A DNA stretch of 64,000 bases from Ilumatobacteraceae bacterium (lineage in GTDB: Bacteria; Actinomycetota; Acidimicrobiia; Acidimicrobiales; Ilumatobacteraceae), in NCBI GenBank assembly GCA_021299715.1, contig JAJTEL010000004.1, positions 62,001 through 126,000 of the forward strand, in the 5' to 3' direction. Each line of letters starts with the position of its first letter. The first letter of the stretch is position 1. Positions 1-64,000 of the stretch are shown piece after piece. Position numbers and translations under genes: made by a program. Below the pieces are notes generated by a model. That model did not search any database. It was not told the DNA's origin and worked only from the letters and a program-made list of their open reading frames with translations.

Positions 1-1
1 C

Positions 2-328
2 ATTCCTCTTCGACCTTTCACATTGTTTGTGAACAAAGCAGCAATTGAAAATGATCAACATGGCCAACTCACATGGGGCGCCGCACAAGCAGGACTCGCG
101 GCCGGCATGGGCAGTGCACACAAGACCTTTGCTTTTCGCGGGAGGGAAGACTTCGTGGTGATTGCCGCGATGTGGGTAAACCCAGCTGCCGACAACGAGG
201 AATCTGTCTTTAACAACAATCGCGATGCCACCGTGGCGGCTATTGCAATGTGTTCCATGTTTGCCCATGCCTCAGCGGCCGACATTGAGGCGATGCTTTC
301 GCCCTCTAACCCGTACTTTCGGAATTAG
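2..328 (+). CDS. Formaldehyde-activating enzyme (Fae)-like protein, C-terminal part
   Basis: The reading frame is open from the window edge, so the 5' end of the gene lies outside; a TTG at 23 is probably internal. The visible ~108 residues match the C-terminal two thirds of the Fae fold: an RPFTLFVNKAAIEN stretch corresponds to the Fae segment around its MFNKVTI motif, and DFVVIAAMWVNPAADNEE with the following FNNNRDATVAAI corresponds to the conserved LVIIV-hxHP-A-D ... Y-Y-AT--AI region. Fae condenses formaldehyde with tetrahydromethanopterin or stabilises that reaction. The catalytic His lies in the missing N-terminus, so activity cannot be judged. A paralogous Fae-like protein of other function is possible. 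The protein ends NPYFRN before a TAG. Confidence 0.6.
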   Translation: MPLRPFTLFVNKAAIENDQHGQLTWGAAQAGLAAGMGSAHKTFAFRGREDFVVIAAMWVNPAADNEESVFNNNRDATVAAIAMCSMFAHASAADIEAMLSPSNPYFRN

Positions 329-406
329 GCCTCCAAAGTTGCGCACGGGGATTCCATCTGATTGAATACCTGACAAAACAAGTCGGAATTATCAGGAATC
401 TCCCTT

Positions 407-622
407 ATGTCAACCACGCAGCCAGAAACCTCACAGGCGCATCAGCACTTCAGCGTTGGCATTCAGACAGCCCCTGAGAGCCCTCTGAAGGCTCGCCAGT
501 GGACCGTAGGCGTCTTGGTTGCACTCGGAGTGAGTGTGCTGGCTGTGGTCAGCCTGGCGTTCGGTAGTAACGCCGATGCGTCGTCAGGCGGAACTCCCGA
601 CGCTCACGCTGTGTCGCGTTAA
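407..622 (+). CDS. Small single-pass membrane protein, unknown function
   Basis: A 71-residue protein with a polar, Gln/Ser/Thr-rich N-terminus (residues 1-30), one clear hydrophobic helix (about 33-53, VGVLVALGVSVLAVVSLAFG) and a short Ser/Gly-rich tail. I do not recognise a family. An AGGA at about -14 is only a weak ribosome site. It ends 6 bases before the stop of the convergent SCP2-like gene. No functional call is possible; it could be a spurious frame, though the membrane helix and absence of a better frame here favour a real gene. Confidence 0.4.
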   Translation: MSTTQPETSQAHQHFSVGIQTAPESPLKARQWTVGVLVALGVSVLAVVSLAFGSNADASSGGTPDAHAVSR

Positions 623-628
623 GCCGAC

Positions 629-1018
629 CTACACGTATTCGGTGTTAGTGCGCACCGCGGTGAATGCGGAATCGAGCGCGCCAAAGACGGGGGCACAGTC
701 AACAATGCGTTGGGTGTCGCCACTGACACGCACAAGACCTTTAATGAAGAGTTCCTGCGCCGGAACTTTTTCGGTAGCGATGTCAACCGACGAAGCCCAC
801 GATTGCTCCATGCGCACATCTTCTTGCGGCGCAGGGCCCGGACCAAACGATGCAACACCATCGCCCACTTGTAAGTGATACATGACTGTGCCTTCAGGGC
901 CGTCGGTGACAACTTGAGTAACGCCAATAGACATTGACTGGGCAAGTGTTGCCAAAGATTCCGACGCAGCCACTTCGGCTTGCATGGCTTCAATCCATTC
1001 GAGACTGAGATAACGCAT
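629..1018 (-). CDS. SCP2 sterol-carrier-like domain protein
   Basis: A 129-residue protein made almost entirely of an SCP2-like fold: GTVMYHLQVGDG (about residues 44-55), then a stretch with FGPGPAPQEDV, a SWASSVDIATEK helix, and QELFIKGLVRVSGDTQRIV near 96-115, the usual 'A--AFL-GK--V-GD' signature. Such proteins bind lipids or other hydrophobic ligands and in actinobacteria are common stand-alone proteins of unknown ligand. The start is taken at the ATG before RYLSLEW; the frame is open another 64 codons upstream but that part reads through the hppA terminator and has no domain character. It lies just downstream of hppA on the same strand. Confidence 0.65.
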   Translation of the reverse strand: MRYLSLEWIEAMQAEVAASESLATLAQSMSIGVTQVVTDGPEGTVMYHLQVGDGVASFGPGPAPQEDVRMEQSWASSVDIATEKVPAQELFIKGLVRVSGDTQRIVDCAPVFGALDSAFTAVRTNTEYV

Positions 1019-1080
1019 GGTCACAGTCTGCCTAGCGACAGGTGAAGATGCGACATGTTTGAACAGGAACCCACCAATGC

Positions 1081-1113
1081 AAAAGGGCCCGAGCATTTCT
1101 GCCCGAGCCCTTT
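1081..1113 (-). terminator. Rho-independent terminator of hppA
   Basis: Inverted repeat with arms 1082-1094 and 1101-1113 (11 of 13 positions pair, 6-base loop). Read on the minus strand the stem is followed by a run of four T. It sits 15 bases past the hppA stop and before the SCP2-like gene. Confidence 0.65.
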
Positions 1114-1127
1114 CGACGAAGAGTGAA

Positions 1128-3476
1128 TTACAGGTTGGCCGTAAGAGTTGCGCTCTGGCGGCTGGAACGAATAACCGATGCTGCAAGAACCACGGTGGCA
1201 ACCGCAGCAATTACAAGACGGGTTCCGTCCTTGTCCTGGTTCGAGATGATTGCAGGAAGAATCAACAATGAAACAAGGTTCATCACCTTGATCAATGGGT
1301 TGAGTGCTGGACCTGCTGTGTCTTTGAATGGGTCACCAACGGTGTCAGCAATAACTGCTGCCTTGTAAGGCTCTGAACCCTTACCACCATGGTTTCCGTC
1401 TTCGATGTACTTCTTCGCGTTGTCCCATGCACCACCTGCATTGCTGAGGTAGTTCGCCATGAGCTGGCCGGTGAGGATGACAGCAGCAAGGAATCCACCA
1501 AGTGCTTGCCAACCGATTCCAAATCCAACAATGACGGGCGTGAGCACTGCGAGAAGAGCTGGTGTTGCCAACTCACGCAGTGATGCTTCTGTACAGATGT
1601 CGATAACCGGACCGTATTCAGGCTTCTTTGTTCCTGCCATGATTCCGCCATCGCGGAACTGGTTACGAACTTCCTGAACAACAACACCAGCTGTACGGCC
1701 TACGGCGCGAATAGAAAGTGCGGAGAACAAGAATGGCACTGCACCACCGATGAGAAGACCAATGAAGATCTTCGGGTCGGCGACGTTGATGGCCAATTCT
1801 TTTGCCTTGAACACACCATCGGCAAGGCTCTCGGCTTCAATGCCGAGTTCCGTACCAGCGGTTTCAATGAACGATGCAAACAATGCAACTGCAGCAATAA
1901 CTGCAGAACCGATTGCGAAGCCCTTTGTGACAGCCTTGGTGGTGTTACCCACTGCGTCAAGGCTGACCATGATGCGCTCTGGTTCACCGTGGAACTCGCC
2001 CGACATTTCTGCAATACCTGCAGCGTTGTCGGATACCGGACCGAAGGTGTCTTCAGAAACGATGACGCCTGTTGTTGCAAGCATTCCCATGCCGCACAAT
2101 GCGACCAGGTAGAGCGAGAAGGTGAGGTTTCCGCCACCAAGACCAAGCGCAACACCAATTGCAACAGCAATTGCAACTACTGCATACACGCTTGATTCAA
2201 GGCCATATGCCGTACCCGACAAGATTGCGGTTGCTGGACCAGTTTCTGCTGATTCAGCAATTTCCTTGACAGGTGCGTGGTGAGTAGCGGTGTAGTACTC
2301 GGTCAGTCGGCTGACCAACTGTGCAAGTACAAGACCAATTGCGACAGCACCGAACACGCGCCAACCGGCACCGGTCATTACGTCGATGCCCTTTTCCTTC
2401 ACGACGGCATCGGACAATGTTGTTGCCTTGTTGCCGACGTACGAGAGAGCAAGTGCGAGTGTTCCGATGAGTGTGAGAGAACCAGCAACAAGGAAGCCCT
2501 TGTTGATTGGCTTCAGCGCATCTGTTTCGCCTTCTTTTGCCTTAACAGCGAAGACGCCAGCGATTGATGCGATAACACCAATTGCTCGCGCTGCAAGTGG
2601 GAACACAAGTCCCATGGCTGGGTTAAGACCAATTGAGTTGAACGCTGCAACACCAAGAATGATTGATGCAACAAGAGTTACTTCGTAGCTCTCGAAAAGG
2701 TCAGCGGCCATACCGGCGCAGTCACCCACATTGTCGCCCACGTTGTCGGCGATAGTTGCGGGGTTGCGTGGGTCGTCTTCTGGAATTCCTGCTTCAACTT
2801 TTCCAACAAGGTCAGCACCAACGTCGGCTGCCTTGGTGAAAATTCCACCGCCAACGCGAAGGAAGAGAGCAAGAAGTGATCCACCAAAACCGAATCCAAC
2901 AAGCATGACGCTTGAAGTGTTTTGGAAAACCATGATGATTGCGGTCGCACCAATGAGACCAAGACCAACGGTGAACATGCCTGCAACACCACCTGTGCGG
3001 AAGGCAACAGTGAGCGCCTTCGGCATTGAGTTGGTGAGTGCGGCTGCTGCCGTACGTACGTTGCCTCGTGTTGCAAGGGTCATGCCGATGTAACCGGTGA
3101 GACCGGATGCGAGACATCCGAGGATGAATGCGACCGTTCGCCAAATGCCAGCCTGTACGAATGACAATGCTTCGGTCTTATCTCCCTTCAGAATCGCGGT
3201 TGACGTGACGAACACGATGATTGCAAGAGGAATCAGGATGACACCAATGGTCTTGAACTGACGCTTGAGGTATGCCCAAGCGCCTTCCTGAATCGCTAAT
3301 GCGATCTCTTTCATCTTTGGCGTACCTTCGTCGGCCGCCATGACTGAGCGGACCAAGAAGAACCCAACGGCGATGGCAAGGATCGCTGCTGCAGCTGAAA
3401 GCCACAACACCGCCCATTCTCCGCCCTTGAGTACGAACTCTTGGTAACCGCCCTCAGCTGCAAATATTCCTGACAC
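1128..3476 (-). CDS. hppA: Membrane-bound proton-translocating pyrophosphatase, K+-independent type
   Basis: A 782-residue integral membrane protein that hydrolyses pyrophosphate and pumps H+ across the cytoplasmic membrane. The pyrophosphate/Mg2+ site is seen at residues 218-258 (DVGADLVGKVEAG, then EDDPRNPATIADNVGDNVGD) and a second acidic cluster near the C-terminus (DNAKKYIEDG, then DTVGDPFKDTAGPALN). The stretch GNTTKAVTKG at 510-519 has Lys514 and Thr517, the pair that marks the K+-independent subfamily; K+-dependent enzymes have Ala and Gly there. Length and hydrophobic segments fit the usual ~16 helices. It is transcribed divergently from sdhCAB over a 185-base gap and has its own terminator. 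Likely role: energy saving by coupling biosynthetic PPi to the proton gradient. Confidence 0.97.
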   Translation of the reverse strand: MSGIFAAEGGYQEFVLKGGEWAVLWLSAAAAILAIAVGFFLVRSVMAADEGTPKMKEIALAIQEGAWAYLKRQFKTIGVILIPLAIIVFVTSTAILKGDKTEALSFVQAGIWRTVAFILGCLASGLTGYIGMTLATRGNVRTAAAALTNSMPKALTVAFRTGGVAGMFTVGLGLIGATAIIMVFQNTSSVMLVGFGFGGSLLALFLRVGGGIFTKAADVGADLVGKVEAGIPEDDPRNPATIADNVGDNVGDCAGMAADLFESYEVTLVASIILGVAAFNSIGLNPAMGLVFPLAARAIGVIASIAGVFAVKAKEGETDALKPINKGFLVAGSLTLIGTLALALSYVGNKATTLSDAVVKEKGIDVMTGAGWRVFGAVAIGLVLAQLVSRLTEYYTATHHAPVKEIAESAETGPATAILSGTAYGLESSVYAVVAIAVAIGVALGLGGGNLTFSLYLVALCGMGMLATTGVIVSEDTFGPVSDNAAGIAEMSGEFHGEPERIMVSLDAVGNTTKAVTKGFAIGSAVIAAVALFASFIETAGTELGIEAESLADGVFKAKELAINVADPKIFIGLLIGGAVPFLFSALSIRAVGRTAGVVVQEVRNQFRDGGIMAGTKKPEYGPVIDICTEASLRELATPALLAVLTPVIVGFGIGWQALGGFLAAVILTGQLMANYLSNAGGAWDNAKKYIEDGNHGGKGSEPYKAAVIADTVGDPFKDTAGPALNPLIKVMNLVSLLILPAIISNQDKDGTRLVIAAVATVVLAASVIRSSRQSATLTANL

Positions 3477-3661
3477 CGAATGAACTCCTGGCAGGTTGGG
3501 GGGACCCGCCGAAACGGGACCCTCTGAGTGGACAGGTCAACAGTAGTGAACAACGACACCAATTGGTGAACTTCACAAGTTGGTCGTCAGGGGTCCAAGG
3601 GGGGTACCGTTTCCATCGAGTTTGCAAAGGCGGGAAAACCCCGCCCGCAAGGAGTCCCCAC
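3477..3661. promoter_or_regulatory. Divergent hppA / sdhC promoter region with hairpin before the sdhC ribosome site
   Basis: The 185 bases between two divergent starts must hold both promoters; I cannot assign -35/-10 boxes confidently. A perfect 6-bp hairpin (GGCGGG 3629-3634 and CCCGCC 3640-3645, loop AAAAC) ends a few bases before the strong AAGGAG ribosome site of sdhC, so it could influence translation. Confidence 0.4.
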
Positions 3662-4441
3662 ATGGCACAAGTAGTCACGAGCCACCGCGGCCCAGTTACG
3701 GGCACCGCGAATCGAGCCAAGAAGCGTCGTCCCTTCCTGATTGACCTCTATTCCACCGCGGTGGGCAAGAAGTACGTCATGGCCCTCACCGGAATCGGAA
3801 TGATGGGCTTTGTCCTCTTCCACATGATCGGCAACCTGAAGATGTATGCGGGCGCAGCCGACCTCGACCACTACGCACACTTCCTACAGACACTCCTGTA
3901 CCCCCTTGCTCCAAAGGGTTGGGTGTTGTGGATTCTTCGTGGTGGCCTCATCACCATGTTCGTGTTGCACCTGCACGCAGCGTGGTCGCTCACACGTTTG
4001 AACCGTGAAGCACGTCCGGTGAAGTACCAGAGTTCTCGCGACTACCAAATTGCCAACTTTGCAAGTCGCACAATGCGGTGGTCCGGACTCATCGTGTTGG
4101 CATTCATTGTGTGGCACTTGCTCGACTTGACATTCGGTGTGGTGAACTCCGAAGTGGGCAACATGGTCCAATACGAGGGCGACACTGAAAAAATCAAAGC
4201 TGTCTATGTCAGCGTGATTGCCAGCTTCGACCGCATTCCCGTTGCCTTGTTCTATGTGGTTGCCAACATCTTGTTGGGTATTCACCTTTTCCACGGAGCA
4301 TGGAGCATTTTCCAGTCGCTTGGCTGGAACAACCCACGATTCAACAAATGGCGCCGTGCATTTGCCACCGGATTTGCAGCCGTCATCGTTGTTGGAAATG
4401 TCTCATTCCCCGTCGCTGTTATGGCCGGCGTTATCAGTTAA
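3662..4441 (+). CDS. sdhC: Succinate dehydrogenase cytochrome b558 subunit
   Basis: A 259-residue membrane anchor of the single-subunit (di-heme, menaquinone type) kind: about five hydrophobic helices with helix-borne histidines in LFHMIGNL, VLHLHAAW, VWHLLDL and LGIHLFHGAW that would ligate two b hemes. Start chosen at the ATG with an AAGGAG eight bases upstream; the frame is open further up but without a ribosome site. It is the first gene of sdhCAB, with 18 bases to sdhA. The complex oxidises succinate and passes electrons to the quinone pool at the inner face of the membrane. The absence of a separate sdhD is normal for this type. Confidence 0.93.
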   Translation: MAQVVTSHRGPVTGTANRAKKRRPFLIDLYSTAVGKKYVMALTGIGMMGFVLFHMIGNLKMYAGAADLDHYAHFLQTLLYPLAPKGWVLWILRGGLITMFVLHLHAAWSLTRLNREARPVKYQSSRDYQIANFASRTMRWSGLIVLAFIVWHLLDLTFGVVNSEVGNMVQYEGDTEKIKAVYVSVIASFDRIPVALFYVVANILLGIHLFHGAWSIFQSLGWNNPRFNKWRRAFATGFAAVIVVGNVSFPVAVMAGVIS

Positions 4442-4459
4442 TCGAAGAAAGAGATACTC

Positions 4460-6412
4460 ATGAGCCTCACAGATCAACTCCTCGCACAAAACACAGTGCA
4501 ACTCGACAGCAAAATTCCTGCTGGCCCCATGGCAGACAAGTGGAACACTTACAAGTCCGACATGAAGTTGGTGAACCCCAACAACAAGCGCAAATTCAAA
4601 GTCATTGTTGTGGGTACCGGACTTGCTGGTGCATCGGCAGCAGCAACGCTTGCAGAACTTGGATACCAAGTAGATGCGTTCACATTCCACGACTCCGCAC
4701 GTCGCGCCCACTCAATTGCAGCACAGGGCGGAATCAACGGTGCAAAAAACTACAAAGGTGACGGCGACAGCATTCACCGTTTGTTCTACGACACCGTCAA
4801 GGGCGGAGACTTCCGCGCACGCGAAGCAAACGTTCATCGCCTTGCCGAGAACAGCGTCGACATCATTGACCAAATGGTGGCCCAGGGTGTTCCATTCGCC
4901 CGTGAATATGGTGGTCTTTTGGACAACCGTTCATTCGGTGGTGCACAGGTCAGCCGTACGTTCTATGCACGCGGTCAAACAGGCCAGCAGCTTCTGCTTG
5001 GTGCGTATCAGCAGTTCTCACGCCAAGTCGGCCTTGGCGGCATTCGCTTGTTCAACCGTTCAGAACTTGTTGACATTGTTGTCATCGATGGTCGCGCAGC
5101 AGGAATTCTTGTTCGCGACCTTGTCACAGGCGAACTCACGTCTCATTCTGCGCACGCCGTCGTGCTTGCAACAGGCGGTTACGGAAACGCGTTCTTCTTG
5201 TCAACAAATGCAATGGCGTGCAACGTCACTGCGGCATGGCGCGCACACCGCAAGGGTGCGTTGTTTGCGAACCCCTGTTACACACAGATTCACCCAACAT
5301 GCATTCCACAGAGCGATGACAGCCAGTCGAAGTTGACACTCATGTCAGAGTCGCTTCGTAATGACGGTCGTGTGTGGGTTCCAACAAATCCAGACGAGAC
5401 ACGTCCCGCTCACGAAATTCCAGAGAACGAGCGCGACTACTACCTCGAGCGTTTGTATCCATCGTTTGGCAACCTTGCACCACGAGACATTTCGTCACGC
5501 GCCGCAAAGCGCGCAGTAGACAAAGGTCTTGGCGTTGGTCCAAAGAAGAACGGTGTCTACCTCGACTTCTCCGATGCTATTAATCGCCTTGGTCGCGATG
5601 TGGTGGAAGAGCGCTACGGAAACCTCTTCGAGATGTACGAGCGCATTGCGGGCGAAAACCCATACGACACACCAATGCGTATTTACCCAGCGTCTCACTA
5701 CACCATGGGTGGCTTGTGGGTTGACTACGAACTTATGACCAACATTCCCGGTTTGTATGCAGCAGGCGAAGCAAACTTCTCCGATCACGGCGCAAACCGT
5801 CTTGGTGCATCTGCACTCATGCAAGGTTTGTCAGATGGCTACTTCGTCTTGCCGTACACAATTGGTAACTACTTGGCACCAATGCTGAACAAGCCAATGC
5901 CAGGCACCGATCACCCAGAGTTCAAAGCCGCAGAAGTTGCAGCAAAAGAACGTTTTGCTGGTTATCTCGCCATTGGCGGAACCAAGTCTCCCGACTTCTT
6001 CCACCGCGAACTCGGAAAGATCATTTGGGATTACTGCGGTATGGAGCGCACCGAACAAGGCCTTGAAAAGGCACTGTCAGAAATTCCGGCTCTCTACGAA
6101 GAGTTCAAGAAGGACCTGCGCGTCACTGGTGATGGCGAAAGCATGAACCAAACCTTGGAAAAGGCTGGCCGCGTAGACGACTTCTTCCAGTTGGGAATGC
6201 TCATGTGCAAAGACGCGCTCGACCGCAAAGAAAGCTGCGGCGGTCACTTCCGTGCCGAGTACCAAACAGACGAAGGCGAAGCATTACGCGACGACGAGAA
6301 CTACTGCCACGTGTCTGCATGGCAGTGGGGCGGCGACCCAATGAAGCCAGTTCTCAACGTTGAAAAACTGGAATTCGAAGAAGTTCACCTTGCAACAAGG
6401 AGCTACAAGTGA
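4460..6412 (+). CDS. sdhA: Succinate dehydrogenase flavoprotein subunit
   Basis: A 650-residue flavoprotein. The FAD Rossmann motif [12 protein letters not shown] lies at about 50-61, and [11 protein letters not shown] at 81-91 contains His84, the residue that covalently binds FAD in this family. Substrate-site hallmarks follow: HPTC, REY/RRAK-type arginine clusters ([11 protein letters not shown]) and the late [17 protein letters not shown] motif. The N-terminal ~45 residues before the Rossmann fold are longer than in E. coli SdhA but usual for the b558-type enzymes. It overlaps sdhB by four bases (GTGA), so the two are translationally coupled. Confidence 0.96.
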
Positions 6413-7185
6413 GCAACACAATCAAGAACATCACGCTGAAGATTTGGCGCCAATCCGGCCCAGCAGCAAAGGGTTACTTCGAAACTCACAACATTCCCGA
6501 AATCACTGATGAGGCATCGTTCTTAGAGATGCTCGACATCTTGAACGACCGTTTGGTCACCGAAGGAAAAGAAGCCGTTGTTTTTGACCACGACTGTCGC
6601 GAAGGAATTTGCGGTACGTGTTCATTAATGATCGACGGACAGGCACACGGACCACAGCGTGGAACTGCAACCTGTCAGTTGCACATGCGCAAGTTCAAAG
6701 ATGGCGACTCCATCACCATCGAGCCATGGCGTGCATCTGCGTTCCCGCTCATCAAAGACCTCATGGTTGACCGTTCAGCGTTTGACCGCATCATCGAATC
6801 TGGCGGATACATCACCGCTGAAACCGGTGGTGCTCCCGATGCGAACCTCATCCCTATTGCAAAGCCCATTGCGGACGCTGCAATGGACTCAGCGGAATGC
6901 ATTGGTTGCGGTGCATGTGTGGCGGCGTGCCCCAACGGCGCAGCCAACTTGTTCACCGCTGCCAAGGTGGCGCACCTCAATCGCCTGCCACAAGGCCAGG
7001 CAGAGCGTTACAGCCGTGTTGAGGCCATGGTGGAGACCATGGACGAGCACTTCGGCTCTTGCACCAACCACGGCGAGTGTGAGGCTGCATGTCCGAAGGA
7101 AATCAGTATCGACGTCATTGCACTCATGCACAAGGACTACCGCAAGGCAAAGTTTGCTAACCGCAAGGACCTTGCACGTTCATAA
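6409..7185 (+). CDS. sdhB: Succinate dehydrogenase iron-sulfur subunit
   Basis: A 258-residue protein with GTG start overlapping the sdhA stop. Cysteines for three clusters are present: the plant-ferredoxin type [2Fe-2S] site (CREGICGTC plus a later C in GTATCQ), the [4Fe-4S] motif [12 protein letters not shown], and the [3Fe-4S] site with [14 protein letters not shown]. It moves electrons from FAD in SdhA to quinone and heme in SdhC. Last gene of the operon, followed by a terminator 17 bases downstream. Confidence 0.96.
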
Positions 7186-7201
7186 TTTCTGAACAAATTG
7201 A

Positions 7202-7238
7202 GAAAAGGGGTCGGGGCGTCAGCCTCGGCTCCTTTTTC
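7202..7238 (+). terminator. Rho-independent terminator of sdhCAB
   Basis: GC-rich inverted repeat (GAAAAGG...CGGGGC paired with GCCTCGG...CCTTTTTC) with a short loop and a run of five T at 7233-7237, directly after sdhB and before the AAA+ gene. Confidence 0.75.
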
Positions 7239-7287
7239 ATTTTCTTCCACTGTGAGAGTGAGCGAACGCGGGGGTACTGTCACTCCT

Positions 7288-8715
7288 ATGACTACGCATG
7301 AAGTGCCCGCGTCCCTTCCCACCACACTCGGTGCATTGCGTGCCTCTGGGTGGCAATCACTTCCCATCAAAGAAGAACTACGCCGCAACGCAGTGCGCAA
7401 CATCTCCGAAGGCAAGCCACTCTTTGAAGGTGTCATGGGCTACGAAGACACTGTCATGCCACAACTTGAGAACGCGTTACTTGCCGGACACGACGTGGTG
7501 TTTCTTGGCGAGCGCGGCCAAGCAAAAACAAGAATGATTCGTTCGCTTACCAACTTGTTGGACGAGTGGATGCCCATTGTTGCGGGCTCTGAAATTAACG
7601 ATGATCCGTACTACCCCGTGTCACGTCACGCAAAGAACGCCGTTGCTGACAACGGCGACAACACGCCCATTACGTGGGTGCATCGCAGCGAACGTTTTGG
7701 CGAAAAGTTGGCAACACCAGACACATCAATCTCTGACCTCATTGGTGAAGTTGACCCCATCAAGGTGGCCGAAGGCCGCTACCTCAGTGACGAGCTCACC
7801 TTGCATTACGGACTTGTTCCACGCACCAACCGTGGCATTTTCGCCATTAACGAATTGCCCGACCTCAGCGAGCGAATTCAGGTGGGTTTGTTGAACGTTC
7901 TTGAAGAGCGCGATGTGCAGATTCGCGGATACAAGATCAGTCTTCCCATCGACGTGTTGTTGGTTGCATCCGCAAACCCGGAGGACTACACCAACCGCGG
8001 TCGCATCATCACTCCGTTGAAGGACCGTTTCGGTAGCCAAATTCGTACGCACTATCCGCTAGATGTGGAAACTGAAATTGCCATCATTCGTCAAGAAGCA
8101 CGGCCTGCATCAATTGGTGATGTCTCCGTCACCATGCCCGACTTCATGGAGCACATCATCGCCACGTTCTCGCAACAAGCGCGCAGCAGTAGCCATGTCA
8201 ACCAGCGCAGCGGTGTTTCCGTGCGTTTGTCGGTGAGTAACTACGAAATTCTCAGTGCAAACGCTGTTCGACGTGCGCTTCGAGCAGGTGAGCGCACCGT
8301 TGCTCCGCGGGTCAGCGACCTTGACGCACTTGCGGCGTCTACTGGCGGAAAAGTGGAGATTGAGTCGTTAGAAGAAGGTCGCGAGTCTCAAATTCTGCAA
8401 CAACTCATTTCGCAGGCTGTTCTCACGGTGTACAAGGAGATGACTGCAGGCGTTTCAATGGCCGAAGTAGTCACCGCATTTGAGCAGGGAACCATTGCTC
8501 ACGTAGGTGAAGATGTTCCAAGTGCAGATCTCATTGCGCTTCTCGCACAGATTCCTTCGCTTCAAACACCAGTCACTGTTGTAACGGGCGGAGACACAAC
8601 TCCTGCCGTTGTTGCAAGCGCCGTGGAATTCATTCTGGAAGGGCTGCACCTCACTCGACGTCTCAACAAAGACGCATCGGGTGCTCGCGCCACCTACCGT
8701 TCGCGCAGTCTGTAG
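7288..8715 (+). CDS. AAA+ ATPase of the Mg-chelatase ChlI / MoxR-like group
   Basis: A 475-residue ATPase. The P-loop GERGQAKT is at about 74-81 (Ala before the Lys, a variant seen in this group), Walker B is GIFAINE at 184-190, and an arginine-rich sensor region follows (ASANPEDYTNRGRI, TPLKDRFGSQIRTHYP). It resembles the mycobacterial ChlI-like ATPase (Rv0958) that pairs with a VWA protein (Rv0959); the VWA partner here is at 9306. Such pairs act as chaperone-like remodelling machines; the client is unknown and there are no Mg-chelatase chlorophyll genes nearby. Start taken at the ATG before TTHEVPAS; the frame extends upstream through the terminator. It ends three bases before the convergent cyclase gene. 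Confidence 0.85.
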   Translation: MTTHEVPASLPTTLGALRASGWQSLPIKEELRRNAVRNISEGKPLFEGVMGYEDTVMPQLENALLAGHDVVFLGERGQAKTRMIRSLTNLLDEWMPIVAGSEINDDPYYPVSRHAKNAVADNGDNTPITWVHRSERFGEKLATPDTSISDLIGEVDPIKVAEGRYLSDELTLHYGLVPRTNRGIFAINELPDLSERIQVGLLNVLEERDVQIRGYKISLPIDVLLVASANPEDYTNRGRIITPLKDRFGSQIRTHYPLDVETEIAIIRQEARPASIGDVSVTMPDFMEHIIATFSQQARSSSHVNQRSGVSVRLSVSNYEILSANAVRRALRAGERTVAPRVSDLDALAASTGGKVEIESLEEGRESQILQQLISQAVLTVYKEMTAGVSMAEVVTAFEQGTIAHVGEDVPSADLIALLAQIPSLQTPVTVVTGGDTTPAVVASAVEFILEGLHLTRRLNKDASGARATYRSRSL

Positions 8716-8718
8716 CAG

Positions 8719-9282
8719 TTAGATGACAAACGGAGAGCGAGTCCACAATTCGCCGGTGTCATTGCGCGCGGCATTTGTTGCTTCGCCCGTCAATGTCACC
8801 ACGGGTATGGCTTCGTTCAATCCGCGCAAAGTGAGTGGCTCGTGAGGAACAGCAATAACACCTTCGGGCAAGTTTTCAATTTGGTCCAGCGGAATAATGA
8901 CTTCGTAAGGTTGCGCGGCATCGCACAAACGAGCAGCCATGTTCACAGCGGTGCCGATGTAGTCGTCACCTTCAAACAGCAACGCCAAACCAGACGCCAT
9001 TCCAATACGAATGGCAAGTGGTGCGCACGGAACTTCGGACTTCTTTTGCAACTCCAGCGAGAAGGTGACCGCATCGCGCTGGTCGACAGCCACGATCATG
9101 CAGCCGTCACCCAGCCATTTGGCAATTCGCACGCCGGTTTCCGATGCAACATCACGAGTAACGGCACGCCACGCAGCCAACAATCGCCCCGCGGCGTCGT
9201 CGCCATTCTCAGTGGTGAAGTTGGTGAACCCCGAGATGTCGACGAATACAAATGTTCGTGGTACTCGCATGCTGGCATCCAC
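8719..9282 (-). CDS. Class III adenylate/guanylate cyclase domain protein
   Basis: A 187-residue stand-alone cyclase homology domain, probably cytosolic. Metal-binding Asp residues are in FVDISGFT (about 13-20) and KWLGDGCM (about 54-61); the same motif contains the purine-contacting Lys. DDYIGTAVNMAARLC near 105-119 contains the transition-state Asn and Arg. All catalytic positions appear present, so it is likely active. No sensor domain is attached. The gene lies on the opposite strand between an AAA+ ATPase and its VWA partner, ending 3 bases from the first and starting 23 bases from the second, which suggests insertion into an older two-gene unit. A start five codons later (MRVPRT) is also possible. 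Confidence 0.85.
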   Translation of the reverse strand: MDASMRVPRTFVFVDISGFTNFTTENGDDAAGRLLAAWRAVTRDVASETGVRIAKWLGDGCMIVAVDQRDAVTFSLELQKKSEVPCAPLAIRIGMASGLALLFEGDDYIGTAVNMAARLCDAAQPYEVIIPLDQIENLPEGVIAVPHEPLTLRGLNEAIPVVTLTGEATNAARNDTGELWTRSPFVI

Positions 9283-9305
9283 CTTAGAGCAAGTAGGTTG
9301 CGCTT

Positions 9306-11306
9306 ATGACCGCAAGGTTCACCTATTCCCGTTGGGACGGCACTCAAACCGGCTTCAGCATGGACGCCGACGAGCTTCTTGCTGAGATGACCGACGATCT
9401 CATGTACCACGGCGATGTCAATGCGGCACTTCGACGCTTAATGCGCGAAGGAATGACCGACAAAGATGGAAACCGAATAGAGGGTCTTCGCGAAATGATG
9501 GACAAAATCCGTCAGAGGCGTAAAGAGATTGAAGAAAGTGGCGACCTTGGCGGCGTCTATGCCGAAATTGCCGAAGCCCTGAAAGACATCATCGACGAAG
9601 AACGCCACGCCGTAGAAAATGCAGTGCGTGAAGCCGAAGCATCGGGCGACGAACGTCGTGCACAAACCGCACAAGACGCCGCCATGGAACGCAATTTCCG
9701 TTTGGACATGATGCCCGACGACTTGGCGGGCATGGTGCGCGAATTACAGAACTACGACTTCGAGTCACAAGAGGCCCGTCAACGCTTTGAAGAGATGTTG
9801 GACAAATTGCGTCAGCAAATGATGCAACAAGTGGTGGATCAAATGTCTGAAGGAATGCAGAACATACAGCCCGAAGACATGGCGCGCATGAAAGACATGA
9901 TGGCCGCACTAAACGACATGTTGGACAAGCGTGAACGCGGCGAAGATCCTGAGTTCGAAAAGTTCATGGAAGAGTTCGGAGACTTCTTCCCCGAGAACCC
10001 TGAAACTCTCGACGAGTTGTTAGAGAACATGGCACAGCGCATGCAAGCCATGCAGAACTTCATGAACTCACTCACTCCAGAGCAACGTTCACAACTACAG
10101 CAGTTGTCTGAACAACTCATGGAAGACATGGACCTCAATTGGCAGGTGCAGCAACTAGGGGAGCGCTTGCAGCAATTGTTCCCACAGCCGGGAAATGGCC
10201 AGGGCTACAACTTCCGCGGCGAACAGCCCATGGATATGCAACAGGCAATGCAAGCAATGCAGGAAATGGCCGATTTGGACGCCATGGAGAACATGATGCG
10301 CCAGGCCGCTGGCCCCTCTCAATTGGGCGAATTCGACCTTGACAAAGTGCAAGAGATTCTTGGTGAGCAAAGCGCCCAATCCCTCCAGCGCCTCGCAGAA
10401 ATGACAAAAGTGCTTGAAGAGGCAGGGCTCATTAATCGCAAAGAAGGACGCGTAGAACTCACACCACGCGGTTTGCGAGCAATTGGCAACAATGCATTAC
10501 GCGAACTCTTCGGCAAGTTGTCGAAAGACAAGTTCGGCCAACATCGCATGCACGACGAAGGCATGGGCCACGAGCGCACGTACGACTCAAAGCCATACGA
10601 ATTTGGTGACCCATTCCGTTTAGATCTTCAACGCACTATCCGTAATGCGTTGTCGCGAAACGGAACAGGTACTCCGGTCACGTTGACGCCGGAAGATTTT
10701 GAAATTGAGCGCACCGAACACACGTCACGATCATCCACTGTGTTACTTCTTGACTTGTCGTATTCAATGGTCCAAGCAGGGCGATTTGTGCCAGCGAAGA
10801 AAGTGGCAATGGCCATGCATTCGCTCATTTCTTCCCAGTTTCCACGCGATTTTCTCTCCATCATCGGGTTCAGCAGCGTGGCCTATCCCATTCGTCCGGA
10901 AGACCTTCCCGAGGTCAGCTGGGATCAAGAGTGGGGCACCAACATGCACCAAGCATTCGACATGGCGCGCAAACAATTGGCGAAGCAAACAGGCACAAAA
11001 CAGATCATCATGATCACCGACGGTGAACCCACTGCTCACATCACGCCTGACGGTTACCCCATCTTCACCTATCCCTACATTCAGGAATCAGTGGACTACG
11101 CCATGCGAGAGGTGAAGCGCTGCACGAAGGACAACATCACCATCAACTTCTTTGTGCTCGACGCCAGCAGGTCACTGCAGCATCTCGTCGAGCAGATGAC
11201 GCAAATCAACAAGGGCAGGGCGTTCTTCACCACTCCCGACACATTGGGTGACTACGTTCTGGTCGATTTCCTCGAAAATCGTCGTAGAACAGCCCGTTCT
11301 CGCTAA
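9306..11306 (+). CDS. VWA-domain protein, partner of the AAA+ ATPase
   Basis: A 666-residue cytosolic protein. Residues ~20-360 are highly charged and Gln/Met/Glu-rich with long predicted helices and coiled coil; an AEMTKVLEEAGLINRKEGRVELTPRGLRAIG segment near 360-400 looks like a winged-helix-type element. The C-terminal VWA domain begins near 475, with a MIDAS motif DLSYSM at about 481 (the canonical form is DxSxS) and later ITDGEPTAH. Same architecture as the VWA protein that sits next to ChlI-like ATPases in mycobacteria. Expected to bind the AAA+ hexamer of 7288-8715 and a client through the metal site. The cyclase gene separates them. Confidence 0.82.
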   Translation: MTARFTYSRWDGTQTGFSMDADELLAEMTDDLMYHGDVNAALRRLMREGMTDKDGNRIEGLREMMDKIRQRRKEIEESGDLGGVYAEIAEALKDIIDEERHAVENAVREAEASGDERRAQTAQDAAMERNFRLDMMPDDLAGMVRELQNYDFESQEARQRFEEMLDKLRQQMMQQVVDQMSEGMQNIQPEDMARMKDMMAALNDMLDKRERGEDPEFEKFMEEFGDFFPENPETLDELLENMAQRMQAMQNFMNSLTPEQRSQLQQLSEQLMEDMDLNWQVQQLGERLQQLFPQPGNGQGYNFRGEQPMDMQQAMQAMQEMADLDAMENMMRQAAGPSQLGEFDLDKVQEILGEQSAQSLQRLAEMTKVLEEAGLINRKEGRVELTPRGLRAIGNNALRELFGKLSKDKFGQHRMHDEGMGHERTYDSKPYEFGDPFRLDLQRTIRNALSRNGTGTPVTLTPEDFEIERTEHTSRSSTVLLLDLSYSMVQAGRFVPAKKVAMAMHSLISSQFPRDFLSIIGFSSVAYPIRPEDLPEVSWDQEWGTNMHQAFDMARKQLAKQTGTKQIIMITDGEPTAHITPDGYPIFTYPYIQESVDYAMREVKRCTKDNITINFFVLDASRSLQHLVEQMTQINKGRAFFTTPDTLGDYVLVDFLENRRRTARSR

Positions 11307-11431
11307 TTCTCAGGCTCTCAAGTTGCTATTTTCCTCCAGATTTGTCACAATGACATCGCTGTAATTACACGGCCGCAAGATGATGTCTCTTCGGAGAGTC
11401 ACTTCTGGTCACTGCTGGGAGGCAACAGAGC

Positions 11432-11707
11432 ATGCACACAGACGCTGAATCAATCAATCTTGAACGCGGTTGGCAAGACCAAGCCAACTGTCTTGGTGTC
11501 GATCCAGACCTGTTCTTCCCGGAGCGTGGTGCAAGTACTCGCGAAGCAAAAGAAGTGTGCAAGGGCTGCATTGTTCGCGGCGAATGCCTTGAATATGCAC
11601 TCGCCAATGGCGAAAAGTTTGGCATTTGGGGCGGACTCTCCGAGCGTGAACGCCGTCGTCTTCGTCGCCAACGTGCACAAGACTCACGTCGCATCGTCAA
11701 CGGTTAA
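11432..11707 (+). CDS. WhiB-family iron-sulfur transcriptional regulator
   Basis: A 91-residue Wbl protein with the four cluster cysteines (C20, C43, C46, C52), the turn motif GIWGGLSERERR and a basic C-terminal tail for DNA binding. The short N-terminus and CKGCIVRGEC spacing fit the WhiB1/WhiB2 (WhmD) part of the family, but I cannot assign an orthologue. A GGGAGG ribosome site stands about 12 bases before the ATG. Wbl proteins usually work with the principal sigma factor and sense NO, O2 or redox through a [4Fe-4S] cluster. It ends one base before the convergent ftcD stop. Confidence 0.93.
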   Translation: MHTDAESINLERGWQDQANCLGVDPDLFFPERGASTREAKEVCKGCIVRGECLEYALANGEKFGIWGGLSERERRRLRRQRAQDSRRIVNG

Positions 11708-11708
11708 G

Positions 11709-12497
11709 TCACCGTTGGCGGTTCGCTAACCGCCACTCAATGGTGCGATCTTCCGAGAGGTCGAGTTCCTCCCACCGACTCTGCGGAATTGTTCGCAAAA
11801 CATTGTCAGGAAGAAGTCCTACGAGTTCGCAGTGGTGAACGTTTGCGTGCTGTTTCACTGCGTCAACAACGTGAATCGGATTCGCTTTGTCGGGTGCAAT
11901 CAAGTTCACGCTGACTTGCGTGAATTCGCCTACTTGTAGTCCAAGCGTTCGAATGTGTTCTGTACGAACTCGTGCAGCAATGTCACGTGTATCTGCCAAC
12001 GAAACACCCTGTAACCACACGTTGTAGGCAATAAGTGGCTCGCGTGCGCCTACACACATCGCGCCGGCTGTTGGGTGGGGTTGTTGAGGTCCACTGTGTG
12101 GAAACAGTGTCTTCCATGCATCTTTTCGCACAGTGGGGAGAGAGCGTTCTGGCCCGTACAGAAAACTAGGCACACCCAATTCATCTGCTGCCCACTGAGC
12201 AAATCGTTCGCGCGCAGTTAGTGCATCGTTCATTGATGATTCCGCAAGGGGAACAAACGGAACAACGTCCACAACGCCTAATCGAGGGTGTACGCCGCTG
12301 TGATGTTCAAGTGACAACAGGCGAAGGGCAGCTGTTGTGAGAGCACGTGGTGCGTTTTCTCCAATCAGCGTGAACACGCTGCGATTGTGGTGAACGTCTG
12401 AGTGAACATCGAGAAGATCTGACCCCACTGCGATGCGAAGTACGTCCAGCACAGAGGAATTGGCCCCTTCGCTCACATTCACCACGCATTCCAGCAT
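11709..12497 (-). CDS. ftcD: Glutamate formimidoyltransferase domain protein
   Basis: A 262-residue protein matching the formiminotransferase half of FtcD: N-terminal LECVVNVSEGANSSVLDVL, the substrate-site region DVHSDVHHNRSVFTLIGE (about 30-47), HPRLGVVDVVPFVPL and GVPSFLYG. It transfers the formimino group from formiminoglutamate to tetrahydrofolate in histidine breakdown. The cyclodeaminase half is not encoded here, and no other hut genes are in the window, so a role in folate one-carbon exchange is also possible. Divergent from tatA with 58 bases between starts. Confidence 0.85.
   Translation of the reverse strand: MLECVVNVSEGANSSVLDVLRIAVGSDLLDVHSDVHHNRSVFTLIGENAPRALTTAALRLLSLEHHSGVHPRLGVVDVVPFVPLAESSMNDALTARERFAQWAADELGVPSFLYGPERSLPTVRKDAWKTLFPHSGPQQPHPTAGAMCVGAREPLIAYNVWLQGVSLADTRDIAARVRTEHIRTLGLQVGEFTQVSVNLIAPDKANPIHVVDAVKQHANVHHCELVGLLPDNVLRTIPQSRWEELDLSEDRTIEWRLANRQR
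11716..11735. terminator. Hairpin after the WhiB gene, inside the ftcD 3' end
   Basis: Perfect 8-bp stem TGGCGGTT / AACCGCCA with loop CGCT, nine bases after the whiB stop and within the last codons of the convergent ftcD. There is no T run, so termination is uncertain. Confidence 0.4.
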
Positions 12498-12555
12498 GCA
12501 GTGTTCCTACCAACTCGCGGGCTGTCCCGCTACTGCTGGTGGTAGGGTTCGCTGT

Positions 12556-12714
12556 ATGGGCACACCTGAACTCATCATGGTCGCAATCGTTATCGTTGTT
12601 CTCTTCGGCGGCTCTCAGTTGCCCAAGATTGCAAAGAACCTTGGTTCTGCTCAGCGCGAGCTGAAAAAGGCCATGGAAGAGGGCAAGAACAACGACTCCA
12701 CCGAGTCGAAGTAA
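12556..12714 (+). CDS. tatA: Sec-independent protein translocase TatA/TatE subunit
   Basis: A 52-residue protein with the TatA layout: a short periplasmic start, a transmembrane helix (about 5-17, LIMVAIVIVVLFG), the FG hinge followed by SQLPKIAKNLGSAQRELKKAM as the amphipathic helix, and an acidic tail. Start taken at the ATG before GTPEL; longer in-frame starts lie inside the ftcD promoter region. TatA multimers form the pore for folded twin-arginine substrates. No tatC is present in the window. Confidence 0.88.
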   Translation: MGTPELIMVAIVIVVLFGGSQLPKIAKNLGSAQRELKKAMEEGKNNDSTESK

Positions 12715-12731
12715 TTCGCCGTTCGAAGTTG

Positions 12732-13022
12732 CTAGGCGGGTAGCCCGCGGCGACGCTTCAGAATGCGACGACGCTCACGCTCGGAGCATCCGCCCCACAC
12801 GCCGTGCTCAATGCGCTCTTCAAGTGCATATTCCAAGCACTTGTCAGTAACGGGGCATCCCTTACAGATGGCACGCGCTCTGTCCACGCCGACGCCGTCG
12901 GACGGGAAGAATGTGGCTGGTGGATAGTTTCGGCAGTTGCCTTGCGCCATCCACGCAGTTGGTGAGTCGTCGAACGGAACCTGCTTGGCGGGTACCGGTG
13001 TGACGTGAAGTTGTGAACTCAT
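12732..13022 (-). CDS. WhiB-family iron-sulfur transcriptional regulator
   Basis: A 96-residue Wbl protein with cysteines at C30, C53, C56 and C62, GVWGGCSERERRRI and a strongly basic end (RRRILKRRRG). It differs from the Wbl protein at 11432 by a longer N-terminal extension and a Cys in the turn motif. A GAGGAG precedes the ATG by about seven bases. It faces away from the next plus-strand gene across a 290-base gap. Confidence 0.92.
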   Translation of the reverse strand: MSSQLHVTPVPAKQVPFDDSPTAWMAQGNCRNYPPATFFPSDGVGVDRARAICKGCPVTDKCLEYALEERIEHGVWGGCSERERRRILKRRRGLPA

Positions 13023-13312
13023 GGCTCTCCTCGCTGTGATCCCTGGTTGGTTTCACTCTCGGTCGGTGTCTGTATGACGCCGAGTCATGACGGGAAGTTC
13101 CCGCAACTTCAGTCAAGCACGAATTTCTGCCGCGCGTGCCTCGACTTGGTAAAGGTTCGTTAAAAATCTGTTTTATCCACAGGGGTGAGAAAAATAACCA
13201 ATGAAATCGGGACAAAATCACATCAAAACTGAACTGTTTTTTGCCCGATACACTTCTGTCACACTGAATTTCGATACTTGTAGTGCGCAAGTCTCAGCCA
13301 ATTGGAGGCACC
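13023..13312. other. Divergent intergenic region upstream of a WhiB gene and a small hypothetical gene
   Basis: The 290 bases contain no convincing coding frame. The middle (about 13150-13200) is A/T-rich, which fits two divergent promoters, but I could not fix -10/-35 boxes or operators. A GGAGG at 13304-13308 is the ribosome site of the following gene. Confidence 0.5.
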
Positions 13313-13579
13313 ATGTCAGACATCCAGACTCAGGAAGCGCCAAAGGCTCACGCTCGCATTGTGTATCTCGGCCCGGTCTCTCCTCATTGGGAGGTCTACG
13401 GCGATTACGGCGACCAAACCCTGGTCGAAGAGTTCCGTGCCCGCGTTCTGGCACGTCTCGTTCTGTTGCCTCGTGACGACCCACAATTCCGCCGCAACAT
13501 GGCTCGCATCGTGCGCGATGCCGAGCGCGAGCTCATCTCCATTGAATGGGACATGGGTGACCCGAACTACGAAATCTAA
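13313..13579 (+). CDS. Conserved-looking small protein, unknown function
   Basis: An 88-residue soluble protein. The first ~17 residues are polar; then VYLGPVSPHWEVYGDYG is followed by an Arg-rich helical part (LVEEFRARVLARLVLLP and DPQFRRNMARIVRDAERE) and an acidic end (EWDMGDPNYEI). I do not recognise the family. The start is set by GGAGG seven bases before the ATG. It has its own strong terminator, so it is probably monocistronic and well expressed. Confidence 0.6.
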   Translation: MSDIQTQEAPKAHARIVYLGPVSPHWEVYGDYGDQTLVEEFRARVLARLVLLPRDDPQFRRNMARIVRDAERELISIEWDMGDPNYEI

Positions 13580-13596
13580 AGACTCTTGTTCTTTGC

Positions 13597-13632
13597 AAAG
13601 TGCCACTCCGTAAGGGGTGGCACTTTCTGTTT
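13597..13632 (+). terminator. Strong rho-independent terminator
   Basis: A 13-bp stem (arms 13597-13609 and 13614-13626, one G-T pair) with loop GTAA, followed by CTGTTT. It ends the small gene at 13313 and insulates it from the pst promoter that starts immediately after. Confidence 0.85.
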
Positions 13633-13693
13633 ACCTTCCGTTTACCTTAGGAATTTCCTCCGTTCACCTTCCGTTACCTACCGTTTCAGGTGA
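13629..13693 (+). promoter_or_regulatory. Tandem PHO-box array upstream of pstS
   Basis: Consecutive 11-bp units: GTTTACCTTCC (13629), GTTTACCTTAG (13640), GAATTTCCTCC (13651), GTTCACCTTCC (13662), then GTTACCTACC (13673, ten bases) and GTTTCAGGTGA (13683). The unit matches the GTTCACC-type 11-bp direct repeat bound by actinobacterial PhoP/RegX3-type regulators. It ends about 40 bases before the pstS start and fits activation of the pst operon by the two-component system encoded downstream. Confidence 0.8.
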
Positions 13694-13731
13694 ACCGAAT
13701 GCACATAGTTCGGCATCTCTGAGGAGTATCA

Positions 13732-14682
13732 ATGGCACGTCATCTCATGTCCCCCCGCCGCGTGGCCGTCGTTGCAGTTGCAGTACTGGCCCTTGCTTCA
13801 TGCGGAGGTGGATCTTCTACATCAAGCGATCTCACCGGCAACATTCTCATCGATGGTTCCAGCACTGTTGCACCGTTAATGACATTGCTCGCTGAGGACT
13901 TTCAAGAAGACAACAGCGGCGTTCGGGTCACAGTAGGAACATCGGGAACTGGTGGCGGTTTTGAAAAGTTCTGCGCAGGCGAAACAGACATTGCTAATGC
14001 ATCTCGCGAAATCAAAGAATCTGAAATCGAAACATGCAAAGCAAATGGAATTGAGTTCCTCGAAGTCATCATTGCAAACGACGCACTGTCAGTGGTTGTC
14101 AACAACGACAACACATGGGCGAAGTGTCTCACTGTTGATCAACTGAAAAAGATGTGGGGCCCAGACGCCGAAGGAAAAGTATCCAACTGGAATCAGGTCG
14201 ATGCATCGTTTCCTGACCAATCCCTGAATCTCTTTGGCGCGGGTACAGACTCCGGCACATTCGACTACTTCACGAAAGAAATCAATGGCGAAGAAGGATC
14301 TAGCCGTACCGACTACAACCCCAGCGAAGACGACAACGTCACCGTCAAGGGTGTTGAGGGCGACAAGGGTGCTCTCGGATACTTTGGCTTCTCATACTTG
14401 GAAGAGAACATCACAAAAGTGAAGGCTCTTGAAGTTGATGGTGGCAAGGGTTGTGTCGCACCATCACTTGAGAATGTTCAGAATGGTACGTACACGCCTT
14501 TGTCTCGTCCGTTGTACGCATACGTCAGCTTGAAGGGCGCACAACGCGAAGAAGTGAAAGCCTTCTTCGAGTTCGTTGGTGAAAACCTTGATTCGCTGAC
14601 AGAAGAGGCTTTGTTCATCCCATTGAATGACGACCAGAAGGCCATCGAGAATAAGAATCTCGAAGCCATCGCTGGCGCGTAA
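13732..14682 (+). CDS. pstS: Phosphate ABC transporter substrate-binding lipoprotein
   Basis: A 316-residue secreted lipoprotein: signal peptide with lipobox LASC (Cys24), Ser/Gly linker, then the PstS fold. Phosphate-contact motifs are IDGSSTVAPLM, TVGTSGTGGGFEKFCAGETDI and GAGTDSGTFDYF. It captures inorganic phosphate outside the membrane for PstCA. First gene of pstSCAB-phoU-phoR-regX3, preceded by the PHO-box array; a GAGGAG lies about ten bases before the ATG. Eighteen bases separate it from pstC. Confidence 0.96.
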   Translation: MARHLMSPRRVAVVAVAVLALASCGGGSSTSSDLTGNILIDGSSTVAPLMTLLAEDFQEDNSGVRVTVGTSGTGGGFEKFCAGETDIANASREIKESEIETCKANGIEFLEVIIANDALSVVVNNDNTWAKCLTVDQLKKMWGPDAEGKVSNWNQVDASFPDQSLNLFGAGTDSGTFDYFTKEINGEEGSSRTDYNPSEDDNVTVKGVEGDKGALGYFGFSYLEENITKVKALEVDGGKGCVAPSLENVQNGTYTPLSRPLYAYVSLKGAQREEVKAFFEFVGENLDSLTEEALFIPLNDDQKAIENKNLEAIAGA

Positions 14683-14700
14683 GCAACTACACAGCAGTTC

Positions 14701-15630
14701 ATGATTCCGGAAATCAGTCTTCAACCTTCAGTCGGCGTTCGTCGTCGAATGTTGGTAGAACGCGTCATTAAGGGCGTGCTCGCTGCAATGGCCGGTGTCA
14801 CTGTGGTGACATCGGTGCTCATTGTTGTCGCATTAGTGCGTCCGGCAATCTCGTTCTTTGGCGACGTGAACTTTTTGGAATTCATTGGCGGTGTCGATTG
14901 GAAGCCACTCTTCAAGCCACCCCACTTCGGTGTGTGGTCAATTTTTGTGGGGTCCTTGTGGGTGGGGTCAATAGCTTTGGTGGTGGCGATTCCGCTTGGC
15001 CTTGGTGCCGCGTTTTTCCTTAGTGAATACGCATCGCCCCGCGTTCGGTCAATAGTAAAACCAGTGCTTGAAGTTCTCGCCGGTATTCCCACGGTGGTGT
15101 TCGGCTTTTTCGCATTGAATTTCGTGAATCCGAATTTGGTTGCCAAGTTGTGGCCGGTGGGAGACGTCGGCACTTACAGCGTTCTTGCTGCGGGTTTGGT
15201 GACAGGAATCATGATCTTGCCAACGGTTGCCTCGTTGGCAGAAGATGCAATGGCATCGGTTCCAGACGCATTGCGTCAAGGTGCGTACGCCCTTGGTTCA
15301 AATCGACGGGAAGTGTCCACCTCTGTGGTCTTTCCAGCAGCGCTGTCCGGCATTGTGGCCGCGGTCGTTCTTGCTGCATCGCGTGCCATTGGTGAAACAA
15401 CAATCGCTCTTCTCGCTGCCGGAAGTAAGGCTCAGTTGTCGGGGAATCCTGGTGAAGAAGGGCAAACAATGGCTGGCTTTATTGGCTTTGCAGGTATCGG
15501 AGACCAAGCCACAGGAAGCACGGGATATCAGTCAATTTTCGCAGTAGGTGCGTTGCTCTTTGTGGTCACAATGCTTTTGAACATCGCAAGCATTCGTGTT
15601 GTCCGTCGATTCCGTGAGGTGTACGAATGA
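14701..15630 (+). CDS. pstC: Phosphate ABC transporter permease
   Basis: A 309-residue permease with six predicted helices and the EAA-type coupling loop EDAMASVPDALRQGAYALGSNRREV. IPTVVFGFFALNFVNP is the typical PstC pore segment. It forms the channel with PstA. The ATG at 14701 lacks a strong ribosome site; a later ATG (MLVERVIKG) would remove 16 residues. Overlaps pstA by four bases (ATGA). Confidence 0.94.
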   Translation: MIPEISLQPSVGVRRRMLVERVIKGVLAAMAGVTVVTSVLIVVALVRPAISFFGDVNFLEFIGGVDWKPLFKPPHFGVWSIFVGSLWVGSIALVVAIPLGLGAAFFLSEYASPRVRSIVKPVLEVLAGIPTVVFGFFALNFVNPNLVAKLWPVGDVGTYSVLAAGLVTGIMILPTVASLAEDAMASVPDALRQGAYALGSNRREVSTSVVFPAALSGIVAAVVLAASRAIGETTIALLAAGSKAQLSGNPGEEGQTMAGFIGFAGIGDQATGSTGYQSIFAVGALLFVVTMLLNIASIRVVRRFREVYE

Positions 15631-16508
15631 CATCGTTGCCAAGTCTTCGTGCGGAAAAGACGCCATCGCGGTCGGCCAAAGATCTTGTGTTCCGCATCTT
15701 TATGTTTGCGGGAATTGGAATTGCTTTGGGTTCGCTGGCCACGTTGTTGGCCAATGTCATCATCGAAGGTGCTCCACGACTCAATCTGGATTTGGTCACG
15801 AGTATGCCGTCGGCGCGTCCACGACGTGCGGGTATTCAATCGGCCATCTTTGGCTCACTGTGGGTCGTGCTCACCACCGCGGCTATCAGTTTGCCAACGG
15901 GCATTGGTGCGGCAATTTATTTGGAAGAGTTTGCTCGTCGTGATCGCTGGTACAACCGACTCATTGAATTGAATGTTCAGAACTTGGCTGCTGTCCCATC
16001 GGTGGTTTTCGGCATCTTGGGGCTCGCATTCATTAAGCGAGGACCACTTGGCCTTGGTTCCACAGTCATTACCGCTTCGTTGGTTTTGTCCATGTTGGTG
16101 TTGCCAACTGTGGTCATCGTGTCGCGCGAAGCAATTCGTGCAGTTCCTGACAGTTTCCGTCAGGGGTCACTTGCGCTCGGTGCAACCAAATGGGAAACCG
16201 TACGCCACCAAGTGTTGCCCAACGCATTCCCCGGAATTTTGACGGGCACTATTTTGTCTGTGTCGCGCGCATTGGGCGAATCTGCGCCGCTGCTCATGCT
16301 TGGTGCGCTGACCTTCATCACTTTCAACCCAACTGGGCTCGACAGTCAGTACACGGTTCTCCCAATTCAAATCTTCAGCTACATCAGTAGTGCGAAGCAA
16401 GAATTCCGCCCACTGGCAGCAGCGTCAATTGTGGTGTTGCTTGCGGTTCTTCTTGCTCTTAATGCCGTTGCAATCTTTTTACGAAACAAATATCAGAAGC
16501 GTTGGTGA
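15627..16508 (+). CDS. pstA: Phosphate ABC transporter permease
   Basis: A 293-residue permease with six helices. [12 protein letters not shown] and the coupling loop [26 protein letters not shown] match PstA. It pairs with PstC in the membrane. Start codon overlaps the pstC stop (ATGA). Confidence 0.94.
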
Positions 16509-16510
16509 TC

Positions 16511-17350
16511 ATGGAAACACAAGATCTTGAACAAAATTCCACAGAGCAGGAAACCAAAATATCAGACAACGTCGTCCTCACGGCTACAGATTTGGCCGTG
16601 TTCTACGGTGATTTTCGTGCCGTGCGCGATGTCAATTTAGAAATTCGTCGCGGAGAAATCACTGCGTTTATCGGACCGTCTGGTTGCGGTAAGTCCACTG
16701 TGTTGCGCTGTTTCAACCGCATGAACGACCTAATTGCAGGGGCACGCGTTGAAGGTTCGGTGAAATATCACGGAATCGATTTGTATGGCGATCAAGCCGA
16801 CGCTGGCGAAGTTCGTCGTCGAATCGGAATGGTATTTCAGCGGCCTAACCCATTCCCGAAGAGCATCTACGACAACGTGGCGTACGGGCCACGCGTTAAC
16901 GGAGTCCGCAAGAAGTCCGAGCTTGATGCAATCGTGGAGAAGTCATTAGTAGGCGCTGCCTTATGGGATGAAGTGAAGGACCGACTCGATGCGTCAGCAA
17001 TGGGTATTTCAGGTGGTCAGCAGCAGCGACTGTGCATTGCGCGGTCCATTGCAATTGAGCCCGAAATTCTGCTGATGGACGAGCCATGCTCGGCGCTCGA
17101 CCCAATCGCTACGGCACGAATTGAAGACCTCATGCAGGAAATCAAGCAGCAATACACAATTGTCATTGTTACTCACAACATGCAACAGGCGGGCCGAGTC
17201 TCAGACAGCACAGGCTTCTTCACCACAGAGGTAAATTCAGAGAGTGACCGTCGAACTGGCGTTTTAGTCGAGTTCAATAGCACCCAGAAGATTTTCTCTC
17301 GACCCGACGACAGTCGGACCGAGGCATACATCACCGGAAGGTTTGGCTGA
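16511..17350 (+). CDS. pstB: Phosphate ABC transporter ATP-binding protein
   Basis: A 279-residue ABC ATPase: Walker [11 protein letters not shown]-loop [15 protein letters not shown], signature SGGQQQRLC, Walker [13 protein letters not shown] and H-loop VTHNM. The NPFP-IYDNV string is typical of PstB. An N-terminal ~25-residue polar extension precedes the domain. Start chosen at the ATG two bases past the pstA stop; GTG 16505 or TTG 16502, overlapping the pstA end, are alternatives. The stop overlaps the phoU ATG by one base. Confidence 0.94.
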
Positions 17351-18078
17351 TGGACGAACTACGAAAAGGCTTTCACCACGAACTTGATGAAGTTCGTACA
17401 GATCTTGTGCGCTTGGCAGCGGCGGTTATCGAAGCAATTCCGCGCGCCACTGCAGTACTCCTGAACGGAGACCTCGATGGGGCAAACGCTCTTATTCGAC
17501 ACGACGACGAAATTGATTCATTGTCTATTGAACTTGAAGAGCGTTGTTACCAGCTTCTGGCATTGCAAGCTCCTGTTGCCGGAGACCTCCGCCAATTGGT
17601 TGCCATCGTAAAAATGGTGGCCGACATTGAGCGGTCTGCCGACTTAACTGTGAACATCTGTAAAGCGGCTCGCAAGATTTACGGACATGAACTAGATCCA
17701 CGCATGCGTGGACTCATTAGCCGAATGAGTGAACAAGCTCAACAGTTGTTCTCCGCCGCACTTGAATCCTTCGAAGAGAATGATGCTGCAAAAGCAGCAG
17801 CAATTGACGACATGGATTCATTCCTCGACGGACTTCAGCGCGAGTTTGTACGCACCATTTTTGAAAGTCATGCCGATACGCGTATCGACCTACAGGTTGC
17901 CATCCAGATGGCAATGGTTGCCCGCTTCTACGAGCGAATCGGCGATCATGCTGTCAACATCGGCGAGCGAGTTCAGTACGTGGTCACTGGTTGGCTTCCC
18001 GAGCACAAAGGCGCAGCACGTTTTCGCTCGGGCAATGACACCGGAGAATTTCCTGTCGTTCAACCTCCACAGGGCTAA
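17350..18078 (+). CDS. phoU: Phosphate-signalling regulator PhoU
   Basis: A 242-residue all-helical protein with two tandem PhoU repeats; metal-site acidic motifs E-R-AD (VKMVADIERSADLTVNICK and ARFYERIGDHAVNIGERVQ) are clear. PhoU links transporter state to the sensor kinase so that the regulon stays off in high phosphate. Its position between pstB and phoR fits this job. Confidence 0.94.
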   Translation: MDELRKGFHHELDEVRTDLVRLAAAVIEAIPRATAVLLNGDLDGANALIRHDDEIDSLSIELEERCYQLLALQAPVAGDLRQLVAIVKMVADIERSADLTVNICKAARKIYGHELDPRMRGLISRMSEQAQQLFSAALESFEENDAAKAAAIDDMDSFLDGLQREFVRTIFESHADTRIDLQVAIQMAMVARFYERIGDHAVNIGERVQYVVTGWLPEHKGAARFRSGNDTGEFPVVQPPQG

Positions 18079-18096
18079 TAGCGAATCTCGAAAGCC

Positions 18097-19260
18097 ATGA
18101 AGGTTTTTCTTGCTCTCCTTGCTCTCAGCGGGTGGGCTCTCGCCGTGGTTTTTCGTGTGATGGCCACACGAGAGCAAAAGCGTCGAATGTTGATCGAATT
18201 AGCGCCAGTTCACAATGAACACACTCCACTGCTTCCTGTTGACGCAATTCTCGATTCGTTGCCACTTGGTGTTGTCGTTGTTGACGTAAATGGCCAGGAG
18301 CAGTTCAGAAATTCTGTGGCGCGTGATGCGTCGGGTTCACGACACGAGGCCGTTCTTATTGACGCTGTCATTGAACGCCTCTCCCGCCTAGCTGTTGCTG
18401 GTTCTGCTGTCACCGAGCAAATGGAACTGGTGGGACCCCCTCTACGTGTCCTTGTGGTGAGTGCGGTGCCCTCAACCAGTACGGGTGCAGTCATCACGGT
18501 GGAAGACATCACGGTCCGTTGGCGACTTGATCAGGTGCGGACCGACTTTGTTGCCAATGTCAGCCATGAACTCAAAACCCCTGTTGGTGCAATTTCGGTT
18601 CTTGCGGAAACTCTTGAAGGTGAAACCGAAGATGAATTGGTGAAGACACTGGTTCGTCGCATGGTCTTGGAAAGCCACCGCATGGCAAGCACCATTGACG
18701 ACTTACTTGAACTCTCACGCATTGAATTGGGTGGTGAGATGGATGTCAGTCCAGTGGACATTAATGACGTTGTGCGCGATGCGATTGAACGATCGCAGCC
18801 GTTAGCAAGCAAGCGTCGTGTCACTGTGCAAAGTACTCCTGCTTCTGGTGACACCACAATCTTGGGTGATCGCTTTCAAGTACTGTCCGCAGTTGGAAAC
18901 CTGGTGGATAATGCCATTAAGTACAGCGAAGACAACGCTGAAGTAAAGGTGCTTGTGTCTGCATCTGACACACACGTTGTCATCGAGGTCATTGACCACG
19001 GCGTGGGTATTCCCGTTGCAAGTATCGATCGAATATTTGAACGCTTCTATCGGGTTGACCGCGCACGTAGCAGGGACACAGGGGGAACAGGCCTTGGTCT
19101 CTCTATTGTCCGCCATGTGGTCACCAATCATGGCGGTGAGGTAAACGTCAGGTCACGAGAAGGTGAAGGATCGACCTTTTCGCTCACTTTGCCTCGTCAA
19201 CCTGGGGTGACTAGCACCACCATGGTGATCAATGATGAACGAGCAGATCACAATGGCTAA
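18097..19260 (+). CDS. senX3: Phosphate-regulon sensor histidine kinase (PhoR/SenX3 type)
   Basis: A 387-residue kinase with one N-terminal hydrophobic helix (about 3-21), a degenerate PAS-like domain (about 50-140), HisKA with phospho-acceptor His157 in VSHELKTP, and a full HATPase domain (NAIKYSED, DHGVGIP, GGTGLGLSI). A single membrane anchor and no periplasmic sensor loop fits SenX3-like kinases, which read phosphate through PstB-PhoU. The symbol denotes that type. It overlaps the response-regulator gene by eight bases. Confidence 0.9.
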   Translation: MKVFLALLALSGWALAVVFRVMATREQKRRMLIELAPVHNEHTPLLPVDAILDSLPLGVVVVDVNGQEQFRNSVARDASGSRHEAVLIDAVIERLSRLAVAGSAVTEQMELVGPPLRVLVVSAVPSTSTGAVITVEDITVRWRLDQVRTDFVANVSHELKTPVGAISVLAETLEGETEDELVKTLVRRMVLESHRMASTIDDLLELSRIELGGEMDVSPVDINDVVRDAIERSQPLASKRRVTVQSTPASGDTTILGDRFQVLSAVGNLVDNAIKYSEDNAEVKVLVSASDTHVVIEVIDHGVGIPVASIDRIFERFYRVDRARSRDTGGTGLGLSIVRHVVTNHGGEVNVRSREGEGSTFSLTLPRQPGVTSTTMVINDERADHNG

Positions 19261-19957
19261 TCCCACCATCTTGGTTGTCGAAGACGAAGAGTCATTTGTT
19301 GAGGCCCTGAAAGTGGGACTGAAACGCGAAGGGTTTCGCGTAGAGATTGCGCGCGACGGCGTGCAGGCCCTTGAAATGTACGACATTGTGAAACCGGACG
19401 TCATTTTGTTAGACGTCATGTTGCCGCGTATGTCGGGAATTGATGTGTGTCGCCAACTGCGCAAGAAGACACTGACACCCATCATTATGGTCACAGCCAA
19501 AGGTGCAGAGATTGACACGGTTGTGGGCCTAGAAGTTGGTGCAGACGACTATGTGACGAAGCCATATCGCCTACGTGAACTCACTGCTCGAATTCGCGCC
19601 GTTCTGCGTCGGGTTCCATCCGATCGCGGAGGCGAATTGTCGTCTGGGTCTCTACAAGTTGGTGATGTTGGTCTAGATCCCGATGAACACAACGTGGTGA
19701 TTCGCGGTGATGTGCACAAATTGCCGCTGAAAGAGTTTGAATTGCTGCACATTTTGCTGGCGAATGCAGGGCGGGTTTTACCACGCGATGTACTCATCGA
19801 CCGCGTGTGGGGCAGTGATTATGTGGGCGATACCAAGACTCTCGACGTGCATATCAAGCGTTTGCGTACCAAGGTGGAAGACGACCCAGCACAGCCAACA
19901 CGAATTGTCACCATTCGCGGTTTGGGATACAAATACGAAAAGCCCCATTCGGCGTAG
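19253..19957 (+). CDS. regX3: Phosphate-regulon response regulator (RegX3/PhoB type)
   Basis: A 234-residue OmpR-family regulator: receiver domain with acidic pocket EDEE, phosphorylated Asp54 in LLDVMLP, and Lys103 in VTKPY; C-terminal winged helix with LPLKEFELLHIL and TLDVHIKRLRTKV. Start taken at the ATG before ANPTILVVEDEE; an upstream ATG at 19232 would add seven residues. Expected to bind the PHO-box array at 13629-13693 and control its own operon. Confidence 0.92.
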   Translation: MANPTILVVEDEESFVEALKVGLKREGFRVEIARDGVQALEMYDIVKPDVILLDVMLPRMSGIDVCRQLRKKTLTPIIMVTAKGAEIDTVVGLEVGADDYVTKPYRLRELTARIRAVLRRVPSDRGGELSSGSLQVGDVGLDPDEHNVVIRGDVHKLPLKEFELLHILLANAGRVLPRDVLIDRVWGSDYVGDTKTLDVHIKRLRTKVEDDPAQPTRIVTIRGLGYKYEKPHSA

Positions 19958-19966
19958 TATCGCCAC

Positions 19967-21205
19967 GTGGCAACACGGCGGACACCGAAAGACAATGGTT
20001 ATGGGCTACCCCCGCCGTCGCCAATTAAGCGTTTAGGTCGAACTCATTCGTTGATGGTTGCCGGTGAAGCGGCCATGGCAATCGCATTGGCAGACTCATT
20101 CTTCTTGTCTGTTCCTGTCGGAGCCGCTCGTACACGCGTGATTTTGTTTCTTGCAGTCAGCATGGCCCCTTTTGTCATCGTCGCTCCCTTTGTCGGACCG
20201 TTCATCGATCGTCTTCGCGGTGGGCAGCGCATGGTGGTCATCTTGGTGGGACTACTTCGTGCTCTCGTTCTCATCGGAATGTCTCAGTCTCTTGACTCGT
20301 TTGCGTTGTTCCCATTGGCGTTTGCCGCATTGGTGTTGCAAAAGACGTATGCAATTGCAAAATCTGCAATTGTTCCCACCATTGTTGAAAACGATGACGA
20401 ATTAGTCGATGTCAACAGCAAGTTGGGTCAAATTGCAGGAATTACCGGGTTTGTTGTGGCTATTCCTGCCGGCTTGCTGCAACTCATAGATGCACGTTTG
20501 TGTCTGGGGCTTGGGGTGTTTGCATATTTGTTCGCTTCATTAAATGCGTATCGACTTCCAAAGACAGTTGTTGCAGATAAGCCAGCCGAACGTTTAGAAA
20601 TTGAAGAACTGCATTCTCCAGAAGTTCTTCGCGCAGCAACTGCAATCCGCATCTTGCGTGGAATTGTTGGCTTTAATTTTTTCCACTTAGCGTTTTGGCT
20701 GCGCAATGAAACTGCGGGGACACTGTGGTTTGGTCTTGCAATTTCCTTGTCTGGTCTCGCAACACTTGCGGCAAACTTTGTTGGCCCCATCTTGCGTCGA
20801 CGAATGCGTGAACACTGGATGATCGTCTCGTCCCTATTGTTTGTGGGAGTCGTTGGCGTTGGTACCGCCTTTAGCGGGCGCATCGTGGCGGGAATTGTTA
20901 TTGCGTCTTCAGTCAACGCGGCCGCGGCAATTTGCAAGCTTGCGTTTGAGTCAGTCGTGCAAAGTGGTGCACCCGATGCAAACCGAGGTCGAGCGTTTTC
21001 GAAGTTTGAAACTCATAACCAAATTGCATGGGTATGTGGTGGCCTGTTGCCCGTTATCTTCCGTCCAGCGGGTTGGTTTGGGTTTGCCTTCATTGGCGCA
21101 GCAGGACTAGCGGGGGTGGCGGTGTTTATACGTATGTCGGGTGGACTTACGAGACTTCGAGGCGAGCGAGCCACAAACCCGGAGCGTCCACTTCATTCGG
21201 AGTAG
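19967..21205 (+). CDS. Major facilitator superfamily-type transporter
   Basis: A 412-residue membrane protein with 10-12 predicted helices and an MFS-like cytosolic loop (FVGPFIDRLRGGQRMVV, about 80-95). GTG start ten bases after the regX3 stop, so it may be read with the phosphate operon, though a transport substrate cannot be named. Its last 59 bases overlap the 3' end of the convergent DUF2342 gene. Confidence 0.75.
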   Translation: MATRRTPKDNGYGLPPPSPIKRLGRTHSLMVAGEAAMAIALADSFFLSVPVGAARTRVILFLAVSMAPFVIVAPFVGPFIDRLRGGQRMVVILVGLLRALVLIGMSQSLDSFALFPLAFAALVLQKTYAIAKSAIVPTIVENDDELVDVNSKLGQIAGITGFVVAIPAGLLQLIDARLCLGLGVFAYLFASLNAYRLPKTVVADKPAERLEIEELHSPEVLRAATAIRILRGIVGFNFFHLAFWLRNETAGTLWFGLAISLSGLATLAANFVGPILRRRMREHWMIVSSLLFVGVVGVGTAFSGRIVAGIVIASSVNAAAAICKLAFESVVQSGAPDANRGRAFSKFETHNQIAWVCGGLLPVIFRPAGWFGFAFIGAAGLAGVAVFIRMSGGLTRLRGERATNPERPLHSE

Positions 21206-22325
21206 GTAACTGCACGGTGTTGGTGAGCATGGCGTGTAACGCTGGTGCACCAGCTCGCTCTACCACGCCGTCAATAAATGCACGTCCGCGTACTTGTTGT
21301 GTGCGTGATGTGGAGATACCCAAAAGACGTTCAATCAGTTGCGCATCTGCTCCGTATTCGGCGCGTCGGCGGCGTACTGCTTCGGCAATGGGCGATGATG
21401 TACCAAGTAGGCGAGAGCTAACGGTGTCAACAACAAAATCGATGTAGCCCGAAATGGCTGCAACATATGCATCGAGAACGGGAGCCATCGCTTCTTGTTC
21501 CGATGTACGAACCGCACCCATCAGAACCATGGGATCAGAGAACAACGACTGAATGCGATTGAGTGCATCGGTATCGGTGGGGTCGAGTTCGCCAATGCTC
21601 TCCATGAGGGCTTGTGGATCAGGTCGAAATGCCGACACATGACGTTGCACAGTTGCCATGAGCCCGTCTTGAATTGCGGGCGTGGCCAAAATTGCGTGCG
21701 ATGTGAGTTCATGAATAAGAACCCACATTCGAAGGTCGTCGGTGGCGATGCTCCATTCATGTGCGAATGCATCTACCGACGATGACACGATGAGAATCTC
21801 CGAGGCGTGAGGACGCGCGAGAGGCAATTCATATTGACCAAGTGCGTGGGCAGCAAGTGCTCCCACCATTGAGCCAATGGACATGCCCATCATTGCGGGG
21901 GCCATCATGTTTGACAGATTTCCCAACATGGCGGCCATGGGGTCCTCTGGCGTGTCGCTGGTATCGCCACGCGCACTGAGTGCGGTTGCAAGGTCGGTGA
22001 ACAACGGACGAAGATCGGACAAGGTGCGGTGTGCCCATCGTGCGCGAGTTGTGGTGAGTATCTCTGAATGAGTGTCTTTCGGACCTGTTGACAACATGGT
22101 GATTTCACGCACATGCATGTCGGCAATATCGGCAAGAGCGTTGTAGGCAAGTCGGGTAGACGCGTCGGGCTCGGGGTCTGCAGAATCGCCGACTGCACCT
22201 AGTTGTGCGAATTGTTGCGCTAGGTCCCAATTGAGAGGGCCTTGTTGCGACATGGCCCGCATCATGTCGTTAAAGAACGGAAGCCCACCAAATGGGTTGG
22301 GGGGTGTGGAGTCTCCATCTGCCAT
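21147..22325 (-). CDS. DUF2342 family protein (putative zinc-dependent metalloprotease fold)
   Basis: A 392-residue protein of the actinobacterial family linked by genome context to F420 biosynthesis and described as zincin-like. N-terminal PFGGLPFFNDMMRAMSQQGP and NWDLAQQFA, the MGMSIGSMVGALAAHALGQYELPL helix and the C-terminal RRRRAEYGADAQLIERLLG are typical. The expected HExxH appears as HELTSH, with one extra residue between the histidines (LIHELTSHAIL), so metal binding is doubtful. Function unknown. Transcribed after the gene at 22355-23146; 3' end overlaps the MFS gene by 59 bases. Confidence 0.82.
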   Translation of the reverse strand: MADGDSTPPNPFGGLPFFNDMMRAMSQQGPLNWDLAQQFAQLGAVGDSADPEPDASTRLAYNALADIADMHVREITMLSTGPKDTHSEILTTTRARWAHRTLSDLRPLFTDLATALSARGDTSDTPEDPMAAMLGNLSNMMAPAMMGMSIGSMVGALAAHALGQYELPLARPHASEILIVSSSVDAFAHEWSIATDDLRMWVLIHELTSHAILATPAIQDGLMATVQRHVSAFRPDPQALMESIGELDPTDTDALNRIQSLFSDPMVLMGAVRTSEQEAMAPVLDAYVAAISGYIDFVVDTVSSRLLGTSSPIAEAVRRRRAEYGADAQLIERLLGISTSRTQQVRGRAFIDGVVERAGAPALHAMLTNTVQLPTPNEVDAPGLWLARLEVS

Positions 22326-22354
22326 GACGTCAGGTTAGGTGCAAACCACAGATG

Positions 22355-23146
22355 TCATGGTGTGGCAATAGACAAGAACGCTTGCCGTGTGAGCGCCCAT
22401 TCGGCATGCCCGCGACGAACCAGAACTCCAACGAGATGACCTTGGCGGTTCATGACTACAGCAACTCCTTTAATGGGGCTTGCCATATTGACCGGGTGTG
22501 CATCGGTTGTCTGGTGCAGTGAGATGCTTGGCTCAAGAGCAACTTCGTGTGATTGAAATGCATCCATAATTTGGTACTTCGATAACTCACGAGATGTCAG
22601 TGAACTCTCTAACCGAGAAAAATCGACCGCAGGTACTTCTATTCCATTTTTCACTGCGATGACAGTGAGGCCAATAGCTTCATTCGTGCGAATCACGGTG
22701 TAGGTCTGATTCGTGAGTGCGGAAGATTTCTTCACCGCGACAGACTCAGAGGAAACAAGCCACTGTCTGTTTCCTAAGGACAGAGCCGATGTTGTGCCGT
22801 GAGGGCCCCGCAGCACAGCAATGGATGACGCCAGCGACCCTTTGACGCGAACGATGGTCGTTGTTGTCGCGGACGTTTCTGCCTCGAACTGGGTGTATTC
22901 CTCTATTCCTTTGGGAATTGCCACAGTAAGGACCGCAACAGAGGTGAGAACGCTTGCGATGACCGTGAGAGCTGTGAGTCGTCGTCCAAGAGGCGGAGCA
23001 GAACCTAAGTGTCGAGAACGCTCGGCATCGGCGAACTCGGCTGGATGCCGCCAATCACGTTCGTAATGAGGAACAGGAGATGAGTCGGGGTTCTCAAAAT
23101 CATCCGTGGTCACAAGGGGGAAAGAGTAGTGCCGACTCGCAGACAT
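22355..23146 (-). CDS. Membrane-anchored trypsin-like (degenerate) protein
   Basis: A 263-residue protein: cytosolic N-terminus of ~55 residues rich in charged residues, one transmembrane helix (about 57-77, LTALTVIASVLTSVAVLTVA), a Thr-rich linker, then ~160 extracytoplasmic residues. The end (SPIKGVAVVMNRQGHLVGVLV) resembles the GSP-v-n--G-vVGi strand of S1C/HtrA serine proteases, but I see no GNSG catalytic serine, so it is probably inactive. Co-directional with DUF2342, 29 bases away, and divergent from moaE. Confidence 0.6.
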   Translation of the reverse strand: MSASRHYSFPLVTTDDFENPDSSPVPHYERDWRHPAEFADAERSRHLGSAPPLGRRLTALTVIASVLTSVAVLTVAIPKGIEEYTQFEAETSATTTTIVRVKGSLASSIAVLRGPHGTTSALSLGNRQWLVSSESVAVKKSSALTNQTYTVIRTNEAIGLTVIAVKNGIEVPAVDFSRLESSLTSRELSKYQIMDAFQSHEVALEPSISLHQTTDAHPVNMASPIKGVAVVMNRQGHLVGVLVRRGHAEWALTRQAFLSIATP

Positions 23147-23198
23147 GTGGCGTCGCCATCACAGACATGGTACGAGGGTAGGGGAGTACGATGACTAC

Positions 23199-23678
23199 AT
23201 GGTGAAAGCAGGAAATGGCGACGAGTGGTTCGAACTCACTCCCCACGAGTTGCCCATTTCAGACATTTACCAATGGGCTGTGCAGCCAGACTGCGGCGCA
23301 GTGGTGTTGTTCTCCGGCACCGTACGCGATCATGCCGACGGCCGTACAGATGTGACATCGCTGGAATACGAGGCCTACGACACGGCAGTCCTTCCCGTGT
23401 TCACCGAGATAGCGGCTGAAACGCGTCGGCGTTTTCCCGATGCACGCCGTATTGCCATCTTGCACCGCACGGGCCTCCTTGAACTGGGTGAGTCGTCAGT
23501 TGTGGTTGCAGTGTCGTCTGCACATCGTCCCGTTGCATTCGACGCTGCGCGATTTGCAATTGATGCACTGAAGGAAAGTGCGCCAATTTGGAAGAAAGAA
23601 AATTGGGCTGGTGGTTCTCATTGGGGAACTGGTGCACACGATGTTGTCTCTCCATCATCGATTGGGGGCACACAGTGA
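23199..23678 (+). CDS. moaE: Molybdopterin synthase large subunit
   Basis: A 159-residue MoaE: VLFSGTVRDHADGRTDVTSLEYEAY, the HRTGLLELGESSVVVAVSSAHR core, and the active-site lysine string KESAPIWKKENW. It transfers sulfur, delivered by MoaD, to precursor Z. No moaD is adjacent. The ATG before VKAGNG is preferred; the frame is open 18 codons upstream. The stop overlaps the next gene's GTG (GTGA). Confidence 0.92.
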   Translation: MVKAGNGDEWFELTPHELPISDIYQWAVQPDCGAVVLFSGTVRDHADGRTDVTSLEYEAYDTAVLPVFTEIAAETRRRFPDARRIAILHRTGLLELGESSVVVAVSSAHRPVAFDAARFAIDALKESAPIWKKENWAGGSHWGTGAHDVVSPSSIGGTQ

Positions 23679-23881
23679 TTGCAATGTCATTCATTAGCGG
23701 TTTCTTCTGGGTCATGGCTGTCATCTCCGGATCCACTCTTCTTACGCTTGTATATCTCGATCATCGCAAGAGTCGAATCGATGACGGCATTGCACAGTTC
23801 CGTCGTCACATCGATGCACTTTCACCAGAAGCGCGTCGTAATTCTGTGCAACGTAATAACGACGAGAGATGGGGCCGTTAA
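23675..23881 (+). CDS. Small membrane protein coupled to moaE and mreB
   Basis: A 68-residue protein with a hydrophobic helix at about 5-28 (FISGFFWVMAVISGSTLLTLVYL) and a charged cytosolic tail (DHRKSRIDDGIAQFRRHIDAL). It starts on a GTG overlapping the moaE stop and ends in TAATG overlapping the mreB start, so it is translationally tied to both. No family recognised; the layout suggests a membrane partner of MreB, which is inference. The ATG nine bases on is an alternative start. Confidence 0.6.
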   Translation: MIAMSFISGFFWVMAVISGSTLLTLVYLDHRKSRIDDGIAQFRRHIDALSPEARRNSVQRNNDERWGR

Positions 23882-24885
23882 TGGCGCGTGACTTGGCCAT
23901 TGACCTTGGTACGGCAAACACCTTGGTGTACATGAAGGGCAAAGGAATTGTTCTGAATGAACCGTCGGTTATCGCGGTAAATCGTCAGTCTGGCGAAGTG
24001 TTGGCTACTGGCCACGATGCATGGGACATGATTGGGCGTACTCCCAGTTACATCGTTGCGGTGCGCCCTCTTCGCGGTGGTGCCATCACAGACTTTGACA
24101 TCACCGAACGCATGATTCGCCTGCTTTTGCAGCGTGTTGGAGTATCTCGCTTCACTCGACCAAAGGTGGTTATTTGTGTGCCGTCAGCCATTACAGAAGT
24201 GGAACGACGCGCCGTTACCGATGCCACTCGCCGAGCAGGTGCATCTGATGCTCAACTTATTGAACAACCCATGGCGGCAGCAATTGGTGCCAATCTTCCC
24301 ATTGATGAACCTGTGGGCAACATGGTCATCGACATTGGTGGTGGTACCACTGAAACTGCAGTGATCAGCCTTGGTGGAATTGTTGCGTTGGAAGCAATTC
24401 GCGTGGGAAGTTTCGACATCGACGTGGCCATTCAGAACTATGTACGCCGTGAACACGGAGTAGCAATTGGCGAACGCACGGCAGAAGAAATAAAAATTCA
24501 AATCGGTTCGGCCGAACCAGGTCCGGCCGATAGAAGCGCCGATATTCGAGGTCGCGACTTAGTCACTGGTCTTCCAAAGACCGTGCGACTCACAGCAGAA
24601 GAAGTGCGATTTGCCATTGACGAACCAGTTGCAGCCATGGTGTTGTCTGTTAAGCGTTGTTTAGCAAAGGCGCCACCAGAACTTGCTCAAGACTTCCTCG
24701 CACGAGGAATGTATTTGGTGGGCGGTGGCGGAATGCTTCGCGGACTTGCTCAACGTATTGAACGCGAAACAGAAGTTCCGGTAAAGATGTCGCCACAACC
24801 GCTTGAGGCAGTTGTGCTTGGTGCAGGTCACTGTATTGAGAACTACCAGGCGTTGCGTGGAATGTTTATGGGAACTCGCCGCTAG
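23881..24885 (+). CDS. mreB: Rod shape-determining actin homologue MreB
   Basis: A 334-residue bacterial actin: phosphate-1 loop DLAIDLGTANTLVY, connect and phosphate-2 motifs (VIDIGGGTTETAVISLGG), adenosine-site YLVGGGGMLRGL, and typical IEQPMAAAIG. MreB polymers guide wall synthesis at the membrane. No mreC, mreD or rodA follows; the next gene is convergent, three bases away. MreB is patchily present in Actinobacteria. Confidence 0.94.
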   Translation: MARDLAIDLGTANTLVYMKGKGIVLNEPSVIAVNRQSGEVLATGHDAWDMIGRTPSYIVAVRPLRGGAITDFDITERMIRLLLQRVGVSRFTRPKVVICVPSAITEVERRAVTDATRRAGASDAQLIEQPMAAAIGANLPIDEPVGNMVIDIGGGTTETAVISLGGIVALEAIRVGSFDIDVAIQNYVRREHGVAIGERTAEEIKIQIGSAEPGPADRSADIRGRDLVTGLPKTVRLTAEEVRFAIDEPVAAMVLSVKRCLAKAPPELAQDFLARGMYLVGGGGMLRGLAQRIERETEVPVKMSPQPLEAVVLGAGHCIENYQALRGMFMGTRR

Positions 24886-24888
24886 TTC

Positions 24889-26067
24889 TTACGAACGCAC
24901 CACCACAAGTTCTCGCACTTTTCCATCGGCGCTCAAGATGTACATGGTGTTGCCAGTTGCACGCACCGCCGTCACATTGCCAAGGTTGTCGGCCACTTGT
25001 TCTTCACCGATAGTGCTTGATCCGTCTGTGAGAATTGCTGTCACTGTTCCGGCGCAGTAGTCACCGAAGTAGAACCACCCTGCTCGGCCCGGAGTAGTGG
25101 TGTTGTTGCCAATTGCAGCACCAGAGATTGAACAACGGCCCTTGGAATGGTTGTACTCAAAGACTGGCGCTACAGCATTGTTGGCTGTGACGTCACTGTT
25201 GAACGGGTGGGTGCCTTCAAATGCGCTCCAGCCCAGATTTGCTCCGCGACCGCCGGGGTAGGTGTCGCCACTAGGAAGTGCTGTCACTTCTTCCCATTCG
25301 TTTTGCCCAACATCGGCCACCCATAAGGTGCCATGTGGATCGAACGTCATGCGCCATGGGTTGCGAACCCCAATGGACCAAATTTCAGGCTGTGATGAGG
25401 TAGAGAACGGATTGCCATCTGGAATGGTGTAGCCACCTGCGAGAGATGGATTGATGCGAAGAATTTTTCCTAAGAGCGACGACATGTCTTGCGCACGTCG
25501 TTCGGGATCATCGGCACTCCCGCCATCGCCCATGCCGATGTACACCATGTTGTCTGGCCCCACTACAACTGCACCGCCGTTGTGATTTTGATACGGCTGA
25601 TCAATACGAATGACCAGCGCACCGGGTGATTGTGGTGCCGCGAATGAACCGTCGGCATTGACGCTGGCGATGGTGATTTCTGTGTGACCATCGCGGTTGG
25701 TTCTATTCAAAATTGCGTGCCAAGTGTCTTCTACTTTTCGGAATGCAAGTCCGAGTAGTCCTCGTTCTCCGCCCACCGATGTAGACGACGAGACATCAAG
25801 GACCGTTTTCTTGGTCTTTCCGTCTCGAGACCATTGTTGAACGATGCCTGTTTGTGACACCACGTAGAACCACGGGTCAGAAGAACTGCGTTCAACGAGA
25901 TCGATAGGCGAATCAATGGTGCCAAGCTCAACGGTGGAATAGGTAACCGTTGTATTCCTGGATTGCGTCGTGGTTGTTTGTGCAGTAGACGTTGGCGCAG
26001 AGGTGGTGGGAGTTGTGCCGCACCCTGTGAGAAAGAGTGCACCAAGGATGAGTGCAGTTCGTTTCAC
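24889..26067 (-). CDS. Glucose/sorbosone dehydrogenase-like beta-propeller lipoprotein
   Basis: A 392-residue secreted lipoprotein: signal peptide with lipobox LTGC (Cys16), Thr/Ser-rich linker, then a six-bladed propeller of the GSDH family with RGLLGLAF, MGDGGSADDPERRAQ, LLGKILRINP, GVRNPWRMTFDP and WVADVGQNEWEEV. Homologues oxidise sugars or other alcohols with PQQ; some lack cofactor. The GTG start overlaps the tesB stop by four bases (GTGA), which also fixes the start. Substrate unknown. Confidence 0.85.
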   Translation of the reverse strand: MKRTALILGALFLTGCGTTPTTSAPTSTAQTTTTQSRNTTVTYSTVELGTIDSPIDLVERSSSDPWFYVVSQTGIVQQWSRDGKTKKTVLDVSSSTSVGGERGLLGLAFRKVEDTWHAILNRTNRDGHTEITIASVNADGSFAAPQSPGALVIRIDQPYQNHNGGAVVVGPDNMVYIGMGDGGSADDPERRAQDMSSLLGKILRINPSLAGGYTIPDGNPFSTSSQPEIWSIGVRNPWRMTFDPHGTLWVADVGQNEWEEVTALPSGDTYPGGRGANLGWSAFEGTHPFNSDVTANNAVAPVFEYNHSKGRCSISGAAIGNNTTTPGRAGWFYFGDYCAGTVTAILTDGSSTIGEEQVADNLGNVTAVRATGNTMYILSADGKVRELVVVRS

Positions 26068-26924
26068 TCGTTTGGCTTTACGCGAATGAGGCCTTCTTGT
26101 ACCACGGTGACTGCCAATTGGCCATCTTTGGTGTAAATGGAACCACCGGCGAGACCGCGTGCATTTGATGTAGAGAGAGCGACCTGGTCGTAGAGCAACC
26201 AGTCGTCGGCACGGAACGGACGATGGAACCACATGGCGTGGTCGAGGCTGGCCATTTGTACTCCGCCTTCGCTCCAGCCGAGTCCGTGTGGCAACAGCGT
26301 GGTGTCAAGAAGTGTCATGTCGCTTGCGTAAGTAACGATGCATGCATGAAGAACAGGGTCATCGGGAAGTGATCCGTCTGCCCGAAGCCACACTTGTTGA
26401 CCAGATGATTCAACGCCTTTACGTTCTAACGGCGATCCGTTGACATAACGCAAGTCAATGGGTCGAGGGTGGTGATACCAGTCGCCCATTTGTTCTTTGT
26501 ATGGCTCCATGCGAGTTTTGAAATCGGGAAGAGTTGCGGGATCGGCCATGTCTGTTGGCGACGCAATTTGCCAATCGAGCCCTGGTTCTGGTGCATGGAA
26601 GCTGGCTTGCAAGTTGAAGATGACTTCGCCGTGCTGAATGGCAATGACACGGCGTGTGGTGAAACTACGGCCATCACGTAAGCGGTCAACTTCATACAAG
26701 ATGGGCGCAGTGGGGTCACCGGGGCGCAAGAAGTAAGCGTGCAACGAATGCACAAAACGTGACTTCTCATCCACTGTGCGAGATGCGGCAACGAGGGATT
26801 GGCCAGCGACTTGCCCGCCAAATACTCGAACTCGATTTTCGTCGGGCGAGTAACCACGAAAGATATTGACTTCAATGACTTCTAGGTCAAGCAGGGACAC
26901 CAGGTCGTCGAGGGGTGCTGTCAT
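26064..26924 (-). CDS. tesB: Acyl-CoA thioesterase II
   Basis: A 286-residue double-hotdog thioesterase. VFGGQVAGQSLVAASRTV and HSLHAYFLRPGDP belong to the first hotdog; ASLDHAMWFHRPFRADDWLLYD and the final VTVVQEGLIR (Gln of the Asp-Thr-Gln triad) to the second. Hydrolyses medium and long acyl-CoAs. Start at the ATG before TAPLDDL; twenty further codons upstream cross the divergent nitroreductase start. Coupled to the propeller lipoprotein gene downstream. Confidence 0.93.
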   Translation of the reverse strand: MTAPLDDLVSLLDLEVIEVNIFRGYSPDENRVRVFGGQVAGQSLVAASRTVDEKSRFVHSLHAYFLRPGDPTAPILYEVDRLRDGRSFTTRRVIAIQHGEVIFNLQASFHAPEPGLDWQIASPTDMADPATLPDFKTRMEPYKEQMGDWYHHPRPIDLRYVNGSPLERKGVESSGQQVWLRADGSLPDDPVLHACIVTYASDMTLLDTTLLPHGLGWSEGGVQMASLDHAMWFHRPFRADDWLLYDQVALSTSNARGLAGGSIYTKDGQLAVTVVQEGLIRVKPNE

Positions 26925-26946
26925 GGCTCCATAGTAGGGTCGAAAT

Positions 26947-27606
26947 ATGCCACTTCTGCCTCTTGATGCCGACCAATTGCTCACAACAACACGCGCAGTA
27001 CGAAAGCGTCTCGACTTTTCCCGCCCTGTCGATGATCAGGTCATTCGAGAATGCGTAGAAATTGCAATGCAATCGCCATCGGGGTCGAACAACATGACCA
27101 TGCAGTTCGTCATTGTTCGCGACGAACAGAAACGTAAGGCAATTGGCGACATTTATCGACAGTGTTACGACATCTATCGTTCGCTTGACGGGGTGTACAT
27201 CGGTTCCATTGACAAAGGTGGAGATCGCGAAAATCAGCAACAACAGCGGTCAGCAGCGTCGGCAGACTTTCTTGCCGACCACATGGGCGATGCTCCTGTT
27301 CTCGTTCTTGCATGCAATAAAGGCAGTCGAGTAGAGGGTGCGCCAGCAATGATGACTGCGTCCTTGATGGGAAATGTATTACCTGCCATGTGGAGCTTCA
27401 TGCTTGCTGCACGAGCACGGGGCTTAGGCACTGCGTGGACCACTGTTCACCTCATGATGGAGCAACAGGTTGCTGATGTACTTGGGATTCCCTTTGAGTC
27501 GGTACAGCAGGCGTGTTTGTCTCCGCTGGCGTACACAGTCGGCACAAATTTCTCCGCTGCATCTCGTCCACCGGCAGACAGCATTATTCACTGGGACGCG
27601 TGGTGA
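26947..27606 (+). CDS. Nitroreductase family flavoprotein
   Basis: A 219-residue protein with the FMN-binding nitroreductase fold: TTRAVRKRLDFSRPV at the start, QSPSGSNNMTMQFVIVRD (FMN/phosphate contacts), a MGNVLPAMWSFMLAARARGLGTAWTTVH helix, and a short C-terminus. Probably an NAD(P)H- or F420-dependent reductase of unknown substrate. Divergent from tesB with 22 bases between starts; its TGA overlaps the next ATG. Confidence 0.85.
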   Translation: MPLLPLDADQLLTTTRAVRKRLDFSRPVDDQVIRECVEIAMQSPSGSNNMTMQFVIVRDEQKRKAIGDIYRQCYDIYRSLDGVYIGSIDKGGDRENQQQQRSAASADFLADHMGDAPVLVLACNKGSRVEGAPAMMTASLMGNVLPAMWSFMLAARARGLGTAWTTVHLMMEQQVADVLGIPFESVQQACLSPLAYTVGTNFSAASRPPADSIIHWDAW

Positions 27607-28235
27607 TGTTGGACGCTGACCTGCGCCGTCATGCTCTTGCTGCACGCGGTTTCATGCCAGAAGACGAAGGCGATGCTTTGTATGTGGCCGCGGTAGATGC
27701 GGCGCAACATGCGCGCGGTCCGTTTTTGGAAGTGGGGTCGTACTGCGGTCGATCAACGGTGTGGTTGGGTGGTGCAGCACGTGCGGCGAAACGCACCTTG
27801 TTTGCAGTTGATCATCACATGGGAAGCGAAGAAAACCAGCCCGGCTGGGAATGGCACGAACCAGATCTTGTTGATCCTCGTACTGGACGAATGGACACTC
27901 TGGCGCAGTTTCGCTCCACCATCATTGATGCTGGATTGGCAGACGTGGTGGTCACCGTTGTTGGTGATTCGCCGGTTGTCGCACGCAGTTGGTCAACACC
28001 GCTCGCGTTCTTGTTTATTGACGGTGGTCACGGTGTAGAACCAGCAACACTTGATTACGAATTGTGGACACCACATGTTGCACTTGGTGGAACATTGGCC
28101 ATTCATGACGTGTTTCCAGATCCAGCCGATGGTGGCCGTCCGCCGTACGAGAACATTTATCTGCCTGCAATCAACAGCGGACATTTTGAGGAAATTGGCG
28201 TTACTGGTTCGTTGCGTATTTTGCGCCGTCGGTAA
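27606..28235 (+). CDS. Class I SAM-dependent methyltransferase
   Basis: A 209-residue protein with SAM motif I FLEVGSYCGRSTVWLG (about 39-54) and LFIDGGHGVEPATLDYELW, a metal-dependent (Methyltransf_24 type) pattern where Asp/His could bind a cation. Substrate unknown; homologues act on catechols or sugars. Start at ATG overlapping the nitroreductase stop; GTG one codon upstream is equally possible. Converges with the minus-strand toroid gene (3-base gap). Confidence 0.8.
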   Translation: MLDADLRRHALAARGFMPEDEGDALYVAAVDAAQHARGPFLEVGSYCGRSTVWLGGAARAAKRTLFAVDHHMGSEENQPGWEWHEPDLVDPRTGRMDTLAQFRSTIIDAGLADVVVTVVGDSPVVARSWSTPLAFLFIDGGHGVEPATLDYELWTPHVALGGTLAIHDVFPDPADGGRPPYENIYLPAINSGHFEEIGVTGSLRILRRR

Positions 28236-28238
28236 GTG

Positions 28239-29312
28239 TTACCGAACAGAAACGCTGAGATGTGCGTTTTTACGCGGCATTGGTCGCGTAAACAGAGTTG
28301 ACGCGAGAGAACCGCCACTTATTGCATCTGCCGCCATGATGATGGCCGCCGCAGTGTACGCACTGTATTCATCAGCGGGGAAGTGCACCATAGTCTTGTC
28401 TGGGTCACTTGGATACACAATGCCGGTCCAATAGGCGCCATCATCACGACGGTGCGGCATGGTCCACAACAACAGTTCACGCGCCGTGTCACGATCGCCA
28501 GCGGCGCAGTGTGCGATTGCACATTCGCTGGTTTCTGCTGCAGTCACCCATTGTTCATCGTTCACGCAGCGAACACCACGATCGTCGAGAACGAAAGTGT
28601 CCCAACTCTCTGCGAGTCGCGACTTGGCACGAATGCCGGTCATGGCGCCAGTGAGAACGGGGTAATACCAGTCCATTGCCCAACGCTCTTTCGGTTCAAA
28701 AGCGGTGAGGTCGGTCATGATGATGCGATCAATTGCATCGGCCGCTTCGGTGTACTGCGGATGTGGGTCTCCGACGAGATCTCCAATTGCCGCGCCGCAA
28801 TGAAGTGCATGTCGGATAGATGAACAGCCGGTCAGCAACGCATAGTCCCATGGCTGACCATTGACTTCGCGCGCCCAGAGAATTGTTCCGTCGTGGCGAC
28901 GCATGTTCATGACCCAGTCAAGAGCTTTACGAACCGTTGGCCACAGCGCTTTCACGGCTGCAGTGTCGCGAGTGCATAGCCAGTGCGCCCAAACGCCTAC
29001 CGCAATGTATGCGGTGACATTGGTGTCCAGTTTGTGATCTTCAATAGAACCATCTGGCATGTAGTAGTTAAACCACCAGCCGTCAGCATCTTGATTATCG
29101 GCAAGCCATTTGTATGCCGCTAACGCAGCGTCATGGCGCCCCATGATGTCGAGGGCGATTGCTGTTTCGACGTGGTTCCAAGGGTCGCAGTGACCGTTTG
29201 GATACCACGGAATCATTCCGTTTGAGAGTTGCAGGGCCTGAATGGAGTCAGCAGTTTTCTGCAGGTCTGCAGTAGTGAGAATGCCAGGAAGGTGGGGAAG
29301 TGAGTGGACCAT
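28239..29312 (-). CDS. Alpha/alpha-toroid protein (prenyltransferase- or six-hairpin glycosidase-like)
   Basis: A 357-residue soluble protein of repeated helical hairpins with regularly spaced Trp and Gly-Trp motifs (GMIPWYPNGHCDPWNHVETAIAL, ADGWWFNYYMPDG, WDYALLTGCSSIRHAL). This pattern is found in glucoamylase-like and squalene-cyclase-like toroids and is often auto-labelled prenyltransferase. The carboxylates near W-pairs suggest carbohydrate handling, consistent with the GT4 and methyltransferase genes directly upstream. Last gene of an 11-gene minus-strand run. Exact activity unknown. Confidence 0.65.
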   Translation of the reverse strand: MVHSLPHLPGILTTADLQKTADSIQALQLSNGMIPWYPNGHCDPWNHVETAIALDIMGRHDAALAAYKWLADNQDADGWWFNYYMPDGSIEDHKLDTNVTAYIAVGVWAHWLCTRDTAAVKALWPTVRKALDWVMNMRRHDGTILWAREVNGQPWDYALLTGCSSIRHALHCGAAIGDLVGDPHPQYTEAADAIDRIIMTDLTAFEPKERWAMDWYYPVLTGAMTGIRAKSRLAESWDTFVLDDRGVRCVNDEQWVTAAETSECAIAHCAAGDRDTARELLLWTMPHRRDDGAYWTGIVYPSDPDKTMVHFPADEYSAYTAAAIIMAADAISGGSLASTLFTRPMPRKNAHLSVSVR

Positions 29313-29314
29313 GA

Positions 29315-30034
29315 TTATTTCGGCTTTGTTGAGTAGACGATGAAACTCTTGCCAAGAACTGGGCTGAGCAATTTCTCTGCAACGCGTGTTGAAGCGGGGC
29401 CCTCAATGATGTCCCATTCAAGAAACTTGCGGTACTTCGTGACAAGTGGGTGGTTGTCGTTGCGTGGACCAACTGCGCACTTCAGCCACCAGTACGGTGA
29501 GTGGAGAGCGTGTGCATGATGGCTACCGCGCACCTCTAGTCCGGCTGCACGTAGTTTCGCTTTCAGTTCAGTTGCTGAATAAATGCGAACGTGTCCACCA
29601 ACACTTTTTGGTGCGTGATATTCATCTGACAACATCCAGTTGATTTTCTCCGGCCACCATGTGGGAACGGTGACGCCAAGTGAACCACCAGGTTTCAGAA
29701 CTCGGTGAAGTTCTGCGATTGCGGCAACATCATTTTGGATATGTTCCAACACTTCGGAAGTGACAACACAATCAAAGGTGTTATCTGGAAACGGAAGCCG
29801 TGTTGCATCGCCACGCAAAACTCCGCCGAAGTTTGCGGCTGGAATTTCATTTTCATAAATCATGCCGCCGAAAGTGGCGCGCGTGCCGACCACTTCGTCT
29901 TGTGCCCAGTCGAGTGCGTACACCGTTGCACCGTGTCGTGCAGCTTCGAAGGCGTGTCGACCGAACCCGGCGCCAGCGTCAAGGAAGTTATCGCCGGCAC
30001 GCAGACCTAATTTATTGAAGCGAATAGTGAGCAT
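29315..30034 (-). CDS. SAM-dependent methyltransferase of a glycan/glycolipid cluster
   Basis: A 239-residue class I methyltransferase: FLDAGAGFGRHAFEAARHG (motif I, about 18-36), ALDWAQDEV, FDCVVTSEVLEHIQNDVAAIAEL (motif II-III) and LKPGGSLGVTVPTWWPEKINW. Starts one base past the glycosyltransferase stop, which sets the ATG; the longer open frame upstream is the GT gene in another frame. Context suggests methylation of a sugar or lipid-linked saccharide. Confidence 0.82.
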   Translation of the reverse strand: MLTIRFNKLGLRAGDNFLDAGAGFGRHAFEAARHGATVYALDWAQDEVVGTRATFGGMIYENEIPAANFGGVLRGDATRLPFPDNTFDCVVTSEVLEHIQNDVAAIAELHRVLKPGGSLGVTVPTWWPEKINWMLSDEYHAPKSVGGHVRIYSATELKAKLRAAGLEVRGSHHAHALHSPYWWLKCAVGPRNDNHPLVTKYRKFLEWDIIEGPASTRVAEKLLSPVLGKSFIVYSTKPK

Positions 30035-30035
30035 G

Positions 30036-31325
30036 TCAGCCTCGCTTCGCCAACTTGGCGCGGTTGTGTGGCATGTCAAGAACTTCGCGGTACTGCTCAA
30101 CAGTGAGCTCGGCGCAGTGTCGCCAGCTCCAACGAGACACCACACGTTCACGACCAGCAGCACCAACACGCTCTCGCAAGTGAGCATCGTCGAGTCCGCG
30201 TCGAATTGCGGCGGCAAGTGCGTCTGCGTCGGCTGCAGGGCACTGCAACACTGTGTCTCCATCGGTTCCAGTGACTTCGGGAAGCGCGCCACCATCGGTA
30301 GCAACCAAACAGATTCCCGTGCTCATCGCCTCAATTGCAGGAAGGCTGAACCCCTCATACAAGCTTGGAACAACTGCAAGTTCTGCTTCTGCGTACAGTT
30401 CAACAATTCGTTCATCGGGCACTCCGGAAACGAAATCGATGAACGGTTTCAGACCTAGTGAGTCAATGAGATCCATGCTGTGACCTGGGCGGGGCTTACC
30501 AATAATGGTCAGTCGTATGTCGCGCTCGGTGCGTAGTTTTGCCATTGCTTCCAACAAGTACGACAAACCTTTCAATGCCACGTCTGCTGATGCAGTGGTG
30601 ATGAGTCGTCCTGTTTGGCGGGTGACGTGAGGAAGTGGTTTGAAGAGTTCGGGATCAACACCAACTGGCACAAGACGCATGCGGTCGCGAGAGACTCCCA
30701 TGTCTTTGTTGATGTCGTTGATGCTGTTTTCGCTAACGACAACGATGCGGGGCATTTTGCTGGCAACTTTTCCTTGCATGTCGACAAAGGAGTACCAACG
30801 CTTTAACGAACGACGCTTCCACCAGTTTGGTGCGTGGGTCATTTCCAATTCACGGTCTTTTGTAATGGGGTGATGCAGCGTGACAATGGTGGGGATTTTT
30901 TTCTCAATCTTCAAGATGTCCCACCCAAGGCACTGATTGTCATGAACAAGATGGAAATCATTTGTGCGTGTTCGAAGTTCACGGTACGCACGCTTTGAGA
31001 ACGCAAGTGGTTCAGAGAATTGACCAGTCAGGAATCGTGCTGTTTCCACAACATCCGGCCATGACTTCAATTCCCAGTATCCGGGTAGACGGCCGGGGTA
31101 CATGTCGTTGAAGATGTCGAGGCTGGGAAGCTTGTGTAATTCAATGCGATCGTCAAGCACGGGGTAGGGCTGACCACCAAAAACTTCAACACTGTGACCA
31201 AGGTCGACCAATGCTTTGGTGAGGTGGCGTGTGTACACGCCTTGACCGCCTACGTGTGGCTTGCCTCGGTACGTGAGGTACGCGAGTTGCAATGGGCCAT
31301 TGGGGTCGTAGGCAGCACCTGACAT
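30036..31325 (-). CDS. Glycosyltransferase family 4
   Basis: A 429-residue GT-B glycosyltransferase. N-terminal acceptor domain with KPHVGGQGVYTRHLTKALVDLGHSV, C-terminal nucleotide-sugar domain with PVGVDPELFKPLP, LYAEAELAVVPSLYEGFSLPAIEAM (EX7E motif) and ALPEVTGTDGDTVL. Retaining transferase of unknown donor; order GT4-methyltransferase-toroid recalls mycobacterial polymethylated glucan loci (Rv3030-Rv3032), though the third gene differs. Follows lnt by 12 bases. Confidence 0.87.
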   Translation of the reverse strand: MSGAAYDPNGPLQLAYLTYRGKPHVGGQGVYTRHLTKALVDLGHSVEVFGGQPYPVLDDRIELHKLPSLDIFNDMYPGRLPGYWELKSWPDVVETARFLTGQFSEPLAFSKRAYRELRTRTNDFHLVHDNQCLGWDILKIEKKIPTIVTLHHPITKDRELEMTHAPNWWKRRSLKRWYSFVDMQGKVASKMPRIVVVSENSINDINKDMGVSRDRMRLVPVGVDPELFKPLPHVTRQTGRLITTASADVALKGLSYLLEAMAKLRTERDIRLTIIGKPRPGHSMDLIDSLGLKPFIDFVSGVPDERIVELYAEAELAVVPSLYEGFSLPAIEAMSTGICLVATDGGALPEVTGTDGDTVLQCPAADADALAAAIRRGLDDAHLRERVGAAGRERVVSRWSWRHCAELTVEQYREVLDMPHNRAKLAKRG

Positions 31326-31337
31326 AGGCGTTGCAGG

Positions 31338-32774
31338 CTAACTGGCACCCCGTGGAATGGCTCGGTAACGACGTTGAAGAAGGGCAATGGCCCACACAAC
31401 GAGAAGCACGATATAGAACGCATTCCCCAACTGGGAGTAGGGCGTACGCCCTGAATACAAGGAAATCGTGCGTTCGATGACAGCGGACTCGCTAATGGCA
31501 GTTCGATTAAAAACTTCACCACGCGGACTGATGAACGCACTGAATCCGGTGGGTGCAGCCTGCACCACCCATCGACCTTGTTCGCGAGCACGAAGTCGCG
31601 ACGACGCAACTTGTTGCGTCTGAAGAATTGTCCATGTGTAACTAGACCCATTCGTGGGATTGATGATGAAGGTGGCACCGTCAACAACACCTTCGTTCAC
31701 TCGTCCACCAAAAAAGATTTCCCACGAAATTGCAACCGCAGCGCGTTCTTCGCCAATGTCTATCCAGCCCCGTGCATCTCCTGCGCGTGCATCGCGCGGG
31801 ACCAAGTGTGTTGGTGCTCCGACAGAAGACAGAAGTGAGCGCATCGGCATGTACTCACCAAAGGGAACACGTCGTACTTTGTCGTAGCGAGAAGAGATAA
31901 CACCATTTGGTTCAATAACTATTTGAGCGTTAGTAAATGCGTCGGGCCCTGCACTCTCGGTGATGCCCACTACTAATGGAACCTGAAGCCTCTTTGTCTC
32001 TGCTGCAAGTTCGGAGTATTCACGACTGTCTACAAACAGACCTTGGCTTGACACATTGATGACGTTTTCTGGCCACACAACTGCAGAGCGTTTGACGGAA
32101 GGCTGTAGTGATTTGGTGAGTTCAAGGTGGCGTACAAACACTTCACGAGGGTCAGTGTTAATCGCACGCGTTCCTTGGTCCCCACCGCCTTGAATGACCG
32201 TAAGAGTGAGTGTACGTCCGGTGTCAGATGTGTTGTCCCACGCGTTTGCGCAACCAATGAGCACCAGTGTGATGAGAATTGCACGCACGCGCTTGTGCGA
32301 GAGGCCAATCCAGAAAGCAACAACGGAGATAAGAATGACTCCGCCCCATGGGGATACAGATGCAAGTGGACTTTGTGATTGCGCAATTCCTAACGTTGCC
32401 AGTGGCACTCCACCGAAAGGCCACGACAATCGAATTGTCTCGGCAAGCACATGAAACACAATGAGTGCCTCCGTGTGTTGCCGTGGATTATTGAATGATG
32501 CAGCCGCTTTTGCTGCCACGCCATGGAGGCAGGCAAATAAGGCCACAGCAATGAGATAGCCCGGCGCTGTGAGAAACCACATCCACGCCATTCCTGGAAG
32601 AAACCATCCAAGAGCAAATACTGCGCCGGTTGCCAGTGGTGATTTCTCTTGGCGCTTTCGTGCGAGTGAACCGTAGATCGCGATGCCAAGAAAACTGAGT
32701 GGCCACCAACCCCACGGGGGAAGTGATGCGGCAACGAGGAGCCCTGAGGCGAACGGTGCGAGATGACGGGGCAT
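31338..32774 (-). CDS. lnt: Apolipoprotein N-acyltransferase-like protein with Ser at the nucleophile position
   Basis: A 478-residue membrane protein: about seven helices (1-185), then a nitrilase-like catalytic domain outside the membrane. The catalytic Glu (VWPEN, E236) and Lys (YDKVRRVPFGEYMP, K299) of Lnt are present, but the residue aligned with the Cys nucleophile is Ser350 (AVAISWEIFF), where Lnt usually reads I-C-y/w-E. Either a Ser-variant, or a protein without classic third-acyl transfer. Start ATG overlaps the sortase stop (TAATG). Lipoproteins and Lgt are also encoded in this window. Confidence 0.8.
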   Translation of the reverse strand: MPRHLAPFASGLLVAASLPPWGWWPLSFLGIAIYGSLARKRQEKSPLATGAVFALGWFLPGMAWMWFLTAPGYLIAVALFACLHGVAAKAAASFNNPRQHTEALIVFHVLAETIRLSWPFGGVPLATLGIAQSQSPLASVSPWGGVILISVVAFWIGLSHKRVRAILITLVLIGCANAWDNTSDTGRTLTLTVIQGGGDQGTRAINTDPREVFVRHLELTKSLQPSVKRSAVVWPENVINVSSQGLFVDSREYSELAAETKRLQVPLVVGITESAGPDAFTNAQIVIEPNGVISSRYDKVRRVPFGEYMPMRSLLSSVGAPTHLVPRDARAGDARGWIDIGEERAAVAISWEIFFGGRVNEGVVDGATFIINPTNGSSYTWTILQTQQVASSRLRAREQGRWVVQAAPTGFSAFISPRGEVFNRTAISESAVIERTISLYSGRTPYSQLGNAFYIVLLVVWAIALLQRRYRAIPRGAS

Positions 32775-33274
32775 TAACGAAGCAATGTTGCTCGCACCAC
32801 GTAGCGCTTGCTGGTGCTTCCGCGCGGGTGACAGGTAAAGAGCGTGAGTGTCGGACGTGATGTTGGGTCGACAATCCAAACATCGGTGGGTTTCACTACC
32901 AGAACTTTTTGAACGCGGTATCTGAAAGACTTTCTAGGACGACTCACTGTGATGAGGTCGCCCACCTTCATTTTTTCAATGTTGTAGAAGGGACGAGGAT
33001 TCGATGTTCGATGGCCACCGAGAACAACGTTGCCTTTACCGCCAAGAATTCCCGTACCTGGCCAATATCCCACACCGCGATCAAATTGAAGATCGGTGAC
33101 GCCTTTGTAAATAGTGGTAGAGACTTTCAGTCGAGGAATTGAAATTCTTCCCACCAGGACGAGAGTGTCGGACTTACTCGCAACGGGTGATGCATGTGTT
33201 GCAGCTACTGCTGGAGATGGCGCACATGGCAACACAAGGAGTGTCACGAGTGCGAGCAGTGCAGTTCGGCGCAT
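32774..33274 (-). CDS. Class E sortase
   Basis: A 166-residue secreted transpeptidase with an N-terminal signal/anchor (LALVTLLVLPCAPSPAVAA). Sortase hallmarks: ISIPRLKVSTTIYKGV, catalytic His in VVLGGHRTS, catalytic Cys in LTLFTCHPRGSTSKR and the following Arg. Class E enzymes anchor proteins with LAxTG-type signals to the wall; no obvious substrate gene is adjacent. Four bases after hemY and one-base overlap with lnt. Confidence 0.88.
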   Translation of the reverse strand: MRRTALLALVTLLVLPCAPSPAVAATHASPVASKSDTLVLVGRISIPRLKVSTTIYKGVTDLQFDRGVGYWPGTGILGGKGNVVLGGHRTSNPRPFYNIEKMKVGDLITVSRPRKSFRYRVQKVLVVKPTDVWIVDPTSRPTLTLFTCHPRGSTSKRYVVRATLLR

Positions 33275-33278
33275 ACGC

Positions 33279-34679
33279 CTATTGTGTCAGGCTTGCAAGG
33301 TGCGAAATGAGTGATTCGCCAGCAGCACGCGCTTGTTGCACGCAAGCAGGAATACCGATTCCTCGGTAGCTGGCACCAGCAAAAACAATTCCGGGGGCCT
33401 TTGCGCGCAAAGACTTTTCAATTTCTTCGAGTCGTTCAAAGTGATGAGGGCGATACTGCGGGAATGACTCTGCCCAGCGACTGGTGCGTACCTCTGTTGG
33501 GGTGAGATCGGCGTTGATGTGCAACTTCATATCGGCGAGTGCGAGGTTGAGCAATTTCTCGTTATCGAAGTGCATGACATCGAGGCCATCGCGACCCAGC
33601 GAAACTCGGACAATCATCGAGCCATCGGTCGGGCGCCAGTGCGCCCATTTGTTGGAACCAAACGATGCCGCGGTCACCCAGCGCTGGTCTGGTTTTGGCA
33701 CCAAGTAGCCACTACCTGTGAGGTGCGATGGCCATTGTGTTGCAGGTACCGCGAGGCTAACGAGAACAACAGAGGCGTGATCCCATTGTTTCAAGAGAGA
33801 AGCGGCATGCGAATCAACAGTATGAATGAAAGCTGCGCTCTTCTTTGCCGGCGATGCCACTGCAATTGCATCACACTGGAGTGTGTGATTTGTTGTGTGA
33901 ACGTTGTAGTGAGAACCGTGTCGCTCGATGCTTTCCACTGTTTCAGATGTGCGAATGGTTCCACCGACCGCGACAACTCTCTCAGCCAATGTCTCAATGA
34001 GCGCACCCATTCCCTTCAACGGCGACCCGAAGATAGGCAATGATGAGTTTGCATTTGCAGAGGCGTTCTTGCGAGCTTTTCCCGCGGCTATCAACATGCT
34101 GCGTTCCGATGTGAGCGCGGCGATCTGTGGGACAGCTGCAAGCGAGAAGTTGTCCGTGTCGGCGGCGTAGATACTGCCGACGAGCGGGTCCACAAGTCGT
34201 TCGTGTACCTCGTTGCCAAAACGACGACGCACGTAGTGCCCAATGGAATCTTTCGGTGTGGTGCGTGGCAGAAGTGGTTCTATTGCGGCGCGCGCCTTGC
34301 CCTTCGGCGACAATAAACGTGTAGAGGCAAATGAACGAACCTTTGCGGGAACACCAAGGAGAAGATCGCCGGGAATGGTGTGCATGCCGTTATGCCATAC
34401 ATACGCGTGTGCTCCGGTAGGAGATGTCAGTGCGGCTCCCAGACCAAGCTCGCTGGCCAACTGAGTCGCCCATGGCACTCGGGTGAGAAATGCATCGGCA
34501 CCTTCGTCTACGGCGGGTAGACCCGCAAAGGGCGATGTTCGAATGAGGCCGCCAACGCTGGGTTGCGCATCGAGAACAGTGACAGACACTGGTTCTGGCG
34601 AATCCGCAAGCACGGTGAGGGCAGTGGTGAGTCCACTGACGCCGCCACCAATCACAACGACGTGGCGAGCGTGTGTCAC
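33279..34679 (-). CDS. hemY: Coproporphyrinogen III / protoporphyrinogen IX oxidase
   Basis: A 466-residue FAD enzyme: N-terminal VVVIGGGVSGLTTAL Rossmann motif, LIRTSPFAGLPAVDEGADAFL, and C-terminal IVFAGASYRGIGIPACVQQARAAGESL typical of HemY/CgoX. Actinobacteria use the coproporphyrin-dependent route, so the likely reaction is oxidation of coproporphyrinogen III to coproporphyrin III; this is family knowledge. Translationally coupled to hemH (4-base overlap). Confidence 0.93.
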   Translation of the reverse strand: MTHARHVVVIGGGVSGLTTALTVLADSPEPVSVTVLDAQPSVGGLIRTSPFAGLPAVDEGADAFLTRVPWATQLASELGLGAALTSPTGAHAYVWHNGMHTIPGDLLLGVPAKVRSFASTRLLSPKGKARAAIEPLLPRTTPKDSIGHYVRRRFGNEVHERLVDPLVGSIYAADTDNFSLAAVPQIAALTSERSMLIAAGKARKNASANANSSLPIFGSPLKGMGALIETLAERVVAVGGTIRTSETVESIERHGSHYNVHTTNHTLQCDAIAVASPAKKSAAFIHTVDSHAASLLKQWDHASVVLVSLAVPATQWPSHLTGSGYLVPKPDQRWVTAASFGSNKWAHWRPTDGSMIVRVSLGRDGLDVMHFDNEKLLNLALADMKLHINADLTPTEVRTSRWAESFPQYRPHHFERLEEIEKSLRAKAPGIVFAGASYRGIGIPACVQQARAAGESLISHLASLTQ

Positions 34680-35605
34680 GCGTTAGCCACCATGCGCGCG
34701 AGTGATGCCATCACTTTCGCATCGTCGTTCACGCACGCGGTGCGCGCAAATGCAAGACCGTGTGTATCCGCACGATGAGCAGCTTCAATGTCGAGGTCGT
34801 ACAACACCTCAAGGTGGTCGGCCACGAAGCCGCATGCCGACACCAAGACACCATCAATGGGTTCTTCGCTTGTGCGTGTGGTGCCGATGGAGTCGATCAC
34901 TTCAAGGATGTCAGGTCCAATCCACGGTTCTGGTGTGCGTCCGGCTGACTGCCACGCAATTGACCACTGAGACCAACGTGTGAGTCCGGCGCGTTCGGCT
35001 ACCAATTCAGCGGTTGCGCGAAGTTCGTCGGGATACGGGTCGCCGCCGTCGATGATGCGTTGGGGAAGTGAGTGGGCGGTGAAGAGAACTTTGGTGCGCT
35101 CGGGGAGTGATGCCAATTTCTTTTTCATGTCGGTCGCAAGAAAATTGATGAACTCGTCGTTGCGTGCCCACGATTCAACACCCGTGACTTCAATGCCGTG
35201 TGGTGCCGCGGCCTCGCGCACGCGACCCATGTATTGACCAATGGAATACGACGAATAGTGCGGCGCAAGAACAAGACCCACAATGCGTGTAAAGCCTTGC
35301 TGAACAATTTCGGCGACTGCTTCTTCTACGAAAGGGGTTGCGTGCTTGAGGCCAAGAAACACCTGGAAGTGTCCTGGTTGAATCGCATCAAGCTCTCGTT
35401 GCAACGCATCGCGCTGATCTTCGGTGAGCTTCTTCAGCGGCGACAGTCCACCAATTGCTTCGTAGCGATTGATGAGGTCTTGGAGTGCTTCGTCTGTTGG
35501 TGGGCGTCCACGACGAATGTCGGTGTAGTAGGGAAGAATTTCTTCCTTTGTTCGGGGTGTCCCGTACGCCATTACGACGACGGCTGTGCGTTGAGCGTTG
35601 CTCAT
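34676..35605 (-). CDS. hemH: Ferrochelatase (coproporphyrin type expected)
   Basis: A 309-residue ferrochelatase: VVVMAYGTPRTKEEILPYYTDIRRGR at the start, metal-site His in VLFTAHSLPQRII, and acidic metal-path residues in PIDGVLVSACGFVADHLEVLYDLDIEA. The C-terminal Cys-containing tail is short. It inserts Fe2+ into the porphyrin. Stop overlaps hemY start and start overlaps hemE stop, each by four bases. Confidence 0.93.
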   Translation of the reverse strand: MSNAQRTAVVVMAYGTPRTKEEILPYYTDIRRGRPPTDEALQDLINRYEAIGGLSPLKKLTEDQRDALQRELDAIQPGHFQVFLGLKHATPFVEEAVAEIVQQGFTRIVGLVLAPHYSSYSIGQYMGRVREAAAPHGIEVTGVESWARNDEFINFLATDMKKKLASLPERTKVLFTAHSLPQRIIDGGDPYPDELRATAELVAERAGLTRWSQWSIAWQSAGRTPEPWIGPDILEVIDSIGTTRTSEEPIDGVLVSACGFVADHLEVLYDLDIEAAHRADTHGLAFARTACVNDDAKVMASLARMVANA

Positions 35606-36639
35606 GAGCGACCTCCTGAATGAACGAAATCAACGACAGCCTTCAACACATCGGGATTTGTGTCTGGCTGAACGCCATGACCCAAGTTGAAGATATGTCC
35701 GGGATGTGCGTTGTTGTCGTTGAGAACTTCTTGTGCACCGCGAAGTGCAATGTCTGTGCCTGCGAGAACGAGAGCAGGGTCGAGATTTCCCTGAACCACT
35801 GTGTCTTTCCCTAGCCGTGCACGTGCATCGCGAATGCGGGTGCGCCAATCTAAACCAATAACGCTGTTGCCAACTGAGTTCATCGACTCCAGAAGGTGAT
35901 CGCATCCGATACCAAAATGAATTCCGCGCACTCCGGGGTGACGCTGTGCGATTTGTGCGAACACCTCTGTTGTGTGTGGCCGAACAAATGTGTCGTAGTC
36001 ATCTCGTGACAGTGCTCCTGCCCACGAGTCAAACACTTGAAATGCTTCTGCACCGTGCGATAACTGTGCAGAGATAAAGGCCACAGAATGTTGAACCAAG
36101 CGACTCATGATGTCATTCCACAATTGAGAATCTTCATGCATGATTCGTTTTGTGTTTTGGTACGTGCGGCTGGGACGTCCTTCAATGAGATAACTGGCAA
36201 CAGTGAATGGTGCACCAGCAAAGGCAAGCAGAGGAACCGTGAGTTCTTTCACCAAAATGTCAACCGTGTCGGTTACATAGAAAATATCGCTGTCTTCGAG
36301 TGAACGTAAACGAGCGAGATCGTCGCGAGTGCGCAATGGTGATGCCGCGACTGGCCCGGTTCCTGGCGCAACATCTATTCCAAAACCAACTGCGTGTGGT
36401 GGAACCACAATGTCGGAATACAACACGGCTGCATCAACGCCGTAGCGACGAACTGGTTGAAGTGTGAACTCGGCAGCTAGTTCTGGCTGCTTGATGGCTT
36501 CAAGAATGCTGCCTTCGCCGCGAATCTTTCGGTATTCCGGCAAGCTGCGTCCCGCCTGGCGCATAAACCACACGGGGGTATGCGCGCCAACCTCGCCACG
36601 TGCGGCTGCGAGAAAGGGATCGCTGGGGAGACTTGTCAT
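35602..36639 (-). CDS. hemE: Uroporphyrinogen decarboxylase
   Basis: A 345-residue TIM-barrel enzyme with PVWFMRQAGRSLPEYRKIR at the N-terminus (substrate-binding arginines), LYSDIVVPPHAVGFGID with the key Asp, FAGAPFTVASYLIEG and a C-terminal FNLGHGVQPDTNPD. It converts uroporphyrinogen III to coproporphyrinogen III. First gene of hemEHY, ten bases after the ABC permease. Confidence 0.95.
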   Translation of the reverse strand: MTSLPSDPFLAAARGEVGAHTPVWFMRQAGRSLPEYRKIRGEGSILEAIKQPELAAEFTLQPVRRYGVDAAVLYSDIVVPPHAVGFGIDVAPGTGPVAASPLRTRDDLARLRSLEDSDIFYVTDTVDILVKELTVPLLAFAGAPFTVASYLIEGRPSRTYQNTKRIMHEDSQLWNDIMSRLVQHSVAFISAQLSHGAEAFQVFDSWAGALSRDDYDTFVRPHTTEVFAQIAQRHPGVRGIHFGIGCDHLLESMNSVGNSVIGLDWRTRIRDARARLGKDTVVQGNLDPALVLAGTDIALRGAQEVLNDNNAHPGHIFNLGHGVQPDTNPDVLKAVVDFVHSGGRS

Positions 36640-36648
36640 ACCTATTGG

Positions 36649-37446
36649 TTACTTGCGGTGAACCCGTCCGCGCAACGCGGTGAAGGCCAAAGTGAAAGAA
36701 ATCGCACCAACAATGCCTGAGGCAAGAAACGCTTGGCCCAATGCCGCGGCATCCCAGCCCTGCAAAATGAGGGTTCGCATGCCGGCGAGCAAATAAGTAA
36801 CGGGGTTGTAGTCGGCCGCCGTTGCCAGCCATCCGGTCATTTGTTCTTGTGGAACATACGCGGTGGTAAGGAACGCAAAGGGGAAAAACAGAAGGAAAGC
36901 GTTGTTTACCGCAATGGGGTTACCGGTCTTTAGGGCAATGGCATAGGGAAAGCCAGTGAAGGCGAGACCCCATGCAACTGCAAGGGCGATGAACATGAGC
37001 ATGCCAAGGATTCCCGTTTTGAACGAGATGCCAATGATGAGCCCCAAAATAAGAACCGGCACTGCGAGAAGAGCCACAACTGCGAAGTCGGCAATCATGC
37101 AACCGAGAAGAAGCGTCGCACGGTTGACGGGAGTCAACAGCAATCGATCGAGATAACCATCTTGAATATCAATTACTAAAGATCCTGCGCGTGAAATACC
37201 CGTGACAGCAAAGATGATGGAGACAGGTAGCTGAAATCCTTTGAAGTCGAAGCCCGGCGGGAGGTTCCCTTCAACAAAAGTTTGAAGCGAGCCAATGTTC
37301 ACAATGAGGAAGAAAAGTGGGACCATTAATCCGGGGATGATGGCTTCTTTGTCACGAATAGACAGTCGTAATGCACGACGTGCCACCGAGACAAGGTCGT
37401 GCAGGAAACCAGCGCGACGTGCAAGGGCAGGTGTAGATACGTTCAT
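36649..37446 (-). CDS. ABC-2 type transporter permease
   Basis: A 265-residue membrane protein with six predicted helices and the ABC-2 signature region (SFKTGILGMLMFIALAVAWGLAFTGFPYAIALKTGNP, then FLLFFPFAFLTTAYVP). DrrB-like exporters of lipids or drugs have this layout. Coupled to the ATPase gene by a four-base overlap. Substrate unknown; the position before hem genes might suggest heme or porphyrin export but nothing in the sequence shows it. Confidence 0.85.
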   Translation of the reverse strand: MNVSTPALARRAGFLHDLVSVARRALRLSIRDKEAIIPGLMVPLFFLIVNIGSLQTFVEGNLPPGFDFKGFQLPVSIIFAVTGISRAGSLVIDIQDGYLDRLLLTPVNRATLLLGCMIADFAVVALLAVPVLILGLIIGISFKTGILGMLMFIALAVAWGLAFTGFPYAIALKTGNPIAVNNAFLLFFPFAFLTTAYVPQEQMTGWLATAADYNPVTYLLAGMRTLILQGWDAAALGQAFLASGIVGAISFTLAFTALRGRVHRK

Positions 37447-38396
37447 TGTGCGTCCTCCTGTTGCATGCGGGTTCCGGTGGTTTCTAAGAACACATCGTCC
37501 AATGTTGGTGTGCGCATGGTGAGTTCATTCACTGTGATGCCTGCACTACTGAGAGCAACTGCAATAGGACTTAACGCAGAGCCACCATTGGTAACTCCGA
37601 TGACAATGCTTTCGCCTTTGGCTTCAATGTGATCGAGGCCAGGCACGGCATGCAACGCCTGTGCCGCCTTTTCGGCATCGGAAGCAGACACTTTTGCGAT
37701 GATGACGTCAGCCCCAATGGAACGCTTTAGTTCTGCTGGAGTTCCTTCAGCAACAATGCGACCCTTCGCAATAATGCCCACACGATCTGCAAGTTCGTCA
37801 GCTTCTTCTAAGTACTGAGTGGTGAGGAAGATGGTCATTCCCATGTCGGTGTTTAGTTTGCGAACTTCAGCCCATACGGCAGCACGACTGACGGGGTCGA
37901 GTCCAGTAGTGGGTTCATCAAGGAACAACACTTCTGGTTGATGTACCAACGATGCTGCAAGGTCGAGGCGACGCTTCATGCCTCCGGAATACGTAGACAC
38001 CAAGTCGTCGATGGCGCTCCCGATATTCACAAGACCCAAGAGGTGTTCAATACGTTCTGCGCGTTGGGATGCGGTTAGTCCGTAGAGACGTCCTTGCATA
38101 TCGAGAATTTCACGACCAGTTTGCTTCATGTCGAGTGCAGCGTCTTGCAGTGCAACACCTATTCGAAGACGAACATTCTCTGTCTCGGAAACGATGTCGA
38201 ATCCGGCAACCGTGGCAGAACCCGACGTGGGATTCAACAACGTGGTGAGCATGCGCACTGTGGTGGACTTTCCGGCGCCGTTTGGCCCAAGGAATCCGTA
38301 GATCTCGCCTTGCTTAATGGCAAGGTTGACACCGTTGACTGCGACATTGTCACCGAAAGCGCGAACCAGGTTGTTCGCGGTAATGGCGTGGGTCAT
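37443..38396 (-). CDS. ABC transporter ATP-binding protein, DrrA-like
   Basis: A 317-residue ATPase: Walker A GPNGAGKST, signature YSGGMKRRLDLA, Walker B VLFLDEPTTGLDP, LTTQYLEEADELADRV, plus a ~90-residue C-terminal DrrA-type regulatory domain. Start at the ATG before THAITANNL; the longer frame overlaps the M48 peptidase gene. Pairs with the permease at 36649. Confidence 0.9.
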   Translation of the reverse strand: MTHAITANNLVRAFGDNVAVNGVNLAIKQGEIYGFLGPNGAGKSTTVRMLTTLLNPTSGSATVAGFDIVSETENVRLRIGVALQDAALDMKQTGREILDMQGRLYGLTASQRAERIEHLLGLVNIGSAIDDLVSTYSGGMKRRLDLAASLVHQPEVLFLDEPTTGLDPVSRAAVWAEVRKLNTDMGMTIFLTTQYLEEADELADRVGIIAKGRIVAEGTPAELKRSIGADVIIAKVSASDAEKAAQALHAVPGLDHIEAKGESIVIGVTNGGSALSPIAVALSSAGITVNELTMRTPTLDDVFLETTGTRMQQEDAQ

Positions 38397-38406
38397 TTTT
38401 CTAAGA

Positions 38407-39321
38407 CTATCGGGGGTTTGACCGCGGGTTTTTCCGCAATTGTGCGTCAATGCGCGCCACTCGAGTGCGAGCAGGCGGATGTGCTGTGACAAGTCGGTCG
38501 CGCCAATGTGTTGCGCGTTCACCATGACCAGCCGCAATAACAATGCGAAGTGCGTTTCGTAGTTCTTTGCCGAATCCCATGTTCACAACTGTTTCGTCAG
38601 CTTTGAATTCGGCGCCTTTTCCAGTGGCATTACCAATGACTTGTGAGATGGAAATCATTGAGAGAAAGATCCACGACACAATGGTGAGCGCACCAGCAAC
38701 TGTTCGGCCCAACAGCGACGCACCAGATGATCGTTGTGCAAATGTGTCGGTTGCTGCATGTGCAATGTTTTGCACATAAAAACCGATTCGCGCAAGAAGC
38801 ACAATGGGAATGGTGAGCCATTGCCCAACTGTTAATGCGATTGTGTGCATGCCCAAGTGGTGACTTAATTCGTGAGCGAGTACTCCACTGAGATCTTCGC
38901 GTGACAAGTTGGCAATAGCCCAACTAGACACCACAACAAGATGTCCGCCCGACGCAAACGCGTTGAGATCTTCAGAGTCTGCGACGGAGAGAACAAATCG
39001 ACCAGGGGGGATGTGGTTTGCTTGGGCAACGACATGCCATGCGCGTTGTAATGAATCGTTTTCTTGTCGAGTTGGTGCGCGCGCTCCGAGCAACCGCATT
39101 AATACAAGTCGTTGTACGGGTCGTAGAAAGAGAACGCCACCCAAGAAGAACCACACGCAGGCAAAGACCACAAATGAGACGTTGACGAACAACTGTGTGA
39201 TCCACCAAAAAGCGGCAACAGCCACGAGCCATGCTGGTATAAGAGCCACAACGGGTGCAATGGCTGCAATGGCGTAACCGTCGATGCGTCGTTGGCGCTG
39301 AAGACGGTCGGAGCGAGGCAT
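38407..39321 (-). CDS. M48-family membrane metallopeptidase (HtpX-like)
   Basis: A 304-residue protein with two N-terminal helices (about 14-70), a zinc motif HELSHH in VLAHELSHHLGMH, the third ligand Glu in GAEFKADETVVNMG, and SEDLNAFASGGHLVVVSS, all typical of M48B. Two more hydrophobic stretches follow the zinc helix. Likely a membrane-protein quality-control protease. First gene of the 11-gene minus-strand run. Confidence 0.87.
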   Translation of the reverse strand: MPRSDRLQRQRRIDGYAIAAIAPVVALIPAWLVAVAAFWWITQLFVNVSFVVFACVWFFLGGVLFLRPVQRLVLMRLLGARAPTRQENDSLQRAWHVVAQANHIPPGRFVLSVADSEDLNAFASGGHLVVVSSWAIANLSREDLSGVLAHELSHHLGMHTIALTVGQWLTIPIVLLARIGFYVQNIAHAATDTFAQRSSGASLLGRTVAGALTIVSWIFLSMISISQVIGNATGKGAEFKADETVVNMGFGKELRNALRIVIAAGHGERATHWRDRLVTAHPPARTRVARIDAQLRKNPRSNPR

Positions 39322-39430
39322 GGCTCTCTAGTCCACCAGCAACTGGCCGTACGGTCAATGACCCTGTTTCTGGCTCCTCAAGCAACTCACATACACTCAG
39401 TAACAGTCCGTTGTCTTGAAGGAGTCTCAG

Positions 39431-40189
39431 ATGCCCGCACCAACTATTCCCGGAGCAGAACCGTTTTCTCACGTTGGTACCGGAGACGCTGGTGTACTGG
39501 TTCTGCATGGCTTCACGGGTAATCCCGGTTCTATGCGTGGATTGGCCAATGCATGCGCCGAGGCTGGTTTCCACGTAGAACTTCCACAGTTGGCAGGCCA
39601 TGGCACCGCTATTGAAGACATGATCCCAACTCGCTGGTCCGATTGGAGTGCGGATGCAAATTCCGCATATGCCACATTGGCGAAGCGGGCGTCGAAGATT
39701 GTGGTGATGGGGCTCTCTATGGGTGGTGCTCTCACGTTGTGGGTAGGCGCCGAGCATCCCGACGTACTCGGATTGGTGTGCGTGAACCCAGCTACGCAAC
39801 CCCAACCTGCGGAGGTGTTGGGAATGTTGCGTGACATGGTTGCAAGCGGAGCAGAAGTGATGGACGGAATTGGTTCCGACATTGCCGAACCTGGTGTGGT
39901 GGAAACCGCATATGCCGGAACACCACTCGCGGCTCTTTTGTCTTTTCAAGAAGACGGACTTGTTCCGTTGGCTCAGCGCTACTCGTCAATGAAGATGCCG
40001 TTGTTGTTGTTCACATCCGTGCAAGACCATGTTGTCAGTCCTTCGGATAGCGATGCGCTAGCGGCTAGCTATGGTGGGTCTGTTGAGCGCGTCATGTTGG
40101 AACGTAGCTATCACGTCGCCACACAAGACTTCGATAAGGGAATCATCTTTGAGGGAGCGGTTGCATTTGCACATCGCGTCACTGCGTAA
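39431..40189 (+). CDS. Alpha/beta hydrolase (carboxylesterase / monoacylglycerol lipase type)
   Basis: A 252-residue hydrolase: oxyanion HGFTGNPGSM (about 25-34), nucleophile elbow GLSMGG, acid Asp in QDHVVSPSDSD, and His in RSYHVATQD. It resembles the Est30/YvaK carboxylesterases that act on short acyl esters and glycerides. AAGGAG lies seven bases before the ATG. The stop overlaps the lgt start (TAATG), suggesting joint expression with lipid-modifying lgt. Confidence 0.87.
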   Translation: MPAPTIPGAEPFSHVGTGDAGVLVLHGFTGNPGSMRGLANACAEAGFHVELPQLAGHGTAIEDMIPTRWSDWSADANSAYATLAKRASKIVVMGLSMGGALTLWVGAEHPDVLGLVCVNPATQPQPAEVLGMLRDMVASGAEVMDGIGSDIAEPGVVETAYAGTPLAALLSFQEDGLVPLAQRYSSMKMPLLLFTSVQDHVVSPSDSDALAASYGGSVERVMLERSYHVATQDFDKGIIFEGAVAFAHRVTA

Positions 40190-41040
40190 TGCTGGCACTG
40201 GCTGCGACAACACTTCTGTCATCTATCCCTAGCCCATCATCGGGGGCTCTGTCGCTTGGTTCGTTAAAGCTCAATGCCTACGGACTCATGATTGCAATCG
40301 GCGTCATAGTTGCTGTGCGAATAGCAGGGCGTCGCGCCGAAAAATTTGGTGTTGCAACCATGGAGGATTTCTCTTCAATTGCGACGTGGGCAGTACCCGC
40401 TGGAATTATTGGTGGGCGTGTGTACCACGTGATTACCGATGTGCAATTGTTTCGCGACAATTGGGTTGATGCGTTCAAGATTTGGCAAGGTGGCTTAGGC
40501 ATTTGGGGCGGTGTGCTTGCCGGGGTTCTCGTGGGGTTCTGGCGAGCAAAGGTCCGTGGTCTCGATGCGTGGTGGATCTTGACATGTGCTGCTCCAGCGA
40601 TTCCCGTTGCCCAAGCCATCGGCCGTTGGGGAAATTGGTGGAATCAGGAATTGTTCGGCCGACCAACCGATCTGCCGTGGGCATTGAGTGTCTCAAATGG
40701 AACCGCAATCAAGGCGGGGTATCCGATAGGCACCACATTCCATCCCACGTTTCTGTATGAATCACTCGCGTGTCTTGCACTTGCCGCACTACTGCTCGTT
40801 GTGGAGAAGCGTTTTTCTCCAGCCCGCGGGCGGCTCATTGCCTGGTACGCGGCGGGGTACACCACATTTCGTTTCTTTATCGAAGGGCTTCGCATTGACT
40901 CGGCCCACAGCGCCGGTGGGCTTCGATTGAACCAGTGGGTGTCGTTGGTGGTCTTTGCGATAGCCGTGGGTTGGCTGGCGGTGGACGCTCGGCGTTCTCG
41001 TGACGGTGCCAAACCGTCTACGGTCACATCCCATGAGTGA
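40189..41040 (+). CDS. lgt: Prolipoprotein diacylglyceryl transferase
   Basis: A 283-residue membrane protein with seven predicted helices. The Lgt signature GRWGNWWNQE is at about 145-154 (Arg146, Asn149, Glu154), and WQGGLGIWGG at 99-108 is the usual H/W-G-G-L loop; an Arg in FRFFIEGLR matches the essential C-terminal Arg. It attaches diacylglycerol to the lipobox Cys of preprolipoproteins such as PstS and FbpA encoded here. Confidence 0.94.
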   Translation: MLALAATTLLSSIPSPSSGALSLGSLKLNAYGLMIAIGVIVAVRIAGRRAEKFGVATMEDFSSIATWAVPAGIIGGRVYHVITDVQLFRDNWVDAFKIWQGGLGIWGGVLAGVLVGFWRAKVRGLDAWWILTCAAPAIPVAQAIGRWGNWWNQELFGRPTDLPWALSVSNGTAIKAGYPIGTTFHPTFLYESLACLALAALLLVVEKRFSPARGRLIAWYAAGYTTFRFFIEGLRIDSAHSAGGLRLNQWVSLVVFAIAVGWLAVDARRSRDGAKPSTVTSHE

Positions 41041-41842
41041 ATGTCTGTACGAAGTCCGCGAGCCAGGAATTGGTCTCATTACTTTCAATCGTCCCGATCG
41101 TCTAAACGCGTGGACAGGCCGCATGGGTCACGAATACTTCGAGGCAATCGATAAGGCAGTTGCAGATCCCAACGTTCGCGTCATTGTTGTTACTGGCGCT
41201 GGCAAGGGCTATTGCGCTGGCGCTGACATGGGAACACTACAAGGAATTCCTGCTGGCGATGCGGCAGCGAAAAAAGACGAACGCAACGACAACATTCTTG
41301 AAGGTCGCATGCAAGATGAGATCACGCGAATTTCAAAACCAGTTATTGCAGCAGTGAACGGCGCAGCAGCCGGACTCGGTTTAGTTCAAGCATTGATGTG
41401 CGACATTCGATTCGCAGCCGACACCGCAAAATTCACGTGTGCATTTTCAAAGCGCGGACTCATCGCGGAATACGGCATCTCGTGGGTCTTGCCTCGCCTT
41501 GTAGGTCAAGCAAATGCTCTCGACCTTCTTATGTCTAGCCGTGTCATCCTTGCCGATGAAGCGCATGCACTTGGAATGGTGAACAAAGTTGTTCCCGCAG
41601 ATCAACTTATGGATGTTGTGATGGCATACGCATCAGACCTTGCACAAAATGTTTCTCCGTCGTCAATGGCGGTCATGAAGCGACAGGTCTATGGCGACTA
41701 TGCAAAGGACGTCTCCACGGCAAGTAAAGATGCACTTGTGTTGATGGGTCAGTCATTTGGCCGACCTGACTTTAAAGAGGGAGTGCAAAGTTTCGTTCAG
41801 AAGCGTCAGGCCGAATTCCCACCTGTTGACCCCACGGCATAA
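41033..41842 (+). CDS. Enoyl-CoA hydratase/isomerase family protein
   Basis: A 269-residue crotonase-fold protein. Oxyanion-hole motifs are YCAGADMGTLQG (about 63-74) and NGAAAGLGLVQALMCDIRFA. RGLIAEYGISWVLPRLVG covers the region of the first catalytic Glu. The ATG at 41033 overlaps lgt by eight bases. Likely a fatty-acid beta-oxidation or CoA-ester enzyme; precise substrate open. Confidence 0.88.
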   Translation: MSECLYEVREPGIGLITFNRPDRLNAWTGRMGHEYFEAIDKAVADPNVRVIVVTGAGKGYCAGADMGTLQGIPAGDAAAKKDERNDNILEGRMQDEITRISKPVIAAVNGAAAGLGLVQALMCDIRFAADTAKFTCAFSKRGLIAEYGISWVLPRLVGQANALDLLMSSRVILADEAHALGMVNKVVPADQLMDVVMAYASDLAQNVSPSSMAVMKRQVYGDYAKDVSTASKDALVLMGQSFGRPDFKEGVQSFVQKRQAEFPPVDPTA

Positions 41843-41892
41843 CGCCAAATAGGCAGGGGCGTCTGTGGACGCGGCTCGTAGGCTTAAGAACC

Positions 41893-42204
41893 GTGACACA
41901 GTCCGGTAGCCCCATTTCAGCGTCAGACGTGGCCAAGGTGGCCCGCCTCGCTCGCCTCGATATTGACGATGCTCAGGTAGAGCACTTCACCGAACAACTC
42001 GGCAAGGTGATGGGCCACTTCAGCGATATTGATGCGCTCGATCTGTCTTCGGTTGAACCCATGACTCAGCCGTACCCATTAGTCAATGTCATGCGCGAAG
42101 ACATTGAACTTCCCACTCTTGACACCGACGAAGTGCTGGCCGCAGCACCCGCTGCTGAAGAGCGTCGCTTCCGTGTTCCACCCATTGTCGGATTGGACGG
42201 CTAG
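41893..42204 (+). CDS. gatC: Asp/Glu-tRNA(Asn/Gln) amidotransferase subunit C
   Basis: A 103-residue GatC with [61 protein letters not shown] and a C-terminal FRVPPIVG. It wraps and stabilises GatA-GatB. GTG start. First gene of gatCAB, three bases from gatA. Confidence 0.94.
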
Positions 42205-42206
42205 TC

Positions 42207-43643
42207 ATGGCCAGTATTCCTTCCACCGCATCGGGCATCGCATCTGCAGTTTCGTCCGGTTCAGTCAGTGCGCGCACAGTTGTCGACGCACATCTTGAAC
42301 AAATTGCCGCACGTGACGGCGACATTCACGCGTTCAACTTGGTCACTGCGGATGAAGCCCGTGCACAGGCCGATGCTATTGATGCCGACATTGCCGCAGG
42401 GCGCCCTGTGGGGCCACTTGCTGGTGTGCCCATTGCGCTGAAAGACAATTTGTGCACACACGGAATTGACACCACATGCTCTTCAAAAATTCTTGAAGGT
42501 TGGAAACCCCCGTATGACGCAACAGTGGTGTCGCGTTTACGCGCCGCTGGTGCCATCTCTGTAGGCAAAACAAACTTGGATGAGTTTGCTATGGGTTCAA
42601 GCACCGAGAACTCTGCGTTTGGTGCAACAAAGAATCCGCTCGACTTGTCGCGCGTGCCCGGCGGTTCTAGTGGTGGCAGTGCAGCGGCCGTTGCTGCTGG
42701 TTTTGCGCCGGTCAGTCTTGGTTCCGACACGGGCGGAAGTATTCGTCAGCCCGCAGCGTTGTGCGGTGTTGTTGGTGTAAAGCCAACATACGGAATGGTC
42801 AGTCGCTATGGCCTTGTTGCGTACGCAAGTTCGCTCGATCAAATCGGGCCATTTGCAACAACAGTGTCCGACGCAGCACTCATTACCGAAGTCATTTCGG
42901 GTCATGACCCCATGGACTCAACTTCTATTCCGCAATCCGCGCCATCTCTGGTGGGTGCAGTGACCCAAGGTGTTTCCGGAATGCGTATTGGCCGCGTGAC
43001 AGATCTTCCAGGTGGCGCAGAACCAGAAGTGATGGAGCGCTTGAATGCAGCGTTCGATGCGTTGGCGGCAGCTGGTGCAACCATTGTGGACATCACCTTG
43101 CCCAGCTTGTCGTTCGCACTAACGGCGTATTACCTCATTGCACCTGCAGAGGCCAGCAGTAACTTGGCCCGCTTCGATGGTGTGCGTTACGGATTGCGTG
43201 TGAACGCAGCCGATACCAACGCAATGTACGGCGCAACACGTGCGGCAGGTTTCGGAGATGAAGTAAAGCGCCGCATCATGCTTGGTACGTATGCGTTGTC
43301 TGCCGGGTATTACGACGCGTACTACGGCAAGGCATTGAAGGTTCGCCGAATCATCGCTGAAGATTTCGATGCGGCATACAAAAACGTTGACGCCATTGTT
43401 ATTCCAACATCGCCGCTCGTTGCGTTCAAGGCCGGAGAAAAAGTAGATGACCCAATGGCCATGTATCTGTGCGACATCTACACAATTCCTACAAACTTGG
43501 CTGGTCACCCCGCAATGAGTGTTCCCTTCGGAACCGGTGCGCATCACTTGCCCGTTGGTATGCAGGTTCTCGCACCAGCGCTTGGTGAAGCAGCAATGTT
43601 TCGCGTAGGCGGGGCACTTGAAGCAGCAGGAGGCGCACAATGA
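42207..43643 (+). CDS. gatA: Asp/Glu-tRNA(Asn/Gln) amidotransferase subunit A
   Basis: A 478-residue amidase: catalytic Lys in [12 protein letters not shown], cis-Ser and nucleophile Ser in the glycine-serine signature [16 protein letters not shown] and [20 protein letters not shown]. It releases ammonia from glutamine to amidate mischarged tRNA. Overlaps gatB by four bases. Confidence 0.96.
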
Positions 43644-45112
43644 GCGACAGCACTCTTAGTTCAGTTGTTGCCACTGAAGACCAGTTACTTCCTGGTGGCT
43701 GGGAAATGATTGTTGGTCTTGAAGTGCACGTTGAACTTGCAACTCGCACCAAGTTGTTCAGCGGTTCGCCAAACCGTTTCGGTGACGAACCCAATGTCAA
43801 TATCGACCCTGTCACTTTGGGTCTTCCTGGCGCACTACCTGTTCTGAACAAGCAAGCGGTTGAACTCGCCATGCGTATTGGACTTGCACTGAATTGCCGA
43901 ATTCAAAAGTGCATCTTCCACCGCAAGAACTACTTCTATCCCGACATGCCAAAGGCATACCAAATCAGCCAGTACGACCTTCCGTTGAACGCCGATGGTT
44001 TCCTTGCTTTGCCCAGCGGAACTGTTGTGGGAGTTGAACGTGCACACCTCGAAGAAGACACAGGCAAGAGCACTCACGTTGGTGGTGCCACGGGTCGAAT
44101 TCATGGAAGTGACTACTCGCTTATCGACTTCAATCGTGCAGGCGTTCCCTTGGTAGAAATTGTGTCGCGTCCCGACATTCGCACCAGCGAACAAGCCAAG
44201 GAATACGTGGCCGAGTTACGCGCAATTCTTGAAGCCATCGGTGCATCGGACGCAAAAATGGAAGAAGGTTCCATGCGTTGCGACGCCAACGTGTCGGTGC
44301 ACAAGATTGGTACCCCGTACGGCACACGTTGCGAAATTAAGAATGTGAACTCAATTCGTGCACTTGGTCGCGCAATCGATTACGAAGCACGTCGTCAAAT
44401 TGATGTTCTCGATTCTGGCGGCACAATTCGCCAAGAAACACGGCACTGGGACGATGCAGAAGGTCGTACACACACGTTGCGTACCAAAGAAGACGCAGAC
44501 GATTACAGATACTTTCCAGAACCAGATTTGGTCACACTCGACCCATCTGCTGAATGGATTGAATCAGTTCGTCAGTCGTTGCCAGCGCTTCCGGCCGCAC
44601 GACGAGCAATGTTGCAAGAACTCACTGGGTACGACCCACAAAGTGAAGCAGTCATTGTCGCCGTAGAGCGTGGTCAGCATGAATACGTGAAGGCAATTGC
44701 AGATGCCGGCGGAGACCCGGTGAAAGCACTCATTTATGTCACGCAGGCTTTCGCCGAGGCAGGTGCACAACCTGCAGTTCCACCTGCAGACATTGCGGCG
44801 CTCACTATCTTGGAACGCGACAACAAGTTGTCGGCGACGCAAGCCAAGACTGTGTTGGCTGAAATTGTTGCTAATGGGGGCGGAGACGCCGCGGCCATTG
44901 CCGCATCGAAAGGTTTCGAAGCCATGGACACATCTGCCGTTGAGGCGATGGTGGACGAAGCAATCGCAGCAGATCCCGACGCGTGGGCAAAATATTGCGC
45001 TGGCGAAGAAAAAGCTGCCGGTGCAATCGTTGGTCGAGTCATGAAAGCCAGCAAAGGCAAGGCCGACGGCAAGATTGTGTCGGCAATTATGCAATCGCGT
45101 CGCGGCTCGTAG
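43640..45112 (+). CDS. gatB: Asp/Glu-tRNA(Asn/Gln) amidotransferase subunit B
   Basis: A 490-residue Gat[64 protein letters not shown], the YRYFPEPDL motif and a C-terminal YqeY-like tail domain. It phosphorylates and amidates the aminoacyl end. Its presence implies that Asn- and/or Gln-tRNA are made by the indirect route. Confidence 0.96.
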
Positions 45113-45142
45113 GGTTCTGCGCCTAGGGCGTACTGTTCGCCC

Positions 45143-46399
45143 ATGGACTTTGAGATTCCCGCAGACATTCAAAAGACCCTGAACGACCTCGATGCGTTCA
45201 TTGAAGCCGAGATAAAACCACTGCAGGCACAAGACGACAATGAGCGTTTTTTTGATCATCGTCGCGAATGGGCACGAACAGATTTTGACAACGACGGTGT
45301 TCCACGTGCTGACTGGGAAGCACTACTTCGCGAAATGCGTCGCCGTGCCGATGCAGCAGGGTGGCTACGACTTGCACTTCCGAAAGAGTTTGGTGGGCAA
45401 GACGCCACCAACTTGAAGATGGCAATCATTCGTGAGCATCTGGCAACAAAAGGTCTTGGTCTTCACAACGACCTACAGAACGAATCAAGCATCGTTGGCA
45501 ACTTTCCTACCGTGTTAATGATGCGCGACTTCGGAACTGAAGATCAAAAGAAAAACTGGATGCCCGGATTCCTCGACGGCACAAAGCGACTCGCATTCGG
45601 TCTCACCGAACCTGGACACGGAAGTGACGCCACATATTTAGAGACCACTGCGTATCGCGATGGCGATGAGTGGGTACTGAACGGTATGAAGCGATGGAAC
45701 AGTGGCCTTCACCACGCCACCCACGACATAATTTTTGCTCGCACAAGTGGCAAGCCCGGAGACCCCAAGGGAATTACTGCATTCTTGGTGCCCACCAATG
45801 CACCAGGATTCAAAGTGGAATTCTTCTGGTGGACATTCAATATGCCAACAGACCATGCAGAAGTAAGTCTCACCGATGTGCGCGTCGGCGCAGACGCTGT
45901 GTTTGGCCCTCCTGAAGAGGGGCTTGCGCTAGCACAACATTTCGTGCACGAAAACAGAATTCGTCAGGCTGCAAGTTCTTTAGGTGCTGCACAGTTCTGC
46001 ATCAATGAAGCAGTTCGATATTCCAATGAGCGCATTACCTGGGGCAAGAAACTCAGCGTGAATCAGGGAATTCAGTTTCCGCTTGTTGAACTGCACACAG
46101 AAGCTGCAATGTTGCGTCAGATGATTCGTTACACAGCGTGGATGTTGGATCACAAACATCACATGGAAGTCACGCACTTGGTTGCTATGTGTAACTATCG
46201 CGCCAATCGTTTGGCGTGTGATGCGGCTGACCGCGCCATGCAAACGTGTGGTGGAGTGGGGTACAGCCGCCACATGCCGTTCGAGCACATCTATAGACAC
46301 CACCGTCGTTACCGAATTACCGAGGGTTCTGAAGAAATTCAGATGCGCAAAGTTGCCAGCAATCTTTTCGGATTCGGTGCATCGCCAGACCGGCGATAA
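45143..46399 (+). CDS. Acyl-CoA dehydrogenase
   Basis: A 418-residue FAD enzyme: AFGLTEPGHGSDAT, NGMKRWNSGLHHATHDIIFART, the adenine/FAD segment MQTCGGVGYSRHMPFEHIYRHHRRYRITEGSEEIQ with the GSEE string where the catalytic-loop Glu sits. It introduces the alpha-beta double bond into acyl-CoA; substrate length unknown. Ends five bases from the convergent fbpC. Confidence 0.9.
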   Translation: MDFEIPADIQKTLNDLDAFIEAEIKPLQAQDDNERFFDHRREWARTDFDNDGVPRADWEALLREMRRRADAAGWLRLALPKEFGGQDATNLKMAIIREHLATKGLGLHNDLQNESSIVGNFPTVLMMRDFGTEDQKKNWMPGFLDGTKRLAFGLTEPGHGSDATYLETTAYRDGDEWVLNGMKRWNSGLHHATHDIIFARTSGKPGDPKGITAFLVPTNAPGFKVEFFWWTFNMPTDHAEVSLTDVRVGADAVFGPPEEGLALAQHFVHENRIRQAASSLGAAQFCINEAVRYSNERITWGKKLSVNQGIQFPLVELHTEAAMLRQMIRYTAWMLDHKHHMEVTHLVAMCNYRANRLACDAADRAMQTCGGVGYSRHMPFEHIYRHHRRYRITEGSEEIQMRKVASNLFGFGASPDRR

Positions 46400-46404
46400 C
46401 GGTC

Positions 46405-47457
46405 TTACGCGTCAAACGCCAGAACACGACCGTGGACAACGACTCCCACGGTGGATCCGACATCGGGCAAAAGTCGGGCATGTAAACGCACGGTGGCCAT
46501 AGTTCCGTCGGCAAATCGAACATCAACGGTGCCGTCGTGTCCGAAGTACCGAGTGGCAACAACGTCACCCGTGACTCGTGCCCCAGAAGAATCAGCATTC
46601 ACAATTTCGAATTGTTCGGGTCTAATCATGACCTGCACAGACCCACTTGCATGTTCGCGAAGTAATTCAATGTCTCCAAATGATGTGTTCACGGTGTTGC
46701 CAATGGCGCCCACAGTTCCGCGCACAGACACTGTTTCACCAATGAATTCAGCAACTTCGGGAGTAGTGGGTGCGTGGTACACACTGACAGGATCTGAGAA
46801 CTGCGCGATATTTCCCTTCAGCAGAACCGCAACTGAATCGGCGGTAGAGAGCGCTTCGTCTTGGTCGTGGGTCACCCACACAGCAGTGACTTGTTCGGCT
46901 CGCAGAATGGTGACCACTTGGTCTCGAAGCGATTCCCGTAATCCTGCATCGAGTGCAGAGAACGGTTCATCAAGCAACACAAGAGTGGGACGTGTTGCGA
47001 GTGCGCGTGCAAGCGCCACACGTTGTTGCATTCCGCCGGAAAGTTCCGACGGCATGAGGGAACCAGATGTTGGAAGTCCAACAAGTTCAAGCATCTCGGC
47101 AACTCGTGTTTTTGTTTCGCGTGATTTGCGCTGTGTAAGACCAAATGCAACGTTTTGCGCAACGGTGAGATGCGGAAACAAGGCGCCTTCTTGTGGAACC
47201 AATGCAACACCACGTTGGTGTGGCGGTACCCATGAGTTTTCACTGGCAACGCAGACACCATCGATAGAGACTGAGCCGTGTTGTGGTCGTTCAAGGCCAG
47301 CGATGATGCGAAGAAGTGTGGTCTTTCCTCCACCCGATGGTCCGAGTAGGGCAGTGATGCTTCCGTGTTGAGCAGTGAGGTTGATGGAGTTCAGAACGTG
47401 CGTGGAGCCAAAACGATGGGACACACCGTGCAGTTCAAGAGCAGGTGACGATGTCAT
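46405..47457 (-). CDS. fbpC: Ferric iron ABC transporter ATP-binding protein
   Basis: A 350-residue ATPase of the Fbp/Pot/Mal group: Walker A GPSGGGKTT, signature LSGGMQQRVALA, Walker B LVLLDEPFSALDAG, H-loop VTHDQDEALS, and a C-terminal TOBE-like domain (about 230-350). Coupled to the permease by a four-base overlap (ATGA). Energises import of Fe3+. Confidence 0.88.
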   Translation of the reverse strand: MTSSPALELHGVSHRFGSTHVLNSINLTAQHGSITALLGPSGGGKTTLLRIIAGLERPQHGSVSIDGVCVASENSWVPPHQRGVALVPQEGALFPHLTVAQNVAFGLTQRKSRETKTRVAEMLELVGLPTSGSLMPSELSGGMQQRVALARALATRPTLVLLDEPFSALDAGLRESLRDQVVTILRAEQVTAVWVTHDQDEALSTADSVAVLLKGNIAQFSDPVSVYHAPTTPEVAEFIGETVSVRGTVGAIGNTVNTSFGDIELLREHASGSVQVMIRPEQFEIVNADSSGARVTGDVVATRYFGHDGTVDVRFADGTMATVRLHARLLPDVGSTVGVVVHGRVLAFDA

Positions 47458-48980
47458 GATCCACCATCTTTCATGGAAGACAGTGTGCCAAGAAGCGCAG
47501 TGGGAAGCGCTGCCAATATCAACATTGCCAGAGCAAATGGGCCAACTGCGGCGTAGTCAGAGATGGTGCTGAAGTCCCAAATCTTGGTAGACAACGTGTT
47601 CATTCCGGTGGGTCGTAACAGCAGCGTGACGGGTAGTTCCTTTACCGCAGCCAGCATGGTTAATGCCGAACCTGCAAGTACACCAGGCAACGCAATGGGA
47701 AGAGTGACACGCAACAAAGTCTGGAAAGAGTTTGTGCCAAGGCTGTGCGCTACCTCTTCCAACGACACCGGCGTTTTCTCGAGTGCAGCGCGAAGCGATG
47801 CCACCATCACCGGGAGAAAGATGATGACTTGGCCAAAGACCAAGAGCGGAAACTCTTGATACCACGGACGAGCAACGCGAATACCCACATAGACAACAGA
47901 GATGGCAACCACGATTCCAGGTAATGCGTGCGTGATGTATGTGAGGCGTTCGGGAAGGCGAGCAATAATGCCCTTGCCGCGAACCGCGCACCACGTAACG
48001 GGCAAAGCAAGCAACAAGGTGACAATTGCTGTGGCACTGCCGTTAATGAATGATTGCCCAGTTGCTTTCCATACGGTTGCCCAATCTGTTGCGCGCGTAG
48101 TGCTTCGTCCAAGCCATGACACAACATTCACTACGGGAACACCAACGGCGGGAACAAGAACAAACGACGTACCCACAAGCACAACCACGCGTGCACGCAG
48201 AGAAAGTTGTGAATGTCGTTGGCGCGCGGCATTAGATTTTCGTGCCGACGTGTCGTCTCCGCGCGCAAACGATTCAGCAAGCGTGAGAGCTAACGCCGCG
48301 GCAATGAGAACAAGTGACAAGGTGGCCGCACGCGTGGGATTAAATCCTGCTCGGTACGCCCCGTAAATCACCCATGTGAAGACTTCGTGGCGCATTGCTG
48401 CAACCGCGCCGAAGTCGCTGAGCGCGTAGAGAGCCACAAGTAAGCCGCCCGATGCAATGGGTCGACGCAGTTGTGGAAGAAGAACTTCCCGAAGAATGTC
48501 AAATGATGATCGCCCCATTGTTCGTGCAATGTCTTCGTGCACGGGGTCTAGCCGTTTCATGGCTGCTGCTACCGGCAACATGACATACGGATAGCAGGCA
48601 AACGTCAGAACTATGAACGCTCCTGTGAACCCTGAAATGCCAGGTAACCACGAGATCCAGGCAAAGGCAGCCAAATACGACGGAATTGCTAGTGGTAACG
48701 AGAACGCAATGGTGAGAACTGTGCGTCCACGTATTCCAGACAATGTGGTGACCCATGCAGCGAAGATTCCAATCACAATGCTTGCAAGGGTGACGGCCGC
48801 AGTGAGAACTCCACTGCGCCAAATCAGTGTGAGAGTGCGTTGCTGAATCAGCTCGTCAGTAAAGACCTGAATTCCACGGGAGAGTGATTGTGTTCCGAGA
48901 TACCAGACCGGAACCAGCGACACAATGGCAGCAGCGAACGCAAGGCCCAGTACGGGGAATGTCGCTCGCGTTCGTTGCAT
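47454..48980 (-). CDS. fbpB: Ferric iron ABC transporter permease (two fused permease domains)
   Basis: A 508-residue protein with about 12 helices and two EAA coupling loops (HEDIARTMGRSSFDILREVLLPQLRRPIASG in the first half, LEEVAHSLGTNSFQTLLRVTLPIALPGVLAG in the second), the normal fused layout of FbpB/SfuB permeases. Located between the binding protein and the ATPase genes. Confidence 0.9.
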   Translation of the reverse strand: MQRTRATFPVLGLAFAAAIVSLVPVWYLGTQSLSRGIQVFTDELIQQRTLTLIWRSGVLTAAVTLASIVIGIFAAWVTTLSGIRGRTVLTIAFSLPLAIPSYLAAFAWISWLPGISGFTGAFIVLTFACYPYVMLPVAAAMKRLDPVHEDIARTMGRSSFDILREVLLPQLRRPIASGGLLVALYALSDFGAVAAMRHEVFTWVIYGAYRAGFNPTRAATLSLVLIAAALALTLAESFARGDDTSARKSNAARQRHSQLSLRARVVVLVGTSFVLVPAVGVPVVNVVSWLGRSTTRATDWATVWKATGQSFINGSATAIVTLLLALPVTWCAVRGKGIIARLPERLTYITHALPGIVVAISVVYVGIRVARPWYQEFPLLVFGQVIIFLPVMVASLRAALEKTPVSLEEVAHSLGTNSFQTLLRVTLPIALPGVLAGSALTMLAAVKELPVTLLLRPTGMNTLSTKIWDFSTISDYAAVGPFALAMLILAALPTALLGTLSSMKDGGS

Positions 48981-49002
48981 GCTTACGTTCTTTTATGTTT
49001 GC

Positions 49003-50034
49003 TCACTTGGTGAGCAAACCAACTTTCTGAAGAAGTTCTTGGGTGAGATCTAATGACTTCAAGTCGGACAAGTTGATTGATGGCGCTTGCAGATCAGCAA
49101 ACGGGGGGAGACCGTCGGCTTGTGCGGCACCAGAAGTGAGGATGTACTCCCAGGTCTTTTTGCGGAAGTACTCCGCAGCGGTATCGCTCTGAAGAAAGTC
49201 AACAAACTTCTGCGCGGCCGACGAGTGTTTGGCGTTTGCCAAGATGCCAACACCTGCAACGTTCACTAGTCCACCAACGTCACCTGCGGCCATGAATTGG
49301 TTCTTTGCAACAACAGCATCTGCACCTTCGGCTGCAATCTTTTCTAGCAAGTAATAGTGGTTTACTAATCCAAGCGATACCTCTCCGGTATTTACTGCAT
49401 CGCGGACAGCACTGTTCTTTTCGTATGCAACTGGCTTGTTCTGCGCAAATGCCGTCAACCATTTTTCTGCGCCATCTTCACCGCGTAACACACGTAGTGC
49501 AGTAACAAACGATTGCCAGGAAGCATTCGTGGGTGCAAATCCAATCTTGCCTGACCATTGTGCGTCGAGCAGACCGTCAATTGTGTTTGGTGGCGTGGGG
49601 GCAAGTGTGGGGTTGTACACAACAACTCGAACGCGGCCAGTGACACCAACCCACTTACGGTTTTCTGAGGAGAATTTCGAGTCAACCAAAGAGAGTGTCT
49701 CCGTTGGTAACTCTGCAAGGTTGTCTTCCACGGCGCCGAGTGCACCGGCATCTTGTGAGAAGAACACATCGGCGGGGCTGGCAGATCCTTCGGTCAACAA
49801 AAGTGCTGCCATCTCGCCACTATCGCCATAACGAGCGTCCACACTGATTCCAGTTTCTTCGGTGAACGCTGCAAATAGATCTTTCACAAGTTCTTCGCTA
49901 CGGCCGCTGTACACAGTGACCGTGGTGTCTTCAGATACGGCCGTGGTATCGGATGAAGAACTTGACGAGCCACACGCCGTCAGCACGAACGACAAAGAGG
50001 CAACGGCAGCGATAAAGCGTTGAGATGTTTTCAT
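49003..50034 (-). CDS. fbpA: Ferric iron-binding lipoprotein
   Basis: A 343-residue secreted lipoprotein with lipobox LTAC (Cys21) and a Ser-rich linker. The periplasmic-binding fold contains VYSGRSEEL, FFSQDAGALGAV and the adjacent tyrosines in LVNHYYLLEK that coordinate Fe3+ in FbpA/FutA proteins. The start is backed by AAAGGAGG. Upstream are two iron-box-like palindromes, so expression is probably iron-repressed. Confidence 0.9.
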   Translation of the reverse strand: MKTSQRFIAAVASLSFVLTACGSSSSSSDTTAVSEDTTVTVYSGRSEELVKDLFAAFTEETGISVDARYGDSGEMAALLLTEGSASPADVFFSQDAGALGAVEDNLAELPTETLSLVDSKFSSENRKWVGVTGRVRVVVYNPTLAPTPPNTIDGLLDAQWSGKIGFAPTNASWQSFVTALRVLRGEDGAEKWLTAFAQNKPVAYEKNSAVRDAVNTGEVSLGLVNHYYLLEKIAAEGADAVVAKNQFMAAGDVGGLVNVAGVGILANAKHSSAAQKFVDFLQSDTAAEYFRKKTWEYILTSGAAQADGLPPFADLQAPSINLSDLKSLDLTQELLQKVGLLTK

Positions 50035-50052
50035 GGGTCCTCCTTTGGGGAG

Positions 50053-50091
50053 TTAGGCAGACCTAACACATAAGATGATAGGGGCACCTAA
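50053..50091 (-). promoter_or_regulatory. Tandem DtxR/IdeR-like iron boxes upstream of fbpA
   Basis: Two related palindromes, TTAGGCAGACCTAA (50053-50066) and ATAGGGGCACCTAA (50078-50091), centres 25 bases apart, 19-57 bases before the fbpA ATG. GTTAGGCAGACCTAA matches 13 of 15 positions of the right part of the DtxR/IdeR consensus (GTTAGSCTAACCTAA). Placement over the expected promoter supports repression in iron-rich cells. Confidence 0.6.
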
Positions 50092-50150
50092 CAACGATTG
50101 CAACTAGTCGTTTCGGGGGTCATGGGAACTGCTTGAGTACCGTGGGAGCC

Positions 50151-51860
50151 ATGTCCACAGCAGACGGCACTCCCATCGACATCAAGCCTCGTAGTCGCGA
50201 CGTCACCGACGGCAATCAGAAAGCAGCCGCACGCGCCATGTTGCGCGCAGTGGGCCTTACCGATGACGACTGGCAGAAGCCACAAATCGGTCTGGCAAGT
50301 GCGTGGAATGAAGTAACTCCGTGCAACATGTCGCTTCGTCGTCTTGCCGATGCAGCCAAGCAGGGTGTTCGTGCCGCTGGTGGTGTTGCGCTTGAGTTCG
50401 GCACCATCACCGTGTCCGACGGAATCAGTATGGGTCACGAAGGCATGCGCGCAAGTTTGGTGTCGCGCGAAGTTATTACCGACTCTGTTGAGACTGTTGT
50501 ACACGGCGAGCGCTTTGATGGTTTCGTAGGTCTTGCCGGATGCGACAAGAGCATTCCTGCAATGTTGATGGCGGCAGCTCGTCTCAACTTGGCAAGCGTG
50601 TTTGTGTACAACGGTTCAACAATGCCGGGTGTTCATAACGGAAAGAACATTGACATCACCACTGTGTTCGAAGCAATTGGTGCGTGCGCGGCAGGCACAA
50701 TGAGTCAAGAAGAGCTGAACGACATTGAAAAGTCTGCGTGCCCAGGTGAAGGTGCGTGTGGCGGAATGTTCACGGCAAACACCATGTCATCTATCGCCGA
50801 GGCTTTAGGTATGAGTTTGCCTGGTTCCGCATCTGCACCCGCAATTGATCGTTCACGTGAAGACGATGCGAAGCGCGCTGGCGAAGCAGTGGTGAACTTA
50901 TTGCGTTTAGGAATTCGTCCGCGCGACATTATGACGAAGAAGGCTTTTGAAAACGCCATTGCTGTTACGAATGCTCTTGGTGGAAGCACAAACGCAGTTC
51001 TCCACCTTCTTGCAATCGCAAGCGAAGCAGGAGTGGAGCTAGATCTTGATGACTTCAACCGCATTGCGGACAAAGTTCCCCACATTGCCGACACAAAGCC
51101 AGGCGGCAAGTACCACATGTCCGACATGCATCGCATTGGTGGTGTGCCAGTTGTGTTGAAGCATCTTCTTGGCGCAGGTTTATTGCATGGCGATGTTCTC
51201 ACCTGCACCGGGAAAACAATGGCTGAAAACTTGGCTGACGTGAATCCTCCACAACCCGACGGTGATGTTGTTCACCCGTTATCAGATCCCATTCACACAG
51301 AAGGTGGCATCAACGTTCTGTCAGGTTCGCTTGCGCCAAAGGGGAGCGTGGTGAAAGTTGCTGGACTCACAAAAGATCAACTTCAGTTCGAAGGACCTGC
51401 TCGCGTGTTTGACGGTGAAGACGGCGCAATGGATGCACTCATGACGGGTCGTATCAATCATGGTGACGTCATCGTTATTCGTTACGAAGGTCCAAAGGGT
51501 GGGCCGGGCATGCGCGAAATGTTGGCCATCACCGGCGCGTTGAAAGGTGCCGGACTTGGTTCCACCGTTGCCCTCATTACCGATGGCCGTTTCTCTGGCG
51601 GTACGTGGGGATTCTGTATTGGGCATGTCGCACCCGAAGCAGTAGATGGCGGACCAATTGCATTCGTACAAGAAGGCGACCGAATTCGCATTGATGTACC
51701 CAACAAATCACTTGACGTACTTGTTGATGCAGCTGAAATGGAAAAGCGGAAAGTGGGCTGGAAACCCAACCCACCGCGGTACACATCGGGCGTATTGGCA
51801 AAGTTCGCCAAGCTGGTACAAGGTGCCGAAAAGGGCGCCATCACCAACGTCTCGCTCTAA
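50151..51860 (+). CDS. ilvD: Dihydroxy-acid dehydratase
   Basis: A 569-residue Fe-S enzyme: cluster cysteines in [26 protein letters not shown] and [17 protein letters not shown]-terminal [21 protein letters not shown]. It makes the 2-oxo acids for valine and isoleucine and precedes leucine synthesis. ATG start preferred over an in-frame TTG six codons upstream. Unlinked from ilvBNC, which is 7 kb downstream. Confidence 0.95.
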
Positions 51861-51945
51861 TCCAGACCTCGGTAAAATGGAGAAAACCCTTGCGGCATAA
51901 GGGGTTCAGAACTTTGTAGCACCCTTGTGGTGAGATACGAGTCCA

Positions 51946-53175
51946 ATGCCAGATACCTCGTCATCATCGTCGCCCGATCTCTCCACAACAACTGAACTGC
52001 CGCGTCAGTTCACCCTGTTCTTGAAGAACTCCGACTTTGGTGAGGTTGTCATGGCGGCGGTGCGTCATGCTCAGGACTCAATTGCAGACAGCACGTTCAC
52101 TGTGCAGTTCACTCCCACTCACTGCATGTGGTGGTTTCGTCGTCAGAACGTCAACATGTATCTCTCCACTGCAGATGATGGCGAAGAACGTCCACACGCC
52201 GGCGTCCTCACACTTCCTGTCCACTTCTTCGATTCCATTCGTCAGCTCCTACTTGATGACGAAGAAATTGACGTTGAATTGCAGATCGATCTCAACGCAA
52301 ACACCATCACGTACTCCTCGCATGATTGCACCTTTTCGTCAACTCTTCCTCAACAACTTGGTACAACGCCTCCAGCGCTTGCCGAACGTTCAACTCGCAT
52401 CATCGTGAACGCACCGCAAATTGCCCAGATCGGGCCGTTCTTGCGTTCGGTTCCTATCGCGCTGCCCGAAGACGAAGATGGTTCGCCCTACTCAGGTCAT
52501 CTGCCGTTTGTCACGTTCACCTATGACGGTGTGAAACTCACGGTTACTCGCGATTGGTCACGTCTAGACGGCCCAACTCTCAGCATCACTGTTCCTGCTG
52601 GTGGCGACTATCGCGGTTCGTTCTCCGTGTTTGCACCAGTTTTTGCGCAAGAGATCTATCTGTCCGATACGTACACGCAAGGTGCATTGACATTTGCGTT
52701 CAATGACGAGCAGCCCAATATCTGTCATGTCTCAAGCCCACGCTTCGGCATGGTGGTAGAACTCGGCTACGAACATGTTCTGCAATATCGCACCCGAATT
52801 GAAGTGGCGTTGCACATGGCCGACGCCGAATTCGAAGTTGCTCGCGACACTCGTCGCGGCTGGAATCCCACCGTTGTTATAAATGCAGGCGCACGTGAGG
52901 TCACCGCAACAATCGTGCCGGCCCAAGATCAACGTGGCGTCTACATCCGCCTCGATACTGAAATTGCCGCAGACGTTCAGTGGTCTACAGAACTGGCCAC
53001 AGAGATCAACTCGTGGAACGACCAATGGCCAACAGTGAAGTTGGTGTTTGTCAACAACGCAGTTCGCGCTATTGCCGATCTTCCTGCTGCCGGACTCGAT
53101 GGCATTGCTGACGTAGTAGTCGACCTGGTCGCAAAGGCCCAGATCGTCAACGATCTCATCGGGGCAGTTTTGTAA
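51946..53175 (+). CDS. Uncharacterised protein A: two clamp-like domains plus YbjN-like domain
   Basis: A 409-residue soluble acidic protein with no family I can name from sequence alone. I read three parts: residues ~20-137 (FTLFLKNSDFGEVVMAAVRHAQ at the start, then LTLPVHFFDSIRQLLLDDEEIDVELQI), ~149-274 (RIIVNAPQIAQIGPFL, TVTRDWSRLDGP, FAPVFAQEIYLSD, CHVSSPRFGMVVEL), and ~283-409 (long helix, beta hairpins, then LATEINSWNDQWPTVKLVFV and a C-terminal helix). The first two have the strand-helix order and size of sliding-clamp (DnaN) domains; the third resembles the YbjN/CesT chaperone-like fold. The protein at 53820 has the same layout and shares a D-W-x-R motif (D203-W204-x-R206 here), so the two are paralogues. 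Fold assignments are inference. 85 bases after ilvD. Confidence 0.7.
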   Translation: MPDTSSSSSPDLSTTTELPRQFTLFLKNSDFGEVVMAAVRHAQDSIADSTFTVQFTPTHCMWWFRRQNVNMYLSTADDGEERPHAGVLTLPVHFFDSIRQLLLDDEEIDVELQIDLNANTITYSSHDCTFSSTLPQQLGTTPPALAERSTRIIVNAPQIAQIGPFLRSVPIALPEDEDGSPYSGHLPFVTFTYDGVKLTVTRDWSRLDGPTLSITVPAGGDYRGSFSVFAPVFAQEIYLSDTYTQGALTFAFNDEQPNICHVSSPRFGMVVELGYEHVLQYRTRIEVALHMADAEFEVARDTRRGWNPTVVINAGAREVTATIVPAQDQRGVYIRLDTEIAADVQWSTELATEINSWNDQWPTVKLVFVNNAVRAIADLPAAGLDGIADVVVDLVAKAQIVNDLIGAVL

Positions 53176-53183
53176 TGGAACCT

Positions 53184-53199
53184 GCGAACAAATGTTCTA
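53184..53199 (+). promoter_or_regulatory. LexA (SOS)-type box
   Basis: CGAACAAATGTTCT at 53185-53198 matches the gram-positive LexA box CGAACRNRYGTTYC at 13 of 14 positions and contains the perfect GAAC-N4-GTTC palindrome. It lies just upstream of a plausible promoter for the genes at 53407-55424. A single short site can occur by chance. Confidence 0.5.
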
Positions 53200-53205
53200 A
53201 TAGGG

Positions 53206-53234
53206 TTGCAACGTCCCTAAATACCTGCCATACT
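53206..53234 (+). promoter_or_regulatory. Candidate promoter of the 53.4-55.4 kb genes
   Basis: TTGCAA (53206-53211), 17-base spacer, CATACT (53229-53234); each hexamer matches four of six consensus positions. Predicted start of transcription near 53241 would give a ~165-base leader containing the mini-ORF and a hairpin. Confidence 0.35.
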
Positions 53235-53279
53235 TCTCATCCCCCCAGACACAGCTCGCAATCAATGAAAGGAGTGCAG

Positions 53280-53318
53280 ATGTCCAAGAGACGGTTCATA
53301 GGCCAATCAACAATCTGA
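53280..53318 (+). CDS. 12-codon mini-ORF (possible leader peptide)
   Basis: MSKRRFIGQSTI followed by TGA, with a near-perfect AAAGGAG seven bases before the ATG. It is 88 bases upstream of the next real gene, followed by a hairpin. The ribosome site is stronger than those of most genes here, so it is probably translated; whether it regulates or is a short functional peptide is unknown. Confidence 0.45.
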   Translation: MSKRRFIGQSTI

Positions 53319-53337
53319 CCCTTCGGGCACCTACCTG

Positions 53338-53358
53338 TCCGAAAAACCAGATTTCGGA
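53338..53358 (+). other. Hairpin between the mini-ORF and protein B gene
   Basis: Perfect 7-bp stem TCCGAAA / TTTCGGA with a 7-base loop, no T run. Lies in the leader 35 bases before the ribosome site of the gene at 53407. Confidence 0.5.
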
Positions 53359-53406
53359 TTGTCCTATCCACACATCACAACCGTCCCTACAACAAGGAGC
53401 ATCTGC

Positions 53407-53823
53407 ATGTCCCATTCACCTTCCCCTTTTGGCGACGACTTCGGTCCGTCAGACGAATCTCTCATCGAGACATTCGTAGAAGTCGAACAGTTTGTTCTCG
53501 ACCTTGAACCCAAGGTTCGCGAAGTAAACCGTGTTCTCGTCCCACTGTTCGGCAAGTGTCCGTCATCAAAAGATGGCAGCTGGGCCTACATTGCAAAAGA
53601 CGATAACGACCAGTACTTCATTGCATTCGAATGTCTTCCTGTCGACAAGGCTTTCGGGCTCGTTGCTCGTTTGGCCGAGGTTCTTGCGCTTGTCGAAGAT
53701 GCAAACAGCCATGTGCGTGCTCGTGACAGCTACCAGCCAGACCTTGGTCACGTCATCGTCGGCGATGTTGCTCAGTTCAACGTTGTTCCCCACACTCACG
53801 TTCGTGTGGTGCGCAAGTCATGA
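53407..53823 (+). CDS. Uncharacterised protein B
   Basis: A 138-residue soluble acidic protein. Residues ~18-48 form a predicted helix (LIETFVEVEQFVLDLEPKVREVNRVLV), then SSKDGSWAYIAKDDNDQYFIAFECLP suggests a beta hairpin, a second helix (KAFGLVARLAEVLALVED) and a basic end. No family recognised. Start fixed by AAGGAG about nine bases before the ATG. Its stop overlaps the start of protein C (ATGA), so both are made together. Confidence 0.65.
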   Translation: MSHSPSPFGDDFGPSDESLIETFVEVEQFVLDLEPKVREVNRVLVPLFGKCPSSKDGSWAYIAKDDNDQYFIAFECLPVDKAFGLVARLAEVLALVEDANSHVRARDSYQPDLGHVIVGDVAQFNVVPHTHVRVVRKS

Positions 53824-55028
53824 TCCCGAACTTCGAAACCAACAAGTCCGATTGGACCATCCGCGTCACTATTGGCGAACTTATCGATGTCATGTCAGCG
53901 TTATCCATGATTGGGCGCTCCGGCGGAAACGGCGAGGCACACGTGTGGCTGACGAAAGTTCCGAAAGGTCCACGTTTGTGGATCATTCGCGAACGCATCA
54001 TCACCACATGGATCACTGCCGACGCAGAGTCCACCGACCCAACGTTTGCGTTGCCCATTCCCGATCGTTTCATTCCGCATCTCATTGAGGTGGCCTCGGG
54101 TAGTGGTGGTGCAGACCTCTTCTACAACGAAACGGAAGGCACCATCATTGGCCGCGGAACAGATCGTTACATCTCCACAGACCATCCAGACAATGTGGAA
54201 TTCACCGAAAAAGACATGCCGTACTTGGGCCGCATTCATGGTCATCACGAATCGCCTGCGGTCGCGGAAGTCTCGGTGAAAGACCTCACCTTGTTCACGG
54301 ACACGGTGCAGGACTTTCCACGTGACCCAACAGATGGTTCACGCGTGTTTCCATTCGTGCATGTGGCAATCGGCGATGGCCAGTTTGCGTGGACCATGGA
54401 CTGGCGGCGCTACAACGCAGGTCGCACAACAGGTTCAATTCCTGCCCGCACCAATGGTCATTCAACGTTCACGTTCTATCCGTACATCTTGGCGCGGTAC
54501 TTACGTTCACGAGACGATCACGAAGAAGCACGCATCTTTGTAGATGAACAGAACTCGGACTATGTGTTCATCACTGGCGACAAGTGGGGTATTCGCTGCT
54601 TGCTCGACCGTGAAGAACTTGCGCGTTGGAGCAGCGAGGTAAAGGCACAACTCGAGCGTGAAGGTTTTGAGGTGGAAGAAACCGAAGGGGAGCGCATTCC
54701 CGACTTCTATACGTTTACATTCGACAACCTTGAATGTTTCGCGTCGGTGCATTGCAAAGACGATGAACTCTCCGAGTACATCCGTCTCACTCATATTCTC
54801 ACCACCAATACCCCGGCCAATCGTGACGTTCTTGAAGAAATCAACAACATCAATGCAACGTTGTACGGAGCACGCCTGGTGTTACGCGATGGCGAAGTGC
54901 GCATCATCGTGGAATTCCCCGCCAAGGCCGTTACCGATATGGGGTCACACTTATCTGTGCTGAAAACCGCACTCGACCGTTGCAAGAACCTCACTGTGTT
55001 CTTGCCGCTTTTTTCCGATTCCCACTAA
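53820..55028 (+). CDS. Uncharacterised protein C: paralogue of protein A with clamp-like and YbjN-like parts
   Basis: A 402-residue soluble acidic protein with the same plan as the protein at 51946: residues ~11-131 (VTIGELIDVMSALSMIGRSG, PIPDRFIPHLIEVASGSGGADLFYNET), ~148-263 (VSVKDLTLFTDTVQDF, AIGDGQFAWTMDWRRYNAG, STFTFYPYILARYL, YVFITGDKWGIRCLLD) and ~270-398 (helix, hairpin, LEEINNINATLYGARLVLRDG and final helix). D194-W195-R196-R197 parallels D203-W204-S205-R206 of protein A and sits where sliding clamps have their ATDGHRL motif. The third part looks YbjN-like. Function unknown; clamp similarity is by eye and needs a profile or structure test. Confidence 0.68.
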   Translation: MIPNFETNKSDWTIRVTIGELIDVMSALSMIGRSGGNGEAHVWLTKVPKGPRLWIIRERIITTWITADAESTDPTFALPIPDRFIPHLIEVASGSGGADLFYNETEGTIIGRGTDRYISTDHPDNVEFTEKDMPYLGRIHGHHESPAVAEVSVKDLTLFTDTVQDFPRDPTDGSRVFPFVHVAIGDGQFAWTMDWRRYNAGRTTGSIPARTNGHSTFTFYPYILARYLRSRDDHEEARIFVDEQNSDYVFITGDKWGIRCLLDREELARWSSEVKAQLEREGFEVEETEGERIPDFYTFTFDNLECFASVHCKDDELSEYIRLTHILTTNTPANRDVLEEINNINATLYGARLVLRDGEVRIIVEFPAKAVTDMGSHLSVLKTALDRCKNLTVFLPLFSDSH

Positions 55029-55037
55029 GGAGGAACC

Positions 55038-55424
55038 ATGAAAACTTATGAAGCAGTAGAACAATTCGCAGCACTTGCACGCATGATTGCTGAAGGTGAC
55101 TGGGGCTATGCCGAGCCGTGGCAGGGGGCCGATGTAGTTGTTGTAGACGTTGCGCCTGCACCAACTCCTAACGCCTGGTTGCCCGACTACGAGTATGTGG
55201 TAACGCAATATGTTCGTGAGCTCAGTTGGGTTTTCGAACAAGCACGTGACGCAGTGAAAGATCACGACGGGTACGGCATGTTCAAAGAGGAGTTCTTTGG
55301 CCGCATGGGTGAAGCCGTTAATGCGTGTGGTTCAGATGTTCCCATCACGACGCATCTCAACGTTGCGTTATTTGCTGCACGCTTCTTTGTTGAAAGTGTT
55401 ATCGGAAGGTTCGATCACGAATGA
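55038..55424 (+). CDS. Uncharacterised protein D
   Basis: A 128-residue soluble protein, mostly helical (YEAVEQFAALARMIAEGDWG, YVVTQYVRELSWVFEQARDAVKD, TTHLNVALFAARFFVESVIGRF) with a VVVVDVAPAPTPNAW strand/loop near 33-46. No family recognised. A perfect TAAGGAGGA stands before the ATG, nine bases after protein C, so it belongs to the same transcript. Converges with the DUF3054 gene, overlapping by ten bases. Confidence 0.62.
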   Translation: MKTYEAVEQFAALARMIAEGDWGYAEPWQGADVVVVDVAPAPTPNAWLPDYEYVVTQYVRELSWVFEQARDAVKDHDGYGMFKEEFFGRMGEAVNACGSDVPITTHLNVALFAARFFVESVIGRFDHE

Positions 55425-55771
55425 CGTCTAGCAACTACCGCTCGCCATCCCCACATGGTGGCTGCCAAGAAAACACTGGCAACTATGACGAATGCCAATG
55501 CGGTCCCGCGGTTGAACACCAGGTTTCGCAACAGCATTCCAACAAGCACGGTGCTTCCCCATATTGCTGCGATGAGATTGCTCTTTCCCAGAACATTCAG
55601 AAGAATGTGAATCCCGGTGACGGCAATCAGAAAAGGCGCCGCCACAAACAAAACGCCTGAGATTCCTGTGTCTGTGTCGTGATTGCGCGTGCCAATAATG
55701 ACAAGTGCCATCACGCACAACACATCAAAAGCAAGCGCCTGAAGGGCTTTGCTATTTAGGTTGATTTTCAA
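55415..55771 (-). CDS. DUF3054 family membrane protein
   Basis: A 118-residue protein with four predicted helices. The first carries DVLCVMALVIIGTRNHD, the D----f--iGr--H pattern of DUF3054, followed by GVLFVAAPFLIAVTGIH. Common in Actinobacteria, function unknown. Start overlaps the ino1 stop by four bases, so it is read with ino1; 3' end overlaps gene D by ten bases. Confidence 0.75.
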   Translation of the reverse strand: MKINLNSKALQALAFDVLCVMALVIIGTRNHDTDTGISGVLFVAAPFLIAVTGIHILLNVLGKSNLIAAIWGSTVLVGMLLRNLVFNRGTALAFVIVASVFLAATMWGWRAVVARRHS

Positions 55772-57093
55772 TCTGTCTCGTCGTAGTACTCACGACCAAG
55801 GTGTGTGATCTGGTCTTCACCCATCATCCAACGCAACGTGTTCTTCAACTTTGCAAGCTGAATGAACAAGTCGTGTTCGGGGTAGAGGCCAGGTGCTACC
55901 TGTGGGCTCTTGTAATAGAACGACAGCCACTCTTGAATGCCGCCAAGTCCTGCACGTTGTGCAAGGTCTGAGTACAAGATGAGGTCGAGCGCAAGTGGAG
56001 CCGCAAGGATGGAGTCACGACACAAAAAGTTCACCTTGATCTGCATTGGATATTCCAACCAGCCGGTGATGTCGATGTTGTCCCAACCCTCTTTGTTGTC
56101 ACCACGTGGTGGGTAGTAGTTGATTTGCACTTTGTGGAACACGTTGCCGTACAGCTCGGGGTTCAGGTCGGGGCGCAGAATGTCTTCAAGAACACCCAGT
56201 TTTGATTCTTCTTTTGTCTTGAAGTTTTCTGGAGCGTCGAGAACTTCACCGTCGCGGTTTCCGAGAATGTTGGTTGAGTACCAACCAGACAATCCCAATT
56301 GGCGAGCCTTCAACATTGGTGCCAACACCGTCTTCATCAATGTTTGACCGGTCTTGAAGTCTTTTCCTGAAATGGGGATGTTGTGCTTGGTTGCATATTC
56401 ACGCAAACACGGCATGTCCACGGCCAAGTTCGGTGAACCGTTCGCAAATGGAACACCTTCTAACAATGCGGCGTATGCGTACAACATGGACGGCGCAACC
56501 TGATCTGAGTTCGCATCAATTGCCTTCTCGAAAGATTCGATTGTTTGGTGATCGGGGCCTGGCTCGATGAACACTTCGGTGCTCGCACACCAAATCATGA
56601 CTAAGCGATCAACTTTCTTTTCATCGCGGAAGCGGTTGATGTCGGCACGAATGCCGTTCAACATTGCGCGCTTTCCAATCTCACCCATGGTGTGTTCGCC
56701 AGTGAGGTTGCGTGCGTACTTGCGTTCAAATGCTGCCTTCATGGGGCGAATCTCTCGCAGCGTTTCTGCGATGGCTTCAATGTGCTTGCCCTGTTCCAAA
56801 ACACCTGCGCGTGATGCCGCTACATACGCGTCGTCGGGGAACACGTCCCATGCGCCCCATTCGATGTCTTCGAGGCGAGCAAGGGGCACGAAATCCTTAA
56901 TGAGTGGTGAGCGACCATCGGTGCGCTTCCCCAAACGAATGGTGCCCATTTGCGTCATGGATCCGGCAAGAAGACCCTGTCCGCGCTTGGCGAGTTCAAC
57001 GCCGGCGATCAAGGTGGAGGCCACAGCGCCAAGGCCAACGGTGAGAACACCAAGCTTTCCTTCGGCGGGGGCAATGGAACGAGTTTCAGACAT
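55768..57093 (-). CDS. ino1: Myo-inositol-1-phosphate synthase
   Basis: A 441-residue NAD-dependent enzyme: LGVLTVGLGAVASTLIAGVELAKRG (NAD Rossmann), WCASTEVFIEPGP, NGSPNLAVDMP, the ISGKDFKTGQTLMKTVLAP active-site segment with lysines, and SILAAPLALDLILYSDLA. It converts glucose-6-phosphate to inositol-1-phosphate for phosphatidylinositol and mycothiol in actinobacteria. ATG before SETRSIA preferred over a GTG three codons upstream. A strong hairpin ends 14 bases before the start. Confidence 0.94.
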   Translation of the reverse strand: MSETRSIAPAEGKLGVLTVGLGAVASTLIAGVELAKRGQGLLAGSMTQMGTIRLGKRTDGRSPLIKDFVPLARLEDIEWGAWDVFPDDAYVAASRAGVLEQGKHIEAIAETLREIRPMKAAFERKYARNLTGEHTMGEIGKRAMLNGIRADINRFRDEKKVDRLVMIWCASTEVFIEPGPDHQTIESFEKAIDANSDQVAPSMLYAYAALLEGVPFANGSPNLAVDMPCLREYATKHNIPISGKDFKTGQTLMKTVLAPMLKARQLGLSGWYSTNILGNRDGEVLDAPENFKTKEESKLGVLEDILRPDLNPELYGNVFHKVQINYYPPRGDNKEGWDNIDITGWLEYPMQIKVNFLCRDSILAAPLALDLILYSDLAQRAGLGGIQEWLSFYYKSPQVAPGLYPEHDLFIQLAKLKNTLRWMMGEDQITHLGREYYDETD

Positions 57094-57106
57094 GGCTTCC
57101 ACGCTA

Positions 57107-57137
57107 GGCGACAGGGGAGGCCCTCCCCTGTGACGCC
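57107..57137. other. Long hairpin just upstream of ino1
   Basis: GGCG-ACAGGGGA / TCCCCTGT-(GA)-CGCC, 12 pairs interrupted by a two-base bulge, five-base loop. No T run on either side. On the minus strand it stands between the haloalkane dehalogenase-like gene end and ino1, so it could be a terminator remnant or an mRNA-leader element. Confidence 0.5.
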
Positions 57138-57174
57138 CGCTGTTTCTGTTCTAGGAATTGATGAAAATTGGCGA

Positions 57175-58095
57175 TTAGACGGGATTTGCAGCGATGAATT
57201 GGTTCACAACGGCGGCAAATTCTTTGCCCTTGTCTTCCTGAAGGAAGTGTCCGCCGCCTGTGATGATGACGTGTGGTTGGCCCTGAGCGCCTGGCACGTC
57301 ACGTTCAAATACCTTCTGTCCACCACCTGTTACCGCGTCTTGGTCGCTAAACGAAGTGAGGAATGGCTTGTTCCAGGTGCGAAGAACGTCCCACGCCTTC
57401 TTGTTGGCGATGTTGGAGGGATGATCATCGCCGTCGGGATACAGGGCGGGGAAAATACGTGCGCCGGCTTTGTATGTGTCGTCGGGGAACGGTGCGTCGT
57501 ATGCGGCAATCTCTTCTGCGGACAACTCTGTGGCGCAACCACCGTTCACCAATTTGCCTACGTCGAACACGGGAACTTCTTGGGAGTACTTCTGCCACGC
57601 ACGGAATGCGGCAGAGGGTTGCCGAGTTGCCAGAGGAAGGCCGGTGTTCGCAATAACGATGCGAGTAAAGCGGTCAACATTTTCTGTCGCCACGCGTAAT
57701 CCGATAAGGCCACCCCAGTCCTGACACACAAGTGTGAGATTCGTGAAGTTGTTTGTACGAATCCATTCGTTCATCCATGCAACATGGCGTTCGTAGGTGT
57801 AGTCAGATGTATCCACTGGCTTGTCGCTACGACCAAATCCAATGAGGTCGGGCGCAATGACACGGTGACCAGCAGCAACAAAGGCGCTCATCATTTTGCG
57901 ATACAGGAACGACCAACTTGGTTCGCCGTGCATCACCAAGATTGTGTTTGCTGCATCGTTTGGGCCCGTTTCGTAATGGGCGATACGAAGCGTGTCTGAC
58001 GTTTCATCAGCGGCCGACACTGTTGTGTACACGGGCTCATATGGCCAGTTGGGAATGTTGGCGAATCTCTCATCGGGCGTGCGAACACTTTTCAT
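57175..58095 (-). CDS. Haloalkane dehalogenase-like alpha/beta hydrolase (HLD-I type)
   Basis: A 306-residue hydrolase closely matching DhlA-type enzymes: HGEPSWSFLYRKM with Glu58, nucleophile Asp126 and halide-site Trp127 in VCQDWGGLIG, a second Trp (W167) where DhlA has its other halide-binding Trp, acid Asp253 in SDQDAVTGG and His283 in GGGHFLQED. Likely splits carbon-halogen bonds hydrolytically; natural substrate unknown. Start set at the ATG with an AAGAGG seven bases upstream; longer starts exist. Divergent from the RDD gene. Confidence 0.85.
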   Translation of the reverse strand: MKSVRTPDERFANIPNWPYEPVYTTVSAADETSDTLRIAHYETGPNDAANTILVMHGEPSWSFLYRKMMSAFVAAGHRVIAPDLIGFGRSDKPVDTSDYTYERHVAWMNEWIRTNNFTNLTLVCQDWGGLIGLRVATENVDRFTRIVIANTGLPLATRQPSAAFRAWQKYSQEVPVFDVGKLVNGGCATELSAEEIAAYDAPFPDDTYKAGARIFPALYPDGDDHPSNIANKKAWDVLRTWNKPFLTSFSDQDAVTGGGQKVFERDVPGAQGQPHVIITGGGHFLQEDKGKEFAAVVNQFIAANPV

Positions 58096-58192
58096 AGAAA
58101 CCTCTTTCGCTGTGTTTGTCACGACCATATTGGCTTCAGAGCTATTCTTCACCTAGCACGGTGTATTCACACCTTTCTAAAGGAAAACAGAC

Positions 58193-58579
58193 ATGGCTAA
58201 TCCATTTGCAACGCCACCTCCACCACCGTCGTCGTCCGGAGTAGTTCCCTGCGACAACGGCGTGCGCTTCGGTGCATTTGCATTGGATTTTTTGCTGATA
58301 ATCGTTACCTGTGGAATCGGTTGGTTGATTTGGAGCATCGTGTTGTGGGGTCAAGCAACGTCACCCGCGAAGAAGATGTTGGGTTTGTATGTAGTCGACC
58401 TACAGACGGGCGCTCCCGCCACCATGCAGCAGATGTTGTTGCGCGAATTGCTTGGCAAGATTGTCCTGGGGTGGGTGACTGGACTTGTAGGCATCATCAG
58501 TGCGGTTCTCATTTTGATCCAGCCCACTCGCCAGGGTGTGTGGGACTACATCTCTCGGACCACTGTTGTCCGTCGTTAA
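58193..58579 (+). CDS. RDD family membrane protein
   Basis: A 128-residue protein: Pro-rich N-terminus (PPPPPSSS), two or three helices (GAFALDFLLIIVTCGIGWLIWSIVLWG, LGWVTGLVGIISAVLILI) and SPAKKMLGLYVVDLQTG, the G--llGl-vv-----g string of RDD proteins. AAAGGA precedes the ATG. Transport or stress role in other RDD proteins; unknown here. Confidence 0.82.
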   Translation: MANPFATPPPPPSSSGVVPCDNGVRFGAFALDFLLIIVTCGIGWLIWSIVLWGQATSPAKKMLGLYVVDLQTGAPATMQQMLLRELLGKIVLGWVTGLVGIISAVLILIQPTRQGVWDYISRTTVVRR

Positions 58580-58610
58580 GTCGCCTGTTCTTGCCGTGGT
58601 GGGGTTAGCT

Positions 58611-58883
58611 ATGGCCAGCCCTGCTGCGCGCATGGCCGCCGACTGGCTGCAGCACCAACCCAGCCTGTGCCCACTTCAGCGGTTTGCCGGCATTCCGTGC
58701 CCCAGTTGTGGGGGTACGCGAGCCAGCCTGTACCTGCTCGGTGCAGACCCTGTTTCGGCGTTCAAGGCCAATGCCGCTCTCACCGCCGCAGTCATCACCT
58801 TCGGAGTTCTGGTGGCAGCCAAGAAAGTGGATTTGCCCCACTTTTTAGGGGTTGCGAACCCTCAAATGGCAGTGGCAGACTGA
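58611..58883 (+). CDS. DUF2752 family membrane protein
   Basis: A ~90-residue protein with the family signature CPLQRFAGIPCPSCGGTRASLYLL (two Cys-Pro motifs) followed by a membrane helix (NAALTAAVITFGVLVAA). Start is uncertain: the ATG at 58611 has GTGGGG upstream, but TTG 58566 or GTG 58596 would include a full first membrane helix usual for the family. Shares strand with the RDD gene and ends five bases before the ilv leader peptide. Confidence 0.7.
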   Translation: MASPAARMAADWLQHQPSLCPLQRFAGIPCPSCGGTRASLYLLGADPVSAFKANAALTAAVITFGVLVAAKKVDLPHFLGVANPQMAVAD

Positions 58884-58888
58884 AACCG

Positions 58889-58936
58889 ATGAAGACAGGA
58901 ACTGCCCACAAGAGCCTCGTCGTAGTAGTTCTGTAG
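58889..58936 (+). CDS. ilvL: ilvBNC leader peptide
   Basis: A 15-codon frame, MKTGTAHKSLVVVVL, then TAG. Four consecutive Val and two Leu codons (CTC GTC GTA GTA GTT CTG) stand just before a strong hairpin and a terminator ahead of ilvB, the arrangement of ribosome-mediated attenuation by branched-chain amino acids. Little Shine-Dalgarno signal; a weak TTGCGA/CAGACT promoter would start transcription at the ATG, i.e. leaderless. Confidence 0.8.
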   Translation: MKTGTAHKSLVVVVL

Positions 58937-58960
58937 CGCGTCGGCACCCGCCGCACGCGC
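58936..58960 (+). promoter_or_regulatory. Attenuator first hairpin
   Basis: GCGCGT-CGGC-ACCC-GCCG-(C)-ACGCGC, ten pairs with one bulge, starting at the last base of the leader stop codon. Expected pause/anti-terminator region of the ilv attenuator. Confidence 0.65.
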
Positions 58961-58965
58961 TTTTC

Positions 58966-58988
58966 ACCACCCAACGGGGTGGTTTTTT
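58966..58988 (+). terminator. ilvBNC attenuator terminator
   Basis: CCACCC (58967-58972), loop AACG, GGGTGG (58977-58982), then six T (58983-58988). Lies 50 bases before ilvB; probably a conditional terminator controlled by translation of the leader peptide, though it could also end the upstream DUF2752 transcript. Confidence 0.8.
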
Positions 58989-59038
58989 CATTTCTCAGAC
59001 CAGATTCACTAGTAGCGCCAGACAGAAGGAGACACCAG

Positions 59039-60792
59039 ATGTCGAAAAAAGAGATTCTCACAGGAGCCGAAGCGTTAATTCGCTCGCTGGAGATGGAGAA
59101 CGTGGAAATCATGTTCGGCCTCCCCGGCGGTTGCATCTTGCCTGCATACGACCCTTTGTTGAAGTCGTCTATTCGTCACGTACTTGTTCGCCATGAACAA
59201 GGTGCTGGTCACATGGCGCAAGGGTATGCCCATGTCACTGGTCGCCCAGGAGTTGCCATGGTGACAAGTGGTCCTGCTGCAACAAACATGGTCACTCCTT
59301 TGTGTGATGCATTCATGGACAGCATTCCAATGGTGTGCATTACGGGCCAAGTCAGCACGAGCGCAATTGGTACCGACGCCTTCCAAGAATGCGACACCGT
59401 CGGAATTACACGCAGTGTGACAAAGCACAACGAACTTGTGATGCGCGCAGAAGATATTCCTCTCGCCATTCGTCAGGCGTTTCATATTGCAACAACAGGT
59501 CGTCCGGGTCCTGTTCTTGTCGATCTTCCGAAAGACGTTCTGCAAAACACAATGGAATGGCATTGGCCAACCGATGAAGATGTTCTTGAATCACTGCCTG
59601 GTTACCGACCAATCACCAAGGGTCATCCGCGAATGATTAAAGAGGCCGCAAAGTTGTTGCTGGCCTCTGAACGCCCCGTGTTGTATTTGGGTGGTGGTGT
59701 GTTGAAAGCTCACGCTGCCGAAGCAGTACGCGAGCTTGCAGAGTTGTTGAAGACTCCTGTGGTCACAACGTTGATGGCGCGTGGTGCCTTCCCCGACGAT
59801 CATGAACTGTGTTACGGCATGCCCGGCATGCACGGAACTGCTACTGCAATCACTGCAATGCAGAAGGCCGACTTGTTGTGCGCGCTTGGTGCACGCTTCG
59901 ACGACCGAGTAACCGGCAAGGTGGCGTCATTTGCTCCCGACGCAAAGATCATCCACGTTGACATTGACCCTGCAGAACAAGGAAAAGTGCGCAAGCCTGA
60001 TGTTCCTATTGTTGGCGATTGTCGTTTAGTTGTTGAAGAAATTGTGAAGGCCGTCAAGGAATTGTTGGCCGAAGGAACAACACAAGTCGACATCACACCA
60101 TGGCGCAGTCGTGTAAACGGCTGGAAAGAACAATTCCCACTCACGTATGAACCATCCGAGCCAGGCGCACGCTTGAAGCCACAGTTCTGTTTGGAAAAAC
60201 TGCGTGATGCTGCACCGAAAAACACCATTCTTGTTGCAGGTGTTGGCCAGCATCAGATGTGGTCCAGCTTGTTTTGGAAGTTCAACGAGCCCTATTCATG
60301 GGTGAACTCGGGTGGCCTTGGAACAATGGGCTTTTCCGTACCCGCTGCAATTGGTGCAAAGGCCGCGCGTCCCGATGCAACAGTGTGGGCAATTGATGGC
60401 GATGGTTGTTTCCAAATGACTGCGCAAGAACTTGTCACCGCTTCTACGGAAGGTATTCACGTAAAGATCGCAATCTTGAACAACACCTACCTCGGCATGG
60501 TGCGTCAGTGGCAAGAAATGTTCTACGGCGAGCGCTATTCCGAAGTAGATCTTTCCGGTTGCCCCGACTTCGTGAAGTGGGCCGAAGCAATGGGCTGTGT
60601 TGGTATTCGCGTTGAATCACCAGAAGAGATTGACGCGGCAATTGAAAAAGCAAACAGCATTAACGATCGAAGCGTTGTTGTTGAATTCCGTGTTGAAGAA
60701 TTCGAAAAAGTCTTCCCCATGGTTCCAGCCGGAGCTAGCAACGACGATGTTCTTCTTCACCCCACGCAAGAGAACCGCAGGGAGTTCCTGAA

Positions 60793-60796
<4 letters not shown>
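59039..60796 (+). CDS. ilvB: Acetolactate synthase large subunit
   Basis: A 585-residue ThDP enzyme: catalytic Glu in RHEQGAGHMAQGYAH, FGLPGGCILP, and the ThDP/Mg motif GDGCFQMTAQELVTA...NNTYLGMVRQW. It condenses pyruvate (or 2-oxobutyrate) in the first common step of Val/Leu/Ile synthesis. Start fixed by AGAAGGAGA upstream of the ATG. Overlaps ilvN by four bases (GTGA). Confidence 0.97.
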
Positions 60797-62378
<1,582 letters not shown>

Positions 62379-62402
62379 TTCCACACAGTCACTAATTACT
62401 TG

Positions 62403-62437
62403 GAAGAGGCGTCGAGTCATCGGCGCCTCTTCTGCAT
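62403..62437 (+). terminator. Terminator of ilvBNC
   Basis: GAAGAGGCG (62403-62411) pairs with CGCCTCTTC (62424-62432); inner CGA/TCG adds three pairs around loop GTCA. Followed by TGCATTTA, so the T tract is weak. The remaining bases to 62634 hold no gene I can see, only the upstream region of the next gene. Confidence 0.65.
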
Positions 62438-62634
62438 TTACTGGCCTTAGGTTCGGGGAACAGTCTCCATCGCAACTCCACTACTAGTTGATCAGTGCGT
62501 GTCACCGGTTAGTGAATCTCGGTACACGAAACAATTACTTCTCGATAAAACCGGTCTTGCAGATGACACCGCATCACGCTGGCAGAGAGCGCACATCAAA
62601 ATTCGAACAGTCAAAGTCTGTCTATACTTCAGAA

Positions 62635-64000
62635 ATGACCACTAATCGTTCGCGTCGTTTTCGCAAGGCACTCGCATGTTCTGCAGTCGTGTTTGCTCCT
62701 TTTGCTTCTCAGGTCATGTCGTCTTCGGTGGTGCACGCTGCAGCATGTGTCCCTAATGAGCGCGGTACCGATACAGAAACTATTTTGACGTTTCGCACGA
62801 CGGGGACTTGTCAATGGACAGTTCCGTCGGGAGTTACCTCTGTGCGCGCCTTAATCGTCGCGGGTGGCGGTGGCGGTGGCTCCGACAATGGCGGCGGCGG
62901 CGGAGGCGGTGGTGTCATTCACGACCAGAACATCACGGTGACGCCCGGCGCTTCCATGAACATTGTTGTTGGTAACGGCGGTGCCGGTGCGGTGAATGCA
63001 TCATCAGTTGCATCCAATGGCGGTAACTCGAGTTTCGCCTCTTTGGTGGCACGTGGCGGAGGCGGCGGAGGAAGCATTGACAACACTGCTGGTGCCGACG
63101 GCGGATCTGCAGGTGGACGAGCTGCGAACCGTTGGGGCGGTGCACAAGATGCAATTGCAACTACATCTCCATCACAAGGGAACAACGGCGGCGCAAAACT
63201 CAACGGCGGTTTTGGCGGTGGTGGCGGTGGCGGCGCTTCCTCTGCGGGTAGTTCCGGCGGATCAAACATTGGTGGCAATGGAGGAAGTGGTTACACGAGC
63301 GACATTGATCTGAACTTTCAAGAGCTGCTTGTTTATGGCGGTGGTGGTGGCGGTGGTGGCGATAGCAACACTGCTGGAGATGGCGGTAGCGGTGGCGGCG
63401 GCGCAGGAAGCCGACGAGGAGACGAAACTCCTTCTGCGGGACTAAATGGATACGGCGGCGGTGGCGGTGGTGCTGGTGGCAGTGTGGCCGGTGGCCTTGG
63501 TGCGCGCGGAGGCTCGGGCGTTGTCATTCTTCGATTTACGCGCACCGTGTCTACCTATGCGGTGATCTACGAAGGATATAACGCGACTCTTACAGCGCCC
63601 GCTGGACGTACGTTTACCGATGTCGCATACGCCTCATACGGCACTCCGAGTGGAGCATATGGTTCGTATGTTGCAGGCGATTGTCACGAAACGAACACAA
63701 GAGCAATTCTGCTTCCTTCAGTAGTTGGCCAAAACTCGGTGACTCTTAGTGCTGATAACGGCGTGTTTGGCGATCCGTGTGGAGGAACATACAAATGGCT
63801 CGCGGTGTCTCTTACATTGTCAGCGCCGACCACAACGACCACAACAACAACAACAACTGTGCCCGCAGTGACCACAACTGCACCACCGGCACTCGACATT
63901 GTTGTAGTTGCACCGTCAACGTCGGTTGTTCCTGTCACGACTGTTCCTGTTGGTCAATCACAAATCCCGTTGATTACCGGAACATCAAAATCAACGCCGT
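62635..64000 (+). CDS. Secreted glycine-rich protein with SUEL-type lectin domain, 3' end outside window
   Basis: The frame from ATG 62635 stays open to the window end (455 codons seen). Residues ~1-36 are a signal peptide (basic start, hydrophobic core, VVHAAA). Next comes the glycine-rich repeat domain starting with CQWTVPSGVTSVRALIVAGGG and running to GSGVVILRF (about 57-302), with long Gly tracts. Then YEGYNATLTAPAGRTFTDVAYASYGTP and NGVFGDPCGGTYKWLAVSL form a galactose/rhamnose-binding lectin (SUEL, Gal_Lectin) domain at about 310-400. A Thr/Pro linker (nine Thr in a row, then more TT/PP) follows near 404-425. Likely displayed at the cell surface and binding a sugar. Further domains lie beyond the window. 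Confidence 0.85.
   Translation, partial: MTTNRSRRFRKALACSAVVFAPFASQVMSSSVVHAAACVPNERGTDTETILTFRTTGTCQWTVPSGVTSVRALIVAGGGGGGSDNGGGGGGGGVIHDQNITVTPGASMNIVVGNGGAGAVNASSVASNGGNSSFASLVARGGGGGGSIDNTAGADGGSAGGRAANRWGGAQDAIATTSPSQGNNGGAKLNGGFGGGGGGGASSAGSSGGSNIGGNGGSGYTSDIDLNFQELLVYGGGGGGGGDSNTAGDGGSGGGGAGSRRGDETPSAGLNGYGGGGGGAGGSVAGGLGARGGSGVVILRFTRTVSTYAVIYEGYNATLTAPAGRTFTDVAYASYGTPSGAYGSYVAGDCHETNTRAILLPSVVGQNSVTLSADNGVFGDPCGGTYKWLAVSLTLSAPTTTTTTTTTTVPAVTTTAPPALDIVVVAPSTSVVPVTTVPVGQSQIPLITGTSKSTP

Follow-up and report, generated by a model that had tools for sequence, protein, structure and literature searches.

The 64 kb stretch of DNA analysed here (the window) carries four consecutive open reading frames, designated A to D, which come from a lake bacterium. 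The genes, the predicted domains of A and C and a conserved upstream element lie as follows.

51915..51939, + strand: 25-bp element, conserved, immediately upstream of A (matrix built on 13 loci of the same genus)
51946..53175, + strand: gene A, predicted double clamp-fold plus TY-Chap1-like protein, 409 aa
52006..52344, + strand: A clamp-like domain 1, residues ~21-133 (model secondary structure, whole-model Foldseek)
52390..52764, + strand: A clamp-like domain 2, residues ~149-273, D-W-x-R at 203-206 (model and Foldseek)
52771..53172, + strand: A TY-Chap1/YbjN-like domain, residues ~276-409 (sub-threshold Pfam, model, hhalign)
53407..53823, + strand: gene B, small putative partner protein, 138 aa
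53820..55028, + strand: gene C, predicted double clamp-fold plus TY-Chap1-like protein, 402 aa
53856..54182, + strand: C clamp-like domain 1, residues ~13-121 (model and Foldseek)
54261..54605, + strand: C clamp-like domain 2, residues ~148-262, D-W-x-R at 194-197 (model and Foldseek)
54612..55025, + strand: C TY-Chap1/YbjN-like domain, residues ~265-402 (sub-threshold Pfam, hhalign)
55038..55424, + strand: gene D, 128 aa, without recognised relatives

All four reading frames described in an earlier, sequence-only reading of this DNA are present, as are the ATGA by which B and C overlap and the start of D nine bases past the stop of C, with GGAGG ahead of it. In the window genome A-B-C is flanked by ilvD and an inositol-phosphate-synthase-like gene, an arrangement found at most of the genus loci examined. 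Because orthologues exist and all four genes are under purifying selection (window compared with L047, the nearest relative: dN/dS 0.12 for A, 0.05 for B, 0.055 for C and 0.029 for D, with 0.019 for the comparison gene ilvD), the set represents more than chance.

With a matrix that includes this site, the 25-bp element reaches a score of 23.9; the second-best site of the window has 12.3. A degenerate form of the pattern, derived from the same loci as the matrix, gives 25 matches in 23 of the 32 genus genomes and two for a reversed control. Of the 25, 15 fall at A/C loci, and a 16th follows ilvD at a contig end. In four genomes the element is also found ahead of a small gene that diverges from a gene for a nuclease, which is PDDEXK_1 by Pfam in both cases submitted. 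Judged from sequence, it is probably a leaderless promoter or an operator.

Predicted architecture of A and C

The proposal that A and C are paralogues with a common three-part layout and a D-W-x-R motif at the same place was borne out in each respect. BLASTP aligns residues 186-384 of A with 177-371 of C at 21% identity (E 3e-10), relatives bridge the two over nearly their full length, and all 22 aligned sequences keep the Trp of the motif (A203-206, C194-197). The AlphaFold models, each built from a 17-row alignment (mean pLDDT 83.7 and pTM 0.78 for A, 83.8 and 0.73 for C), agree in strand and helix order and contain two consecutive beta-alpha-beta-beta-beta sliding-clamp folds followed by a YbjN-like domain. 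Comparison of the models by Foldseek found the suspected clamp similarity for both proteins: among the PDB matches listed, 50 of 50 for C and 48 of 50 for A have a title that mentions PCNA, DnaN or a sliding clamp, and the remaining two for A are entries named 'DNA replication regulation protein' and 'Mismatch Repair Complex'. The structural matches include beta clamps of phages. The TM-score of C reaches 0.74 with 8vat_G, normalised to that 249-residue chain of an E. coli clamp entry, which we take to be the clamp itself, and 0.58-0.64 with PCNA chains, and identity to clamps is 7-15% among the structural alignments listed. By strand order, the D-W-x-R motif presumably falls at the TDGxR turn of DnaN.

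The predicted clamp likeness of A and C is structural only, with no sequence-profile match to DnaN: neither protein has a Pfam clamp match, hhalign against 12 DnaN proteins of relatives gives a probability below 4%, and a profile search of PDB sequences returned no clamp chain. Like DnaN and PCNA, A and C would have two clamp folds in succession with DnaN-like geometry; unlike them, they carry a TY-Chap-like domain where a third clamp domain would stand, this being absent from both models, and they lack sequence-profile similarity and show no basic helix residue conserved at the 60% level. In the four clamp helices of 22 A/C sequences no column is at least 60% Lys or Arg, whereas DnaN proteins of relatives conserve such residues (for example R73 and R80), in a set that is much less diverged (median identity 0.48 versus 0.19); net pI does not discriminate between the two. 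The view of A and C as clamp derivatives with the third domain replaced by a YbjN-like one thus stands as to fold layout but not as to descent from DnaN, and the role in replication or repair suggested for them finds no support in the clamp helices.

The YbjN-like nature of the third domain is upheld by the models and by profile-profile comparison, on which we regard it as a predicted TY-chaperone. Its element order, alpha-beta3-alpha-beta2-alpha in both models, is that of the TY-Chap1/YbjN superfamily fold, and hhalign matches the combined A and C alignment to TY-Chap1 (Pfam PF22551) at 96.4% (E 1.2e-9). Direct Pfam scores fall below the gathering cut-off of 27 bits: 21.4 bits for A331-384 (E 2.1e-4) and 16.1 bits for C (E 0.0089), with C also matching YbjN below threshold (E 0.073). 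TY-Chap1 scores above the cut-off in 20 actinobacterial proteins (20 of 296 genomes), with a double-clamp-like layout, by our own reading, only in the protein L095. YbjN-family proteins and DR1245 of Deinococcus are known as stand-alone domains, and A and C differ from them in that the TY domain is fused behind two clamp folds. The TY-chaperone superfamily domain is nevertheless common to all of these, and proteins of the TY/YbjN-like kind can have DNA-repair proteins as partners, as DR1245 has DdrB (PMC3575483).

Distribution, partner genes and ADP-ribose neighbourhoods

The A/C family diverges fast and is patchily distributed. With the nearest relative excluded, A retains about 31% identity where ilvD keeps 88-93%, and A/C genes occur in 21 of 32 genus genomes, with none found in the other 11, and in 24 of 150 genomes of the family sample. 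A distant relative from another actinobacterial family (L095/L136) is reached by the A/C profile at E 6e-7; by our reading it has the same layout, and it scores 60.7 bits for TY-Chap1 against the cut-off of 27.

Both small genes had been called orphans. B proved instead to belong to a conserved family: in 38 of the 43 genomes, tallied by hand, a small open reading frame lies directly upstream of an A/C-type gene, and the B proteins of this genus and of six other genera sampled are homologous by hhalign (95.9%). B has no match in Pfam, NCBIfam, PADLOC or PHROGs; inspection leads to the guess of an alpha-beta-beta-alpha core with a flexible C-terminal tail. D is better termed a near-orphan, having no profile-library match and, among 179 loci, matches only in the window genome and one near relative (G023, the same as L047). 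This restriction means that the four-gene set is not conserved, its members not occurring together as a foursome; the neighbourhood survey supports a stable unit of B with A/C.

In the literature TY-Chap1 figures as the predicted chaperone of ADP-ribose systems centred on ARG, an ADP-ribosylglycohydrolase; these ARG-centric systems also comprise TY-Chap2 and TY-Chap3, Nudix/WYL repressors, R-P/HD phosphatases and vWA proteins (PMC9503650, section 3.8). That section contains no clamp fold, B-type partner or TY-Chap AAA protein, and the word 'clamp' occurs 0 times in the main text. A and C resemble these systems in their TY-Chap1-type domain, rapid divergence and variable modules, and some of their relatives have companions in common with them, namely ARG+DSP, an NrtR Nudix repressor, an HD phosphatase and ARG-vWA. 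The statement that no system of this kind had been described therefore needs correction, as TY-Chap1 of the ARG-centric systems is related and some A/C relatives adjoin ARG, NrtR and HD genes.

Of the 43 genomes, 11 have such genes at the A/C locus: nine have NrtR (G005, G014, G031, G161, G040, G122, G132, G152, G294), four have ARG (G014, G031, G123, G294) and four have HD (G014, G031, G294, G321). The profiles used were derived from genes initially noticed next to A/C, and NrtR was counted in A/C-positive genomes only. Pfam agreed on every neighbour gene submitted, while NrtR of G152 and HD of G294 rest on our own profiles. The links are seen repeatedly, in several genera and, with G294 and G321, in a second family; the remaining 32 genomes have no NrtR, ARG or HD gene in the stretch examined, some of their contigs being short. 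The window locus differs from the ARG-centric systems in lacking ARG and NrtR and in having the clamp fold and B in addition, and no NrtR, ARG, HD or AAA gene of these families lies in the window. The window genome does encode NrtR-ARG-AAA on another contig (C10), this ARG being the single match in the genome; in the AAA family the N-terminus is of the TY-Chap type (hhalign 96.8%). No operator common to the A/C locus and the NrtR-ARG promoter was found.

Within the genus, ARG is present in 15 of the 21 genomes with A/C and in 2 of the 11 without (Fisher p 0.008), but because these genomes are related and often incomplete the points of the test are not independent. Outside the genus there is no association (5 of 21 A/C-positive versus 4 of 16 A/C-negative genomes, Fisher p 1.0). 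At the thresholds used, all seven g2 genomes lack both ARG and NrtR and all five g10 genomes lack ARG; the g2 genomes have A/C with B, and in all but one of the seven a thiolase-like gene adjoins them within the stretch read.

Possible functions of the clamp-chaperone proteins

Our preferred, tentative explanation, to which we give a probability of roughly 0.37, is that A and C represent a duplicated clamp-fold scaffold, each copy joining a pair of sliding-clamp domains to a chaperone domain of the TY type, and that this scaffold with its partner B would be accessory to ADP-ribose handling, client binding being likelier than the encircling of DNA. Because some relatives adjoin genes for ADP-ribose removal, A and C may help to handle ADP-ribosylated molecules rather than to copy DNA. 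We infer complex formation, client binding, the ADP-ribose link and the absence of DNA encircling. The A/C family would form an accessory part of ADP-ribose/NAD-responsive systems centred on ARG, with the NrtR Nudix repressor, phosphatases (DSP, HD) and a TY-Chap AAA ATPase. Once proteins or other molecules become ADP-ribosylated, A/C and B would act as a client-binding complex: clients or the tails of partners would be held by the clamp pocket and by the TY-Chap domain during removal and processing of the modification by ARG and the phosphatases. In the window genome the enzyme part (NrtR-ARG-AAA) would then act from a locus separate from A-B-C. This reading draws on the predicted clamp folds, the TY-Chap1 match, the upstream small gene, the ADP-ribose genes at some A/C loci, the ARG association within the genus and the fast divergence; against it stand the lack of such genes in the window and at most A/C loci, the missing association outside the genus and the conserved ilvD setting, which is no defence island.

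An unlikely but serious alternative is a housekeeping chaperone/scaffold pair of Acidimicrobiia that would have no functional tie to ADP-ribose and whose NrtR and ARG neighbours are lineage-specific coincidences. The ilvD and inositol-phosphate-synthase-like flanks, the g2 genomes with their thiolase-like neighbour and the lack of an ARG association outside the genus would all suit such a pair; the spread of NrtR, ARG and HD links over several genera and a second family, together with the rapid divergence and patchy presence of A/C, argues against it. We consider it improbable that the proteins encircle DNA, their two-domain subunits assembling as a PCNA-like trimer with six clamp domains, perhaps as A-C hetero-rings, which would hold the chaperone domain on DNA so that modified DNA can be repaired or recovered. 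The DnaN/PCNA-like two-domain geometry, with the TM-scores given above, the DdrB partnership of DR1245 (PMC3575483) and the promoter-like element at the nuclease-divergent gene are consistent with this, whereas the clamp helices show no column rich in Lys or Arg at the 60% level (in sets that differ in divergence) and the window has no clamp-loader-like gene of the TY-Chap AAA family. Slightly more doubtful still is an extended form in which such a ring, possibly an A-C hetero-ring with chaperone domains and B as dedicated partner, would load at ADP-ribosylated DNA or protein and coordinate how the modification is taken off, as a sliding-clamp scaffold with a task other than replication.

There is only a slim chance that A and C are clamp mimics in conflict, binding clamp-interacting phage or host proteins that the TY domain would hold so that invader replication is blocked. 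This reading, a pure conjecture, would accommodate the clamp fold, the fast divergence and the phage beta clamps among the structural matches; the defence-family profile search gave no match for the locus proteins, however, a scan of A found no viral relative, and the position on the core chromosome is a stable one. A divergent DnaN paralogue in ordinary replication, for which the fold alone speaks, is very improbable: the genome has its own DnaN, with ATDGYRL, and A and C have no sequence-profile link to DnaN proteins, no third clamp domain and no detected copy in about a third of the genus genomes (11 of 32).

Among the open-licence PMC papers searched we found no report that combines a clamp fold, a chaperone and ADP-ribose handling. 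If the preferred reading of a client-binding scaffold is true, bacteria would have turned the sliding-clamp fold into a protein scaffold that is joined to a chaperone and serves ADP-ribose handling, and the predicted ARG systems would gain a new component together with a testable partner, B. It also raises the question of whether the clamp architecture can serve without DNA.

Two paralogous proteins and their distribution

The cassette following ilvD consists of four open reading frames on the forward strand, all of them present where the sequence-only reading had placed them, with B and C sharing an ATGA overlap and D starting nine bases past C behind a GGAGG. The features are listed below; G numbers denote sampled genomes, L numbers relatives' loci, and g2, g10 and g11 other genera.

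Features of the locus and of its relatives
Window 46405-50034, (-): ABC transporter set (ATPase, permease, substrate-binding lipoprotein), upstream of ilvD
Window 51915-51939: 25-bp element (TGnnnCACCC...), before the first cassette gene
Window 51946-53175, (+): A, 409 aa
Window 53407-53823, (+): B, 138 aa
Window 53820-55028, (+): C, 402 aa
Window 55038-55424, (+): D, 128 aa
L051 13258-14046: 263-aa SHOCT-domain protein at D's place
L074 10366-11106: NrtR regulator (Nudix repressor) at D's place in G005

The proposed paralogy of A and C was borne out by 21% identity across about 200 residues (E 3e-10) and by reciprocal recovery in a genome search; W54, W195, G257, R322 and N345 (C numbering) are invariant across 22 aligned A and C sequences. 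Measured against the window's nearest relative (L047), dN/dS is 0.12 for A, 0.05 for B, 0.055 for C and 0.029 for D, with 0.019 for ilvD as a comparison, and this selection indicates that all four are functional genes. The A protein is 94% identical between these two; with L047 left out, its identity drops to about 31% where ilvD stays at 88-93%. A tree of 49 A/C rows, with numerous long branches, holds A as a single clade (100/100) but does not unite C, one subset of which joins A (89/81). 'C' is thus a name by position and not a clean orthologous group.

Counting the window's own genome, C-type matches occur in 21 of 32 genomes of the genus, and A/C matches in 24 of 150 genomes, or 6 of 27 genera, of the family sample. 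At least 8 of 298 genomes in the order sample (by profile) and at least 4 of 396 in the phylum sample carry a match; these counts are lower bounds because at most six and four candidates, respectively, were scored per genome, and many contigs of the metagenome-assembled genomes (MAGs) are short. The named relatives are all MAGs, under the titles Acidimicrobiaceae, Ilumatobacteraceae or Actinobacteria/Actinomycetota. Loci L047-L055 were taken to belong to G023, G003, G030, G021, G009, G018, G017, G008 and G029, respectively, and counted once. The A/C searches gave 42 of the 43 A/C genomes referred to below, G607 being the other; L138 (G471) is excluded as lacking an A/C gene. Viral contigs, scanned for A only, yielded 41 pattern matches and no confirmed relative.

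Predicted clamp fold and the third domain

A and C had been proposed to be sliding clamp derivatives in which a YbjN-like domain stands third. AlphaFold2 models, built on alignments of 17 rows each (window proteins and relatives' loci only), reached a mean pLDDT of 83.8 for C and 83.7 for A, and both show paired beta-alpha-beta-beta-beta halves, twice, then alpha-beta3-alpha-beta2-alpha. When the C model was compared with the PDB, all 50 listed matches were titled sliding clamp, DnaN or PCNA, the best being 1vpk (E 1.5e-11, probability 1.00); 468 matches stood at E 0.001 or better, and the TM score to 8vat_G was 0.74, normalised to that 249-residue chain. For A, clamp titles made up 48 of the 50 listed (best 6ap4_L, E 6.2e-12), the other two being 8xla_A, 'Mismatch Repair Complex', and 5x06_A, 'DNA replication regulation protein'. 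Among 50 listed matches of C in a viral structure library, the named ones were mostly phage beta clamps and viral PCNAs; some were unnamed or uncharacterised. Sequence comparison returned no clamp match to A or C in Pfam, NCBIfam, PADLOC or PHROGs, none among PDB sequences (phmmer; also a 22-row profile), and less than 4% in hhalign against 12 DnaN proteins of relatives. The likeness thus holds for predicted models and fails for sequence profiles; since the sequence comparisons gave nothing, predicted structure is its sole basis. A and C are not classed as DnaN members.

The YbjN-like assignment of domain 3 stood, in the form of a TY-Chap1-like domain (96.4% in hhalign to 20 actinobacterial TY-Chap1 domains, E 1.2e-9), with Pfam matches there below threshold. 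At 60.7 bits, a distant actinobacterial protein (L095/L136) clears the TY-Chap1 cut-off, and the A/C profile also picks it up (E 6e-7); on reading, its N-terminus before TY-Chap1 resembles that of A and C. Many TY-Chap1 proteins above the Pfam cut-off (L088-L106) terminate in ...GYL or similar, perhaps a docking peptide.

W195 falls within the D-W-x-R of C, which, by strand order, sits at the TDGxR turn of DnaN domain 2. In E. coli DnaN that turn contributes to the pocket that binds peptides; the DnaN of the window's own genome has ATDGYRL. The motif suggests that A and C may keep an altered form of this pocket. The four clamp helices of A/C hold no basic column (at least 60% K/R). Total pI, considered as a test of DNA binding, was dropped because A/C and DnaN overlap.

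Partner B, the cassette slot and its upstream element

In the genus, B-type genes stand before C-type genes and, in L048 and L050, before A-type genes too, L050 holding two tandem B-A/C units. Other genera have a small ORF at B's place, and by hand tally such an ORF is found in 38 of 43 A/C genomes, five of the 38 (genus g10) being counted on position and size alone. None was found at the A/C loci of G018, G037, G033, G607 and the less closely examined G263. B had been regarded as an orphan, a view that no longer holds: B of the genus (9 sequences) is homologous to B of genera other than g10 (7 sequences; hhalign 95.9%, E 6e-9). It has no match in Pfam, NCBIfam, PADLOC or PHROGs, and hhalign against TY-Chap, the A/C domains and DnaN gave nothing. 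Several B proteins have a flexible tail whose terminus contains His/Arg (THVRVVRK, SVHMVVPR and PHLGGRV are examples); the tail may be a peptide docking into the A/C pocket.

In most of the genus loci inspected, ilvD borders the cassette on one side; on the other come a small membrane protein (DUF3054 in the window), then an inositol-phosphate-synthase-like gene and, at a greater distance, ilvB-ilvN-ilvC-like genes. The slot may hold A alone, C with B, A-B-C or B-A-B-C, with D, the SHOCT protein or NrtR as extra genes. Upstream of ilvD, the ABC transporter set looks, by reading, like iron(III) uptake; several relatives have in its stead a presumed FTR1-like gene (MGASFLITLREGLE...).

In all 13 genus loci behind its matrix, the 25-bp element stands ahead of the first cassette gene. 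Mostly a few bases separate it from the start codon, which suggests leaderless transcription of the cassette; in G005, G014, G031 and G006 it lies farther upstream. A degenerate pattern drawn from these sites matched 25 times in 23 of 32 genus genomes, and its reversed control twice. Of the 25 matches, 15 fall at A/C loci, one follows ilvD where a contig of G004 ends, and nine lie elsewhere. This promoter-like element is not exclusive to the cassette. The A/C loci of G002, G016, G020 and G028 have no match, nor has that of G006 to the strict pattern. At four of the nine outside sites (G002, G010, G012, G013), the element stands before a small uncharacterised gene whose divergent neighbour is nuclease-like, PDDEXK_1 by Pfam in the two submitted (G010, G012); the sites may therefore mark a small shared regulon.

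An operator common to NrtR-ARG (ARG, ADP-ribosylglycohydrolase) and A/C was sought in eight pairs of intergenic regions and regions upstream of A or B. The outcome was unconvincing, the longest shared words being 9-mers in three pairs and an 11-mer in one (G005), with none of nine or more in four. CCCTT-N5-ATAAGGG, seen by eye in the NrtR-ARG intergenic region of the window's genome and upstream of A, was set aside because it was not seen ahead of A in the other genomes inspected.

ADP-ribose neighbours and the proposed role

In 11 of 43 genomes, the stretch read at the A/C locus contains at least one of NrtR (9), ARG (4) and the HD phosphatase (4): G005, G014 and G031 of the same genus, G161, G040, G122, G132 and G152 of g10, G123 of g11, and G294 and G321 of another family. 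Pfam identifies ARG with a dual-specificity phosphatase, Nudix with the NrtR winged helix, and HD_4 in G014 and G031; NrtR in G005, G161, G040, G294, G122 and G132; ARG with phosphatase in G123; ARG with vWA in G294; and HD_4 in G321. NrtR of G152 and HD of G294 were identified with our own profiles only. The gene set beside these relatives' A/C genes fits what PMC9503650 (section 3.8) describes for ARG-centric systems. The remaining 32 loci have none of the three, and none lies within the 64 kb window; since a search there for ARG and the NrtR repressor found neither, the window locus is not counted among the ARG systems.

Elsewhere in the window's genome, on contig C10 (L144 7715-11478), a divergent NrtR / ARG plus phosphatase pair is followed in a row by an AAA gene, which fits the profile of the AAA adjoining A/C in four g10 genomes and G096. 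The N-terminus of this AAA family matches TY-Chap1 (hhalign 96.8%); a TY-Chap AAA is absent from the section describing ARG-centric systems in PMC9503650.

Whether A/C belongs with these genes was weighed across whole genomes. Among 42 A/C genomes, the NrtR winged helix was found in 18 (20 places) and ARG in 20 (25 places), NrtR genes of g10 and G294 scoring below the scan threshold. In the genus, 15 of 21 A/C-positive genomes have ARG, against 2 of 11 A/C-negative ones (Fisher p 0.008), the points being non-independent, the genomes incomplete and one positive (G003) a fragment. Outside it there was no association (5 of 21 A/C-positive vs 4 of 16 A/C-negative, p 1.0), and all seven g2 genomes lack both ARG and NrtR. 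The 32 loci with none of the three genes, the g2 genomes and the window itself count against an ADP-ribose link. So does the comparison outside the genus, because of which we set a housekeeping role unlinked to ADP-ribose higher than before, although still as unlikely, and lowered the explanation that ties A/C to ADP-ribose.

The ADP-ribose explanation remains our preferred reading, at a probability of 0.37. Searches of the open-licence PMC literature turned up no account of an architecture that joins a clamp to TY-Chap; as only that literature was covered, the absence is no proof. Our claim is that A/C acts in the manner of a TY chaperone mounted on a clamp scaffold. The genes, their homology, the predicted folds, the coupling with B and the neighbouring genes in relatives are shown; we infer a complex, the binding of clients, the type of client and that DNA is not encircled. 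A and C would be clamp-fold scaffolds bearing a TY chaperone, with B as partner, and may serve these bacteria as an accessory in ADP-ribose handling.
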